Source: a virus. From it: a stretch of DNA of 40,605 bases. The number at the start of each line of letters is the position of its first letter. Position 1 is the first letter of the stretch. This document shows, one piece after another, positions 1 through 40,605 of the stretch. The stretch is from positions 1-40,605 of the IMG/VR virus record IMGVR_UViG_3300037264_002081; one strand, given 5' to 3'. Made by a program: the position numbers and the translations under genes. The notes under the pieces are model-generated. The model was not told where the DNA came from, made no database searches, and saw only the letters and a list, made by a program, of their open reading frames with translations.

Positions 1-30
1 CCTAAAAAAAGCTCCGGGGGTGAAAAATAA
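1..30 (+). CDS. C-terminal tail of a preceding gene (partial)
   Basis: Frame 1 is open from the first base and ends in TAA at 28-30, giving the residues PKKSSGGEK. This is compatible with the end of a same-strand gene that begins before the window. Nine residues are too few to name a product, and chance openness cannot be excluded. The stop codon touches the left arm of the inverted repeat at 30-57. Confidence 0.35.
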   Translation, partial: PKKSSGGEK

Positions 31-153
31 CAAATACTTTTAATCAGGTTACCCATAATTTAAAATTAAATCAACTTTGTGGATTGATTTCTCCTTTCAA
101 GAACCTATTAATAGTAGGTACAAACTATGGGTAACCTGATTAAAAGTATTTGT
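30..153 (+). repeat. 28-bp perfect inverted repeat with two inner hairpins (possible RNA element)
   Basis: Bases 30-57 and 126-153 are exact reverse complements over 28 bp. Between them, AAATCAA (68-74) can pair with TTGATTT (84-90), and ACCTATT (103-109) with AGTAGGT (113-119, one G-U). Together these would fold as a three-way junction. The unpaired segment CTCCTTTC (91-98) is the exact complement of GAAAGGAG (166-173), the ribosome-binding site of the gene at 180. The fold could therefore hide that site in mRNA. It could alternatively be a DNA cruciform, attachment site or packaging site. The repeat is seen directly; the function is inference. Confidence 0.75.
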
Positions 154-179
154 AAAGATTAATAAGAAAGGAGGAAAGT

Positions 180-620
180 ATGCCTGATTTAAATGATGCA
201 TCAATGATCGCTTTATTACCCCAATTCGACGATTGGTGTAATGAAGATTTACCGCACACAACTTTGGTCTATTTAGGAAAGATTAAAGATTTAGACCCAA
301 TATTAAAAGAAGAGTTAGTTAAAATAGTTTCCTCCTTATCCATTTTAACCCGTTCGTTTTTGGTTAAAATAACAAGCCAGGAAGTCTTTGGTTCTGAAGA
401 AAAAGTTGAAGTTTTTGTATTACAAAAAACACCAGAACTATCCTCACTAAGAAATATTTTGGATTATTGGGATGACAGTGAATTTCCAATATTTAAACCT
501 CACGCTACAATCGGTCCTAAGGGGACTATTGTTAAAGATCCTCCGTTATACATAACCTTTGATAGAATTGCCTTAGTTTGGGGAGAAGAGCGAATAATAT
601 TTCGGTTACAGAGATATTAA
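180..620 (+). CDS. 2H phosphoesterase (2'-5' RNA ligase-like / cyclic oligonucleotide phosphodiesterase fold)
   Basis: This 146-residue protein carries the two HxT motifs that define the 2H phosphoesterase superfamily. The first is PHTTL (H26, T28) and the second is PHATI (H108, T110), 82 residues apart, as expected for a two-lobed fold. Family members hydrolyse 2',3'-cyclic or 2'-5' phosphodiester bonds in RNA or cyclic oligonucleotides. The phage T4 anti-CBASS protein Acb1 belongs to this superfamily and has a similar length. The start is ATG with an excellent site, AGAAAGGAGG, six bases upstream. It precedes the terminase block and follows the inverted repeat at 30-153, which may regulate it. 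The fold is well supported; the substrate is unknown. Related proteins also occur in phage head modules, so a role in RNA repair or virion assembly is possible. Confidence 0.75.
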   Translation: MPDLNDASMIALLPQFDDWCNEDLPHTTLVYLGKIKDLDPILKEELVKIVSSLSILTRSFLVKITSQEVFGSEEKVEVFVLQKTPELSSLRNILDYWDDSEFPIFKPHATIGPKGTIVKDPPLYITFDRIALVWGEERIIFRLQRY

Positions 621-631
621 AGGTGGTTTTT

Positions 632-1006
632 ATGAAAAACAAAAAAGAGCCTTTAAGAAAACGAGACGGATTAGACAATGAAATAGAACCTCGAAAAAGA
701 GGTCAGGCTCCTGGGCGAACAATAGAGGCTAGGGAAAATCAGATAATTAGTTTAGCATATGATTTAGTTGAGGATCGAATTAAAAAGAAAACAGCCACCT
801 CTCAGGAAGTAAGCCACTTTTTAAAAATGGGTTCTGTTTCGGCTCAGTTGGAAAAAACGAAATTACAAAAAGAAAACGAACTTCTAGAGGCTAAGACAGA
901 AGCTCTTAAGTCTCAAAAACGAGTTGAAGAGCTTTATGCGAATGCTATGAAGGCGTTTAGAAGTTATAGTGGACAAGAGGAAAATCCAGACGATGACCCA
1001 GATTAA
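632..1006 (+). CDS. probable terminase small subunit
   Basis: This is a 124-residue, charged, mostly helical protein. The first 40 residues are basic (RKRDG, EPRKRGQAPGR). They are followed by a helical segment containing ATSQEVSHFLKMGS and a coiled-coil-like stretch rich in K, E and L (about 75-110). This resembles proteins encoded just before an HNH protein and the large terminase in Bacillota siphophages, usually annotated as small terminase (from memory of the family). Such proteins bind the packaging site and load the large subunit. The ATG at 632 follows AAAGGTGG; in-frame codons further upstream lie inside the previous gene. It overlaps the next gene by 14 bases. The identification depends mainly on position and helical character. 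Confidence 0.55.
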   Translation: MKNKKEPLRKRDGLDNEIEPRKRGQAPGRTIEARENQIISLAYDLVEDRIKKKTATSQEVSHFLKMGSVSAQLEKTKLQKENELLEAKTEALKSQKRVEELYANAMKAFRSYSGQEENPDDDPD

Positions 1007-1406
1007 ACAATACTCAGAACTAACAAAAATAGAAACGATTGAAGGCCGATATGAGTATCTAAAATTACCAGGGATATTGGGTGAGAAAACATTCGGTACG
1101 GATAGATATTTAAACCAAAGATTTTATCAATTAATAGAATGGAAGAGGATTCGGGACTTCGTCATAGTCAGAGATGATGGTTGTGATCTTGGTGTTTTAG
1201 AATTCCCGATACAAGATAGAATTCTAATTCACCATATGAATCCGGTAACGATAAAAGATTTAAAATTTAAAAATATTGATGTTCTAGATCCTAACTTTTT
1301 AATATCAACGAGCGAGAGAACTCATAACGCCATTCATTATGGTGACAAATCCCTGTTACCCTATGTTCCGAAACAAAGAACCCCAGGGGATACAAAACTA
1401 TGGTAA
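993..1406 (+). CDS. HNH-like endonuclease
   Basis: This 137-residue protein has the core VRDDGCDLG, then IHHMNPVTIKDL, then SERTHNAIHYG. The HH pair, the downstream asparagine and the final HNAIH match a degenerate HNH (beta-beta-alpha metal) nuclease. The usual zinc-binding cysteine pairs are absent. Phage HNH proteins beside terminase genes take part in DNA packaging in the HK97-type system, so that role is likely here. ATG at 993 with GAGG twelve bases upstream is preferred over the GTG at 969, which lies deep inside the previous gene. No metal-site test was possible. Confidence 0.65.
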   Translation: MTQIKQYSELTKIETIEGRYEYLKLPGILGEKTFGTDRYLNQRFYQLIEWKRIRDFVIVRDDGCDLGVLEFPIQDRILIHHMNPVTIKDLKFKNIDVLDPNFLISTSERTHNAIHYGDKSLLPYVPKQRTPGDTKLW

Positions 1407-1418
1407 AGGAGGTGATCC
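1405..1418 (+). promoter_or_regulatory. exceptionally long Shine-Dalgarno sequence
   Basis: AAAGGAGGTGATCC is a 14-nt perfect complement of GGATCACCTCCTTT, the conserved 3' end of bacterial 16S rRNA. It sits just before the ATG at 1422. Normal sites in this genome use six to ten of these bases. It fixes the start of the repeat protein and predicts strong initiation. Confidence 0.85.
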
Positions 1419-1421
1419 CAT

Positions 1422-3455
1422 ATGGCCTTTCCAACCGTGATCGCAGAGGCGGGCGGCAATAGCGTTGTCAATGAGACAAGCCCTACCGTCAATTTACCTA
1501 ACGGCAGTGATGTTGCAGGGCGTCTGATTCTGTTGTTTTTCACATCGGATGGTTCGGGTGAGACATTCACCACTCCCGCCACCCATCCGTGGACAAAAAT
1601 CTTGACTGAGGGCGGGGTGGGTTTTACCAGCGCAATATATTTCCGCCGCACGACTGGCACGGAAGGCTACCCATCCACCGGCGCAACGATCACAGTGACG
1701 ATATCGTCCATTGAGATGAGCGCACATACAACGTACTTACTAAGTGGTCATCATACAAGCACCGACCCAGTGGCATCCACCGGCGCGACGGGTACAAGCG
1801 TAAGCGGCGACCCCGATGCACTTAATCCCGCTGACTGGGATGTGGAGGATACGTTGTGGTTCGCCGGTGTGGCTTTCAACGGCGCGAGTTCGACAACGCC
1901 ACGAATTACAGGCTATCCGACCAGTTATACCAACACACGTTCAGACTTTGCCGCTGATTCAAACGGCGTCACAATGGGAGTCGCCCGCCGCGAAAATGCA
2001 ACCGCATCTGAAGACCCGTCTGCGTTTACAAGTGATACCTCGGTGGGATGGCGGGCAGAGACGGTGGGGGTGCGACCAAGTTCGAGTGACATAATTACTT
2101 TGGATTTAGTACCATATTCTAGCACTATACCTGCTATTATAGTAACTGAGAATGAAATTATTCCTTTGGATTTAGTTCCCTTTTCTAGCACTATACCTGC
2201 TATTATAGTAACTGAGAATGAAATTATTCCTTTGGATTTAGTTCCCTTTTCTAGCACTATACCTGCTATTATAGTAACTGAGAATGAAATTATTCCTTTG
2301 GATTTAGTTCCCTTTTCTAGCACTATACCTTCTATTATAGTAACAGAACAGATTCCAATTCCTTTGGATTTAGTAACATATTCTAGTACTATACCTACTG
2401 TAACATTTATTGAAAATATAAATATTCCTTTGGATTTAGTACCATACTCTAGTACTATACCTGCTGTAACAGTAACAGAACAAATTGTAATTCCTTTGGA
2501 TTTGGTGACATATTCTAGCACTTTACCCGCTATAACAGTAACCGAGAATGAGATTATTAATTTAGATTTAGTAACATTTTCTAGCACTATAACTGCTATA
2601 ACGTTTCTCGAAAGTGCTGTAACCGCATTAGATTTAGTAACATATTCTAGCACTATACCTTCTATTACAGTAACCGAGAATGAGATTATCCCGTTAAATC
2701 TAGTCTCATATTCTAGCACAGTAAACGTCATCATAGTAACTGAAAATGAGATTATTTCTCTAAATCTAGTTCCTTATTCAAGCACCATACATCCTATAAC
2801 GTTACTTGAATCATTCCCCATTCCTCTGGATTTAGTAACATATTCTAGTACTATACCTGCTATTACAATAACAGAACAGATTGTAATTACTTTAGATTTA
2901 GTTCCATTTTTTAGTACTATACCTGCTATAACAGTAACAGAACAGATTTCAATTACTTTGGATTTAGTTCCGTTTTCAAGTATTATAAATCCTATAACGA
3001 CTACTGAAACTATAACTATTCCTTTAGATCCGGCATCTTTTTCAAGTACTATATATCCTATAATAATTACAGAAGCTAGTGTTATTAATTTAGATTTAGT
3101 AACCTTTACCAGCACAATACGGAATATAGATATTTTAGAAGAATCAACTATTGGTTTGGATTTGGTTACGTATGATTCTCAAATTAGAGATATTTCAGTT
3201 TTAGAAAATGTGGTTATTAATTTAGATTTAGTAACCTTTACAAATACATATGGAGATTTAACAACAACGGCAGATGATTTAACGTTGTTAAATTTGGTAG
3301 TTTTTAATTATTCCGTTCCAAATTTATTATTTCTTGGCGGATATGAATCGTTGATAACTCCGATAGAAAGATGTTATATGATTGAGGACGAACCCCGATA
3401 TATAGATATTGAGTCGGAAGATAGAACAATACTAATTTATTATAAGGAGATTTAA
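1422..3455 (+). CDS. chimeric virion protein: beta-rich head domain plus eighteen 22-residue repeats
   Basis: The 677-residue product has three parts. Residues 1-223 are Gly/Thr/Ser-rich and resemble beta-sandwich domains of phage and environmental surface proteins; this DNA (to about 2090) is clearly GC-richer than its surroundings. Residues 225-620 are eighteen consecutive 22-residue repeats (consensus around LDLVPFSSTIPAIIVTE) in AT-rich DNA. A degenerate 19th unit leads into a 45-residue tail ending near CYMIEDEPRYIDIE. The hydrophobic alternation suggests two short beta strands per unit, hence a solenoid or fibre. I do not recognise the whole protein. Its place in the head module and very strong ribosome-binding site suggest an abundant decoration or fibre protein. 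No signal peptide is visible. A Ca-binding or enzymatic motif is not apparent. Confidence 0.6.
   Translation: MAFPTVIAEAGGNSVVNETSPTVNLPNGSDVAGRLILLFFTSDGSGETFTTPATHPWTKILTEGGVGFTSAIYFRRTTGTEGYPSTGATITVTISSIEMSAHTTYLLSGHHTSTDPVASTGATGTSVSGDPDALNPADWDVEDTLWFAGVAFNGASSTTPRITGYPTSYTNTRSDFAADSNGVTMGVARRENATASEDPSAFTSDTSVGWRAETVGVRPSSSDIITLDLVPYSSTIPAIIVTENEIIPLDLVPFSSTIPAIIVTENEIIPLDLVPFSSTIPAIIVTENEIIPLDLVPFSSTIPSIIVTEQIPIPLDLVTYSSTIPTVTFIENINIPLDLVPYSSTIPAVTVTEQIVIPLDLVTYSSTLPAITVTENEIINLDLVTFSSTITAITFLESAVTALDLVTYSSTIPSITVTENEIIPLNLVSYSSTVNVIIVTENEIISLNLVPYSSTIHPITLLESFPIPLDLVTYSSTIPAITITEQIVITLDLVPFFSTIPAITVTEQISITLDLVPFSSIINPITTTETITIPLDPASFSSTIYPIIITEASVINLDLVTFTSTIRNIDILEESTIGLDLVTYDSQIRDISVLENVVINLDLVTFTNTYGDLTTTADDLTLLNLVVFNYSVPNLLFLGGYESLITPIERCYMIEDEPRYIDIESEDRTILIYYKEI
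2094..3281 (+). repeat. 18 tandem 66-bp coding repeats
   Basis: Eighteen in-frame units of exactly 66 bp start at 2094. Units 2 (2160-2225) and 3 (2226-2291) are identical at the DNA level, and unit 4 shares their first 36 bases. Later units diverge steadily while keeping the 22-codon period without an indel. The best conserved residues are LDLV, the SST triplet and the TE near the unit end. The pattern indicates recent duplication at the 5' end of the array and older copies at the 3' end. Confidence 0.95.
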
Positions 3456-3457
3456 AA

Positions 3458-3892
3458 ATGGCTACATTTGCAAAAGCTAACGATTGGGTCGAAAATGAAA
3501 GTGAAGTTACCGATTTGGATGGGGATCAATTTGTTGTTGCCTTGTCCAATACGGCTCCAGCTTCAGAAACAAATCCTCCGCTAACAGATACGAAGGGTAT
3601 TCTTGCTAACATAACACAAATTGTTTATACCTTTTTATCTACTCGAAATCTGACTAGAATCGCATCCTTACAAGCCGCGGGAACTTACAAACTTGATTTC
3701 GATGATTTGATCCTTACCGCCACAGGTGGCTCAGTTGGTCCGTTTCGTTATATTTATGTGTATGATGATACTCCAACCTCCCCAGCAGATCCTATTATTG
3801 GTGTTTACGATCTTGTCACTCCGGTTACCATCACTGATGGCAGTAGTAGGACTTTAAAGTTTGATGCCGCTGGGTTTCTTACCAAGACATAG
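3458..3892 (+). CDS. small beta-rich virion protein
   Basis: This 144-residue protein contains ANDWVENESEV, VVALSNTAPASE, GTYKLDFDDLILTA and VGPFRYIYVYDD. I recognise these as a widespread phage family of unknown role found near terminase, head and tail genes. Alternating hydrophobic strands and the absence of catalytic residues suggest a jelly-roll or Ig-like structural protein, perhaps a head decoration or fibre component. It begins two bases after the repeat protein stop with the site AAGGAG ahead of the ATG, so the two are probably co-translated. Function is inferred from context only. Confidence 0.6.
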   Translation: MATFAKANDWVENESEVTDLDGDQFVVALSNTAPASETNPPLTDTKGILANITQIVYTFLSTRNLTRIASLQAAGTYKLDFDDLILTATGGSVGPFRYIYVYDDTPTSPADPIIGVYDLVTPVTITDGSSRTLKFDAAGFLTKT

Positions 3893-3900
3893 AGTAACCC

Positions 3901-4218
3901 ATGTCAGATTTTAAAGCTCTACCAACAAAACACCCAAGCGCCAAATTAGATTATGTGTTTGATTGGGCTCCTAAAAGAAACAATAGAGGTGTAACTAATT
4001 GGTTGAAACCGGAAGAGAGTATTCTGACAAAAACAATAAATATTACTCCCTCGGGGATAACCATATTATCAGATGCACTGATTGACGACTCCTCAGCAAT
4101 ACAACTAGTGTTATCTGGAGGAACTCTTCAAACTACATATAATGTATCCTGTTCAATAACGACCGATGAGGGTCGAGAAGATACTAGAACAGCAACCATA
4201 TTAGTTAAAAATAGATAG
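3901..4218 (+). CDS. phage fibre-like Ig domain protein
   Basis: The 105-residue product has SAKLDYVFDWAP near its N terminus, then EESILTKTINITPSGITI and a final VSCSITTDEGREDTRTATILV strand set. This pattern is common in short phage proteins annotated as structural or fibre-like and probably forms one Ig-type beta sandwich. It lies between other small virion proteins and the head-tail connector. Its start has only a modest upstream site (GAGTAACCC), so coupling to the previous gene, 8 bp away, is likely. The exact location in the virion is unknown. Confidence 0.6.
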   Translation: MSDFKALPTKHPSAKLDYVFDWAPKRNNRGVTNWLKPEESILTKTINITPSGITILSDALIDDSSAIQLVLSGGTLQTTYNVSCSITTDEGREDTRTATILVKNR

Positions 4219-4230
4219 GAGGGAGTATTT

Positions 4231-4584
4231 ATGTTAGAATCAATACTAAATACAATTAAAAAAATGCTCGGTCTATCTATAGACGATACGTCGTTCGATG
4301 TCGATATTTTGGTTAATATAAATTCGGCATTTATGATTTTAAATCAACTTGGTGTTGGCCCAGAAGAAGCTTTTTCCATCCAAGATTCTTCTATAGAGTG
4401 GCCCGCCTATTTCTTAACAGATACAATATATGAGGCGGTTAAAACATATATATATCTTAAAGTAAAATTAATGTTTGATCCGCCAACAACTTCTTTTCAT
4501 ATATCAGCAATTGAACGTCAAGTTGTTGAATTGGAGTGGAGATTGACAAATCAAGTTCCAATTCCACCGGAGGTAATTCCATGA
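4231..4584 (+). CDS. head-tail connector (gp6-like adaptor)
   Basis: This 117-residue helical protein opens with LNTIKKMLGL and DTSFDVDILVNINSAFMILN, continues with QLGVGPEEAF, and ends with VKTYIYLKVKLMFDPP and an ERQVVELEWRL helix. This order is typical of the HK97 gp6/SPP1 gp15-like adaptor family, which docks a ring of subunits beneath the portal after packaging. AGGAGGG precedes the ATG. The last codons overlap the next gene as ATGA. Length and motif agreement make this a good call, although gp6-type proteins usually follow the portal and this one precedes the terminase. Confidence 0.8.
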   Translation: MLESILNTIKKMLGLSIDDTSFDVDILVNINSAFMILNQLGVGPEEAFSIQDSSIEWPAYFLTDTIYEAVKTYIYLKVKLMFDPPTTSFHISAIERQVVELEWRLTNQVPIPPEVIP

Positions 4585-4922
4585 CAGTTGATTTAAAACA
4601 TGTAGGTATTCTAGGTATGAAATGGGGTAGACGAAGTGGCGCATCGACTACAAGCAGTTCCGATCACAAGTCAGCTAATGTTCTTAAAAAGAAAAAACTT
4701 AAGGATATGTCGAATGACGAACTAAAAAAACTAACCGCTCGTTTATCTTTAGAGAAACAGTTTAAAGATTTATCAAAAAAAGACCCATCAAGTGCTAAAA
4801 AATTTGTTACTGAAGTGCTTCAAGGATCTGCCAAACAGTTGGCTAGTAAATACCTAGCGAAGTCTATAGAAGATGGCTTACCTCTACTTATAGCTACTTT
4901 GTCTACTAAACTCAAGGGGTAA
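4581..4922 (+). CDS. small head-module protein with GMKWG motif
   Basis: The 113-residue protein begins with KHVGILGMKWGRRSG, a short signature seen near the N terminus of many phage head-assembly or minor structural proteins. A basic linker (KKKKLKDMSNDELKK) and an amphipathic, probably coiled-coil region follow. The role of the signature is not established to my knowledge; it may be a docking tag for head assembly. ATG 4581 overlaps the connector stop as ATGA and has CCGGAGG upstream. It sits immediately before the large terminase. A scaffold or minor capsid role is inference. Confidence 0.55.
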   Translation: MTVDLKHVGILGMKWGRRSGASTTSSSDHKSANVLKKKKLKDMSNDELKKLTARLSLEKQFKDLSKKDPSSAKKFVTEVLQGSAKQLASKYLAKSIEDGLPLLIATLSTKLKG

Positions 4923-4925
4923 CAT

Positions 4926-6671
4926 ATGAGTTTATCTAATACCGCCACACCACAGTATTATGGAGAATTTCGAGAAAAAGTGCTAAATGGTGATATTCCA
5001 GTTTGTACTGAGATATCATTGGAAATGAATCGTATCGATCAATTAATCGAAAACCCAGAAATTTATTATGATGATAAAGCTATAAATGGTTTTATTGAAT
5101 TTTGTGAGAACGAGGGTACCCTTACTGACGGTAGCGATCTGCATCTTCTTGATACTTTTAAACTTTGGGCAGAACAGATATTTGGCTGGTATTATTTTGT
5201 TGAACGTAGCGTATACGAACCAAATAAAAACAATCACGGTGGTCGATATGTTAGGAAGAGAATTAAAAAACGATTAATTAATAAACAGTATTTAATAATA
5301 GGTCGTGGTGCTGCCAAATCAATATATGTGTCACTAATACAAAACTTTTTTCTTAATATAGATCCAGCCACAACACATCAGATAACCACCGCTCCGACTA
5401 TGAAGCAGGCGGAAGAAGTAATATCCCCAATCAGAACAGCTATAATTCGTTCCAGAGGTCCCTTATTTCAATTTTTGACGGAGGGGTCATTACAAAATAC
5501 AACAGGCTCCAAAGCGAAGAGAGTGAAATTAGCATCGACTAAAAAAGGTATTGAGAATTTTCTAACCGGTTCTCTTTTAGAAATTCGTCCGATGGCAATC
5601 GCTAAATTGCAAGGTTTAAGACCAAAAATATCTAGCGTGGACGAATGGTTATCTGGAGACATCAGAGAAGATGTGGTTGGGGCCATTGAACAAGGCGCGT
5701 CTAAACTAGACGATTATTTAATTGTTGCTGTTTCATCAGAGGGTACCGTTAGAAATAGTAGTGGTGACACCATAAAGATGGAATTATTGGATATTCTTAG
5801 AGGTGATTATATAAACCCTCATGTTTCCATTTGGTATTATCGTTTGGACAAAGTTGAAGAAGTATCGAATCCCGAGATGTGGATAAAAGCAAATCCAAAT
5901 CTAGGACGGACTGTAACATATGAGACGTATCAGTTGGAAGTCGAAAGAGCAGAAGCCGCTCCATCAACTAGAAATGATATCCTCGCTAAACGTTTTGGTA
6001 TTCCAATGGAAGGATATACATATTTCTTTACGTATGAGGAAACCATTCCACATCGTAAACGAGATTACTGGGGTCTTCCATGTGCTTTGGGCGCGGACAT
6101 GTCTCAGGGTGATGATTTTTGTGCTTTTGACTTTTTATTTCCATTACCAAGGGGTGGTTTTGGGATAAAAGCAAGATCATATATAACATCAAAAACTTTG
6201 ATGAAGTTACCTGGTGCTATGCGTTCCAAATATGAACTATTCCTAAAAGAAGGAACACTTCAAGTGTTAGATGGAACGGTTCTAGATATGATGCAAGTGT
6301 ATGATGATCTTGAAGCTCATATAGAAGCTAAAAAATATGATATACGTACTTTAGGTTATGATCCATATAATGCTAAAGAATTTATTGAGCGTTGGGAAAG
6401 GGAAAATGGTTCTTACGCGATTGAGAAAGTAATTCAAGGTGCAAAGTCTGAATCAGTCCCACTTGGAGAAATTAAGAAATTATCCGAGGATAAATTACTT
6501 GAATTTGATGAAGAGTTAATGTCATTTTCAATGGGAAATGCTGTAACTTTAGAGGACACGAACGGAAATAGAAAACTTCTTAAAAAACGATACGATCAAA
6601 AAATAGATAATGTTTCTGCGTTTATGGATGCTTACATTGCGTATAAGGCGAATAAGGAAGCATTTGAGTAA
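4926..6671 (+). CDS. terL: terminase large subunit
   Basis: This 581-residue motor ATPase and nuclease packages DNA into the prohead. The ATPase half shows a variant Walker A, GRGAAKS (126-132), and Walker B with catalytic acidic residue, ISSVDE (235-240). The C-terminal RNase H-like nuclease half starts at GADMSQGDD (D391), continues with LGYDPYNAKEF (about 470) and ends with VSAFMDAYIAYK, supplying the usual acidic residues. Its length fits phage terminases. It is followed 11 bp later by the portal, the normal order. AAGGGGT precedes the ATG at 4926. Headful versus cohesive-end packaging cannot be decided from the sequence. Confidence 0.95.
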   Translation: MSLSNTATPQYYGEFREKVLNGDIPVCTEISLEMNRIDQLIENPEIYYDDKAINGFIEFCENEGTLTDGSDLHLLDTFKLWAEQIFGWYYFVERSVYEPNKNNHGGRYVRKRIKKRLINKQYLIIGRGAAKSIYVSLIQNFFLNIDPATTHQITTAPTMKQAEEVISPIRTAIIRSRGPLFQFLTEGSLQNTTGSKAKRVKLASTKKGIENFLTGSLLEIRPMAIAKLQGLRPKISSVDEWLSGDIREDVVGAIEQGASKLDDYLIVAVSSEGTVRNSSGDTIKMELLDILRGDYINPHVSIWYYRLDKVEEVSNPEMWIKANPNLGRTVTYETYQLEVERAEAAPSTRNDILAKRFGIPMEGYTYFFTYEETIPHRKRDYWGLPCALGADMSQGDDFCAFDFLFPLPRGGFGIKARSYITSKTLMKLPGAMRSKYELFLKEGTLQVLDGTVLDMMQVYDDLEAHIEAKKYDIRTLGYDPYNAKEFIERWERENGSYAIEKVIQGAKSESVPLGEIKKLSEDKLLEFDEELMSFSMGNAVTLEDTNGNRKLLKKRYDQKIDNVSAFMDAYIAYKANKEAFE

Positions 6672-6682
6672 GGAGGTTACAT

Positions 6683-7963
6683 GTGAATAATGATTTTTAT
6701 AACGAAAGAGAGAACCTATTTAGTAGATTAAGAAACGCGTGGAATGTGTTTTTAAATCGTAATAAAATGGATGAAGCAAGATATATTCCAGGATCAGCAT
6801 ATTCTAGTCCTAATCATCGACCAAGACTTAAATATGGAAATGATAGATCCATAGTTGGAGCGATCTATAATAGAATCGCAACAGATGCGTCAATGATAGC
6901 GATTAGACACGTTAAATTAGACGATGATGAAACATATGAAGAAACAATTCTATCCGGTTTAAATAATTGCTTATCTTTAGAATCGAATATAGATCAAACC
7001 AGTCAGGCGTTTATTAGTGATGTAGTCATGTCAATGCTTGATGAAGGTGTGGTTGCTATAGTGCCGGTAGACACATCTGTTAATATGTTAGATCAAAATT
7101 CATTTGACATTTTATCAATGAGAACTGCTAAAGTGATTCAATGGTATCCGAAACACGTTCGACTTCAATTATATAACGATATCAGTGGCGAAAGAGAAGA
7201 AATAACTCTACCAAAACTAAAAGTTGCAATTATTGAAAATCCTTTCTACTCTGTAGTTAATGAAAGATCGTCGGTGGCTAAAAGACTAATCGAAAAACTT
7301 AATCTTTTAGATGCAATCGATGAACAAAGTAGTTCTGGTAAATTGGATATAATTATTCAGTTACCATATGCTATTAAATCCGGCTTAAGACAACAACAAG
7401 CTGAACAAAGACGGAAAGATCTTGAGGGGCAACTTAAAGATTCAAAATATGGAGTTGCGTATGTTGACGGAACTGAGAAAGTAATTCAATTAAATCGAGC
7501 AGCGGAAAACAATTTAATGGCTCAGATCGAATACTTAACTAGAATGCTATATAGCCAGCTAAGTATTAGTGAAGCGTTATTAAACGGAACCGCCGACGAG
7601 AAAGAATTGATTAATTACTATAATCGCATCATATCTCCAATTGTTTCTGCCATTGCTAAAGAATTTAAAAGAAAATTTTTAACAAAGACCGCCCGGTCAC
7701 AAGGACAGTCAATTATGTCCTTCCGAGATTTGTTTAGTATGGTTACTCCGGAGAGATTGGCCGATTTGGCTGATAAACTTACTAGAAATGAGATTGCATC
7801 ACCGAATGATTTACGAAAGGTGATTGGTTGGAAGCCAAGTAAAGATGCGAAAGCCGACGATCTTAGAAATAGAACCATAACTCAACCAGCAACAGAAGAA
7901 CCCGGAAGTGAAAAACTGGATGTTACTAATGAGTTCAAAAAAGTAATTAAAAAAGGAGAATAA
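6683..7963 (+). CDS. portal protein (HK97 type)
   Basis: The 426-residue protein follows the large terminase and precedes the protease-capsid gene, the canonical position. It includes the portal-like start RLRNAWNVFLNR, then YSSPNHRPRLKYGNDRSIVGAIYNRIA, a central DAIDEQSSSGKLDIIIQLPYAIKSG and a stem/crown helix region after LNGTADEKELINYYNRIISP. Portals form a dodecameric ring at one capsid vertex. Translation starts at GTG 6683 with AAGGAGG six bases upstream; the ATG at 6681 is immediately followed by a stop in its own frame. The C-terminal 45 residues are charged and probably flexible. Confidence 0.9.
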   Translation: MNNDFYNERENLFSRLRNAWNVFLNRNKMDEARYIPGSAYSSPNHRPRLKYGNDRSIVGAIYNRIATDASMIAIRHVKLDDDETYEETILSGLNNCLSLESNIDQTSQAFISDVVMSMLDEGVVAIVPVDTSVNMLDQNSFDILSMRTAKVIQWYPKHVRLQLYNDISGEREEITLPKLKVAIIENPFYSVVNERSSVAKRLIEKLNLLDAIDEQSSSGKLDIIIQLPYAIKSGLRQQQAEQRRKDLEGQLKDSKYGVAYVDGTEKVIQLNRAAENNLMAQIEYLTRMLYSQLSISEALLNGTADEKELINYYNRIISPIVSAIAKEFKRKFLTKTARSQGQSIMSFRDLFSMVTPERLADLADKLTRNEIASPNDLRKVIGWKPSKDAKADDLRNRTITQPATEEPGSEKLDVTNEFKKVIKKGE

Positions 7964-7969
7964 TTCAAA

Positions 7970-9706
7970 ATGGCAGAAGTTAAAGATAAAAAACATAACT
8001 TTAGTGGCTATGCTACTAAGTATGATGTACTTTGTTCGGATGGAAGAACCATTAAAAAAAATGCGTTTTCGCATAATGATGGTCAAAAAATTCCATTGGT
8101 TTGGCAACATATGCATAACGACCCAACAAATATTTTGGGACATGCAATTCTTGAACATCGAGAAGATGGTGTTTATGCTTACGGGTATTTCAACGATAGT
8201 GCGTCAGGGAAACAAGGACAAACATTGGTTGAACATGGTGATATTGGTTCTATGTCGATTTTTGCTAATAAACTGGTCGAGAAGAGTAATTTAGTTCACA
8301 GTGGTCAAATTCGAGAGTTGAGTTTGGTTTTGTCTGGAGCTAATCCAGGAGCAGTGATCGAACATATTACGTTATCTCATAGTGATGGTGAAGACACCAT
8401 ATCGGAAGAAGAGGCAATCGTCTCTATGAATATTCCTCTTGATACCATTACTAAAGAACAGGGTATTAAACATGCGGAAGATGAAGAAACGGTTTCCGAT
8501 GTTGTTGATAGTATGAATGACAAACAAAAGAAAATTATGTTTGCTTTGATCGCTCAGGCCCTAGAAGCAGAAGAAACCGGCGATGATGACGGCGAAGTTA
8601 AACAATCTGATGACAAACAAGGAGATAAGGTTATGAAACAGAATGTATTTGATAAGACGGATGAGGAAGATAAGGCATTGACACACGCTCAAATCGAAGA
8701 ATTTGCTGGTGTAGTATTTGCCGATGTTGAAAACAAAAAGTTTAAGACGTTCAAAGAGTCGTTTGTGGCTCATGCTGGCACATATGGCATTGATAATATC
8801 AGTTATCTATTCCCCGATGCAAAAGCTTTGGATAGCGAACCTGGGTTTGATACTCGCAGAATGAGTTGGGTTACCGGTTGGATGAGCCAAACTCGTCATA
8901 CACCGTTCTCTCGTATTAAGAAACTTTGGGCTGATCTGACCCCTGATGTTGCTCGTGCTAAAGGTTATATTACTGGTAATGAGAAAGTTGAACAGGTGTT
9001 CGCTATTTTGAAGCGCACAACCGAACCGACAACTGTATATAAGAAACAGAAGTTGGATCGGGATGACATTAGTGATATTACTGATTTTAATGTGGTAACC
9101 TGGATGTGGCGTGAAATGCGCTTTATGTTGGACGAGGAAGTTGCTCGTGCTGCATTGGTTGGTGATGGTCGTTCGTTTGGCGTGGATGACGATGCCATTG
9201 ATCCTTCCAAGATTCGTCCGATCTTCGGTGATGTTGCCCAATTTGTTCATTATTTGACCCTTTTGGATACCGTTGTGGATTATCTGGATATCATGGATGC
9301 GATCAATACTGCTCGTGTGAATTATAAAGGAACCGGAATCCCCAACCTTTATACCACAAACGCCGTCCTCAATGGTATGTTGCTTCTTCGCGACACCACC
9401 AATCGTCGGTTGTTCAAGAGTGTTGCTGAATTGGCCTCTGAACTTCGCGTTGCTGATATTATCGAAGTGCCTGTTATGGAAGGCGTCCAACGAATCAATG
9501 TTTCCCCAGCCTTTACCGCCGACCTGCTTGCCATTATGGTGAATCCTCACGATTACACCTATGGTGCTGATGCTGGTGGCAAAGTTTCTAACTATGATCA
9601 GTTCGATATTGACTTCAATCAACAGAAGTACCTTATCGAAGCTCGTATGTCTGGTTCTTTGTTGGAACCCAAGAGCGCTATGGTTATTGAGCGCGAGACT
9701 GCGTAA
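7970..9706 (+). CDS. prohead protease-major capsid protein fusion
   Basis: The 578-residue open frame joins two normally separate proteins. Residues 1-150 are an S78-like prohead protease: PLVWQHMHNDPTNILG (H47/H49), GDIGSMSIFA (S94/S96) and IRELSLVLSGANPGA. Residues 150-220 are a charged acidic linker, comparable to a scaffold/delta domain. Residues 222-578 are an HK97-fold capsid protein (TYGIDNISYLFPDA, SRIKKLWADLTPDVARAKGYITG, ending SAMVIERETA). A strong internal start at 8633 would give capsid alone (357 residues). From about 8800 the DNA becomes GC-richer with more C-ending codons, as expected for a highly expressed gene. Protease would process itself and the linker during maturation; residue roles are inferred from the family. 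Confidence 0.9.
   Translation: MAEVKDKKHNFSGYATKYDVLCSDGRTIKKNAFSHNDGQKIPLVWQHMHNDPTNILGHAILEHREDGVYAYGYFNDSASGKQGQTLVEHGDIGSMSIFANKLVEKSNLVHSGQIRELSLVLSGANPGAVIEHITLSHSDGEDTISEEEAIVSMNIPLDTITKEQGIKHAEDEETVSDVVDSMNDKQKKIMFALIAQALEAEETGDDDGEVKQSDDKQGDKVMKQNVFDKTDEEDKALTHAQIEEFAGVVFADVENKKFKTFKESFVAHAGTYGIDNISYLFPDAKALDSEPGFDTRRMSWVTGWMSQTRHTPFSRIKKLWADLTPDVARAKGYITGNEKVEQVFAILKRTTEPTTVYKKQKLDRDDISDITDFNVVTWMWREMRFMLDEEVARAALVGDGRSFGVDDDAIDPSKIRPIFGDVAQFVHYLTLLDTVVDYLDIMDAINTARVNYKGTGIPNLYTTNAVLNGMLLLRDTTNRRLFKSVAELASELRVADIIEVPVMEGVQRINVSPAFTADLLAIMVNPHDYTYGADAGGKVSNYDQFDIDFNQQKYLIEARMSGSLLEPKSAMVIERETA
8619..8635 (+). promoter_or_regulatory. internal ribosome-binding site and in-frame ATG for the capsid domain
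   Basis: AAGGAG (8619-8624) lies eight bases before ATG 8633, in frame with the fusion (codon 222) and exactly at the linker/capsid boundary. Initiation here would yield a 357-residue capsid protein in excess over the 578-residue protease fusion, a sensible ratio for head assembly. Confidence 0.7.
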
Positions 9707-9725
9707 TCGATAATAAAAATTCAAA

Positions 9726-10049
9726 ATGGCAAAGTTTTCTAATAAAATCGGCTACGCTACAAGTATAGAAACATCCCCAGGCGTATGGACCGATCAAATT
9801 ACAGAACGTACATATACCGGTGATGTTCTACGAGATAGTAAACAATGGAAGGAAAACAGTCAAGCCAATGATGATCTGACCATTAGCAATCGTATAAGTA
9901 TTATAGCCGATCCCTTTGCCTATGAACATTTGTTAGCTATGCGATACGTAATATGGTCCGGGGTTTATTGGAAAGTTACTTCTATGGAACTACAAAGACC
10001 TCGGATCATATTAAGTTTAGGAGGGGCGTACAATGGGATCAAGGCTTAA
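9726..10049 (+). CDS. head-tail stopper / neck protein
   Basis: The 107-residue protein has NKIGYATSIETSPGVWTDQITERTYTGDVL, NDDLTISNRISIIADPFA and a final QRPRIILSLGGAYNG. This is a phage neck family placed right after the capsid gene in many siphophages, probably the stopper that closes the connector. The start at 9726 follows only weak upstream complementarity. Its end overlaps the next gene by 17 bases. The name is based on family memory and position. Confidence 0.7.
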   Translation: MAKFSNKIGYATSIETSPGVWTDQITERTYTGDVLRDSKQWKENSQANDDLTISNRISIIADPFAYEHLLAMRYVIWSGVYWKVTSMELQRPRIILSLGGAYNGIKA

Positions 10050-10338
10050 CCTTCAAACTAAATTGGTGGCGCTAATTGGAAATAACAATGTCTATTTTCA
10101 ACCGCCTCCAGATTTTATGTTATCGTATCCTTGTATTGTTTACTCTCGTGTTAATATTCGATCGAGATTTGGAGACAATGTACCGTACAGTATTACAAAA
10201 GAATACAATCTGACGGTTATCGACACAAATCCAGATAGTGAAATTCCTGATAAAGTTTCTAAATTGGAACGTTGCGCTTTTGACAGGCATTTCACAACTA
10301 GTAATTTAAATCATGATGTTTTTAACATCTTATTCTAA
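10033..10338 (+). CDS. tail terminator / tail completion protein
   Basis: The 101-residue product contains VYFQPPPDFMLSYPCIVYSR, a strand pair ending EYNLTVIDTNPDSEIPDKVSKL, and FDRHFTTSNLNHDVFNILF. This arrangement is typical of siphophage tail completion proteins (lambda gpU-like fold), which cap the tail tube and join it to the head. ATG 10033 is preceded by TAGGAGG and overlaps the stopper gene. The major tail protein follows 14 bp later, consistent with this function. Confidence 0.75.
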   Translation: MGSRLNLQTKLVALIGNNNVYFQPPPDFMLSYPCIVYSRVNIRSRFGDNVPYSITKEYNLTVIDTNPDSEIPDKVSKLERCAFDRHFTTSNLNHDVFNILF

Positions 10339-10352
10339 AGGAGTATTTAAGT

Positions 10353-11012
10353 ATGGCACCTAAAATTGTATTCGACGATGTTGGTAAGAAGTTTTATGAA
10401 ACTGGTGTAGATCGTGGTGTTTTCTACGCACAACTTTCAGATGGAACATATCCTCTTGGCGTTGCGTGGAATGGTTTGACCGCTGTTACTGAAAGTCCAT
10501 CTGGTGCGGAACCCAACCCTCAATTTGCGGATAATATTAAATACCTTAATCTGCTCTCGGTTGAAGAGTTTGGGGCGACGATTGAGGCGTACACATATCC
10601 GGATGAATTTGCGCTGGTTGATGGTTCTGTCGAACCCGAAGTTGGTGTAATGATTGGTCAACAGCCTCGTAAAACGTTTGGTCTTTGTTATCGAACCATT
10701 ATTGGTAATGATGTTTCTGGCGTTTCATTGGGGTACAAACTTCATTTGATTTATGGTTGTTTGGCTTCTCCTTCCGAGAAAGCATTCCAAACGATTAACG
10801 AATCACCCGAAGCTATTACCTTTAGTTGGGAACTGACAACGACTCCGGTGCCCGTTACCGGTTTCAGCCCGACCGCATCTTTGGTCATCGATTCAACGAA
10901 AGTTTCAGCCCCTGATCTTGCTGCTCTTGAAGTAATCCTGTACGGAACGGCGCCTTCTACCGAAGGATCTTTGCCGCTTCCGGATGCAGTTATTGCTCTG
11001 ATGGCACCGTAG
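10353..11012 (+). CDS. major tail protein
   Basis: This 219-residue protein forms the tail tube. It shows VDRGVFYAQLSDGTYPLGVAWNGLTAVTESPSGAEP, then SVEEFGATIEAYTYPDEF and RKTFGLCYRTIIGND, a pattern shared by tail tube proteins of many Bacillota phages. The last 40 residues (SAPDLAALEVILYG) form a small appended segment. GC content and use of C/G-ending codons rise here as in the capsid gene, consistent with high expression. AAAGGAG precedes the ATG. A strong hairpin terminator follows at 11035. Confidence 0.85.
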   Translation: MAPKIVFDDVGKKFYETGVDRGVFYAQLSDGTYPLGVAWNGLTAVTESPSGAEPNPQFADNIKYLNLLSVEEFGATIEAYTYPDEFALVDGSVEPEVGVMIGQQPRKTFGLCYRTIIGNDVSGVSLGYKLHLIYGCLASPSEKAFQTINESPEAITFSWELTTTPVPVTGFSPTASLVIDSTKVSAPDLAALEVILYGTAPSTEGSLPLPDAVIALMAP

Positions 11013-11034
11013 TAGTTAGTAGTAATTAAGTTTT

Positions 11035-11080
11035 ATATATGGGTCCTTCTAAAATTAGTTGGACCCATATATCTTTTATA
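11035..11080 (+). terminator. hairpin terminator after the major tail protein
   Basis: ATATATGGGTCC (11035-11046) pairs perfectly with GGACCCATATAT (11061-11072) around a 14-nt loop. A modest T-rich run (CTTTTATATTT) follows. It would limit read-through from the abundant capsid/tube genes into the chaperone and tape-measure genes. Confidence 0.75.
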
Positions 11081-11100
11081 TTTGAAATGGAGTAAACACA

Positions 11101-11493
11101 ATGTTAGCAAAAGAAATTGAATATCTAGATTATAATAATAATCCTAGAAAAGAGGTTTTCCTCTTTAATCTCACCAAAGCAGAAGTTACAGAAATGGAAT
11201 TATCTACTGATGGCGGACTTGTTAAAAAAATAGAAGCAATCGTTGCTGCCCAAAATGGAGCAGAGATTGTTAAGTTGTTCAAAGATATTATTTTCAAATC
11301 ATATGGTGAAAAATCCCCGGATGGAAAACATTTTGTTAAAAGTGATGCTATTTCTACCGCCTTTTCACAAACCGAAGCGTATTCCATTCTCTTTATGGAA
11401 TTAGCTACAAACGCTGGAGCCGCAGCTGATTTTGTTAATGCTATTGTTCCGGTTGATAAAGATATTGATAAAGATAAAAAGGCAGTGGGCTGA
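11101..11493 (+). CDS. tail assembly chaperone (G-like)
   Basis: The 130-residue protein lies between the major tail protein and the tape measure, where siphophages encode chaperones that coat the tape measure during tube assembly. Features include REVFLFNLTKAEVTEMELST near the start (written here from EVFLFNLTKAEVTEMELS), a helical core, and EKSPDGKHFVKSDAISTAFSQTEAYS, a motif repeated across this family. The tail is rich in alternating D and K. The stop TGA at 11491 follows a TAAAAAG stretch (11475-11481) that might permit a -1 frameshift into the next gene. Confidence 0.75.
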   Translation: MLAKEIEYLDYNNNPRKEVFLFNLTKAEVTEMELSTDGGLVKKIEAIVAAQNGAEIVKLFKDIIFKSYGEKSPDGKHFVKSDAISTAFSQTEAYSILFMELATNAGAAADFVNAIVPVDKDIDKDKKAVG

Positions 11494-11516
11494 AAAATAA
11501 AAAAGGAGACAAGAGA

Positions 11517-12056
11517 ATGTTAAAAGTTATTATTCCCTCTATTGAATTTTTTGATGAAGGAAAAAACTCTTTTTTTAACTCAAAAGAATATGAATTACAA
11601 TTAGAACATTCTCTTGTTTCATTAGCTAAATGGGAATCTACATGGCATAAGCCATTTTTAATTAAAGAAAATAAGACTGATGAAGAAACTATTGATTATA
11701 TTAAAGCAATGACGATAACACAAAATGTTGATCCTCAAGCATATACGTTAATAAAACAACCAGTTATTGATAAAATATTAAATTATATAAACGATCCTAT
11801 GACCGCAACAACAATAAATAAACAAAAAGAGGTTACAAAATCTGGTATAGTAACCGCGGAGATTATTTATTATTGGATGGTAACTTTTAATATACCATTT
11901 GATTGTCAAAAATGGCATCTAAATCGTTTATTAACACTTATTGATGTATGTAATATAAAAAATACTCCAGTTAAGAAAAGAAGCAAAAAAGAAATATACG
12001 AACAAAATCGAGCAATTAATGAATCGAGAAAAGCCAAACTTAAAAGCGAGGGTTAA
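11517..12056 (+). CDS. second tail assembly chaperone (T-like partner)
   Basis: The 179-residue product has VIIPSIEFFDEGKNSFFNSK, LEHSLVSLAKWESTWHKPFL and VTAEIIYYWMVTFNIPFDCQKWHLNRLL, as in the second chaperone of many Bacillota siphophages. It starts with its own strong site (AAAAAGGAGA) and ATG. However, its frame is also open back to 11478, so a -1 shift from the upstream gene would create a fusion like lambda G/GT. The C terminus is very basic (KKRSKKEIYEQNR). It precedes the tape-measure gene by one small gene. Confidence 0.7.
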   Translation: MLKVIIPSIEFFDEGKNSFFNSKEYELQLEHSLVSLAKWESTWHKPFLIKENKTDEETIDYIKAMTITQNVDPQAYTLIKQPVIDKILNYINDPMTATTINKQKEVTKSGIVTAEIIYYWMVTFNIPFDCQKWHLNRLLTLIDVCNIKNTPVKKRSKKEIYEQNRAINESRKAKLKSEG

Positions 12057-12068
12057 AGGAGGTTAATT

Positions 12069-12443
12069 TTGATCACCTTTAAATATAAAGGCAACTTTAA
12101 TAAAACGACAGATTTTTTAAAAAAAAATAACAAAAAGGATTATGTTGCTGTTTTTGAAAAGTACGCTAGAGAAGGCGTTCGGGTGTTAGCATCAGCCACA
12201 CCAAAAGATAGTGGAGAGACGTCAAATTCTTGGGACTTTGAAATCGTCACAAGAAAAACATCAACTAGAATATATTGGAAAAATAAAAATATTGTTGATG
12301 GAGTACCTGTTGTTATTTTACTTCAATACGGACATGGTACTAGATCTGGTGCTTTTGTAGAGGGTAGAGATTTTATCAACCCTGTTATGAGACCTATATT
12401 TGATAAAATTGCCGACAGTTTATGGAAGGAGGTTATTAGCTAA
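12069..12443 (+). CDS. HK97 gp10-like tail completion/neck protein
   Basis: The 124-residue protein has VFEKYAREGVRVLASATPKDSGETSNSWDFE and VVILLQYGHGTRSGAFVEGRDFINPVMRPIFDKIA. The small residues before the terminal helix and the GxxxG-like GRDFINPVM match the HK97 gp10 family. It starts with TTG at 12069, six bases after AAAGGAGG, and no ATG competes. The family usually sits in the neck block; here it lies between chaperones and tape measure, an arrangement seen in some phages. The stop overlaps the tape-measure ATG. Confidence 0.7.
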   Translation: MITFKYKGNFNKTTDFLKKNNKKDYVAVFEKYAREGVRVLASATPKDSGETSNSWDFEIVTRKTSTRIYWKNKNIVDGVPVVILLQYGHGTRSGAFVEGRDFINPVMRPIFDKIADSLWKEVIS

Positions 12444-15400
12444 TGAGTAGAACAATTGATGAACGTGTAGTACAAATGGCCTTTGAAAATAGTAATTTTG
12501 AAAAGAACGTTGGTACTAGTTTAAGCACCATTGATAAATTAAAAAAATCTCTAAATTTTGATGGTATTGGTAAAGGTTTTGCTGGGATAACCTCCGCCGC
12601 TAATAAAATAAACTTAGGCGCGTTATCAAGCGGTATAGAAAACATATCTAATAAATTCTCTGCTTTGGGTATTTTAGGTGTTACAACATTAGTTAATATA
12701 GCAAACTCGGCATATCAAGCAGGCCTTGGTATTGTTAAAGCTTTAACCGTAGATCCGATTAAAGCCGGTCTAAGTGAATACGAAACAAAATTAAATAGTG
12801 TACAAACAATTTTAGCTAATACCCAAAAAGAAGGAACAAATCTACAAACAGTAACGGCAGCTTTAAATGAATTAAATGAATATTCAGACAAAACCATCTA
12901 CAATTTCCAACAGATGGCGAGGAATGTAGGTACATTTACAGCAGCAGGAGTTAAGTTAGAGACATCGGTTGCCGCGATCAAAGGTATTGCTAACTTAGCA
13001 GCCATATCGGGTTCGAACGCCGATCAAGCTAGTACTGCTATGTATCAATTATCTCAAGCATTATCATCTGGCTCTGTTAAACTAATGGATTGGAATTCGG
13101 TAGTTAATGCTGGTATGGGTGGTCAAGTATTCCAAGATGCGATCATGGAAACAGCCCGTGTCCACGGCGTAGCAGTCGATCAAATGATCGAAGAAGATGG
13201 TAGTTTTAGAGAAACATTACAACGTGGTTGGTTTACTAGTGAGATTTTAACCGAAACGTTAGCTAAATTCACAGGGGATCTAAATGCCGATCAACTTCGA
13301 ACAATGGGTTATACCGAAGCACAGATTCAAGAAATAATCAAAATGGGACAAACTGCTAGTGACGCTGCTACTAAAGTTAAAACCTTTAGTCAATTATTTG
13401 ATACGTTAAAAGAAGCAGCACAGTCTGGTTGGGCTCAAACTTGGGAAATTATCATCGGTGACTTTAATGAAGCTAAGACATTTCTTACAGATCTTAATAA
13501 TTTATTTGGAGGAATGATTGGAGCATCGGCTCAATCCAGAAATGATTTGTTATCCGGTTGGAAAGATCTTGGTGGGCGCGAGGCTTTAATCGAATCCGTT
13601 CGTAATGTATTAGATGGTCTTCTGAGTGTTATAAAACCAGTGAACGAGGCTTTACGAGAAATCTTCCCAAAAGTAACGGTAAAGCAATTATTCGCTTTAA
13701 CCGAGGGATTGAAGAAATTCACTGAAAGACTTACATTAACTGAAGGTGGTGCTAGTACTTTAAAGAGAATATTTAAAGGGTTATTTGCGTTAGTAGATAT
13801 TGTAGTGTTTGCGTTCACAACATTAACAAAATCTGTTTTTGGTTTCTCTTCAACTTTAAAACCTGGTATTGGTTCTTTGATTGAATTTATAGCCAAGATA
13901 GGTGATTTTATAGTTAAGTTAAGAGATGCTATAAGAGGCGCTGATGGTTTTGGAGAGGTAATAGAAGTAATCAAAACATTCTTGGCTGCTGGTAGTTTGG
14001 CATTCAAAAAATTCTTTAATACTGTAGCTAATACTATAGGCAAATTTAAAAGTATTAAGTTAGATGGATTATCTAAATTTATAGATAAGTTAAAGGGTAA
14101 GTTTAAACCGTTAACCGCTATATCTGATGCTGTTGTAAAAGTCATAGAGTTCTTTAAAGTAGCCCTATCAAAGATAGCACCTATTGCAATCCGTTTATCA
14201 GAAATTGTATCATCATCAGTTAGTAAATTTATTACTAAAATAACCGAAGCCCTTGGTAAATTCGAACCAGAACGTATAATTGATATTATAAATGGCGGAT
14301 TATTATCAGCTGTTCTTTTGGCTATAAAGAAATTTGTATCCAAAGGATCTGGTGTATTTGGTGGGATTGCCGGTGTTTTAGATTCCGTGAAAGATAGTTT
14401 ATCTGCTTGGCAGACATCTCTAAAAGCTGATGTATTAATAAAAATAGCATTGGCTTTAGGTATTATGGCCCTTTCTCTTTTGATACTGGCGACGATAGAT
14501 AAAGATAAGTTAACTGGTGCTTTAGCTGCAATGACGGCAATGTTTATTCAATTAGGTCTATCTTTAGCTTCGTTCTCAAAAATGATGAGTCTTACAAGCC
14601 CAATGGCAATAGCGAGCATGGCGGTTGGTCTTGTTGCCATAGCCGTAGCAATGCTTATAATGGCAACCGCGGTTCATAAATTAGGAACCATGGATTCTCA
14701 AGAATTAGTAAAGGGAATGTTAGCTATAGTATCGATGATCGGTCTCTTTTCTTTAGCAGCCAAAGTTTTATCAAAGAGTTCTGGTCACATGATAATAGGC
14801 GCTGCTGCTTTGATCATATTCTCGTTCGCTATTCGCTCTTTGGCTAAAGCCGTCATTATAATGGGTCAAATGGATCCAGTTGAAATGGCTAGAGGTCTTA
14901 CCGGGGTCGGAGTATTAATTGGCGAGCTTGCTTTATTTATGAGAACTATGAATATTGGACCAATGGCACTAACGAGTGTTCTTGGTATATTGGTTTTAGC
15001 TGGAGCAATAGCTATTCTTGTTAAATCGGTACAAACGTTGTCTGAAATAAATGGCGAATCCCTATTCAAAGCTTTAGCTGCTTTAGGACTAATTCTTACA
15101 GAATTGTCTCTTTTTGTTTATGCTACTGCTGGTGGTACAACTTTAATATTGACTGCGGCAGGTATTGCAATTATGGCTGTAGCTTTAATAGGTTTGACTT
15201 CTGTTATGGAACGATTAGGTGCATTATCTTGGGATCAAATAGGAAAAGGTCTAACGGCTATTGCGGCAGCGTTAACCATAATTGGTGTCGCGTCATATTT
15301 GTTACCCCCGCATATGATACTTCAAGCTGCTGGTTTGGTTGTTATGGCCGTTGCTTTAGGTTTAATTGGTGATGCATTGAAGAAGATGGGATCGTTGACC

Positions 15401-17143
15401 GGAGATGAGATGGCTATAGCGCTATTAGGACTTGCTGGTAGTCTCCTTATTCTTTCGGTTGCTCTAATTGCCATGAATGGTAGTATTGGTGGTGCAGCTG
15501 CGTTATTCATTGCTGCCGCTGGTTTAATGGCTTTAGCTCCCGCGTTAAAGATACTTGGTTCTATGTCTTGGGAAGAAATAGGACGTGGGTTGGCTGCTTT
15601 AGCTGCTACCTTACTTCTATTAGGTATTGCTGGTGCTCTTATGACTCCTGTAATTCCAACCCTGTTGGGATTAGGTGTGGCAATGATACTAATTGGCGCT
15701 GGTATGGCTTTGGCTGGTCTAGGTTTACTTGCGTTTTCAGCTGGCTTAGCGGCGTTAGCAATTAGTGGCTCAGCTGGTGTTGCCGCTTTAGTTGTAATCA
15801 TATCTGCCATTATTGGATTGATTCCAATGATCGTAGCCACACTAGGTCGTGCTTTATTGGCATTAGTTGATGTTTTGGTAGAAGGTGCACCTAAGTTATT
15901 AGAAGGTATTGTTCTACTTTTAAATATATTACTTGACGGATTGATTGAAATAATTCCAAAAGTAGTAGACGTTATCATATTACTTATTGAAAAGTTACTT
16001 ACCTCCTTGGCTGCGAAAATGCCAGTTATAATTCAAGCTGGATATGATATTTTGAAAGGATTCTTAGAAGGTGTACGTGCGAATATTGGGGAGGTGGTTA
16101 CCCTATCCATCGAAATCATCAATGCATATTTGAATGCTGTTGCCGCTAGAATACCCGAATTAATCGATTCTGGTTGGAAGCTTATTATAGCTTGGATCGA
16201 TGGTATGAAAGAGGGAGTTGAAGCTAATTTACCAGAACTGATAACATCGGTTCAAGAGTTGGGCTTGGCTATTATCAAGGGTCTTGCCAAGGGTTTAATT
16301 GATGGTAGAAACAATGCAGTTGACGCTATAAAAGAACTTGCTCAAATGGTAATCGACGAGTTTAAATACATTCTTGGAATAAATTCGCCGTCCACCGTGT
16401 TTATTGAGTTCGCTCTAAATATGATAACTGGTTTGGTAAATGGTTTATCGACTGGCGCAGTGCAAATCGCAACAACAGTTACTAAACTAGCTAATTCGGT
16501 TGTGGATGCCATAAAAACAAAGTATACAAATATGGTTACTGCTGGATCAGATCTAGTATCTGGTTTTGGGTTAGGCATAACAAATTATATCGGCATTGCC
16601 GTTAAAGCCGCTACTCAGTTAGCCATGTCTGCATTAAATGCTATTAAAAAGACACTTGGTATCGATTCCCCAGCAAAAGAATTAATAGAAGTTGGTAAGT
16701 TTGCTGATATCGGATTATCCAATGGTATAACTAAATTTAGCGACGTTGTTCTTTCATCAATAGAAAATCTTGGTAAAAATACCATATCTGAATTCTCAAA
16801 TGTTATCGGTCGTATATCAGATGCGGTAAATAGTAATATGGATGTTTCACCAACCATAAGACCAGTTATTGATATGACCGAGATTAGTAAGGGTGGTGCA
16901 ATAATAAACCGTTTGTTTGGTGATCAAAAATTAAATCCGTCATTATCAACTACTATAGCTAAATCCATATCTGTGAATGGTACCGAAACAACTTCTAGTT
17001 CTTCTGAAGGTGGTGTGAATGGTGAATCCAAAGATATAACGTTTATTCAGAATAACAACTCACCAAAAGCATTATCTCCCATCGAAGTGTATCGCAGTAC
17101 CAAAAATCTATTATCAAGAACACAGAAAGTGGTAGGTGCATAA
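12443..17143 (+). CDS. tape measure protein
   Basis: The 1566-residue protein sets tail length. Residues 80-330 match the tape-measure N-terminal domain (YETKLNSVQTILANTQ, NFQQMARNVGTFTAAGV, GSVKLMDWNSVVNAGMGG). Residues 330-620 are helical and Lys-rich. Residues 650-1130 hold about a dozen Ala/Gly/Leu-rich hydrophobic helices that could act in membrane passage during DNA entry. Two similar segments near the end read LGINSPSTVFIEF and LGIDSPAKELIEVGK. No lysozyme or peptidase motif is visible. At roughly 0.15 nm per residue, known from other siphophages, the tail would be near 230 nm. The distal tail gene begins within its stop (TAATG). Confidence 0.93.
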   Translation: MSRTIDERVVQMAFENSNFEKNVGTSLSTIDKLKKSLNFDGIGKGFAGITSAANKINLGALSSGIENISNKFSALGILGVTTLVNIANSAYQAGLGIVKALTVDPIKAGLSEYETKLNSVQTILANTQKEGTNLQTVTAALNELNEYSDKTIYNFQQMARNVGTFTAAGVKLETSVAAIKGIANLAAISGSNADQASTAMYQLSQALSSGSVKLMDWNSVVNAGMGGQVFQDAIMETARVHGVAVDQMIEEDGSFRETLQRGWFTSEILTETLAKFTGDLNADQLRTMGYTEAQIQEIIKMGQTASDAATKVKTFSQLFDTLKEAAQSGWAQTWEIIIGDFNEAKTFLTDLNNLFGGMIGASAQSRNDLLSGWKDLGGREALIESVRNVLDGLLSVIKPVNEALREIFPKVTVKQLFALTEGLKKFTERLTLTEGGASTLKRIFKGLFALVDIVVFAFTTLTKSVFGFSSTLKPGIGSLIEFIAKIGDFIVKLRDAIRGADGFGEVIEVIKTFLAAGSLAFKKFFNTVANTIGKFKSIKLDGLSKFIDKLKGKFKPLTAISDAVVKVIEFFKVALSKIAPIAIRLSEIVSSSVSKFITKITEALGKFEPERIIDIINGGLLSAVLLAIKKFVSKGSGVFGGIAGVLDSVKDSLSAWQTSLKADVLIKIALALGIMALSLLILATIDKDKLTGALAAMTAMFIQLGLSLASFSKMMSLTSPMAIASMAVGLVAIAVAMLIMATAVHKLGTMDSQELVKGMLAIVSMIGLFSLAAKVLSKSSGHMIIGAAALIIFSFAIRSLAKAVIIMGQMDPVEMARGLTGVGVLIGELALFMRTMNIGPMALTSVLGILVLAGAIAILVKSVQTLSEINGESLFKALAALGLILTELSLFVYATAGGTTLILTAAGIAIMAVALIGLTSVMERLGALSWDQIGKGLTAIAAALTIIGVASYLLPPHMILQAAGLVVMAVALGLIGDALKKMGSLTGDEMAIALLGLAGSLLILSVALIAMNGSIGGAAALFIAAAGLMALAPALKILGSMSWEEIGRGLAALAATLLLLGIAGALMTPVIPTLLGLGVAMILIGAGMALAGLGLLAFSAGLAALAISGSAGVAALVVIISAIIGLIPMIVATLGRALLALVDVLVEGAPKLLEGIVLLLNILLDGLIEIIPKVVDVIILLIEKLLTSLAAKMPVIIQAGYDILKGFLEGVRANIGEVVTLSIEIINAYLNAVAARIPELIDSGWKLIIAWIDGMKEGVEANLPELITSVQELGLAIIKGLAKGLIDGRNNAVDAIKELAQMVIDEFKYILGINSPSTVFIEFALNMITGLVNGLSTGAVQIATTVTKLANSVVDAIKTKYTNMVTAGSDLVSGFGLGITNYIGIAVKAATQLAMSALNAIKKTLGIDSPAKELIEVGKFADIGLSNGITKFSDVVLSSIENLGKNTISEFSNVIGRISDAVNSNMDVSPTIRPVIDMTEISKGGAIINRLFGDQKLNPSLSTTIAKSISVNGTETTSSSSEGGVNGESKDITFIQNNNSPKALSPIEVYRSTKNLLSRTQKVVGA

Positions 17144-18048
17144 TGATAAATAGCGTAACGATCATAAATCATAAAGGGGATCAAGTTGTACTAACGTTGA
17201 GGAGCCCAGAGTTATCTGGGTTCTTCATCAAAAAAATAGATGGTCTAGGACCCCCTGTTGGAACAATAAACACATCTCCGTATGCAACAATCGATGGTAG
17301 CCGTTATATCTCATCGAGATCTTCTGAGAGAAATATAGTGTTTCATTTGGGGTTCTTAGACAATCCAACAATTGAAGCGTCTCGTATTTCAGCTTACAAA
17401 TTCTTCTCAGTAAAAAACGAATTGACTATGATATTTGAAACGGATACAAAAACAGTTCAAATTGTCGGGCGGGTTGAAACTAATGAACCCGAAATTTTCA
17501 CAAAAGAATCTGGGACGGTTATTTCTATTATTTGTCCAGATCCTTACTATCGTTCAATGCTGGATCAAACGGTTGACTTTAGTGCGTTACAAGCATTGTT
17601 CGAGTTTCCTTACTCTAATGAAGATTTAACTATTCCGTTAACTTATTTCGGAGATATACAAATCGAAGCGGAACAATCAATAGATTATTTGGGAACTCAA
17701 CCGGTTGGTTTTAAAATTATAATCAATGCCACGGGATCAGCTGGTACTATTAGTATTTATAATGTTAGTACTGGCGAATCAATGGTAATTAATAATACCA
17801 TTATAACTAATATTACTGGAAGTGGTATTTCAGATGGAGACGAAATAACAATCACAACAATAAAGGGTCAAAAAACAGCATTGTTAAATAGAAATAGCGT
17901 AAACATCAATATATTAAATGCTGTTATTGAATCTAACGATTGGTTTACATTAGATATTGGTCAAAACACTTTCTATTATTCGGCGGTATTCGGGGGTATT
18001 TATTTACTATTTAAAATTGAATATCAGCTTTTGTATGAGGGTATTTAA
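17143..18048 (+). CDS. distal tail protein (Dit)
   Basis: The 301-residue protein follows the tape measure directly, the standard Dit position. Its N terminus (VTIINHKGDQVVLTLRSPE, FFIKKIDGLGPP, DGSRYISSRSSERNIVFHL) and the middle PEIFTKESGTVISIICPDPYYRS match the siphophage tail-protein family. These proteins form a hexameric hub that links the tube to the tail tip. A C-terminal beta domain includes ISIYNVSTGESMVINN. Start and tape-measure stop overlap as TAATG, so translation is coupled. Confidence 0.85.
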   Translation: MINSVTIINHKGDQVVLTLRSPELSGFFIKKIDGLGPPVGTINTSPYATIDGSRYISSRSSERNIVFHLGFLDNPTIEASRISAYKFFSVKNELTMIFETDTKTVQIVGRVETNEPEIFTKESGTVISIICPDPYYRSMLDQTVDFSALQALFEFPYSNEDLTIPLTYFGDIQIEAEQSIDYLGTQPVGFKIIINATGSAGTISIYNVSTGESMVINNTIITNITGSGISDGDEITITTIKGQKTALLNRNSVNINILNAVIESNDWFTLDIGQNTFYYSAVFGGIYLLFKIEYQLLYEGI

Positions 18049-19116
18049 ATGGAACCCATTATTTTAGATAGTTCTCTAAATGCCGTTGCGGTCGTTGATC
18101 TCTTCGATTCATTTATTTGGACGGAGAGATTCGATTCCTGCGGTGAATTTGAATTATATTTACCCACAAATGCCACAAGTCTATCCTATATAGTTCCAGA
18201 TAATTTTGTTATTTTAAAAGAATCAAACAGAACTATGATTATAGAAAGTTTATATTTAAATACTGATATCGAGGAAGGCAATCAATATATCGTTAAAGGA
18301 CGCACCCTAGAATCAATATTAGATCGACGGATCGTAAGAGCACAAACCATATTAAACGGGTCATTGCAAACTGGTATAACTACCCTATTAAATAATGGAG
18401 CAATAGCTCCAAGCGATACTAATCGAAGAATAACCAAGTTATCCATGACGGCATCAACCGACCCACTGATTACAGCATTAACTATGGATGATCAATTTCA
18501 TGGGGAAACATTATTGGATGCTATCACTTATATTTGTAAAAGTGCAGGTATTGGGTTTAAAATAACTCTTAACAGTTCGAATAATTTCGTATTTGAACTA
18601 TACTCTGGTGTTGATAGATCATATGGCACCCTTGGCGATTCTATTGTATTATTTTCACCAAAGATGGATAACCTACTTAGCAGTCAGTATTTATTTTCTA
18701 GACTAGAACATAAAACCACTACTATGGTTGGGGGTGAGGGTGAGGGTTTCAGTAGAAAATTATATGACGTGAATCATCCTAATGGTGCTCTAACTGAATT
18801 AAATCGTAGAGAATTATTTACTGATGCATCAAACATATCTAGTACATATAGTGGTGGCACTTTAAGTTTAGGAAACTATAATTTACTATTAGCACATCGT
18901 GGTAAACAAGCCTTAACCGTACATCGTGATTTTGAAGCTTTTGATGGTCAAGTCGATCCAAATATAAACTATATTTATGGTGTCGATTATAATCTTGGTG
19001 ATATTGTTCAGTTGGAAAATGAATATGGTTTGACTGGTATAACTATGGTAAGGGAATATATATTCTCAGAGGATAAAACCGGAACAAAAGCATATCCAAC
19101 CTTTGAGAAGGTTTAA
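18049..19116 (+). CDS. tail-associated baseplate protein (ReqiPepy6 Gp37-like)
   Basis: The 355-residue product begins right after the Dit stop. FDSFIWTERFDSCGEFELYLP, YIVKGRTLESILDRRIV, DQFHGETLLDAITYICKSAGIGFKI and the closing YIYGVDYNLGDIVQLENEYG fit the Gp37-like family of siphophage tail proteins. That family corresponds to the N-terminal structural part of tail-associated lysins (Tal/gp27 fold). No peptidase domain is attached. It probably forms the cone that closes the tail tip. Confidence 0.8.
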   Translation: MEPIILDSSLNAVAVVDLFDSFIWTERFDSCGEFELYLPTNATSLSYIVPDNFVILKESNRTMIIESLYLNTDIEEGNQYIVKGRTLESILDRRIVRAQTILNGSLQTGITTLLNNGAIAPSDTNRRITKLSMTASTDPLITALTMDDQFHGETLLDAITYICKSAGIGFKITLNSSNNFVFELYSGVDRSYGTLGDSIVLFSPKMDNLLSSQYLFSRLEHKTTTMVGGEGEGFSRKLYDVNHPNGALTELNRRELFTDASNISSTYSGGTLSLGNYNLLLAHRGKQALTVHRDFEAFDGQVDPNINYIYGVDYNLGDIVQLENEYGLTGITMVREYIFSEDKTGTKAYPTFEKV

Positions 19117-19128
19117 GGAGAAAAATAT

Positions 19129-19677
19129 ATGACTATAAGTTTTGGTTTTTACAACTCAGTTGCCGGGGATCGAGTATATGACGCCGTTACGGTATCTAAA
19201 ATGTTTAACGGAATTATAACCGATGGTGTTTTTAAACTTATTGGAACCACATTCCTTGTAATTCAAAATACTGGAATGAATATATACGTCGGTTCTGGAA
19301 AAGCATGGTTCAATAATACTTGGACGTACAATGACTCCAATCTCGGCTTGACAGTAAGTGCGGCTCATGCGTCATTACCTCGTATTGATACGGTTGTACT
19401 TGAGGTTAATGCAGCAGTAGGTTCCAGGGTTAATACAATTAAAATGGTTAATGGTACGCCTAATGCTAGTCCGGTTCCACCGACACTTACTAACACGGCG
19501 GAATTACACCAATATCCATTGGCTTATATTGCAGTTGCTGCTCTAACAACCTCTATTGTTAATGCAAATATTACTCAGGTTGTAGGTAGTGCTCCGTGTC
19601 CATTTGTTTTGTTTCCAGAGCCAGCGGCACTTGAAAGTTACGCTTCTGATGTACTAAAAGTTCAAATTTTCACATAA
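19129..19677 (+). CDS. baseplate/upper receptor-binding protein
   Basis: This 182-residue protein begins SFGFYNSVAGDRVYDAVTVSKMFNGIITDGVF and continues NTGMNIYVGSGKAWFNNTWTY and PRIDTVVLEVNAA. I recognise this as a family commonly found just after the tail-associated protein in Bacillota phages, likely the adaptor that carries receptor-binding components. It is beta-rich with no catalytic motif. TAAGGAGA precedes the ATG at a normal distance. Exact placement in the tip is inferred. Confidence 0.65.
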   Translation: MTISFGFYNSVAGDRVYDAVTVSKMFNGIITDGVFKLIGTTFLVIQNTGMNIYVGSGKAWFNNTWTYNDSNLGLTVSAAHASLPRIDTVVLEVNAAVGSRVNTIKMVNGTPNASPVPPTLTNTAELHQYPLAYIAVAALTTSIVNANITQVVGSAPCPFVLFPEPAALESYASDVLKVQIFT

Positions 19678-19689
19678 AGGAGAAACAAT

Positions 19690-20043
19690 ATGGCTCAATA
19701 TTCAAAATTAAAATTATCGGGATCAACAAACGGCAGACAAATTAGAATCGCGGCTAATCTTACACCAGGAAATATTTTACACACAGCTGTCTCTGGTACT
19801 TTAGATCAAGATGAGGTATGGCTTTATGCTACTAATAATCACACAGCAAACTTGGAATTGACCTTGGAATTGGGTGGTGTCACAGTGCCTGACGATTTGG
19901 TTAAATTTAGTGTTCCATTCAAAAGCGGTTTATTTTTGGTTCTTCCGGGATTTGTATATAACAATTCAGTTATTATTCGAGCGTTTGCCTCAATGTCTAA
20001 CTTAATATCGGTTACCGGTTGGGTAAACAGAATTACGGCGTAA
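19690..20043 (+). CDS. small tail-tip structural protein
   Basis: The 117-residue protein contains KLSGSTNGRQIRIAAN, ILHTAVSGTLDQDEVWLYATNNHT, LELGGVTVPDDLVKFSVP and a terminal VTGWVNRITA. This is a frequent phage family encoded among tail-tip genes, probably a beta-sandwich accessory subunit. AAAGGAGA precedes the ATG. It stands between the baseplate protein and the glycine-rich adhesin, so it may connect the two. No enzymatic residue pattern is seen. Confidence 0.65.
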   Translation: MAQYSKLKLSGSTNGRQIRIAANLTPGNILHTAVSGTLDQDEVWLYATNNHTANLELTLELGGVTVPDDLVKFSVPFKSGLFLVLPGFVYNNSVIIRAFASMSNLISVTGWVNRITA

Positions 20044-20047
20044 AACT

Positions 20048-20923
20048 ATGTTAGAAACTTATCGTGGTCACAAACGACGTGGTATACTTAGACTTCCTGG
20101 AAAGTTATCCAATGTTGATCAGGTATTAACTGATTTTCTAATTGACTATCTGATAGTCGCTGGTGGAGGTGGTGGAGGGTCATATGGTGGTAGTGCTGGT
20201 GCTAGAAGTGGTGGAGGAGGTGGTGCTGGTGGTATGTTAACTGGCATTAACTTTCAAATGCTACCAGAAACCCTGTATAATATCGTGATCGGTGCTGGTG
20301 GGGCTATTGCTACAAATGGTGGTAATTCCACAGCACTGGGTCTTACTGCTATAGCTGGTGGTGGTGCTGGCGCACTTAATGCTGCTGGTAAAAATGGCGG
20401 TTCTGGTGGTGGTGCCACTGGTGATGGTGTAAACGACTCAGTAAAAACTGGTGGTACTGGTACTGCTGGGCAAGGTCTGGATGGTGGCGATACTACTGCT
20501 TCTGGTGGTGATATGGGTGGTGCTGGTGGTGGTAGAGGCGCTGTTGGTGGACAAGGTGGAACTGTTGGTGGTATTGAAGGTGGTATAGGTTTGCAATCCA
20601 GTATAACCGGTGTTGCCACATATTACGCTGGTGGAGGTGCATCTGGAACAAATATGCAAGTAGGTGTGGCTGATGGTGGACAAGGTGGTGGTGGAAATGG
20701 TGGTAGTAGTAATACTGCCGCAACAGATGGTGTTGCTAATACTGGTGGTGGTGGAGGTGGTGGTGCTCAAACTGGTGCTGCTGGTGAGGGTGGTAGTGGT
20801 GTTGTTATTCTGAAAATAAGAACCGCTGCGTATACAGGTATCGTCACCGGAGCCCCAACAGTAACAATATCTGGAATTTATACCATAGTAAAATTCACAG
20901 CAAACGGAAGTTATACTGCTTAG
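20048..20923 (+). CDS. glycine-rich tail adhesin
   Basis: The 291-residue protein has an N-terminal anchor (1-35), then YLIVAGGGGGGSYGGS and a glycine-dominated region to about residue 255, closing with GSGVVILKIRTAAY and a 40-residue tail strand set. Glycine-rich domains opening with LIVAGGGGG and closing with GSGVVIL are common at phage tips. In Salmonella phage S16 such sequences form polyglycine-II helix bundles whose loops bind receptors. Variable non-glycine spots (for example NDSVKTGG, GVATYYAGG) may be the recognition loops. The ATG has little upstream complementarity, so translation may be coupled to the previous gene. Confidence 0.8.
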   Translation: MLETYRGHKRRGILRLPGKLSNVDQVLTDFLIDYLIVAGGGGGGSYGGSAGARSGGGGGAGGMLTGINFQMLPETLYNIVIGAGGAIATNGGNSTALGLTAIAGGGAGALNAAGKNGGSGGGATGDGVNDSVKTGGTGTAGQGLDGGDTTASGGDMGGAGGGRGAVGGQGGTVGGIEGGIGLQSSITGVATYYAGGGASGTNMQVGVADGGQGGGGNGGSSNTAATDGVANTGGGGGGGAQTGAAGEGGSGVVILKIRTAAYTGIVTGAPTVTISGIYTIVKFTANGSYTA

Positions 20924-20933
20924 GAGGTTTTTT

Positions 20934-21023
20934 ATGGCTGATGTTGTTAGAATAAGTAAAGGAATTGCTAGATATATTACTGGTTTTACACCACCAATAC
21001 AAGAATTTACAATATACACTTAA
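20934..21023 (+). CDS. 29-residue small protein
   Basis: ATG 20934 follows TAGGAGG at an ideal distance and overlaps nothing. The product runs MADVVRISKGIARY, then ITGFTPPIQEFTIYT, and stops at TAA 21021. It lies 10 bp after the adhesin gene and 20 bp before the membrane protein gene. There is no transmembrane segment. I do not recognise it. The excellent site and tight spacing argue that it is translated. It may be a small tail-tip or lysis accessory protein; no function is assigned. Confidence 0.6.
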   Translation: MADVVRISKGIARYITGFTPPIQEFTIYT

Positions 21024-21043
21024 TAGAAGGGAATATAAAAAAT

Positions 21044-21391
21044 ATGACATTAGACCCATCTTATGTACAAATAGTAATTCCGCTCATTCTTACACTATTA
21101 GCCTCTAATGGTTTTTGGGCATATTTGATGACTAATAGAGATAAAAAATCAGATCAGATAAAGTTATTAACAGGTCTTGCTCACGATCGAATAATAACTA
21201 TCGGTATGAAATATATTACTAGAGGTTGGATCACTCAAGATGAATATGAAAACATGACTGTTTATTTATATAAGCCATATGATAAATTAGGTGGAAATGG
21301 ATCTGTCAAAAGAATAATGACGGAAATAGATAAACTCCCCATGAGAAAAGATAAACTATTTGACAAAATAACAGGAGATACAATAGAATGA
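21044..21391 (+). CDS. holin-like membrane protein with cytoplasmic helical domain
   Basis: The 115-residue protein has one N-terminal hydrophobic helix (about 9-30, QIVIPLILTLLASNGFWAYL) followed by LLTGLAHDRIITIGMKYITRGWITQDEYE and YLYKPYDKLGGNGSVKRIM. This family recurs next to lysis genes in Gram-positive phages and is often called holin-like, though I know of no direct proof. It ends overlapping the next gene as ATGA. Its position after the adhesin supports a role in lysis. Confidence 0.6.
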   Translation: MTLDPSYVQIVIPLILTLLASNGFWAYLMTNRDKKSDQIKLLTGLAHDRIITIGMKYITRGWITQDEYENMTVYLYKPYDKLGGNGSVKRIMTEIDKLPMRKDKLFDKITGDTIE

Positions 21392-21759
21392 CTGCTATAT
21401 TAGAACCTTTAATTCCAGGAAATTACACAGCCCTTGTAGATCTAAACATAAGATCGCAAATGGAAACCGAATCTACAACTAATTTAGTTGGTTTGTTTAA
21501 GCGTAGTAGTTCTTTCGTTGTTTTTGAAGTATATCCGGAATTTAAGGGTATTATTTGGGGACGAGTTAGTAGCAATATTGGTTCTGGAAAGTCTATGTAC
21601 GTAGGACTTCGTGTACTTAACAACGATAAAGCTCACTTGGAAAGTCCATTCGCACATGGAATAAAACCAATAGAAGACAGCGAATTAAATAGGGCCCTTA
21701 GAGAATTGACTTTACGTATTCAAGATTTGACTAACGCTATTCGAGATTATAAGGTATAA
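21388..21759 (+). CDS. SH3b-like domain protein
   Basis: The 123-residue protein shows the bacterial SH3 signature: ALVDLNIRSQMETESTTNLVG, then FVVFEVYPEFKGIIWGRVSS and MYVGLRVLN. SH3b domains often bind cell-wall peptides. The C-terminal 25 residues (RALRELTLRIQDLTNAIRDY) form a likely coiled coil for oligomerisation. No catalytic domain is attached, so it is not itself an endolysin. Coupling to the upstream membrane protein (ATGA) and to the downstream holin suggests a wall- or baseplate-associated role. Confidence 0.6.
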   Translation: MTAILEPLIPGNYTALVDLNIRSQMETESTTNLVGLFKRSSSFVVFEVYPEFKGIIWGRVSSNIGSGKSMYVGLRVLNNDKAHLESPFAHGIKPIEDSELNRALRELTLRIQDLTNAIRDYKV

Positions 21760-21770
21760 AGGAGAATAAA

Positions 21771-22277
21771 ATGATCTTATCAAATAAAATTTATGATGGT
21801 TTAAAATGGGTAACCTTGGTTTTACTGCCGGCTATATCAGTTTTTTATTTAGCATTGGCTCAATCTTGGAATTTACCATATCCTATAGAAGTCGCAGCAA
21901 CAATCGCTGCTGTAGATGTATTTATCGCTGCTTTGATTGGAATGTCTACTTCGAATTATAAAATTTACGCCGCAACTCTTAATTTTAATGCCGAACGGGT
22001 TTTTGGCAACCCAAATAAAGGTTTGTTCTTGTCTAAAGTTACTTATGATATTCTAACCTGGGTAGCCCAAATATTATTACCATCCATGGCCGCTTTATAT
22101 TTTACTTTAGCCGGTCTTTGGAATTTACCATATCCAGAAATGATAGTTTCTACAATTATGGCATTCGATACATTTCTAGGTATGCTTTTGGGTTTTAGCA
22201 CCTCACAATTCCACAAACAAGTTGCAACGGATCTTATAGATATACCTGCAGGTATATCTAAAGTTAGTTTAAAATAA
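21771..22277 (+). CDS. tandem-duplicated r1t-type holin
   Basis: The 168-residue protein is two copies of a phage r1t holin-type unit. Copy 1 (about 5-65) has YDGLKWVTLVLLPAISVFYLALAQSW and copy 2 (about 85-145) has YDILTWVAQILLPSMAALYFTLAGLW. Both continue NLPYPxxV/MI, then a second hydrophobic helix with D, F and G, and end near STSNYK or STSQFHK. Four membrane helices are expected instead of two. Holins form pores in the inner membrane at lysis. The link NFNAERVFGNPNKGLFLSK joins the copies. AAAGGAGA precedes the ATG. A 24-bp palindrome lies within its 3' end. Confidence 0.8.
   Translation: MILSNKIYDGLKWVTLVLLPAISVFYLALAQSWNLPYPIEVAATIAAVDVFIAALIGMSTSNYKIYAATLNFNAERVFGNPNKGLFLSKVTYDILTWVAQILLPSMAALYFTLAGLWNLPYPEMIVSTIMAFDTFLGMLLGFSTSQFHKQVATDLIDIPAGISKVSLK
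22237..22260. repeat. 24-bp perfect palindrome in holin 3' end
   Basis: Bases 22237-22260 read the same on both strands, centred on ACCTGCAGGT. The sequence encodes IDIPAGIS near the holin C terminus. It lies 18 bp before the promoter at 22279. It could be an operator or an RNA hairpin that ends holin transcripts; no T-run follows. Confidence 0.8.
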
Positions 22278-22278
22278 A

Positions 22279-22303
22279 TCGCATCAAAAACATATCCTAT
22301 AAT
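22279..22303 (+). promoter_or_regulatory. TCGC-N15-TATAAT promoter (copy 1)
   Basis: TCGC (22279-22282), a 15-nt spacer, and TATAAT (22298-22303). Start of transcription is expected near 22310, ahead of the gene at 22333. It matches five other copies at identical spacing. Confidence 0.75.
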
Positions 22304-22332
22304 GAAAGACAAAATCTTACAAGGAGAAGTAT

Positions 22333-22617
22333 ATGATTACCGACCCAGACACAAAGAAAACGTTTGACAAAGAAGTAACCAGAGTATTAACTGATATGAG
22401 TACAATGGAGGTTGATTCCGAAGAATATCACAAAGCTGTGAGTAATCTTGACGTACTATGCCAAGCTAGAAGTTTAAAGACTAATAGCTGGTTTAGTGCT
22501 GATCTGATTATTCCCGGTATTGTGAATATAGTAGGTATCCTCCTCGTGTTGAACTTTGAGCAGTTAGGCGTGGTATCTTCCAAAGCATTTGCGTTCATTG
22601 GAAAAGGACGAGCATAA
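22333..22617 (+). CDS. small membrane protein
   Basis: The 94-residue product has an acidic helical N terminus (KTFDKEVTRVLTDMSTMEVDSEEYHKAVSNL), then ARSLKTNSWFSADL, one membrane helix (about 69-85, IIPGIVNIVGILLVLNF) and an EQLGVVSSKAFAFIGKGR tail. I recognise this as a phage family of unknown function widespread in Gram-positive phages. AAGGAGA precedes the ATG. It is the first gene after promoter copy 1 and before a terminator, so it may form a single-gene unit. Confidence 0.7.
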   Translation: MITDPDTKKTFDKEVTRVLTDMSTMEVDSEEYHKAVSNLDVLCQARSLKTNSWFSADLIIPGIVNIVGILLVLNFEQLGVVSSKAFAFIGKGRA

Positions 22618-22648
22618 TACATCACAAAAGGATTGCGTTTTAAAAGGA

Positions 22649-22684
22649 GGAGAGATCTAGAAATAGGTCTCTCTTTCTTTTTTC
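22649..22684 (+). terminator. GAAA-loop terminator fused to promoter copy 2
   Basis: AGAGATCTA (22651-22659), loop GAAA, and TAGGTCTCT (22664-22672), extendable by two pairs, then a T-rich run to 22683. The T-run flows directly into the CTCGC of the next promoter. Confidence 0.85.
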
Positions 22685-22709
22685 TCGCGTGGGAAACGTA
22701 TGCTATAAT
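22685..22709 (+). promoter_or_regulatory. TCGC-N15-TATAAT promoter (copy 2)
   Basis: TCGC (22685-22688) and TATAAT (22704-22709) with an extended TGC before the -10 box. The ribosome site AAAAGGAG (22711-22718) begins almost at once, so the leader is only about ten bases before ATG 22727. Confidence 0.85.
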
Positions 22710-22726
22710 GAAAAGGAGACTATATA

Positions 22727-22948
22727 ATGAAAGCTAAAAACTTGAAAGATATTCCGATGTACAAGACAAACCCACAAGCAGTGGAAAACGCTATTAAGGT
22801 AGTAGAAGTAGTACAGTTAGTTGTTAAAGCAAAAGGTGAAAACTATGTTATAACAAAGAGCGAAGCTATGGCTATTGCACACGCAGTGATACGCTCAACA
22901 GGTGTGTCAGTACAGAAGATCGCAGAGAGCATTCTAGCAACACAGTAA
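22727..22948 (+). CDS. small helical protein, unknown
   Basis: This 73-residue protein has alternating charged and hydrophobic helices (NPQAVENAIKVVEVVQLVVKAKG, ITKSEAMAIAHAVIRSTGVSVQKIAESIL). There is no membrane segment or cysteine. I do not recognise it; a short helical bundle or DNA-binding regulator is possible. It has its own promoter (22685) and its own terminator (22957), so it is a monocistronic unit, which suggests independent early expression. Confidence 0.65.
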   Translation: MKAKNLKDIPMYKTNPQAVENAIKVVEVVQLVVKAKGENYVITKSEAMAIAHAVIRSTGVSVQKIAESILATQ

Positions 22949-22956
22949 GTTTCAAA

Positions 22957-22992
22957 GAAGAGGTATCATGGAAACATGGTATCTTCTTTTTC
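22957..22992 (+). terminator. GAAA-loop terminator
   Basis: AGGTATCATG (22961-22970), loop GAAA, then CATGGTATCTTC (22975-22986) form a stem with a few G-U pairs, followed by TTTTT. A weak promoter-like copy starts at the T-run. Confidence 0.85.
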
Positions 22993-23017
22993 TCGAATTA
23001 TACACATTGGCTTTAAA
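22993..23017 (+). promoter_or_regulatory. degenerate TCGC-type promoter
   Basis: TCGA (22993-22996), exactly 15 nt (with ACACATTGGC before the -10), and TTTAAA (23012-23017). It keeps spacing and spacer bases but has weak boxes, so activity is uncertain. It would serve the gene at 23078. Confidence 0.4.
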
Positions 23018-23077
23018 AAATTCCCCGAGTGGATTTTTCTATAAATGGTCTCGTAAAACGAATAGGAGAGGTTGTAT

Positions 23078-23305
23078 ATGAATTTCAAAATAAAACTTAG
23101 AACTAGCGGTGGCGGAAAAAGAGAAGTGGATTTACCTGCGACATCCGTACAGGATGCAATAGATCAAATAAAAGAACTATATATTAATTGTACGATTTCG
23201 GATATAGATTTAATAACGTCTAACGTTAATAACATACGTTTATATTCTCATGGAGAACAAGTAGAATGCGACCAATCCTTAATTTATCGTCCTTTTACAG
23301 ATTAA
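23078..23305 (+). CDS. small protein, unknown
   Basis: The 75-residue product reads FKIKLRTSGGGKREVDLPATSVQDAIDQIKELY and then a C-terminal strand region ending LIYRPFTD. The alternation of a strand pair, a helix and strands suggests a small alpha/beta fold. No catalytic pattern is visible. ATG 23078 follows AGGAGAGG; the TTG two codons upstream is less likely. It is flanked by a weak promoter and by promoter copy 3, and its function is unknown. Confidence 0.65.
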   Translation: MNFKIKLRTSGGGKREVDLPATSVQDAIDQIKELYINCTISDIDLITSNVNNIRLYSHGEQVECDQSLIYRPFTD

Positions 23306-23306
23306 C

Positions 23307-23331
23307 TCGCGAGAGTTACATAGGCTATTAT
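23307..23331 (+). promoter_or_regulatory. TCGC-N15-TATTAT promoter (copy 3)
   Basis: TCGC (23307-23310), spacer with ACATAGGC before the -10, and TATTAT (23326-23331). AAAAGGAG follows at once, giving a leader of about nine bases before ATG 23347. Confidence 0.75.
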
Positions 23332-23346
23332 GAAAAGGAGATTAAA

Positions 23347-23577
23347 ATGAATAATCAAAAGAAAGTTAAGTTTCAGAAGAGACTAACTAATATTGAATAC
23401 CAATTACAATCACTCCAGAACACTAAAGAAATTTTAGTTAAAGGCGACGAACCAGCGAATAGCAAAGCGTTAGCTTTTAATGAAATATTTCGACAAGGTT
23501 ATCTGGATGAATTGAAAATATTGGAAATCGATATAAAGTTAGCTCTAGACGAGAAGAAACGATTCTGGATATTCTAA
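23347..23577 (+). CDS. small coiled-coil protein, unknown
   Basis: The 76-residue product (MNNQKKVKFQKRLTNIEYQL at the start) is rich in K, E and L with heptad-like spacing through KRLTNIEYQLQSLQNTKEIL and LKILEIDIKLALDEKKRFW. It is probably a short coiled coil. The ATG at 23347 with AAAAGGAG is chosen over upstream codons, which lie before its promoter. It is a monocistronic unit between promoter 23307 and terminator 23588. I do not recognise the family. Confidence 0.65.
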   Translation: MNNQKKVKFQKRLTNIEYQLQSLQNTKEILVKGDEPANSKALAFNEIFRQGYLDELKILEIDIKLALDEKKRFWIF

Positions 23578-23587
23578 AATCCAAAAA

Positions 23588-23623
23588 GAAGATTCTATGG
23601 AAACATAGGATTTTCTTTTTTTC
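23588..23623 (+). terminator. GAAA-loop terminator fused to promoter copy 4
   Basis: GAAGATTCTATG (23588-23599), loop GAAA, and CATAGGATTTTC (23604-23615) form a 12-bp stem with G-U pairs, followed by seven T residues and then CTCGC of the next promoter. Confidence 0.88.
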
Positions 23624-23648
23624 TCGCAGAATTTACAGACCCTATAAT
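23624..23648 (+). promoter_or_regulatory. TCGC-N15-TATAAT promoter (copy 4)
   Basis: TCGC (23624-23627) and TATAAT (23643-23648) at the family spacing. Unlike copies 2 and 3 it has a long leader, about 95 bases, before the gene at 23749. Confidence 0.85.
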
Positions 23649-23728
23649 GAGAAGAGTTAAAGACATTCGGGTTTACCGAATTACATCTAAAAGGTGAAGT
23701 CTAATACTTTTCTCATTCTTTTTTTAAA
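23649..23728 (+). ncRNA. structured leader or short RNA
   Basis: This stretch holds the hairpin ATTCGG (23665-23670)/CCGAAT (23675-23680). An outer pairing is possible between GAGAAGAG (23649-23656) and CTTTTCTC (23707-23714, one G-U), followed by a seven-T run. It could terminate as a short RNA or act as an attenuator. Part of the outer stem may lie upstream of the true start of transcription, which weakens the case. Confidence 0.4.
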
Positions 23729-23743
23729 CTCTTGAAAGGAGAA
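23729..23743 (+). repeat. repeated translation leader CTCTTGAAAGGAGAA
   Basis: This 15-base sequence recurs ahead of genes at 23729, 24416, 25989 and 26664. Variants occur at 26415 (CTTTTGAAAGGAGAA), 28038 (last bases GAT) and, inside the polymerase gene, 34034. The part GAAAGGAG is the ribosome-binding core, but CTCTT is conserved too, beyond what ribosome pairing needs. Copies are recent duplicates or share a second function such as RNA-protein recognition. Confidence 0.85.
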
Positions 23744-23748
23744 AACAA

Positions 23749-23928
23749 ATGGATCAGATTAAATGCAAATATTGTTCGTCCGAAATCTATAAGAAAGAAG
23801 GATCGCTTATATGGATGGATAACAACCCTTTAGATTTTCTTGCCATAATGTGTTTGACTTCACCAACAAAAAAACATGAACTAGAAACTATAGATGTTGT
23901 TGAACAGGAGGAATCAAATGAGTCTTAA
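23749..23928 (+). CDS. 59-residue CxxC protein, unknown
   Basis: ATG 23749 follows the leader repeat CTCTTGAAAGGAGAA. The product starts MDQIKCKYCSSEIYKKEGS, with a CKYC knuckle (C6, C9) and one more cysteine at C35, and ends in an acidic tail (VVEQEESNES). One CxxC pair alone does not make a standard zinc ribbon, but a metal-linked dimer or partial zinc finger is possible. Its stop overlaps the next ATG by 11 bases. I do not recognise the family. Confidence 0.6.
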   Translation: MDQIKCKYCSSEIYKKEGSLIWMDNNPLDFLAIMCLTSPTKKHELETIDVVEQEESNES

Positions 23929-24181
23929 AACGATCTATGTAACGATTTGCTGGATTCCTGGAAGAATGCTTTTTTCCAACAAAACAAGACGGATATTTGA
24001 TACAAATATTACTAATCCGGAAGCTATTGCAATGGCAATGTTGGTAAGTAAAGCATCAATACTTAAAGAAAAAACAATGACCGAAGACACTCTAGAATCT
24101 ATAATAGATGACATGTATTATCAGATCTATGAGGAACCAGAATCTAGAAAACCATTCATTAAATCAGAAAACGCACCATAA
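23918..24181 (+). CDS. small protein, unknown
   Basis: The 87-residue product begins SLKTIYVTICWIPGRMLFSNKTRR and continues with a helix (PEAIAMAMLVSKASILKEK) and an acidic segment (SIIDDMYYQIYEEPES). ATG 23918 with CAGGAGG is preferred over the upstream codon at 23894. It overlaps the previous gene, so they are coupled. No motif is recognised. Confidence 0.6.
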   Translation: MSLKTIYVTICWIPGRMLFSNKTRRIFDTNITNPEAIAMAMLVSKASILKEKTMTEDTLESIIDDMYYQIYEEPESRKPFIKSENAP

Positions 24182-24190
24182 GGAGATATA

Positions 24191-24415
24191 ATGGATGAAC
24201 TACTGTTAGCTTTACGTTTGGGTGATGCTGTTGAGATTAAAAGATTAGCATCTGAACTTCTGGTGAACAAAGATAATCAACTAAATGTCGCAGAAGCGAA
24301 TGCATTTTCCAAATATGCCCCTTGTAAAATTACCCCTCAAAGACGAGATATTTATCATGCTCGTTCTTATGTTGGTACTATTGAATATGGTACCGCAATA
24401 TACACATTCAGTTAA
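24191..24415 (+). CDS. small protein, paralogue A of a tandem pair
   Basis: The 74-residue product starts MDELLLALRLGDAVEIKRLASELL, has NAFSKYAPCKIT, and ends SYVGTIEYGTAIYTFS. It shares order and residues with its neighbour at 24437: an N-terminal LL-A-G helix, A-x-x-L-x-x-N, AF-KF-C, and a closing VG-Y-Y-F strand pair. The two probably arose by duplication. TAAGGAGAT precedes the ATG. Function is unknown. Confidence 0.65.
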   Translation: MDELLLALRLGDAVEIKRLASELLVNKDNQLNVAEANAFSKYAPCKITPQRRDIYHARSYVGTIEYGTAIYTFS

Positions 24416-24436
24416 CTCTTGAAAGGAGAACGAACA

Positions 24437-24685
24437 ATGCCTGAAAAAACATTAGAAGAACTGTTCGAACAATTACTAAACGCTATGGACAATGGTAGAG
24501 CCGATTTAGCATCATTTTATGCTACTGATTTATTTAAAAACCGCTCCGATGGAAGTCCGATTAGAGAAAATATGGATGCATTCCAGAAATTTTCTGGTTG
24601 TGAGGTTCTTTACAGTGGGAAGACCGTTATGGGTTTTACTGTCGGTTATATTTTCTATCGTGGATATAAATATTATTTTGGTTAG
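24437..24685 (+). CDS. small protein, paralogue B of a tandem pair
   Basis: The 82-residue product starts MPEKTLEELFEQLLNAMDNG, has DAFQKFSGCEVLYSGKTVMG and ends YIFYRGYKYYFG. Alignment with the 24191 product by eye is continuous apart from a short N-terminal extension. ATG 24437 follows the leader CTCTTGAAAGGAGAA; the upstream in-frame codon at 24419 lies before that site. Its separate strong site suggests expression independent of its paralogue. Function is unknown. Confidence 0.65.
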   Translation: MPEKTLEELFEQLLNAMDNGRADLASFYATDLFKNRSDGSPIRENMDAFQKFSGCEVLYSGKTVMGFTVGYIFYRGYKYYFG

Positions 24686-24694
24686 AGGACAAAA

Positions 24695-24973
24695 ATGGAA
24701 ACAAAAAAAGATTTATCACTAGCAATGAAATCACTTATGGTTGCTCTGTCTTCTTTGAATACCAAACTTGATCCTGATTCTTCTAATAAGAAAGTTGTCA
24801 ATAGATCACGAACTAAAAAAGGAGCAAAACATATAATGGGGGTACAATTCAAATCTCGTAATACGCTTTCGATAACCCCAGCAAAATATCGTCGTATACA
24901 TATGGGCTCTCAGAAAAAGAAAGATAAAAATGGACCTAAATCTAATAACCAAGTCATATCGCCAACTGGCTAG
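24695..24973 (+). CDS. basic small protein, unknown
   Basis: The 92-residue product is strongly basic: KKVVNRSRTKKGAKHIMG, AKYRRIHMGSQKKKDKNG. It lacks membrane helices and cysteines and looks disordered, as nucleic-acid-binding or ribosome-interacting phage proteins often do. The upstream site GAGGAC is weak. Its last 44 bases overlap the next gene, so translation coupling is possible. No family is recognised. Confidence 0.5.
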   Translation: METKKDLSLAMKSLMVALSSLNTKLDPDSSNKKVVNRSRTKKGAKHIMGVQFKSRNTLSITPAKYRRIHMGSQKKKDKNGPKSNNQVISPTG

Positions 24974-25712
24974 AGTATTATCTAAAAACTCGCCTACAAT
25001 TTTAACTGCGCTTGGTGTTGCTGGTTTGTTCAGCACTGTAATCCTTGCTATTAAAGCCACACCAGATGCTATGGAACTTCTTGAATATGAAAAAGGATTT
25101 AGAGCAAGCGAACCTCAAGATTCCAAATATTTAATACCTATTGATATTTTAGACACTGTGGTTCTTACCTGGAAGTGTTATATTCCAACCATAATTATGG
25201 GATTAACCACAACAACTTGCATTATAGGTGCCAATCATATCAATTTACGTAGAAACGCGGCGTTAGTAAGTCTATTTTCTCTAACTGAAAGCGCCCTCAA
25301 AGAATATCAAGCCAAAGTCGTAGAAACTATTGGTAAGGCCAAAGAAGAAAAAATTAAAGAGGAGATCATCCAAGATAGGTTAAACAATGATCCGGTTAAA
25401 GATGGAGCTGTTATATTGACCGGGAAAGGGGATTATCTATGCTATGATTCCTTTTCATCTAGATACTTTAGATCTAATGTAGACTCTATTCAGCGATCGG
25501 AGAATACATTCAATCAGAAACTCCTTAGAGAGGGTTGGATGGATATAAACCAATTCTATGATGAGCTTGGTTTAGATCCCATTGAGCTAGGGAATAACTA
25601 TGGTTGGGTTGGTCAGTACAATCTATTAGAACTCAGATTTACCGTAAAACTAGCAAAAAATGACGAACCATGTCTTGTTTTAGAGTATAGAATTCAACCA
25701 ACTATGGTTTAG
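24930..25712 (+). CDS. DUF6353-like membrane protein (short paralogue)
   Basis: The 260-residue product has two hydrophobic helices (about 24-42, TILTALGVAGLFSTVILAI, and 85-102, IPTIIMGLTTTTCIIGAN), then HINLRRNAALVSLFSLTESALKEYQAKVVE and a C-terminal soluble domain. This layout, KxSPxIL-GVxG near the start and INxRRxAALxSxxxLxE after helix 2, is shared with the gene at 29697. I associate it with the phage family DUF6353, whose function is unknown. No strong ribosome site precedes the ATG. Promoter copy 5 begins right at its stop. Confidence 0.7.
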   Translation: MDLNLITKSYRQLARVLSKNSPTILTALGVAGLFSTVILAIKATPDAMELLEYEKGFRASEPQDSKYLIPIDILDTVVLTWKCYIPTIIMGLTTTTCIIGANHINLRRNAALVSLFSLTESALKEYQAKVVETIGKAKEEKIKEEIIQDRLNNDPVKDGAVILTGKGDYLCYDSFSSRYFRSNVDSIQRSENTFNQKLLREGWMDINQFYDELGLDPIELGNNYGWVGQYNLLELRFTVKLAKNDEPCLVLEYRIQPTMV

Positions 25713-25737
25713 TCGCAGAATATACATAGGCTATAAT
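25713..25737 (+). promoter_or_regulatory. TCGC-N15-TATAAT promoter (copy 5)
   Basis: TCGC (25713-25716), spacer with ACATAGGC, and TATAAT (25732-25737). TCGC follows the TAG of the upstream gene directly. It drives the small membrane gene at 25768. Confidence 0.85.
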
Positions 25738-25767
25738 AGAAAATCAAACATTCAAAAGGAGATTACA

Positions 25768-25947
25768 ATGATCGAAAAGATTAAGTCCACACTGAAGAGT
25801 CCAGAGTTTCAAAAAGTAGCCATTAAAACGGTAACCACCATTATGGTCGCAATAGCGATCAACGTAGTAGTTAACGCGGCAACAGCTGCAATTGGAAACG
25901 GGATTCAAGCATGGAAAGATCGTAACGACGATATCCCCGCTGAATAA
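25768..25947 (+). CDS. 59-residue single-pass membrane protein
   Basis: MIEKIKSTLKSPEFQKVAIK is followed by a hydrophobic helix (about 21-43, TVTTIMVAIAINVVVNAATAA) and a charged tail (AWKDRNDDIPAE). AAAGGAG precedes ATG 25768. It is a monocistronic unit between promoter copy 5 and the terminator at 25956. The amphipathic start and single helix resemble small phage membrane effectors, but no family is recognised. Confidence 0.75.
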   Translation: MIEKIKSTLKSPEFQKVAIKTVTTIMVAIAINVVVNAATAAIGNGIQAWKDRNDDIPAE

Positions 25948-25955
25948 GCAAGAGA

Positions 25956-25990
25956 GAGATCTAAGGAAACTTAGGTCTCATCTTTTTTCT
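25956..25990 (+). terminator. GAAA-loop terminator fused to a ribosome-site leader
   Basis: GAGATCTAAG (25956-25965), loop GAAA and CTTAGGTCTC (25970-25979) form a 10-bp stem, followed by six T residues. CTCTTGAAAGGAGAA (25989-26003) follows directly, so the T-run joins the next translation leader without a visible promoter. Confidence 0.88.
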
Positions 25991-26008
25991 CTTGAAAGGA
26001 GAAACGAA

Positions 26009-26260
26009 ATGCCAATTTGTACTAAAAAACACTTTAATAAAAAGGGTGATAGTCTACCTAAATCAGTTCGGTGTTATTACATCGCTGGAGTGTGTATTGT
26101 CGATCCAATACATGAAGGTGGTTTAACTCGGTTTTTGAAAGGGAGATATCCTTATTATCATTCTCCATTTTATGATCAATCAAAAATAAGGCATGAAACA
26201 ATCGTGCCAAATGATATTAGTGCAGCAGAGTTCAACACTAAAGGGAGTGGATCATCATGA
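26009..26260 (+). CDS. small basic protein, unknown
   Basis: The 83-residue product begins PICTKKHFNKKGDSLPKSVR and has three cysteines, an RCYYIAGVCIVDP strand and a FLKGRYPYYHSPFYDQS stretch rich in Tyr/Phe. ATG 26009 follows the leader CTCTTGAAAGGAGAA. Codons further upstream in this frame lie in the previous gene and are not used. It couples to the next gene as ATGA. Function is unknown. Confidence 0.6.
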   Translation: MPICTKKHFNKKGDSLPKSVRCYYIAGVCIVDPIHEGGLTRFLKGRYPYYHSPFYDQSKIRHETIVPNDISAAEFNTKGSGSS

Positions 26261-26409
26261 AACGACGTGGATCAAATATGGCTTCAAATGGGCTCAATAA
26301 AAAAAATAAAGCCAGAAATCAAGTAGCACTCAAAGGTCGTGGTTGCCGAACTCGAACTGGAGTTTATCCCAGGCGAGGTAAAGGCACGACAACGCACGGC
26401 CATCGATAA
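26257..26409 (+). CDS. 50-residue Arg/Lys-rich protein
   Basis: MKRRGSNMASNGLNKKNKAR leads into GRGCRTRTGVYPRRGKG and THGHR. More than a quarter of the residues are basic and there is no hydrophobic core, so it is probably disordered and may bind nucleic acid. It starts inside the previous stop (ATGA) with AAGGGAG upstream, so it is co-translated. No family is recognised. Confidence 0.6.
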   Translation: MKRRGSNMASNGLNKKNKARNQVALKGRGCRTRTGVYPRRGKGTTTHGHR

Positions 26410-26435
26410 CATATCTTTTGAAAGGAGAATTCACG

Positions 26436-26522
26436 ATGGGAAAAAAGACACCTAAACCCGGTGGAAAAAATGACGGCACATCAAAGCCTCGTCCAAATCC
26501 GCAACCACCTAGACCGCATTAA
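26436..26522 (+). CDS. 28-residue Pro/Lys-rich peptide
   Basis: ATG 26436 follows the leader variant CTTTTGAAAGGAGAA. The product begins MGKKTPKPGGKNDGTSKPRP and ends NPQPPRPH; it is basic, proline-rich and without helices. The strong site supports translation. I do not recognise it. It might be a small inhibitor that binds a host protein groove; that is speculation. Confidence 0.5.
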   Translation: MGKKTPKPGGKNDGTSKPRPNPQPPRPH

Positions 26523-26537
26523 ACATGGGAGAAACAA

Positions 26538-26636
26538 ATGATCATACTCATTATCATACTCATTATCATCTCAATCTGGTTACTTATAGCACTGATGTTC
26601 GCGGGTTATATTATAGACCACAGGGGTGATCTATGA
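26538..26636 (+). CDS. 32-residue membrane peptide
   Basis: The product opens MIILIIILIIISIWLLIALM and continues FAGYIIDHRGDL, so nearly the whole length is one membrane helix. GGGAGA precedes the ATG. Its end overlaps the next microgene as ATGA. Small isoleucine-rich membrane peptides in phages can be toxins, antiholins or superinfection factors; nothing decides between these. Confidence 0.6.
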   Translation: MIILIIILIIISIWLLIALMFAGYIIDHRGDL

Positions 26637-26695
26637 CAGTAGATATATCTGAAATCGAAGAAACTCTTGAAAGGAGAATGAAATGTCAGTTCTAG
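26633..26695 (+). CDS. 20-residue micro-ORF (uncertain)
   Basis: The frame starts in the previous stop (ATGA) and encodes MTVDISEIEETLERRMKCQF. It contains the leader CTCTTGAAAGGAGAA of the next gene, in frame. It may be a coupling peptide whose translation controls the site at 26664, or chance. No family can be recognised at this length. Confidence 0.25.
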   Translation: MTVDISEIEETLERRMKCQF

Positions 26696-26871
26696 AACGA
26701 TATCTTGTCATTCTAAGAATGTCCGATAAAAGTCTTGCACAACTTATCGATTTATATAATCGAGGTGCTGTATCTGAGAAAACAGCTTTGGCTTTGGAGA
26801 TAATCGACGGATGTGACGGTCCTGGAGATGAGGTGGTATCATGTCGAGAAGGTCATACTGAAGAGTTATAG
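26683..26871 (+). CDS. 62-residue small protein
   Basis: ATG 26683 follows CTCTTGAAAGGAGAA. The product begins MSVLERYLVILRMSDKSLAQ and ends in an acidic segment, with a helix (KTALALEIIDGCDGPGDEV) between. It is the last gene before the long non-coding stretch at 26872-27369. No domain is recognised. Confidence 0.6.
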   Translation: MSVLERYLVILRMSDKSLAQLIDLYNRGAVSEKTALALEIIDGCDGPGDEVVSCREGHTEEL

Positions 26872-26910
26872 AAAAATTTGCGCGGTGGGACGGAGAAACA
26901 ATAACCCACT

Positions 26911-26916
26911 TATAAT
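26911..26916 (+). promoter_or_regulatory. possible -10 box ahead of the structured RNA
   Basis: TATAAT at 26911-26916 lies in the gene-free stretch before the structured region. No TCGC element occurs at the family spacing and no good -35 hexamer is visible, so it is a weak promoter candidate. Confidence 0.3.
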
Positions 26917-26999
26917 GAAGCTCACTTTAACTAATTCCTTTCTTGAGCATGATAGAAGTACCAGCCACACCCGTCGAACTTATTTACTGTATTGTTTAT

Positions 27000-27330
27000 T
27001 GGTTATTGGACGGCAGTAGTGTCGGTATAGGACTTCTATCCGTGTCGGTGCAAACCCGGCCGCATTGTAATTTAGACTGGAGTTCGGTCTGAAAATAATC
27101 GAGCCTGACCGTTTAACCAGAGTCTTCTGGTGTTTGTCTCGACTTCAGTCTAATTAGAAAACGGGCAACCGGTTTACAGGGGTTGCGGTGATTCACCAAC
27201 CAAAGGAGTGAAAAAAGCATCACTGACTGAACCAGGTACGTAGTGGCCTCTGCCGATTAATATACTGAGCTGTGTGCGCCCAACTATAAGATAGGTCTCC
27301 TCCTGGCTGTGATAAATGATCTAAGTCAAA
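27000..27330 (+). ncRNA. candidate large structured RNA
   Basis: The stretch 26872-27369 has no credible gene, and 27000-27330 is visibly GC-richer than its neighbours. Pairings found by eye: GTCGG 27044-27048/CCGGC 27056-27060; AGACTGGAGT 27074-27083/ACTTCAGTCT 27142-27151; CGGTC 27085-27089/GACCG 27107-27111; ACCAGA 27116-27121/TCTGGT 27126-27131; GCAACC 27165-27170/GGTTGC 27181-27186; GGTG 27187-27190/CACC 27194-27197; ATCAC 27219-27223/GTGAT 27309-27313; CCAGG 27232-27236/CCTGG 27302-27306. TCGAG (27099-27103) with CTCGA (27138-27142) would make a pseudoknot. No terminator is seen before ATG 27370, so it may be a free RNA or a long leader. I cannot match it to a known class. Confidence 0.6.
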
Positions 27331-27369
27331 TAGAACAAATCATATTCAAATCAAAAAAGGAGTAATACA

Positions 27370-27546
27370 ATGAACGAGAAATTAATGAAGATCTGGGCTA
27401 AGATTGTAGAAAATAAGACCACGATTATGCGTGTTGGTTTGGCTGTTGCGGGGGCAGTTGTTGGGGTTGTTGTAGCGTCTTTGGTTGCCAATTCTCAAGA
27501 TGAAGAGTTACTTGATGATATGCTGATGGACGAAGAAGAAAATTAA
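27370..27546 (+). CDS. 58-residue single-pass membrane protein
   Basis: ATG 27370 follows AAAAAAGGAG. MNEKLMKIWAKIVENKTTIM leads into a Val/Ala/Gly-rich helix (about 21-40, GLAVAGAVVGVVVASLVA) and a very acidic tail (DEELLDDMLMDEEEN). This is the first gene after the structured RNA and two bases before the next gene. The acidic end may face the cytoplasm. No family is recognised; it could be regulated by the RNA upstream. Confidence 0.75.
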   Translation: MNEKLMKIWAKIVENKTTIMRVGLAVAGAVVGVVVASLVANSQDEELLDDMLMDEEEN

Positions 27547-27548
27547 AA

Positions 27549-27737
27549 ATGCGATTAAATATTAATAGATTAAATTGTGTTTTTGCTTGGTTATCTGCCT
27601 TTGTTCTGAGTTGGTTGATGATTTTAAGAATAGTTCCCTCAAACCCATTAAGCTGGTTCTTTTATATATCTTTTATGATTATCGGTTTACTAACCTGGGT
27701 TTTTGAGGTAAATGGAAGGACACAACCTAAGCCATGA
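27549..27737 (+). CDS. 62-residue two-helix membrane protein
   Basis: The product has two hydrophobic helices (about 10-28, NCVFAWLSAFVLSWLMIL, and 33-51, PLSWFFYISFMIIGLLTWVF) separated by a short loop with SNP, and a polar tail (NGRTQPKP). It begins two bases after the previous stop and overlaps the next gene as ATGA, making a tight membrane-protein operon (27370-27991). Function is unknown. Confidence 0.65.
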   Translation: MRLNINRLNCVFAWLSAFVLSWLMILRIVPSNPLSWFFYISFMIIGLLTWVFEVNGRTQPKP

Positions 27738-27991
27738 ACGCAATCGAGATTGCTAAGGGAGTTCTTGGAACGATTACTGCGATTGGTGTTGGTAATATTG
27801 TAGGAAATGTAGTAAAAGCAACCACACCAGCGGGTCTTAATTTATTTAATAGGGCTTCTATCAGCTTTGGTTCTTTTATTATCGGTGGCGTTATTACCGA
27901 CCATGCGGTTAGATATCTAAACGCAGAATTGGATAATCTATTGATTAAAAAGGAAGAACTACCTGTTGAGATCCTAGACAAAGTAGTATGA
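27734..27991 (+). CDS. 85-residue membrane-associated protein
   Basis: NAIEIAKGVLGTITAIGVGN is Gly/Ile-rich and is followed by a second hydrophobic stretch (about 45-57, SFGSFIIGGVITD), then HAVRYLNAELDNLLIKKEELP. Two weak membrane or membrane-surface helices are likely. It overlaps the upstream gene (ATGA) and ends right before the terminator at 27997. Its architecture resembles other small phage membrane proteins of unknown role. Confidence 0.6.
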   Translation: MNAIEIAKGVLGTITAIGVGNIVGNVVKATTPAGLNLFNRASISFGSFIIGGVITDHAVRYLNAELDNLLIKKEELPVEILDKVV

Positions 27992-27996
27992 ATGAA

Positions 27997-28030
27997 AGAG
28001 AAGGGTAAATTACTTATCCTTCTCTTTTTT
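27997..28030 (+). terminator. strong hairpin terminator
   Basis: AGAGAAGGGTAA (27997-28008) pairs with TTATCCTTCTCT (28014-28025, one G-U) around a 5-nt loop, followed by a run of T. CTCTTGAAAGGAGA (28038-28051) follows closely. It ends the membrane-protein operon. Confidence 0.9.
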
Positions 28031-28058
28031 ATTTTTTCTCTTGAAAGGAGATTACACT

Positions 28059-28277
28059 ATGTTCGAAAAAGTAGAAATTAATACAATCGATGATGTGGTT
28101 CTTGATCGATTGGAATTTAAAATATGTATACCTAAAAACTTAAGATTTTTTGAAGTTTTTGATGTCGGGTTACAAAAGAAAATGAGTGAGGCCATACTAA
28201 GTAGAGATAAAGTAGCTTACTTGGATGTTATAAAAGAACTAGTTTTTAAAATGGAGGCGCCTAATGGCCAAAAGTAA
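28059..28277 (+). CDS. 72-residue protein, unknown
   Basis: ATG 28059 follows the leader CTCTTGAAAGGAGAT; the in-frame codon at 28041 lies before it. The product begins FEKVEINTIDDVVLDRLEFK and has FFEVFDVGLQKKMSEAILSRD and a C-terminal helix (VIKELVFKME). It is a mixed alpha/beta small protein without cysteines. Its end overlaps the next gene by 14 bases, so the two may act together. No family is recognised. Confidence 0.6.
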   Translation: MFEKVEINTIDDVVLDRLEFKICIPKNLRFFEVFDVGLQKKMSEAILSRDKVAYLDVIKELVFKMEAPNGQK

Positions 28278-28956
28278 AAAGCTCGATCATTCCCATAACG
28301 TAGAGGAAGAAGCATTTCCTAGTAATTCTAATGCTAGTAAAGTTGCGCCTATTCGTCCAGAATATAGGGAAGAAGATGGGGCCAACATTGTCGAGGAACC
28401 CCAACCAATAACAAAAACTATTAAAGGTAGGGCAATTCGAAGAAAGAAATCGTTATCACGATCTATCAAAGAAACATTTATTAATGAAAATAGCAAGAAC
28501 GTAGGACATTATATTGTCTTTGAAGTTCTTATTCCTGCCGCCAAAAATATGATCCAGGAGATGTTCACACAAGGCATTGAAATGTTCTTATTTGGTGAGA
28601 GTGGCGGTGGACGTAATCGATCTAAGAGAATGGATAAAACCATTGTAAGTTATGGAAGTATGTACAGACGGGATTCCGAACGACCCGAATCAAGACATTC
28701 ACGTCGAGACAAATTTGATTTGTCTGAGATTTTCTTCAAGCGTGGCGATGAAGCTAATGAAGTGCTTGAACAATTATGCGATCAACTGGAAAAATATGAC
28801 GAGGTTACCGTTTCTGATTATTTTGATTTTGCCGGTATTAATGGGGCTAATTGGGTTCATGCCAAATGGGGATGGACAAATCTTAAAAGAGCATATTGCA
28901 CTCACACAAGAAATGGATATGCCATCGTTCTTCCAGATCCGGAAGAGTTAGGTTAA
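28264..28956 (+). CDS. conserved phage protein, unknown function
   Basis: The 230-residue product has a disordered charged N terminus (1-55), a basic segment (GRAIRRKKSLSRSIKETF), a conserved helix VGHYIVFEVLIPAAKNMIQE, a Gly/Arg-rich linker, and a C-terminal domain (DLSEIFFKRGDEANEVLEQL, TVSDYFDFAGINGANWVHAK, WGWTNLKRAY). I have seen this arrangement in many Gram-positive phages, always without assigned function. The last 75 residues look like a winged-helix-like fold. It is encoded with other small early genes. Confidence 0.65.
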   Translation: MAKSKKLDHSHNVEEEAFPSNSNASKVAPIRPEYREEDGANIVEEPQPITKTIKGRAIRRKKSLSRSIKETFINENSKNVGHYIVFEVLIPAAKNMIQEMFTQGIEMFLFGESGGGRNRSKRMDKTIVSYGSMYRRDSERPESRHSRRDKFDLSEIFFKRGDEANEVLEQLCDQLEKYDEVTVSDYFDFAGINGANWVHAKWGWTNLKRAYCTHTRNGYAIVLPDPEELG

Positions 28957-28975
28957 ATAAATATAGGAAAAAGCT

Positions 28976-29383
28976 ATGAAACTTAAAACTCGTTTATACC
29001 TTTTAAAGAGAAAGACAAAACAATTTTTTACGTATGAAATTTATAAAGCATTATATACCAGTTTTCTAACAATTTGTTTATTTGCGTTTTGGGTTATCGC
29101 AATTGATATTGGTTACGTTATTGTTAATACTCAAGCAACACTCGACATGGCAACTAAACACGAAACCGATATACCAATGTGTGCAACCAAAAAAACAGAA
29201 ATTCGAGAGAACCCAACTGGTTTTGTTCTTTCGGAAATTAAACAAGGGGATGTAGTATGGGTTGTTCAACTTCAAGTGCCCTTCGCAGTGGTATGGTACT
29301 CAGACGGTCATAGTTGGTATCTCGGAACAACCACAGCATCATATTTGGTACCGTGTGATCGCATAAAGCAAGATGCTCTATAA
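28976..29383 (+). CDS. membrane-anchored protein with SH3-like outer domain
   Basis: The 135-residue product has a basic N terminus (KLKTRLYLLKRKTKQ), one helix (about 31-51, FLTICLFAFWVIAIDIGYVIV) and an outside domain with IRENPTGFVLSEIKQGDVVW and WYSDGHSWYLGTTTASYLVPC, whose strand order resembles bacterial SH3. Two cysteines could form a disulfide outside. The orientation (positive inside) places the domain outside the membrane. A role at the cell wall, such as superinfection exclusion, is speculative. Confidence 0.55.
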   Translation: MKLKTRLYLLKRKTKQFFTYEIYKALYTSFLTICLFAFWVIAIDIGYVIVNTQATLDMATKHETDIPMCATKKTEIRENPTGFVLSEIKQGDVVWVVQLQVPFAVVWYSDGHSWYLGTTTASYLVPCDRIKQDAL

Positions 29384-29393
29384 GGAGCCAGCC

Positions 29394-29672
29394 ATGTTAA
29401 ATAACATATTTGACATCCTCCAGCGATTACGAGAAGGCATAACAAAACAAAATGCCAGAATAACTGTTGAAGAACATGATATTCTCGAGCCTGGAGACGG
29501 CCTGAGATTTCAATTCATCTGGTATGAAGATAAAAAATTAACAGTCAGTCTAGTCATATCTCGTGAAGAAATAAACCGAACTAGCTGGGACGAAAGTAGC
29601 CTCATCGATCGAATCATTCGTGATGTAAACACTGAAATCCTCGAACAGATCAAGAATTCACATAATAAGTAA
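29394..29672 (+). CDS. 92-residue protein, unknown
   Basis: The product begins LNNIFDILQRLREGITKQNA, continues DGLRFQFIWYEDKKLTVSLV and ends with an amphipathic helix (LIDRIIRDVNTEILEQIKNS). A helix, a strand pair and a helix suggest a small alpha/beta fold. ATG 29394 with TAAGGAG is chosen over 29373, which lies inside the previous gene. Function is unknown. Confidence 0.6.
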   Translation: MLNNIFDILQRLREGITKQNARITVEEHDILEPGDGLRFQFIWYEDKKLTVSLVISREEINRTSWDESSLIDRIIRDVNTEILEQIKNSHNK

Positions 29673-29696
29673 AATATTAAACAAGGAGAAAACACA

Positions 29697-30644
29697 ATGA
29701 ATTTTCAAACAATTAAAACCACAGTCTTGCGATCGTATGGACGTGGTGGTCTTATTCTTAAGAAATATAGCCCCGAGATCTTATTGGGTGTCGGATTGAT
29801 CGGAGGGGTGGTTGCTGCAGTGTTGGCGGCAAAGGCTACGTTAAAAACCAATGATATAATAGATGAACATATTGAGAAAATGAATTGGGTGAAATCACAA
29901 GAAGCTGCCTTTGAAGAGGATTCTATAGATATTACAAAAGAGGAACTCATTAAAGAGAGAGTTACAGTTTACACCCAAACAGGTCTTCAATTTGCCAAGT
30001 TGTATGGACCTTCTATTGGTATTGGCGTGTTGTCAATCACGGCAATACTTGGTGCTCATGGTATTATGGCTAAGCGTCAAGTTGCTTTGATTAGTGCATA
30101 TGGTATTCTTAGCGAGGGTTTCAAAAGTTATCGTGAGCGTGTAATTGAGAAGTTGGGTGCCGACACGGATAAAATGTATAGTCTTGGATTGCGAGAAGGG
30201 GAGCAGATAGTTATTGAAGAAGATGAGAATGGTAAGAAAACTAAGACTAAGAAAAAGGGATTAGTTTATGATTATAGTTTTAAAAGTATTTATTCTCGAT
30301 TCTTTGATGAAAGCAATCCTCAATTTAGTACCGATAGACTTATGAATAAAGCATTTTTGACGGCCAGACAGAATTATATGAACGATGTTTTAACTATTCG
30401 TGGTCATGTGTTTCTCAATGAAGTTTATGAATCGTTAGGTTTCCAGCACACAAAAGAAGGCGCAATTGTTGGGTGGGTCTTAAGATCTAATGATCAAATG
30501 AAAGCAGAAGGTCGGGATGGTTTTATTGATTTCGGTATTAGCGATTACGTTAACGACGATACACGAGAAGTTATACGGTTAACAAAACCGAATGCTTTTC
30601 TTCTTGATTTTAATGTTGACGGCATTGTTTACGATCTTATTTGA
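29697..30644 (+). CDS. DUF6353-like membrane protein (long paralogue)
   Basis: The 315-residue product has helix 1 (about 29-47, ILLGVGLIGGVVAAVLAAK), a charged segment (45 residues), helix 2 (about 100-120, YGPSIGIGVLSITAILGAHG), then IMAKRQVALISAYGILSEGFKSYRERV and a C-terminal domain ending FLLDFNVDGIVYDLI. It matches the DUF6353 layout and is a longer relative of the 24930 product. AAGGAGA precedes the ATG. The same frame stays open for 29 codons after its TGA (see 30645). Confidence 0.75.
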   Translation: MNFQTIKTTVLRSYGRGGLILKKYSPEILLGVGLIGGVVAAVLAAKATLKTNDIIDEHIEKMNWVKSQEAAFEEDSIDITKEELIKERVTVYTQTGLQFAKLYGPSIGIGVLSITAILGAHGIMAKRQVALISAYGILSEGFKSYRERVIEKLGADTDKMYSLGLREGEQIVIEEDENGKKTKTKKKGLVYDYSFKSIYSRFFDESNPQFSTDRLMNKAFLTARQNYMNDVLTIRGHVFLNEVYESLGFQHTKEGAIVGWVLRSNDQMKAEGRDGFIDFGISDYVNDDTREVIRLTKPNAFLLDFNVDGIVYDLI

Positions 30645-30734
30645 AGGCGGGAGTCACTGGCGGCAATAGCATCTGGTAATATATTTGAACCATTGGGCAT
30701 AGAGCCAGATGACTATGTCTACGGTGGTCAATAA
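30645..30734 (+). other. open extension after the DUF6353 stop (possible small gene)
   Basis: In the same frame as the previous gene, 29 sense codons follow TGA 30642-30644. They contain SLAAIASGNIFEPLGIEPDD and YVYGGQ before TAA 30732. The residues look protein-like, and TAA is followed within one base by AAGGAG for the next gene. No ATG, GTG or TTG starts this frame; CTG 30657 lies three bases after GGGAG. Options are a CTG-started peptide, stop read-through, or a decayed gene. Confidence 0.35.
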
Positions 30735-30749
30735 AGGAGAACACACAAA

Positions 30750-31466
30750 ATGAATAAAAATATAGCTTTACTAATCGGTGCCACAATTGGTGCCGGTGTT
30801 GGTTATTTAATTGCTGATTGGTATATCGAATTTCAAATGCCAACAGAGGAAGATGAGGAGGATTTTGAATTGAATGAGTTTGATGTAAGTGATCGTGGTG
30901 ATAAATTCCAACCTAAGCCTAGGGTTAAAAAAGAAAAGCATAGAAAACCCAACCCGTCCTTAAACTATACCGAGTATTTCCAATCCCAAAATCGGCCAGA
31001 GCTTGCGGTATTGGCGGCTAAATATAATGGACAATCGGATGCAACTCCAATCGGTCAAGTAACAAATATTGAAGAGATTTATGATGATTCTGGAAAAATT
31101 GATGAGGTTGAGTTTATAGTTAACATCGACTCAGATAAAGATCCAGTCATTATCTCAATTGCAGAATATGCTAACGACGGAGAATACGATCATCAGACTT
31201 TGCATTATTTTGATGATGACGTAGTTACAGATGAGGATGATCTACCAATCAATCGCCCAGAGAAATTCCTAGGAGATGAGGCATTAGTGTCGTTTGGTGT
31301 TCTATCAGAAGACGAGGACATAATCTATGTACGCAATAATGCCAAAAAGGCTATGTATGAGATCCTTCGACTAAATAAAAACTATGCCGCACCTCGGATC
31401 GAAAAAGTTACTAAGCGACGTCTTAAGGAGGAAGTGGTAAATGATAAGGAAACAGGAAACACTTAG
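30750..31466 (+). CDS. membrane-anchored acidic phage protein, unknown
   Basis: The 238-residue product has an N-terminal Gly-rich helix (about 5-24, IALLIGATIGAGVGYLIADW), then a very acidic stretch (EEDEEDFELNEFD), a basic patch, and a conserved domain with NRPELAVLAAKYNG, VIISIAEYANDGEYDHQTLHYF and a C-terminal LRLNKNYAAPRIEKVTKRRLKEE. I have seen this arrangement in other Gram-positive phages without assigned function. AAAGGAG precedes the ATG. It overlaps the next gene by 26 bases. Confidence 0.65.
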   Translation: MNKNIALLIGATIGAGVGYLIADWYIEFQMPTEEDEEDFELNEFDVSDRGDKFQPKPRVKKEKHRKPNPSLNYTEYFQSQNRPELAVLAAKYNGQSDATPIGQVTNIEEIYDDSGKIDEVEFIVNIDSDKDPVIISIAEYANDGEYDHQTLHYFDDDVVTDEDDLPINRPEKFLGDEALVSFGVLSEDEDIIYVRNNAKKAMYEILRLNKNYAAPRIEKVTKRRLKEEVVNDKETGNT

Positions 31467-32019
31467 AGACGAGTATTTCTCATGGCTTTACGAAATAGTA
31501 AATGAAAAAAAGAGAAGCTATAAAAAACTTTGTCATATTTTTCATGAAAAAAAATTTAGATGGTTTGTACAAAATGACGACAATCGGTATATGGATGGGG
31601 TTGCTCTTAGACAGATCTTTGTTGATGTCCAGAAGTTAGATGAAGAGCATACCGAAGTGTCATATTTTCTTAAAGGGGGAGAATGTACTATCTTCGAAAT
31701 GCTAGTGTCTCTAGCTCAACGTATAGACGAGTTGACTTACAATTTAGAAGATCAACAAAATCGCACACCAAAGTGGTTTCTGGAAATGGTCCAAAATCTC
31801 GGATTAGACTGTTACACAGATGTGACACTTATTGACCCGAAAAGAAATGTGTCACAAAATGAGGCTATTGATAGTGTTTTGGAAACATTATTAGACCGTA
31901 CGTACGACGCTTTCGGAACAGGCAGCTTATTTCCCCTTAAACGGCGACCCCAGAAGCACATGGCTAAAGTAGAGATTTGGTACCAGCTTATGATCTATTT
32001 GGACGAAAACTATGGCTAG
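31441..32019 (+). CDS. conserved phage protein, unknown function
   Basis: The 192-residue product has RDEYFSWLYEIVNEKKRSYK, NDDNRYMDGVALRQIFVD, CTIFEMLVSLAQRIDEL, TPKWFLEMVQNLGLD and a final MAKVEIWYQLMIYLDENYG. This is a frequent phage family I recognise by pattern but cannot name functionally. The DNA carries two GTGACAC/GTGTCAC motifs (31822, 31849) that belong to the repeat set of the following origin-like region. TTAAGGAGG precedes the ATG. Its position next to the replication gene suggests a link to replication control. Confidence 0.65.
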   Translation: MIRKQETLRDEYFSWLYEIVNEKKRSYKKLCHIFHEKKFRWFVQNDDNRYMDGVALRQIFVDVQKLDEEHTEVSYFLKGGECTIFEMLVSLAQRIDELTYNLEDQQNRTPKWFLEMVQNLGLDCYTDVTLIDPKRNVSQNEAIDSVLETLLDRTYDAFGTGSLFPLKRRPQKHMAKVEIWYQLMIYLDENYG

Positions 32020-32218
32020 TGACACTTTGTTGCGCTTTTGTGACACTTTTGAAATGCCATATTTTGGGAAAACAAGAGGGGGAATTGCACTTTTGTGACA
32101 CTTTTACACTTTTTTATCTCTATTAATATATAATATATATAATATATATAGGGAATCCCGTGGTTCCGCACAGGGCCGAGTAGTCAAAAATAAGTGTAAA
32201 AAGTGTAAAAGTGTCACA
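32019..32218 (+). other. candidate replication origin (iteron-like repeats and AT-rich block)
   Basis: This 220-base gap holds GTGACAC at 32019, 32040 and 32095 and its complement at 32211. Bases 32094-32114 and 32198-32218 are a 21-bp perfect inverted repeat. Between the arms, 32111-32150 is nearly pure A/T (alternating TATA), like a DNA-unwinding element. Extra CACTTTT half-sites lie at 32088 and 32107. The replication gene starts 20 bases later. A role as promoter or operator for that gene is an alternative and could coexist. Confidence 0.6.
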
Positions 32219-32238
32219 TTTTTAAAGAAAGGAGATAA

Positions 32239-35200
32239 ATGGACTTTTTAACCACAAGCCAAAGACCCAAACAAAATGGGGGGATAGATATAGTACCGGA
32301 CTTTAAGGTTACTAGATCTAAAGATTTAATGATCCGTGGTAAAAGTTTTTACGCCATTTGGGATGACGAAAAACAATTATGGTCAACGGATGAGTATGAC
32401 GTTCAACGGCTAGTAGACAAAGTACTTCATGACTATGCCGACAAAGTTAAAGAACAAAAACCAAACGATTCAATCGTTGTTAAATCCATGGGTAATTTCA
32501 CCACAAATAGTTGGTCTAAATTCAGATCGTATATTAATCAGCTATCAGATAACGCTACTCAATTAGATACAAATCTAACCTTTGCTAACACTGAGATAAC
32601 CAAAAAAGATTATGTAAGTAAACGCTTATCATATTCTTTGAATGAAGGATCGATAGAGTCTTGGAATATATTTATGTCTACGGCGTATGATCCAGAGGAA
32701 AGAGAGAAAATTGAGTGGACTATCGGAGCAATCGTCGCAGGAGAAGCAAAATATATTCAAAAACTTCTTGTTATTTATGGCGAACCAGGTAGTGGTAAAT
32801 CAACAGTATTAAACGTTATTCAAAAGATGTTCGAGGGATATTATACAACGTTTGAAGCTAAGGCTTTAGGATCAAATAACAACTCGTTCTCTACAGAAGC
32901 ATTTAAAGGAAATCCATTATTAGCTATTGAGCACGATGGTGATCTATCAAGACTAGAAGACAATACAAAATTGAACTCATTAGTTTCTCACGAAGAGATG
33001 GCTAGAAATGAGAAGAATAAACCGGTATATACTGCAAGGTCTAATGCTTTTGTTATTATTGGTACTAATAAGCCAGTTAAGATTACTGATGGTAAATCAG
33101 GACTTCTTCGAAGAATGATTGATGTTAGAACTTCAGGAAGAATTTTACCAATTCATCAGTACCAAACGGTGATATCGAGAATGAATTTTGAGCTAGGTGC
33201 TATTGCCTATCACTGTTTGACATTATTCAGAAAATTAGGAAAAGATCGTTATTTAAATTATAAACCGACTAGAATGCAAATAGAAACAGACATATTCTTC
33301 AATTTTGTCGAAGAGAATTTTTATGTATTCAAACAACAAGATGGTACAACTCTATCCCAAGCCTGGGTTATGTATAAAATGTTCTGCGATGAAACATCGA
33401 TCGAATATCGATTGCCCCGTCATAAATTTCGATCTGAGTTGAAAAATTATTTTAAAGATTTTAAAGATGTGGGCCGTAGTACTGAAGGAAAACAGATAAG
33501 AAGTGTGTTTTCTGGTTTTGAGGCTGACAAATTTAGTACCAATGCTTTTTCCGAAGAAGACGAAATACCAATATCATTAACGTTGGATTTTGACGAATCA
33601 ATATTGGATACTGTTGGAAAAGATTATATCGCACAATTAGCATCCCCTATTGATCTTTTCCCAATTAAGAAATGGGCAGATGTAAAAACAACCCTTTCGG
33701 ACATAGATACTAAAAAACTTCATTATGTGGTCCTTCCGAAGAATCATATTTATTTAGATTTCGACATAAAGGACGATACTGGGGAAAAATCGCTACAATT
33801 AAACATAGAAGCCGCTAGTAAATTCCCCCCAACGTATGCTGAATACAGTAAAAGTGGTAAAGGTATACATCTTCATTATTTTTATGATGGCGATGTGGAA
33901 AAATTATCAAGTATATATTCTGAAGGCATAGAAATTAAAAGAACTAGCTATGGCGAAAAAGGCCCCTCGACTCTAAGGCGGAAACTATCTAAATGTAATA
34001 ACCTACCAATAACCAATATAAATGGTGGTCTTCCCTTGAAAGGAGAAAAAGTGATAGATGCAAAAACGGTGGCTAGTGAGAAGGGTCTTAGGGACTTAAT
34101 CATTAGAAATTTAAAGAAAGAAATACACCCAGGAACAAAGTCGTCTGTAGACTTTATTTATAAAATATTAGAGGATTCTTACAAGTCTGGACTTAAGTAT
34201 GATGTAACTTCTCTAAGACCTAATGTTTTGCATTTTGCTAATAATAGCACAAATCAAGCAGAGTATTGTGTTGGTCTTGTTAGTAAAATGAAATTCAAAT
34301 CAGATCACGATGATGTTTTTGAGATAGTTCCGGATGATAGACCAAACGTGTTCTATGATGTTGAAGTATTTTCCAACTTATTTGTAGTATGCTGGAAAGT
34401 AGAAGGAGATGATCAAAAAATAGTTAGAATGATAAACCCAACGTCAAAAGATATTGAATCGTTGTTGACAATGAAGCTCATAGGTTTCAATAATAGACGA
34501 TATGACAATCATATTCTATATGGCAGATATATTGGTTACAACAATCTAGAACTATATGATCTAAGTCGTAAAATAGTTGAGGGTAGTTCTAATTCATATT
34601 TTAGAGAAGCATACAATATCTCTTATACTGACATCTATGATTTTTCGTCAGCTGGCAACAAAAAGAGTCTAAAGAAATGGGAGATAGAACTAGGTATTCC
34701 TCATAAAGAACTTGGTCTCCCTTGGGATCAACCAGTACCAGAAGACAAGTGGTTGACTGTAGCCGAATATTGTGATAATGATGTGGATGCCACAGAAGTG
34801 GTGTTTAATCATTTATCTGGAGATTGGGAAGCCCGTAAAGTTCTATCAGAACTTAGCGGTTTGTCAGTAAACGATACCACTAATCAACATACAATTCGAA
34901 TCGTATTTGGAGATAACAAAACACCTCAAGGTTCCTTTGTTTATACTGATTTATCAGAAATGTTTCCAGGCTATACTTTTGACGCTGGAAAAAGTACATA
35001 TCGTGGTGAAGATCCAAAAGAAGGTGGATATGTATACGCAGAACCAGGTATGTATGAAAATGTGGCTTTGTTGGATGTGGCGTCAATGCATCCAAGTAGC
35101 ATTGTTAATTTAAATTTACTTGGTAAATTTACCAAAACATATTCGGAATTAAAACAAGGTCGAATTGCTATTAAACATAAGGATATGAAAGCACTAAATT

Positions 35201-36051
35201 CCCTATTAGATGGTAAGTTAGAGTCTTTAGTTAACAGAGCAGAAGGTCGATCATTTAGTCTTAAAGGTCTATCTGAGGGTTTAAAGACTGCGCTTAATTC
35301 TGCGTATGGACTCACTTCTGCTTCTTTTGATAATCCATTTAGGGATATTCGAAATGTGGATAATATCGTTGCAAAACGTGGAGCGTTATTCATGATTGAT
35401 TTAAAACACGCAGTTCAGGAGAAGGGCTTTACGGTTGCTCATATTAAAACGGATTCAATCAAGATTCCAAACGCAACAGAGGAAATTATATCTTTCATTA
35501 ATGATTTTGGTAGAAAATATGGCTATTCCTTTGAGTATGAAGGAACCTATTCGAAATTCTGCTTAGTTAATGATGCCGTATACATTGCAAAAGATAAAGA
35601 AGGCACATGGACAGCAACCGGTGCCGAGTTTGCTCATCCTTTTGTCTTTAAGACACTGTTCTCAAAAGAACAAATAGAATTTTCTGATTTGTGCGAAACA
35701 AAAGCAGTTACAGGAGAGTCGGCTTTATATTTGGATATGAATGAGGGTTTATCAGAAGGAGAACACAACTATCAATTTGTAGGAAGAATCGGTTCGTTCT
35801 GTCCAGTAGAAGATGGGACCGGTGGAGGAACTTTGGTTCGACTAAAAGATAGTAAGTATTATGCTGCTACCGGAACAAAAGGATATCGATGGTTGGAAGC
35901 AGATATGGTTAAAACTCTTGGTATATCCGACCAAATAAACACGACATATCATGAGAAACTAGTTTCAGATGCTATCGAACATATTTCTAAATTTGGAGAT
36001 TTCGATACTTTTGTTTCTGAACAGAAAACCAAGGAGAGTAAAAAGAAATAA
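32239..36051 (+). CDS. fused SF3 helicase - AEP primase - exonuclease - family B DNA polymerase
   Basis: This 1270-residue protein holds four replication activities. Helicase (about 100-440): Walker A GEPGSGKS (181-188), Walker B-like AIEHDGD (229-235), sensor GTNKP (275-279), and GLLRRMID with R291/R292. Primase (about 460-600): IYLDFDIKD (D507, D509), SKSGKGIHLHY (H544), IEIK (564-567). 3'-5' exonuclease (about 700-860): FYDVEVF (D707, E709), FNNRRYDNH (D756), YCDNDVD (D848). Polymerase (about 930-1230): motif A LLDVASMHPSSI (D946), motif B KTALNSAYG (K1016-G1024), motif C HIKTDSIKI (D1072), where the first Asp of the usual DTDS is Lys. The usual primase-helicase order is reversed. AAAGGAG precedes the ATG. 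An internal GTG at codon 605 may yield the polymerase separately. Confidence 0.85.
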   Translation: MDFLTTSQRPKQNGGIDIVPDFKVTRSKDLMIRGKSFYAIWDDEKQLWSTDEYDVQRLVDKVLHDYADKVKEQKPNDSIVVKSMGNFTTNSWSKFRSYINQLSDNATQLDTNLTFANTEITKKDYVSKRLSYSLNEGSIESWNIFMSTAYDPEEREKIEWTIGAIVAGEAKYIQKLLVIYGEPGSGKSTVLNVIQKMFEGYYTTFEAKALGSNNNSFSTEAFKGNPLLAIEHDGDLSRLEDNTKLNSLVSHEEMARNEKNKPVYTARSNAFVIIGTNKPVKITDGKSGLLRRMIDVRTSGRILPIHQYQTVISRMNFELGAIAYHCLTLFRKLGKDRYLNYKPTRMQIETDIFFNFVEENFYVFKQQDGTTLSQAWVMYKMFCDETSIEYRLPRHKFRSELKNYFKDFKDVGRSTEGKQIRSVFSGFEADKFSTNAFSEEDEIPISLTLDFDESILDTVGKDYIAQLASPIDLFPIKKWADVKTTLSDIDTKKLHYVVLPKNHIYLDFDIKDDTGEKSLQLNIEAASKFPPTYAEYSKSGKGIHLHYFYDGDVEKLSSIYSEGIEIKRTSYGEKGPSTLRRKLSKCNNLPITNINGGLPLKGEKVIDAKTVASEKGLRDLIIRNLKKEIHPGTKSSVDFIYKILEDSYKSGLKYDVTSLRPNVLHFANNSTNQAEYCVGLVSKMKFKSDHDDVFEIVPDDRPNVFYDVEVFSNLFVVCWKVEGDDQKIVRMINPTSKDIESLLTMKLIGFNNRRYDNHILYGRYIGYNNLELYDLSRKIVEGSSNSYFREAYNISYTDIYDFSSAGNKKSLKKWEIELGIPHKELGLPWDQPVPEDKWLTVAEYCDNDVDATEVVFNHLSGDWEARKVLSELSGLSVNDTTNQHTIRIVFGDNKTPQGSFVYTDLSEMFPGYTFDAGKSTYRGEDPKEGGYVYAEPGMYENVALLDVASMHPSSIVNLNLLGKFTKTYSELKQGRIAIKHKDMKALNSLLDGKLESLVNRAEGRSFSLKGLSEGLKTALNSAYGLTSASFDNPFRDIRNVDNIVAKRGALFMIDLKHAVQEKGFTVAHIKTDSIKIPNATEEIISFINDFGRKYGYSFEYEGTYSKFCLVNDAVYIAKDKEGTWTATGAEFAHPFVFKTLFSKEQIEFSDLCETKAVTGESALYLDMNEGLSEGEHNYQFVGRIGSFCPVEDGTGGGTLVRLKDSKYYAATGTKGYRWLEADMVKTLGISDQINTTYHEKLVSDAIEHISKFGDFDTFVSEQKTKESKKK
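34034..34053 (+). promoter_or_regulatory. internal ribosome-binding site and GTG at the primase/polymerase junction
   Basis: CCTTGAAAGGAGAA (34034-34047) is the same leader that precedes many accessory genes here. GTG 34051 follows five bases after GGAG, in frame (codon 605), and falls exactly between the primase and exonuclease-polymerase domains. The predicted short product is 666 residues. Confidence 0.65.
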
Positions 36052-36960
36052 ATGTTAAAATATAAAACAACCCAAGTAGGAGCCATCACCACAATGCGTT
36101 CCGATAATGGTTTTAATCTTTTTATTACATCAGATATTCATTTCGATAGTGTATACTGTAATAGAGATAGGTTTTTTAAAGACCTTGAGATCGGGATAGA
36201 TAGGGGGTGTAATATTATAATTGTTGGTGATCTATTCGACGCAATGAATGGTCGATTCGACCCTCGTCGGGACATGAGCCATCTTCGTCCAGAATATAGA
36301 AGGGATGACTATTATGATTTCATCGTTGATGATGCGGTAGAGAAATTGAAACCATATGCCAAACATATTCTAATGATAACAGAAGGCAATCATGAAGGAT
36401 CTGTTTTAAAAAATGCCAACACTGATCTTATTGGTAGACTAACCAAAAAACTTAATATTTTAAGAGGTGGGTATGGTGGTATTATTTTAGCAAAAGATAA
36501 AAAGCACACAACACCAATAAAATATTTTCATGGATCTGGAGGAGAAGCACCAGTTACAAAAGGAGCAATTCAAACCAATCGTCAGGCGGTGTTTCTTCCA
36601 GATTTTCAAATAGTCTTAAATGGACACAGCCACAACGCTTATTGGATACCATTAGTTAGAGAACGAGTATCGTTTGAGGGAGAACATTATTATGATATTC
36701 AACATCATATTAGAACTCCGGGATATCTAATGAGTTATGGGGATGGAACGAATGGTTGGGAAGTAACTCGTGGCGGAGTACCAAAACCAGTTGGTTCTTT
36801 TGTCTTGAAAATAAAAGATGGAGAAATATTTCCATATCCAATAATTCACGCACCAAAAGCAATTAGCCCGGTTATAGATCAATATTCCGGCATTGTATTT
36901 CCACAAGATTCAGAAGAAGGAGTAAAACATGGCCACAAAAAAGAAAAATCAAGAAAGTGA
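36052..36960 (+). CDS. calcineurin-like metallophosphoesterase
   Basis: The 302-residue enzyme has all main metal motifs: FITSDIHF (D28, H30), IIVGDLFD (D60), TEGNHEG (N113, H114) and LNGHSHN (H192, H194). These bind two metals for phosphoester hydrolysis. Members include Mre11/SbcD nucleases, cyclic-nucleotide phosphodiesterases and phosphatases. There is no SbcC partner in view. It begins directly after the polymerase stop and overlaps the ssDNA-binding-like gene, so a DNA-processing role is likely. The site AAGGAG is about 17 bases from the ATG, so coupling may matter; a start at a later ATG is possible. Confidence 0.88.
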   Translation: MLKYKTTQVGAITTMRSDNGFNLFITSDIHFDSVYCNRDRFFKDLEIGIDRGCNIIIVGDLFDAMNGRFDPRRDMSHLRPEYRRDDYYDFIVDDAVEKLKPYAKHILMITEGNHEGSVLKNANTDLIGRLTKKLNILRGGYGGIILAKDKKHTTPIKYFHGSGGEAPVTKGAIQTNRQAVFLPDFQIVLNGHSHNAYWIPLVRERVSFEGEHYYDIQHHIRTPGYLMSYGDGTNGWEVTRGGVPKPVGSFVLKIKDGEIFPYPIIHAPKAISPVIDQYSGIVFPQDSEEGVKHGHKKEKSRK

Positions 36961-37438
36961 AAAACCAAAAGTTCAACCATTAACAATCCAAAACGCAAAG
37001 TTGATGTATAGAAATTTTAGTGGGGCTGCTAAAAAGTTTAATGCCAAAGGACTTAGAAATTTCCACATTTTATTGGAACCGGATATTGCGAAAACTCTTG
37101 AGAAAGATGGTTGGAATATCAAATGGGATGATCCAAAAGAAGAGGATGATCCACCGGTAGCACACATTAAAGTTGCCGTTCGTTTTGATAACTATCCTCC
37201 AAGAATCCTTTTAATAACATCAAAAAATAGATCTGTTCTATCCGAGTCAACGGTTGATATTCTTGACTGGGCTGAAATTGAAACAGCAGATGTAGTTCTT
37301 ACTGGATCTCCTTGGGATGTTCAAGGTAAGCAGGGTATCAAAGCTTATTTGAAAAAAGGTTTCTTTACTTTGTCTGATGATGATTTAGAAACAAAATATG
37401 CTATGCCCAACAATGGGCCTAGTGAAGAAGATGCTTAA
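36929..37438 (+). CDS. probable single-stranded DNA-binding protein
   Basis: The 169-residue product opens with a basic tail (MATKKKNQESEKPK). The core has NFSGAAKKFNAKGLRNFHIL, VAHIKVAVRFDNYPPRILLI and VVLTGSPWDVQGKQGIKAYL. The GSPWDVQGKQGIKAYLKKGF end resembles an OB-fold strand set found in phage replication modules. It ends acidic (SEEDA), as many SSB proteins do. AAGGAG precedes the ATG. Context between phosphoesterase and helicase supports the call; I did not see a canonical SSB signature, so it remains probable. Confidence 0.6.
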   Translation: MATKKKNQESEKPKVQPLTIQNAKLMYRNFSGAAKKFNAKGLRNFHILLEPDIAKTLEKDGWNIKWDDPKEEDDPPVAHIKVAVRFDNYPPRILLITSKNRSVLSESTVDILDWAEIETADVVLTGSPWDVQGKQGIKAYLKKGFFTLSDDDLETKYAMPNNGPSEEDA

Positions 37439-38570
37439 GCTATTTGATTATCAAATAAAAGCTATTTCAGAACTCAAGACTGGCTCCATCCTAAGGGGTG
37501 GAGTCGGTTCTGGTAAAACTTTGACTTCGCTTGGGTATTATAAACAAAAAGAAACATCAAAAGAATTATATGTAATAACCACAGCAAAAAAGAGAGATGA
37601 ATTAGATTGGGAACATGAGTCTAAACTTTTAGATATCCCCAACATACATGTAGATTCTTGGAATAATATAGGGAAATATAAGGATGTTAAGAATGCGTTT
37701 TTCATATTTGATGAACAGAAGACATCTGGATATGGTTCTTGGGTTAAGTCATTTATCAAAGTCTCCAAGTCAAATAACTGGATTTTACTTTCGGCAACTC
37801 CTGGTGATAAATGGATCGATTATTTACCTGTATTTATTGCTAATGGGTTTTATAAAAATAAGTCTGATTTCGTCACCAAACATGTGGTGTATAACACATA
37901 TACCAACTATCCGAAAATAGATAGATATGTAGAAACTGGGAAGTTAGAGAAATTAAGAAGAGCCATTACTGTTAAAATGGACTATAAGAAAAAAACAATA
38001 GACCATATAATATTGTTAGATATGCCCTACGATTCCTCCAAATTTGAAATAGTATTTAAAGATAAGTGGAATCCGTTCAAAGATGCACCAATTAAAAGCG
38101 CATCAGAAGCATGTTACACAATGAGAAAAATTGTAAACAGTAATCAATCCAGATTGAATGCTATTAAAATACTTATGAAAACACATCATAAGATAATGGT
38201 TTTTTATAATTTTAACTATGAGTTAGATTTATTGAGAACGTTAAAAGACGACTTAAATGTTTCGGTGGCTGAATATAATGGACAAAAACACGAGAGTATA
38301 CCAGTAGCGGACAGATGGTTATATCTAGCTCAATACACTTCTGCTGGAGAGTCCTGGAATTGTATAGAAACCAACACTATTGTTTTGTATTCTAGGAATT
38401 ATTCTTATCGTCAAACGATACAGGCAATGGGTAGAATAGACCGTCAAAATACTACCTTTGTAAATCTATATTACTATTTTTTAACCTCCAACTCACCGAT
38501 TGATAACGCTATATTAAAGACCTATTCGGAGAAAAAAAACTTCAACGAAGTCAATTTTATCAAAAAATAG
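37431..38570 (+). CDS. SF2/SNF2-type DNA helicase-like ATPase
   Basis: The 379-residue protein has Walker A GGVGSGKT (23-30), a DEAD-box variant FDEQ (93-96), motif III LLSATPG (119-125) and a final QAMGRIDRQ (about 338-346, motif VI). These place it in helicase superfamily 2, closest to SNF2-like enzymes of phages, here in a compact form. It probably remodels or unwinds branched DNA in replication or recombination. ATG 37431 overlaps the previous stop (ATGCTTAA); a start at 37398 would extend 11 codons into that gene and lacks a site. Promoter copy 6 begins 2 bases after the stop. Confidence 0.85.
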   Translation: MLKLFDYQIKAISELKTGSILRGGVGSGKTLTSLGYYKQKETSKELYVITTAKKRDELDWEHESKLLDIPNIHVDSWNNIGKYKDVKNAFFIFDEQKTSGYGSWVKSFIKVSKSNNWILLSATPGDKWIDYLPVFIANGFYKNKSDFVTKHVVYNTYTNYPKIDRYVETGKLEKLRRAITVKMDYKKKTIDHIILLDMPYDSSKFEIVFKDKWNPFKDAPIKSASEACYTMRKIVNSNQSRLNAIKILMKTHHKIMVFYNFNYELDLLRTLKDDLNVSVAEYNGQKHESIPVADRWLYLAQYTSAGESWNCIETNTIVLYSRNYSYRQTIQAMGRIDRQNTTFVNLYYYFLTSNSPIDNAILKTYSEKKNFNEVNFIKK

Positions 38571-38572
38571 CC

Positions 38573-38597
38573 TCGCGTCGCAAACATATGCTATAAT
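38573..38597 (+). promoter_or_regulatory. TCGC-N15-TATAAT promoter (copy 6)
   Basis: TCGC (38573-38576), spacer with ACATATGC, and TATAAT (38592-38597). It lies about 15 kb from the other copies, before the nuclease genes, which shows the family serves the replication region as well. Confidence 0.88.
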
Positions 38598-38599
38598 AG

Positions 38600-38675
38600 A
38601 AGAAGGGTTGTTTTTAATATTAAAGCTATATTACATAGAGATTGAAATCAAAACATCCCCTTCTTTTGTTTTTGC
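38600..38675 (+). ncRNA. candidate small RNA or attenuator
   Basis: AAGAAGGG (38600-38607), just after promoter copy 6, pairs with CCCTTCTT (38658-38665), followed by TTGTTTTT. An inner AATAT/ATATT hairpin is possible. The product would be a short RNA of about 70 bases with a closing stem and U-run. If transcription starts at 38604 the stem is shortened. It precedes the site AAGGAG of the gene at 38691 and could regulate it by termination. Confidence 0.45.
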
Positions 38676-38690
38676 TCATAAAGGAGTATT

Positions 38691-38990
38691 ATGATTTTAG
38701 AAAGTCGGTTTAAAGCCGATTTGATCGAGGAAATAGAAGCACTATATCCTGGTGCTATTGTACTTAAAACGGATGCGAATCAAATCCAAGGTTTTCCAGA
38801 TAATTTAATTTTGTGCGATAACAAATGGGCTGCATTTGAGGCCAAAAGAGATATATCAGCATCTATTAGACCTAATCAAAAGCATTACGTTCAAATGTTA
38901 AACAGCATGTCATACGCGTCCTTCGTGTTTCCACAAAACAAGGAGAAATTTTTAAATGAACTTCAACAAACATTCCAATCTACAAGGTGA
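38691..38990 (+). CDS. VRR-NUC-type nuclease (PD-(D/E)XK)
   Basis: The 99-residue enzyme shows IVLKTDANQIQGFPDNLILC (P36, D37) followed by WAAFEAKR (E50, K52), the PD-(D/E)XK core, and PNQKHYVQML with the Q-x-x-Y of VRR-NUC proteins. Compact VRR-NUC proteins of this size act as structure-specific (Holliday junction or flap) nucleases in phages. TAAAGGAG precedes the ATG. It overlaps the next nuclease gene by 35 bases. A resolvase role fits the neighbouring replication genes. Confidence 0.8.
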   Translation: MILESRFKADLIEEIEALYPGAIVLKTDANQIQGFPDNLILCDNKWAAFEAKRDISASIRPNQKHYVQMLNSMSYASFVFPQNKEKFLNELQQTFQSTR

Positions 38991-39516
38991 GCACTCATTT
39001 CTTAGCCCATCAAAATATCATTGGATTAATTACGATGAGGATAAAATTGGGTCTGCTTATCTGAAATTTTTAGCTGCTCAAAAGGGAACTCAACTTCACG
39101 ACTTTGCCTGTCAGTGTATAAGGTTAGGAATTAAACTACCAAAGAATAAACAAACTTTAAATAGTTATGTTAATGATGCGCTTGGGTTTAGAATGATCCC
39201 TGAACAACCTCTTTTCTACTCGGAAAATGCGTTTGGAACCGCAGATGCCATATCTTTTAGAGATAAGATACTTAGAATCCATGATTTGAAAACTGGAGTG
39301 TCTCCAGTATCAATGAGTCAGTTGGAAATATATGTTGCTTTTTTTTGTTTAGAATATGAAATGAATCCGAAAAAAATAGACATAGAGCTAAGATTGTACC
39401 AAAGTGATGAAATAGTTGTTCATAAACCAGAGTGGGAAAGTATACAGGACATAATGAAAAAAGTCGTTTCTTTTGATGAGAGGATTAATTTAATTAAAAC
39501 AGACTTGGAGGATTAA
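38956..39516 (+). CDS. RecB/Cas4-like PD-(D/E)XK nuclease
   Basis: The 186-residue product has GTQLHDF (H48), FGTADAIS (D97), RIHDLKTG (D110, K112) and SQLEIYVAFF (Q122, Y126). The order H-D-DxK-QxxxY is the RecB-family nuclease signature. There are no four cysteines for the iron-sulfur cluster of true Cas4 or AddB. Phages use such exonucleases for recombination or host DNA processing. AAGGAG precedes the ATG, and translation overlaps the VRR-NUC gene. Confidence 0.85.
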   Translation: MNFNKHSNLQGEHSFLSPSKYHWINYDEDKIGSAYLKFLAAQKGTQLHDFACQCIRLGIKLPKNKQTLNSYVNDALGFRMIPEQPLFYSENAFGTADAISFRDKILRIHDLKTGVSPVSMSQLEIYVAFFCLEYEMNPKKIDIELRLYQSDEIVVHKPEWESIQDIMKKVVSFDERINLIKTDLED

Positions 39517-39520
39517 AACT

Positions 39521-40605
39521 ATGTCTTATTTCTATCACATTGGTGTTAAACGTAAATCAGGCAGATATCCTTGGGGATCTGGTAACAACTCAGAACAAAG
39601 AGGAACTAGTTTTTTAGGTTACATATCAAAACTTCAAAAAGAAGGATTATCAGAAATTGAAATCGCAGAAGGTTTGAGCATGACTACCACACAATTAAGA
39701 ACGAGGAAGTCAATAGCTAAAGCTGAACTTAGAGCTGCGGCAACAATTACTGCGCTTAAGTATAAAGACAAAGGCATGTCAAATGTTGCTATAGGCATCA
39801 GGATGGGTCTTAATGAATCTTCTGTTAGAGCGTTACTTGATCCTTCTTTACAAATTAGATCTGATATCGCGCTATCAACATCCAAGATGTTACGAGAAAC
39901 AATTGAAAAAAAAGGTGTTATTGACGTTGGGGCTGGTGTTGAAAGTCAAATAGGTATAAGCAGGACAAAATTAAATACTGCTATATCCCTACTTGAAGAA
40001 GAAGGTTATAAAATTCATTATGTCCAAACACCACAGCTTGGCACCGGAAAATTTACAACCATTAAAGCTTTAGCTCCTCCGGGTATGGAATATAAGGATG
40101 TTTATAAAAATAGATCTGAGATAAAACCAGTATCTAATTTTATATATAGCCCAGATGGTGGAAGAACTCAATATGGTTTAGTTACGCCTAAAAATGTTGA
40201 CTCAAAAAGAATAATGGTAAGATACAAAGAAGATGGTGGTAGCGATAAAGATGGGGTTATCGAACTTAGGCGTAACGTAGAAGATCTTTCTTTAGGTAAA
40301 ACCAAATATGCCCAAGTTAGAATTGCTGTTGATGGAACACATTATTTAAAAGGCATGGCTATATATGCTGATAATATGCCTGCAGGTGTGGATATAATAT
40401 ATAACAGTAATAAAGATAAAACAACACCAAAACAAAACGTTTTTAAAGAATTAAAAGACGACGTTGATAATCCATTTGGTACTCTAATAAAACCGCAAGG
40501 ACAAAAAGGAGCTTTAAATATTGTAAATGAAGAAGGAGATTGGGGAAAATGGTCTAAGAATTTGTCATCACAAATATTGTCAAAACAATCTCCAGCTTTA
40601 GCAAA
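39521..40605 (+). CDS. large phage protein with helix-turn-helix-like segments (truncated by window end)
   Basis: The frame opens at ATG 39521 after GGAGG and is open to the last base (361 codons). It starts MSYFYHIGVKRKSGRYPWGS, then GLSEIEIAEGLSMTTTQLRT (about 45-65) and KGMSNVAIGIRMGLNESSVR (about 85-104), two helix-turn-helix-like units. DVGAGVESQIGISRTKLNTA suggests a third DNA-binding unit. Later parts read YAQVRIAVDGTHYLKGMA and NIVNEEGDWGKWSKNLSSQI. I recall relatives in gut phages that are much longer and carry an ADFDGD motif like that of RNA polymerase active sites; that portion would lie outside this window. Role is therefore unresolved. Confidence 0.65.
   Translation, partial: MSYFYHIGVKRKSGRYPWGSGNNSEQRGTSFLGYISKLQKEGLSEIEIAEGLSMTTTQLRTRKSIAKAELRAAATITALKYKDKGMSNVAIGIRMGLNESSVRALLDPSLQIRSDIALSTSKMLRETIEKKGVIDVGAGVESQIGISRTKLNTAISLLEEEGYKIHYVQTPQLGTGKFTTIKALAPPGMEYKDVYKNRSEIKPVSNFIYSPDGGRTQYGLVTPKNVDSKRIMVRYKEDGGSDKDGVIELRRNVEDLSLGKTKYAQVRIAVDGTHYLKGMAIYADNMPAGVDIIYNSNKDKTTPKQNVFKELKDDVDNPFGTLIKPQGQKGALNIVNEEGDWGKWSKNLSSQILSKQSPALA

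Follow-up and report, generated by a model that had tools for sequence, protein, structure and literature searches.

A single gene of the viral record IMGVR_UViG_3300037264_002081 (IMG/VR), which was analysed over its whole length of 40,605 nt and is called the window below, very probably encodes a HelPrimPolB-family replicase whose mode of action resembles that of GP55 from lactococcal phage 1706. The order of its parts, SF3 helicase, AEP, four-helix linker, 3′–5′ exonuclease and PolB in one protein, was confirmed. Inverted iterons with an AT-rich core, located directly upstream, form a candidate iteron-type replication origin. The kind of enzyme is already known; the conserved iteron element beside the replicase seems to be new. 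Positions of the features are given in Table 1.

The HelPrimPolB proteins were delineated by Kazlauskas et al. (2020; PMC7544198) as a group of PolBs with a fused SF3 helicase and PrimPol; the same paper credits the first description of the fusion to the authors' 2016 survey. GP55 was purified by Zhang et al. (2025; PMC12205980). Their report describes UTP/dTTP-dependent unwinding, RNA priming, 3′–5′ exonuclease and polymerase activities, as well as de novo synthesis on M13 DNA; activity was abolished by mutating K189, D509, D712/E714 and D949. The view in the preliminary description of this DNA that a one-gene replisome of this order was not known as a characterised system is contradicted by these two works, and the window enzyme is an additional member of a known, characterised family.

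Table 1. Features of the replicase locus, in window positions (residue numbers refer to the replicase)
Feature	Position	Strand	Basis
phrog_4678 gene, function unassigned	31441..32019	+	present in 159/177 relatives showing any cassette gene
Intergenic candidate origin, 219 nt	32020..32238	.	TGTGACACTTTT-type iterons flanking AT-rich core
Left 21-nt arm, TGTGACACTTTTACACTTTTT	32094..32114	+	inverted repeat
AT-rich core with ATATATAAT repeats	32115..32150	.	between arms
Right 21-nt arm	32198..32218	-	perfect inverted copy of left arm
HelPrimPolB replicase gene	32239..36051	+	1270 aa, intact ORF, PHROG 4210, relatives
N-terminal domain and SF3/D5-type helicase, residues 1–435	32239..33543	+	Pfam, AF2/Foldseek, conservation
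AEP (PriS-like) primase domain, residues 450–600	33586..34038	+	PHROG primase profiles, invariant D507/D509/H544/E565
Four-helix domain, residues 614–683	34078..34287	+	AF2 model; counterpart of GP55 aHD
3′–5′ exonuclease, residues 700–900	34336..34938	+	conservation in 170 sequences, PolB fold match
PolB palm/fingers/thumb, residues 905–1262	34951..36024	+	AF2, VIA, invariance
Phage ssDNA-binding/single-strand annealing protein	36929..37438	+	PF24083, phrog_4787
SF2 helicase	37398..38570	+	Pfam/PHROG matches, cassette conservation
Endonuclease	38691..38990	+	phrog_93
Exonuclease	38956..39516	+	phrog_3953

Profiles, predicted folds and conserved residues bore out the earlier view of four replication modules with the helicase first and the polymerase last. 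The domain limits moved slightly and now stand at approximately 1–435, 450–600, 614–683, 700–900 and 905–1262. Structure prediction, proposed at that stage as a check, gave an SF3 fold within residues 1–455 and a PolB fold in the C-terminal part. The model of residues 1–455 (AF2, pLDDT 90.9) had its best Foldseek matches to AsfvPrimPol, SaPI5 Rep (7ola, TM 0.60), the C-terminal region of NrS-1 and poxvirus E5/D5. Pfam DUF5906 matched the region of residues 1–435 (E=1.4e-12), where the Walker A motif (G181..K187), D233, sensor N277 and R291/R292 are located.

The model of residues 430–1262 (AF2, pLDDT 90.2) matched family B polymerases in its exonuclease and polymerase part, with a VIA Z of 17.0 over 443 residues to KOD PolB. 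The exonuclease motifs are Exo I (D707/E709), Exo II (N751/D756) and Exo III (Y844/D848); the polymerase motifs are A (D946), B (K1016..Y1023 G1024) and C (KTDS, 1070–1073). VIA-align of residues 430–1262 is silent on the AEP fold, since almost all of its matches were to the PolB region. Between AEP and PolB, where a PriL/HBD might stand, the AF2 model and the alignment with GP55 place a helical domain of four helices (model positions 185–196, 204–221, 228–239 and 245–254, to which 429 is added for residue numbers).

The AEP domain is remote in sequence. The primase profile phrog_3022 matched the segment in 38 of 39 family members (best E 3.9e-9). Pfam Prim-Pol (PF09250) matched it in 27 of the 39, with a best E of 0.001, and fell below the cut-off for the window protein; a profile search of solved structures returned SaPI5 Rep as the best match, with an E of 0.25 and an alignment covering both catalytic motifs. 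Because the Pfam match is sub-threshold and the best structural match has this E-value, the assignment as a probable AEP rests on the profiles, the invariant catalytic residues and the homology to GP55.

Residues 116–435 matched the C-terminal part (444–761 of 772) of phrog_1829, labelled ‘DNA primase’, and the AEP segment matched its N-terminal part (49–123). The helicase-first order is thus a permutation of the usual primase–helicase order, and the contrast that the preliminary description drew between the two layouts holds.

Conservation was measured over 170 aligned sequences. Invariant residues were found in the four catalytic modules: G181, K187, N277, R291 and R292 in the helicase (with D233 in 166 of 170); D507, D509, H544 and E565 in the AEP; D707, E709, D756, Y844 and D848 in the exonuclease, whose motifs Exo I–III are invariant or nearly so; and D946, K1016, Y1023, G1024 and the entire KTDS in PolB. 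The replicase and GP55 aligned end to end (38% identity, 849 bits, 1322 columns). In this alignment K189, D509, D712/E714 and D949 of GP55 are matched by the same amino acids in the window protein (K187, D509, D707/E709 and D946), and the counterparts of all mutated catalytic residues of GP55 are the same throughout the 170 sequences.

Loss of one or more activities in the fusion, e.g. through decay of the primase or a weakening effect of KTDS on the polymerase, is very improbable. Motif C does differ from the usual DTDS in missing the first aspartate, and the AEP domain is divergent; however, KTDS is invariant in the 170 sequences, further active PolBs lacking this aspartate are known (PMC7544198), and GP55, also with KTDS, is active both as a polymerase and as a primase (PMC12205980). 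KTDS in motif C is therefore no sign of inactivity, given that GP55 shares it.

From GP55 we infer the activities of the four catalytic centres observed in the window. The helicase module would unwind the phage DNA, and the AEP, together with the neighbouring four-helix domain, would prime the exposed strand with RNA. Extension of this primer and proofreading would then be the work of the C-terminal PolB, which would displace the strand ahead with assistance from the helicase.

The replicase gene was confirmed to be real and intact, coding for one uninterrupted polypeptide. Its 1270 codons are free of stops and contain every motif quoted in the preliminary description, which had reported the single frame. 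PHROG 4210 matched residues 1–1268 with 1855 bits. By tblastn 365 phage records were matched at identities below 60%; in 252 of them the coverage was at least 80%. Profile scans gave at least 578 confirmed stretches in IMG/VR and 129 in bacterial genome contigs. Among 181 relatives read as DNA, cultured phages included, the frame was uninterrupted in 169, cut at contig ends in 10 and interrupted in two. The full-length PHROG match, the phage and IMG/VR relatives and the 169 intact frames lead us to regard the single frame as real and conserved. A chance or artefactual frame is ruled out by the same data; nothing was found in favour of a fusion of separate genes by assembly or annotation, and its probability is negligible, with the same single frame recurring in cultured phages. 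Members of the family are common both in viral contigs and among cultured phages of several genera of Actinobacteria, and are not confined to human-associated phages.

In one of the two interrupted relatives (L178:10709-11851) an insertion of ∼1.1 kb breaks the replicase frame near residue 907. A search for introns in both (L176 and L178) gave no Rfam match at the gathering threshold. Split genes in relatives were considered as a clue to modular origin and set aside, as there were these two cases alone. A megablast search of the phage collection for a close DNA relative of the 28–40.6 kb region gave no match.

Where the flanks reach, the relatives share a cassette composed of the phrog_4678 gene, the replicase, the ssDNA-binding protein, the SF2 helicase, the endonuclease, the exonuclease and an RNA-polymerase-like gene. 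In the window, a gene for a putative DNA repair exonuclease/metallophosphoesterase (phrog_7339) is located at 36052-36960, directly 3′ of the replicase gene; such a gene is rare, being present at 2 of 177 loci, one of them a close relative (L025). The record ends within a gene of phrog_4291 (39521-40605), a family labelled ‘RNA-dependent RNA polymerase’. A DFDGD motif is present in gp75, the phage 1706 homologue, and presumably points to a two-barrel RNA polymerase and not to an RNA-dependent one.

Two observations were made elsewhere in the window. A 66-nt repeat recurs about 13 times at 2087-2938, within an ORF (1422-3455, 677 aa) for which no good family match was found. The genes at 24930-25712 and 29697-30644 both match phrog_2152 (unassigned function), the second also Pfam DUF6353, and apparently are paralogues.

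The gap directly upstream of the replicase gene contains two 21-nt arms, perfectly inverted to each other, that flank an AT-rich core, along with extra copies of TGTGACACTTTT. Taken as single-stranded DNA, the gap has a folding z of −5.2. No switch in GC skew was seen here; the plus strand carries nearly all genes.

Repeats were frequent at this place in relatives. By repeat score, the 350-nt stretch ahead of the replicase ranked among the highest 5% within its locus at 49 of 161 loci, versus 5 of 158 for a downstream control stretch. Of 130 non-redundant upstream regions, 25 had inverted arms 12 nt or longer, versus 0.3% in dinucleotide shuffles. Clusters of TG-N1-4-CACTTTT were detected at 33 of 132 non-redundant loci and at no more than three for any of 104 permuted cores; this comparison gauges the strength of the signal and gives no unbiased p-value, because the choice of motif followed inspection of these loci. 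The element is thus found in about a quarter of relatives, with a diverged unit and a conserved CACTTTT core. In most family members the CACTTTT cluster was not found in the DNA examined, and a universal upstream element is ruled out, as most relatives have no repeats upstream of the replicase.

While 27 of the 33 clusters are located within 1 kb before the replicase, the remaining six lie 7.6–11.6 kb downstream, counted from the start of the gene. In relatives with mappable neighbours the downstream element stands inside the cassette, between the SF2 helicase and endonuclease genes. The anatomy is much alike at both places: an iteron, an AT-rich stretch and an inverted iteron pair, with 3–17 copies. 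Searching IMG/VR with TGTKACACTTTTACACTTTT alone yielded 18 loci, with the replicase in 13 and no cassette gene in five; six of the 13 replicase contigs had been collected previously and seven were new. With TGCCCACTTTTGCCCACTTT alone, six loci were found, all six with cassette genes. These repeat-only searches are partly independent, because some matched loci were already among those collected.

Two properties point to a candidate iteron-type origin: short repeated units flank a putative AT-rich unwinding region, and the element is located in the cassette, beside or near the gene of the putative initiator. This reading follows from the movement of the element within the cassette and from its resemblance to the layout of SaPI Rep and SCC Cch2 (PMC7581432). 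The SF3 module, whose fold is related to that of the initiator SaPI5 Rep, may bind the upstream element of iterons and AT-rich core and melt it. Somewhat less than even confidence attaches to the further reading that the origin is recognised by the replicase itself, in a two-part replicon whose origin has moved within the cassette between relatives while keeping the CACTTTT core. If this is true, the functions of initiator, helicase, primase and polymerase would be covered by a single protein together with one movable DNA element.

It is rather unlikely that the upstream repeats are instead an operator or promoter, bound by a phage regulator or by the replicase in control of replicase transcription. 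The frequent location of the element 20–50 nt ahead of the replicase start and its TATA-like core agree with such a role, as does phage 1706, where a similarly laid-out repeat-rich region precedes gp75 and not the replicase. On the other hand, the layout and its copy range recur at two alternative places in the cassette, and no sigma-70-like site was found in the 32020–32238 gap. The element may also serve both as an origin and as an operator/promoter. The candidate origin provides a specific DNA for asking whether a four-in-one replicase starts replication alone.

In phage 1706 a separate gap (L012:23635-24082), rich in AT and in repeats with CTATCACGAAAAAACTTCGGGA units, is located between the exonuclease gene and gp75; possibly, this gap is the origin of the characterised phage. 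The available part of the GP55 paper reports no replication origin (PMC12205980).

Among known systems, SaPI5 Rep (7ola) and SCC Cch2 share with the window protein the class of helicase fold and have an initiator gene adjoining an iteron region; SaPI5 Rep differs in combining a primase and a helicase without a polymerase, and the SaPI origin is downstream of the gene (PMC7581432). The proteins annotated as ‘DNA primase/polymerase’ (phrog_4210) in phages of Gordonia, Arthrobacter, Streptomyces and Rhodococcus are end-to-end homologues with 47–56% identity; in the loci read, a short gap precedes the replicase and no repeat-rich stretch was found. NrS-1 PrimPol and AsfvPrimPol also carry an AEP and an SF3 helicase with a matching fold in one chain, with the AEP first, the helicase last and no PolB domain. 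The HelPrimPolB group shares the SF3 helicase and PrimPol N-terminal to PolB and the divergent motif C, and no difference in kind from the window protein was found (PMC7544198). In phage 1706 a gap of 40 nt precedes the replicase gene where the window has the iteron gap, and the repeats of this phage, sited before gp75, are unlike the CACTTTT element. Phage 1706 is like the window in that genes for an ssDNA-binding protein and an SF2 helicase accompany the replicase in its cassette. For GP55 itself (NC_010576 gp55), the likenesses are the domain order, the length (1317 versus 1270 aa), the KTDS motif C, the identity of all mutated catalytic residues and the aHD region (PMC12205980), whose position is homologous to that of the four helices of residues 614–683.
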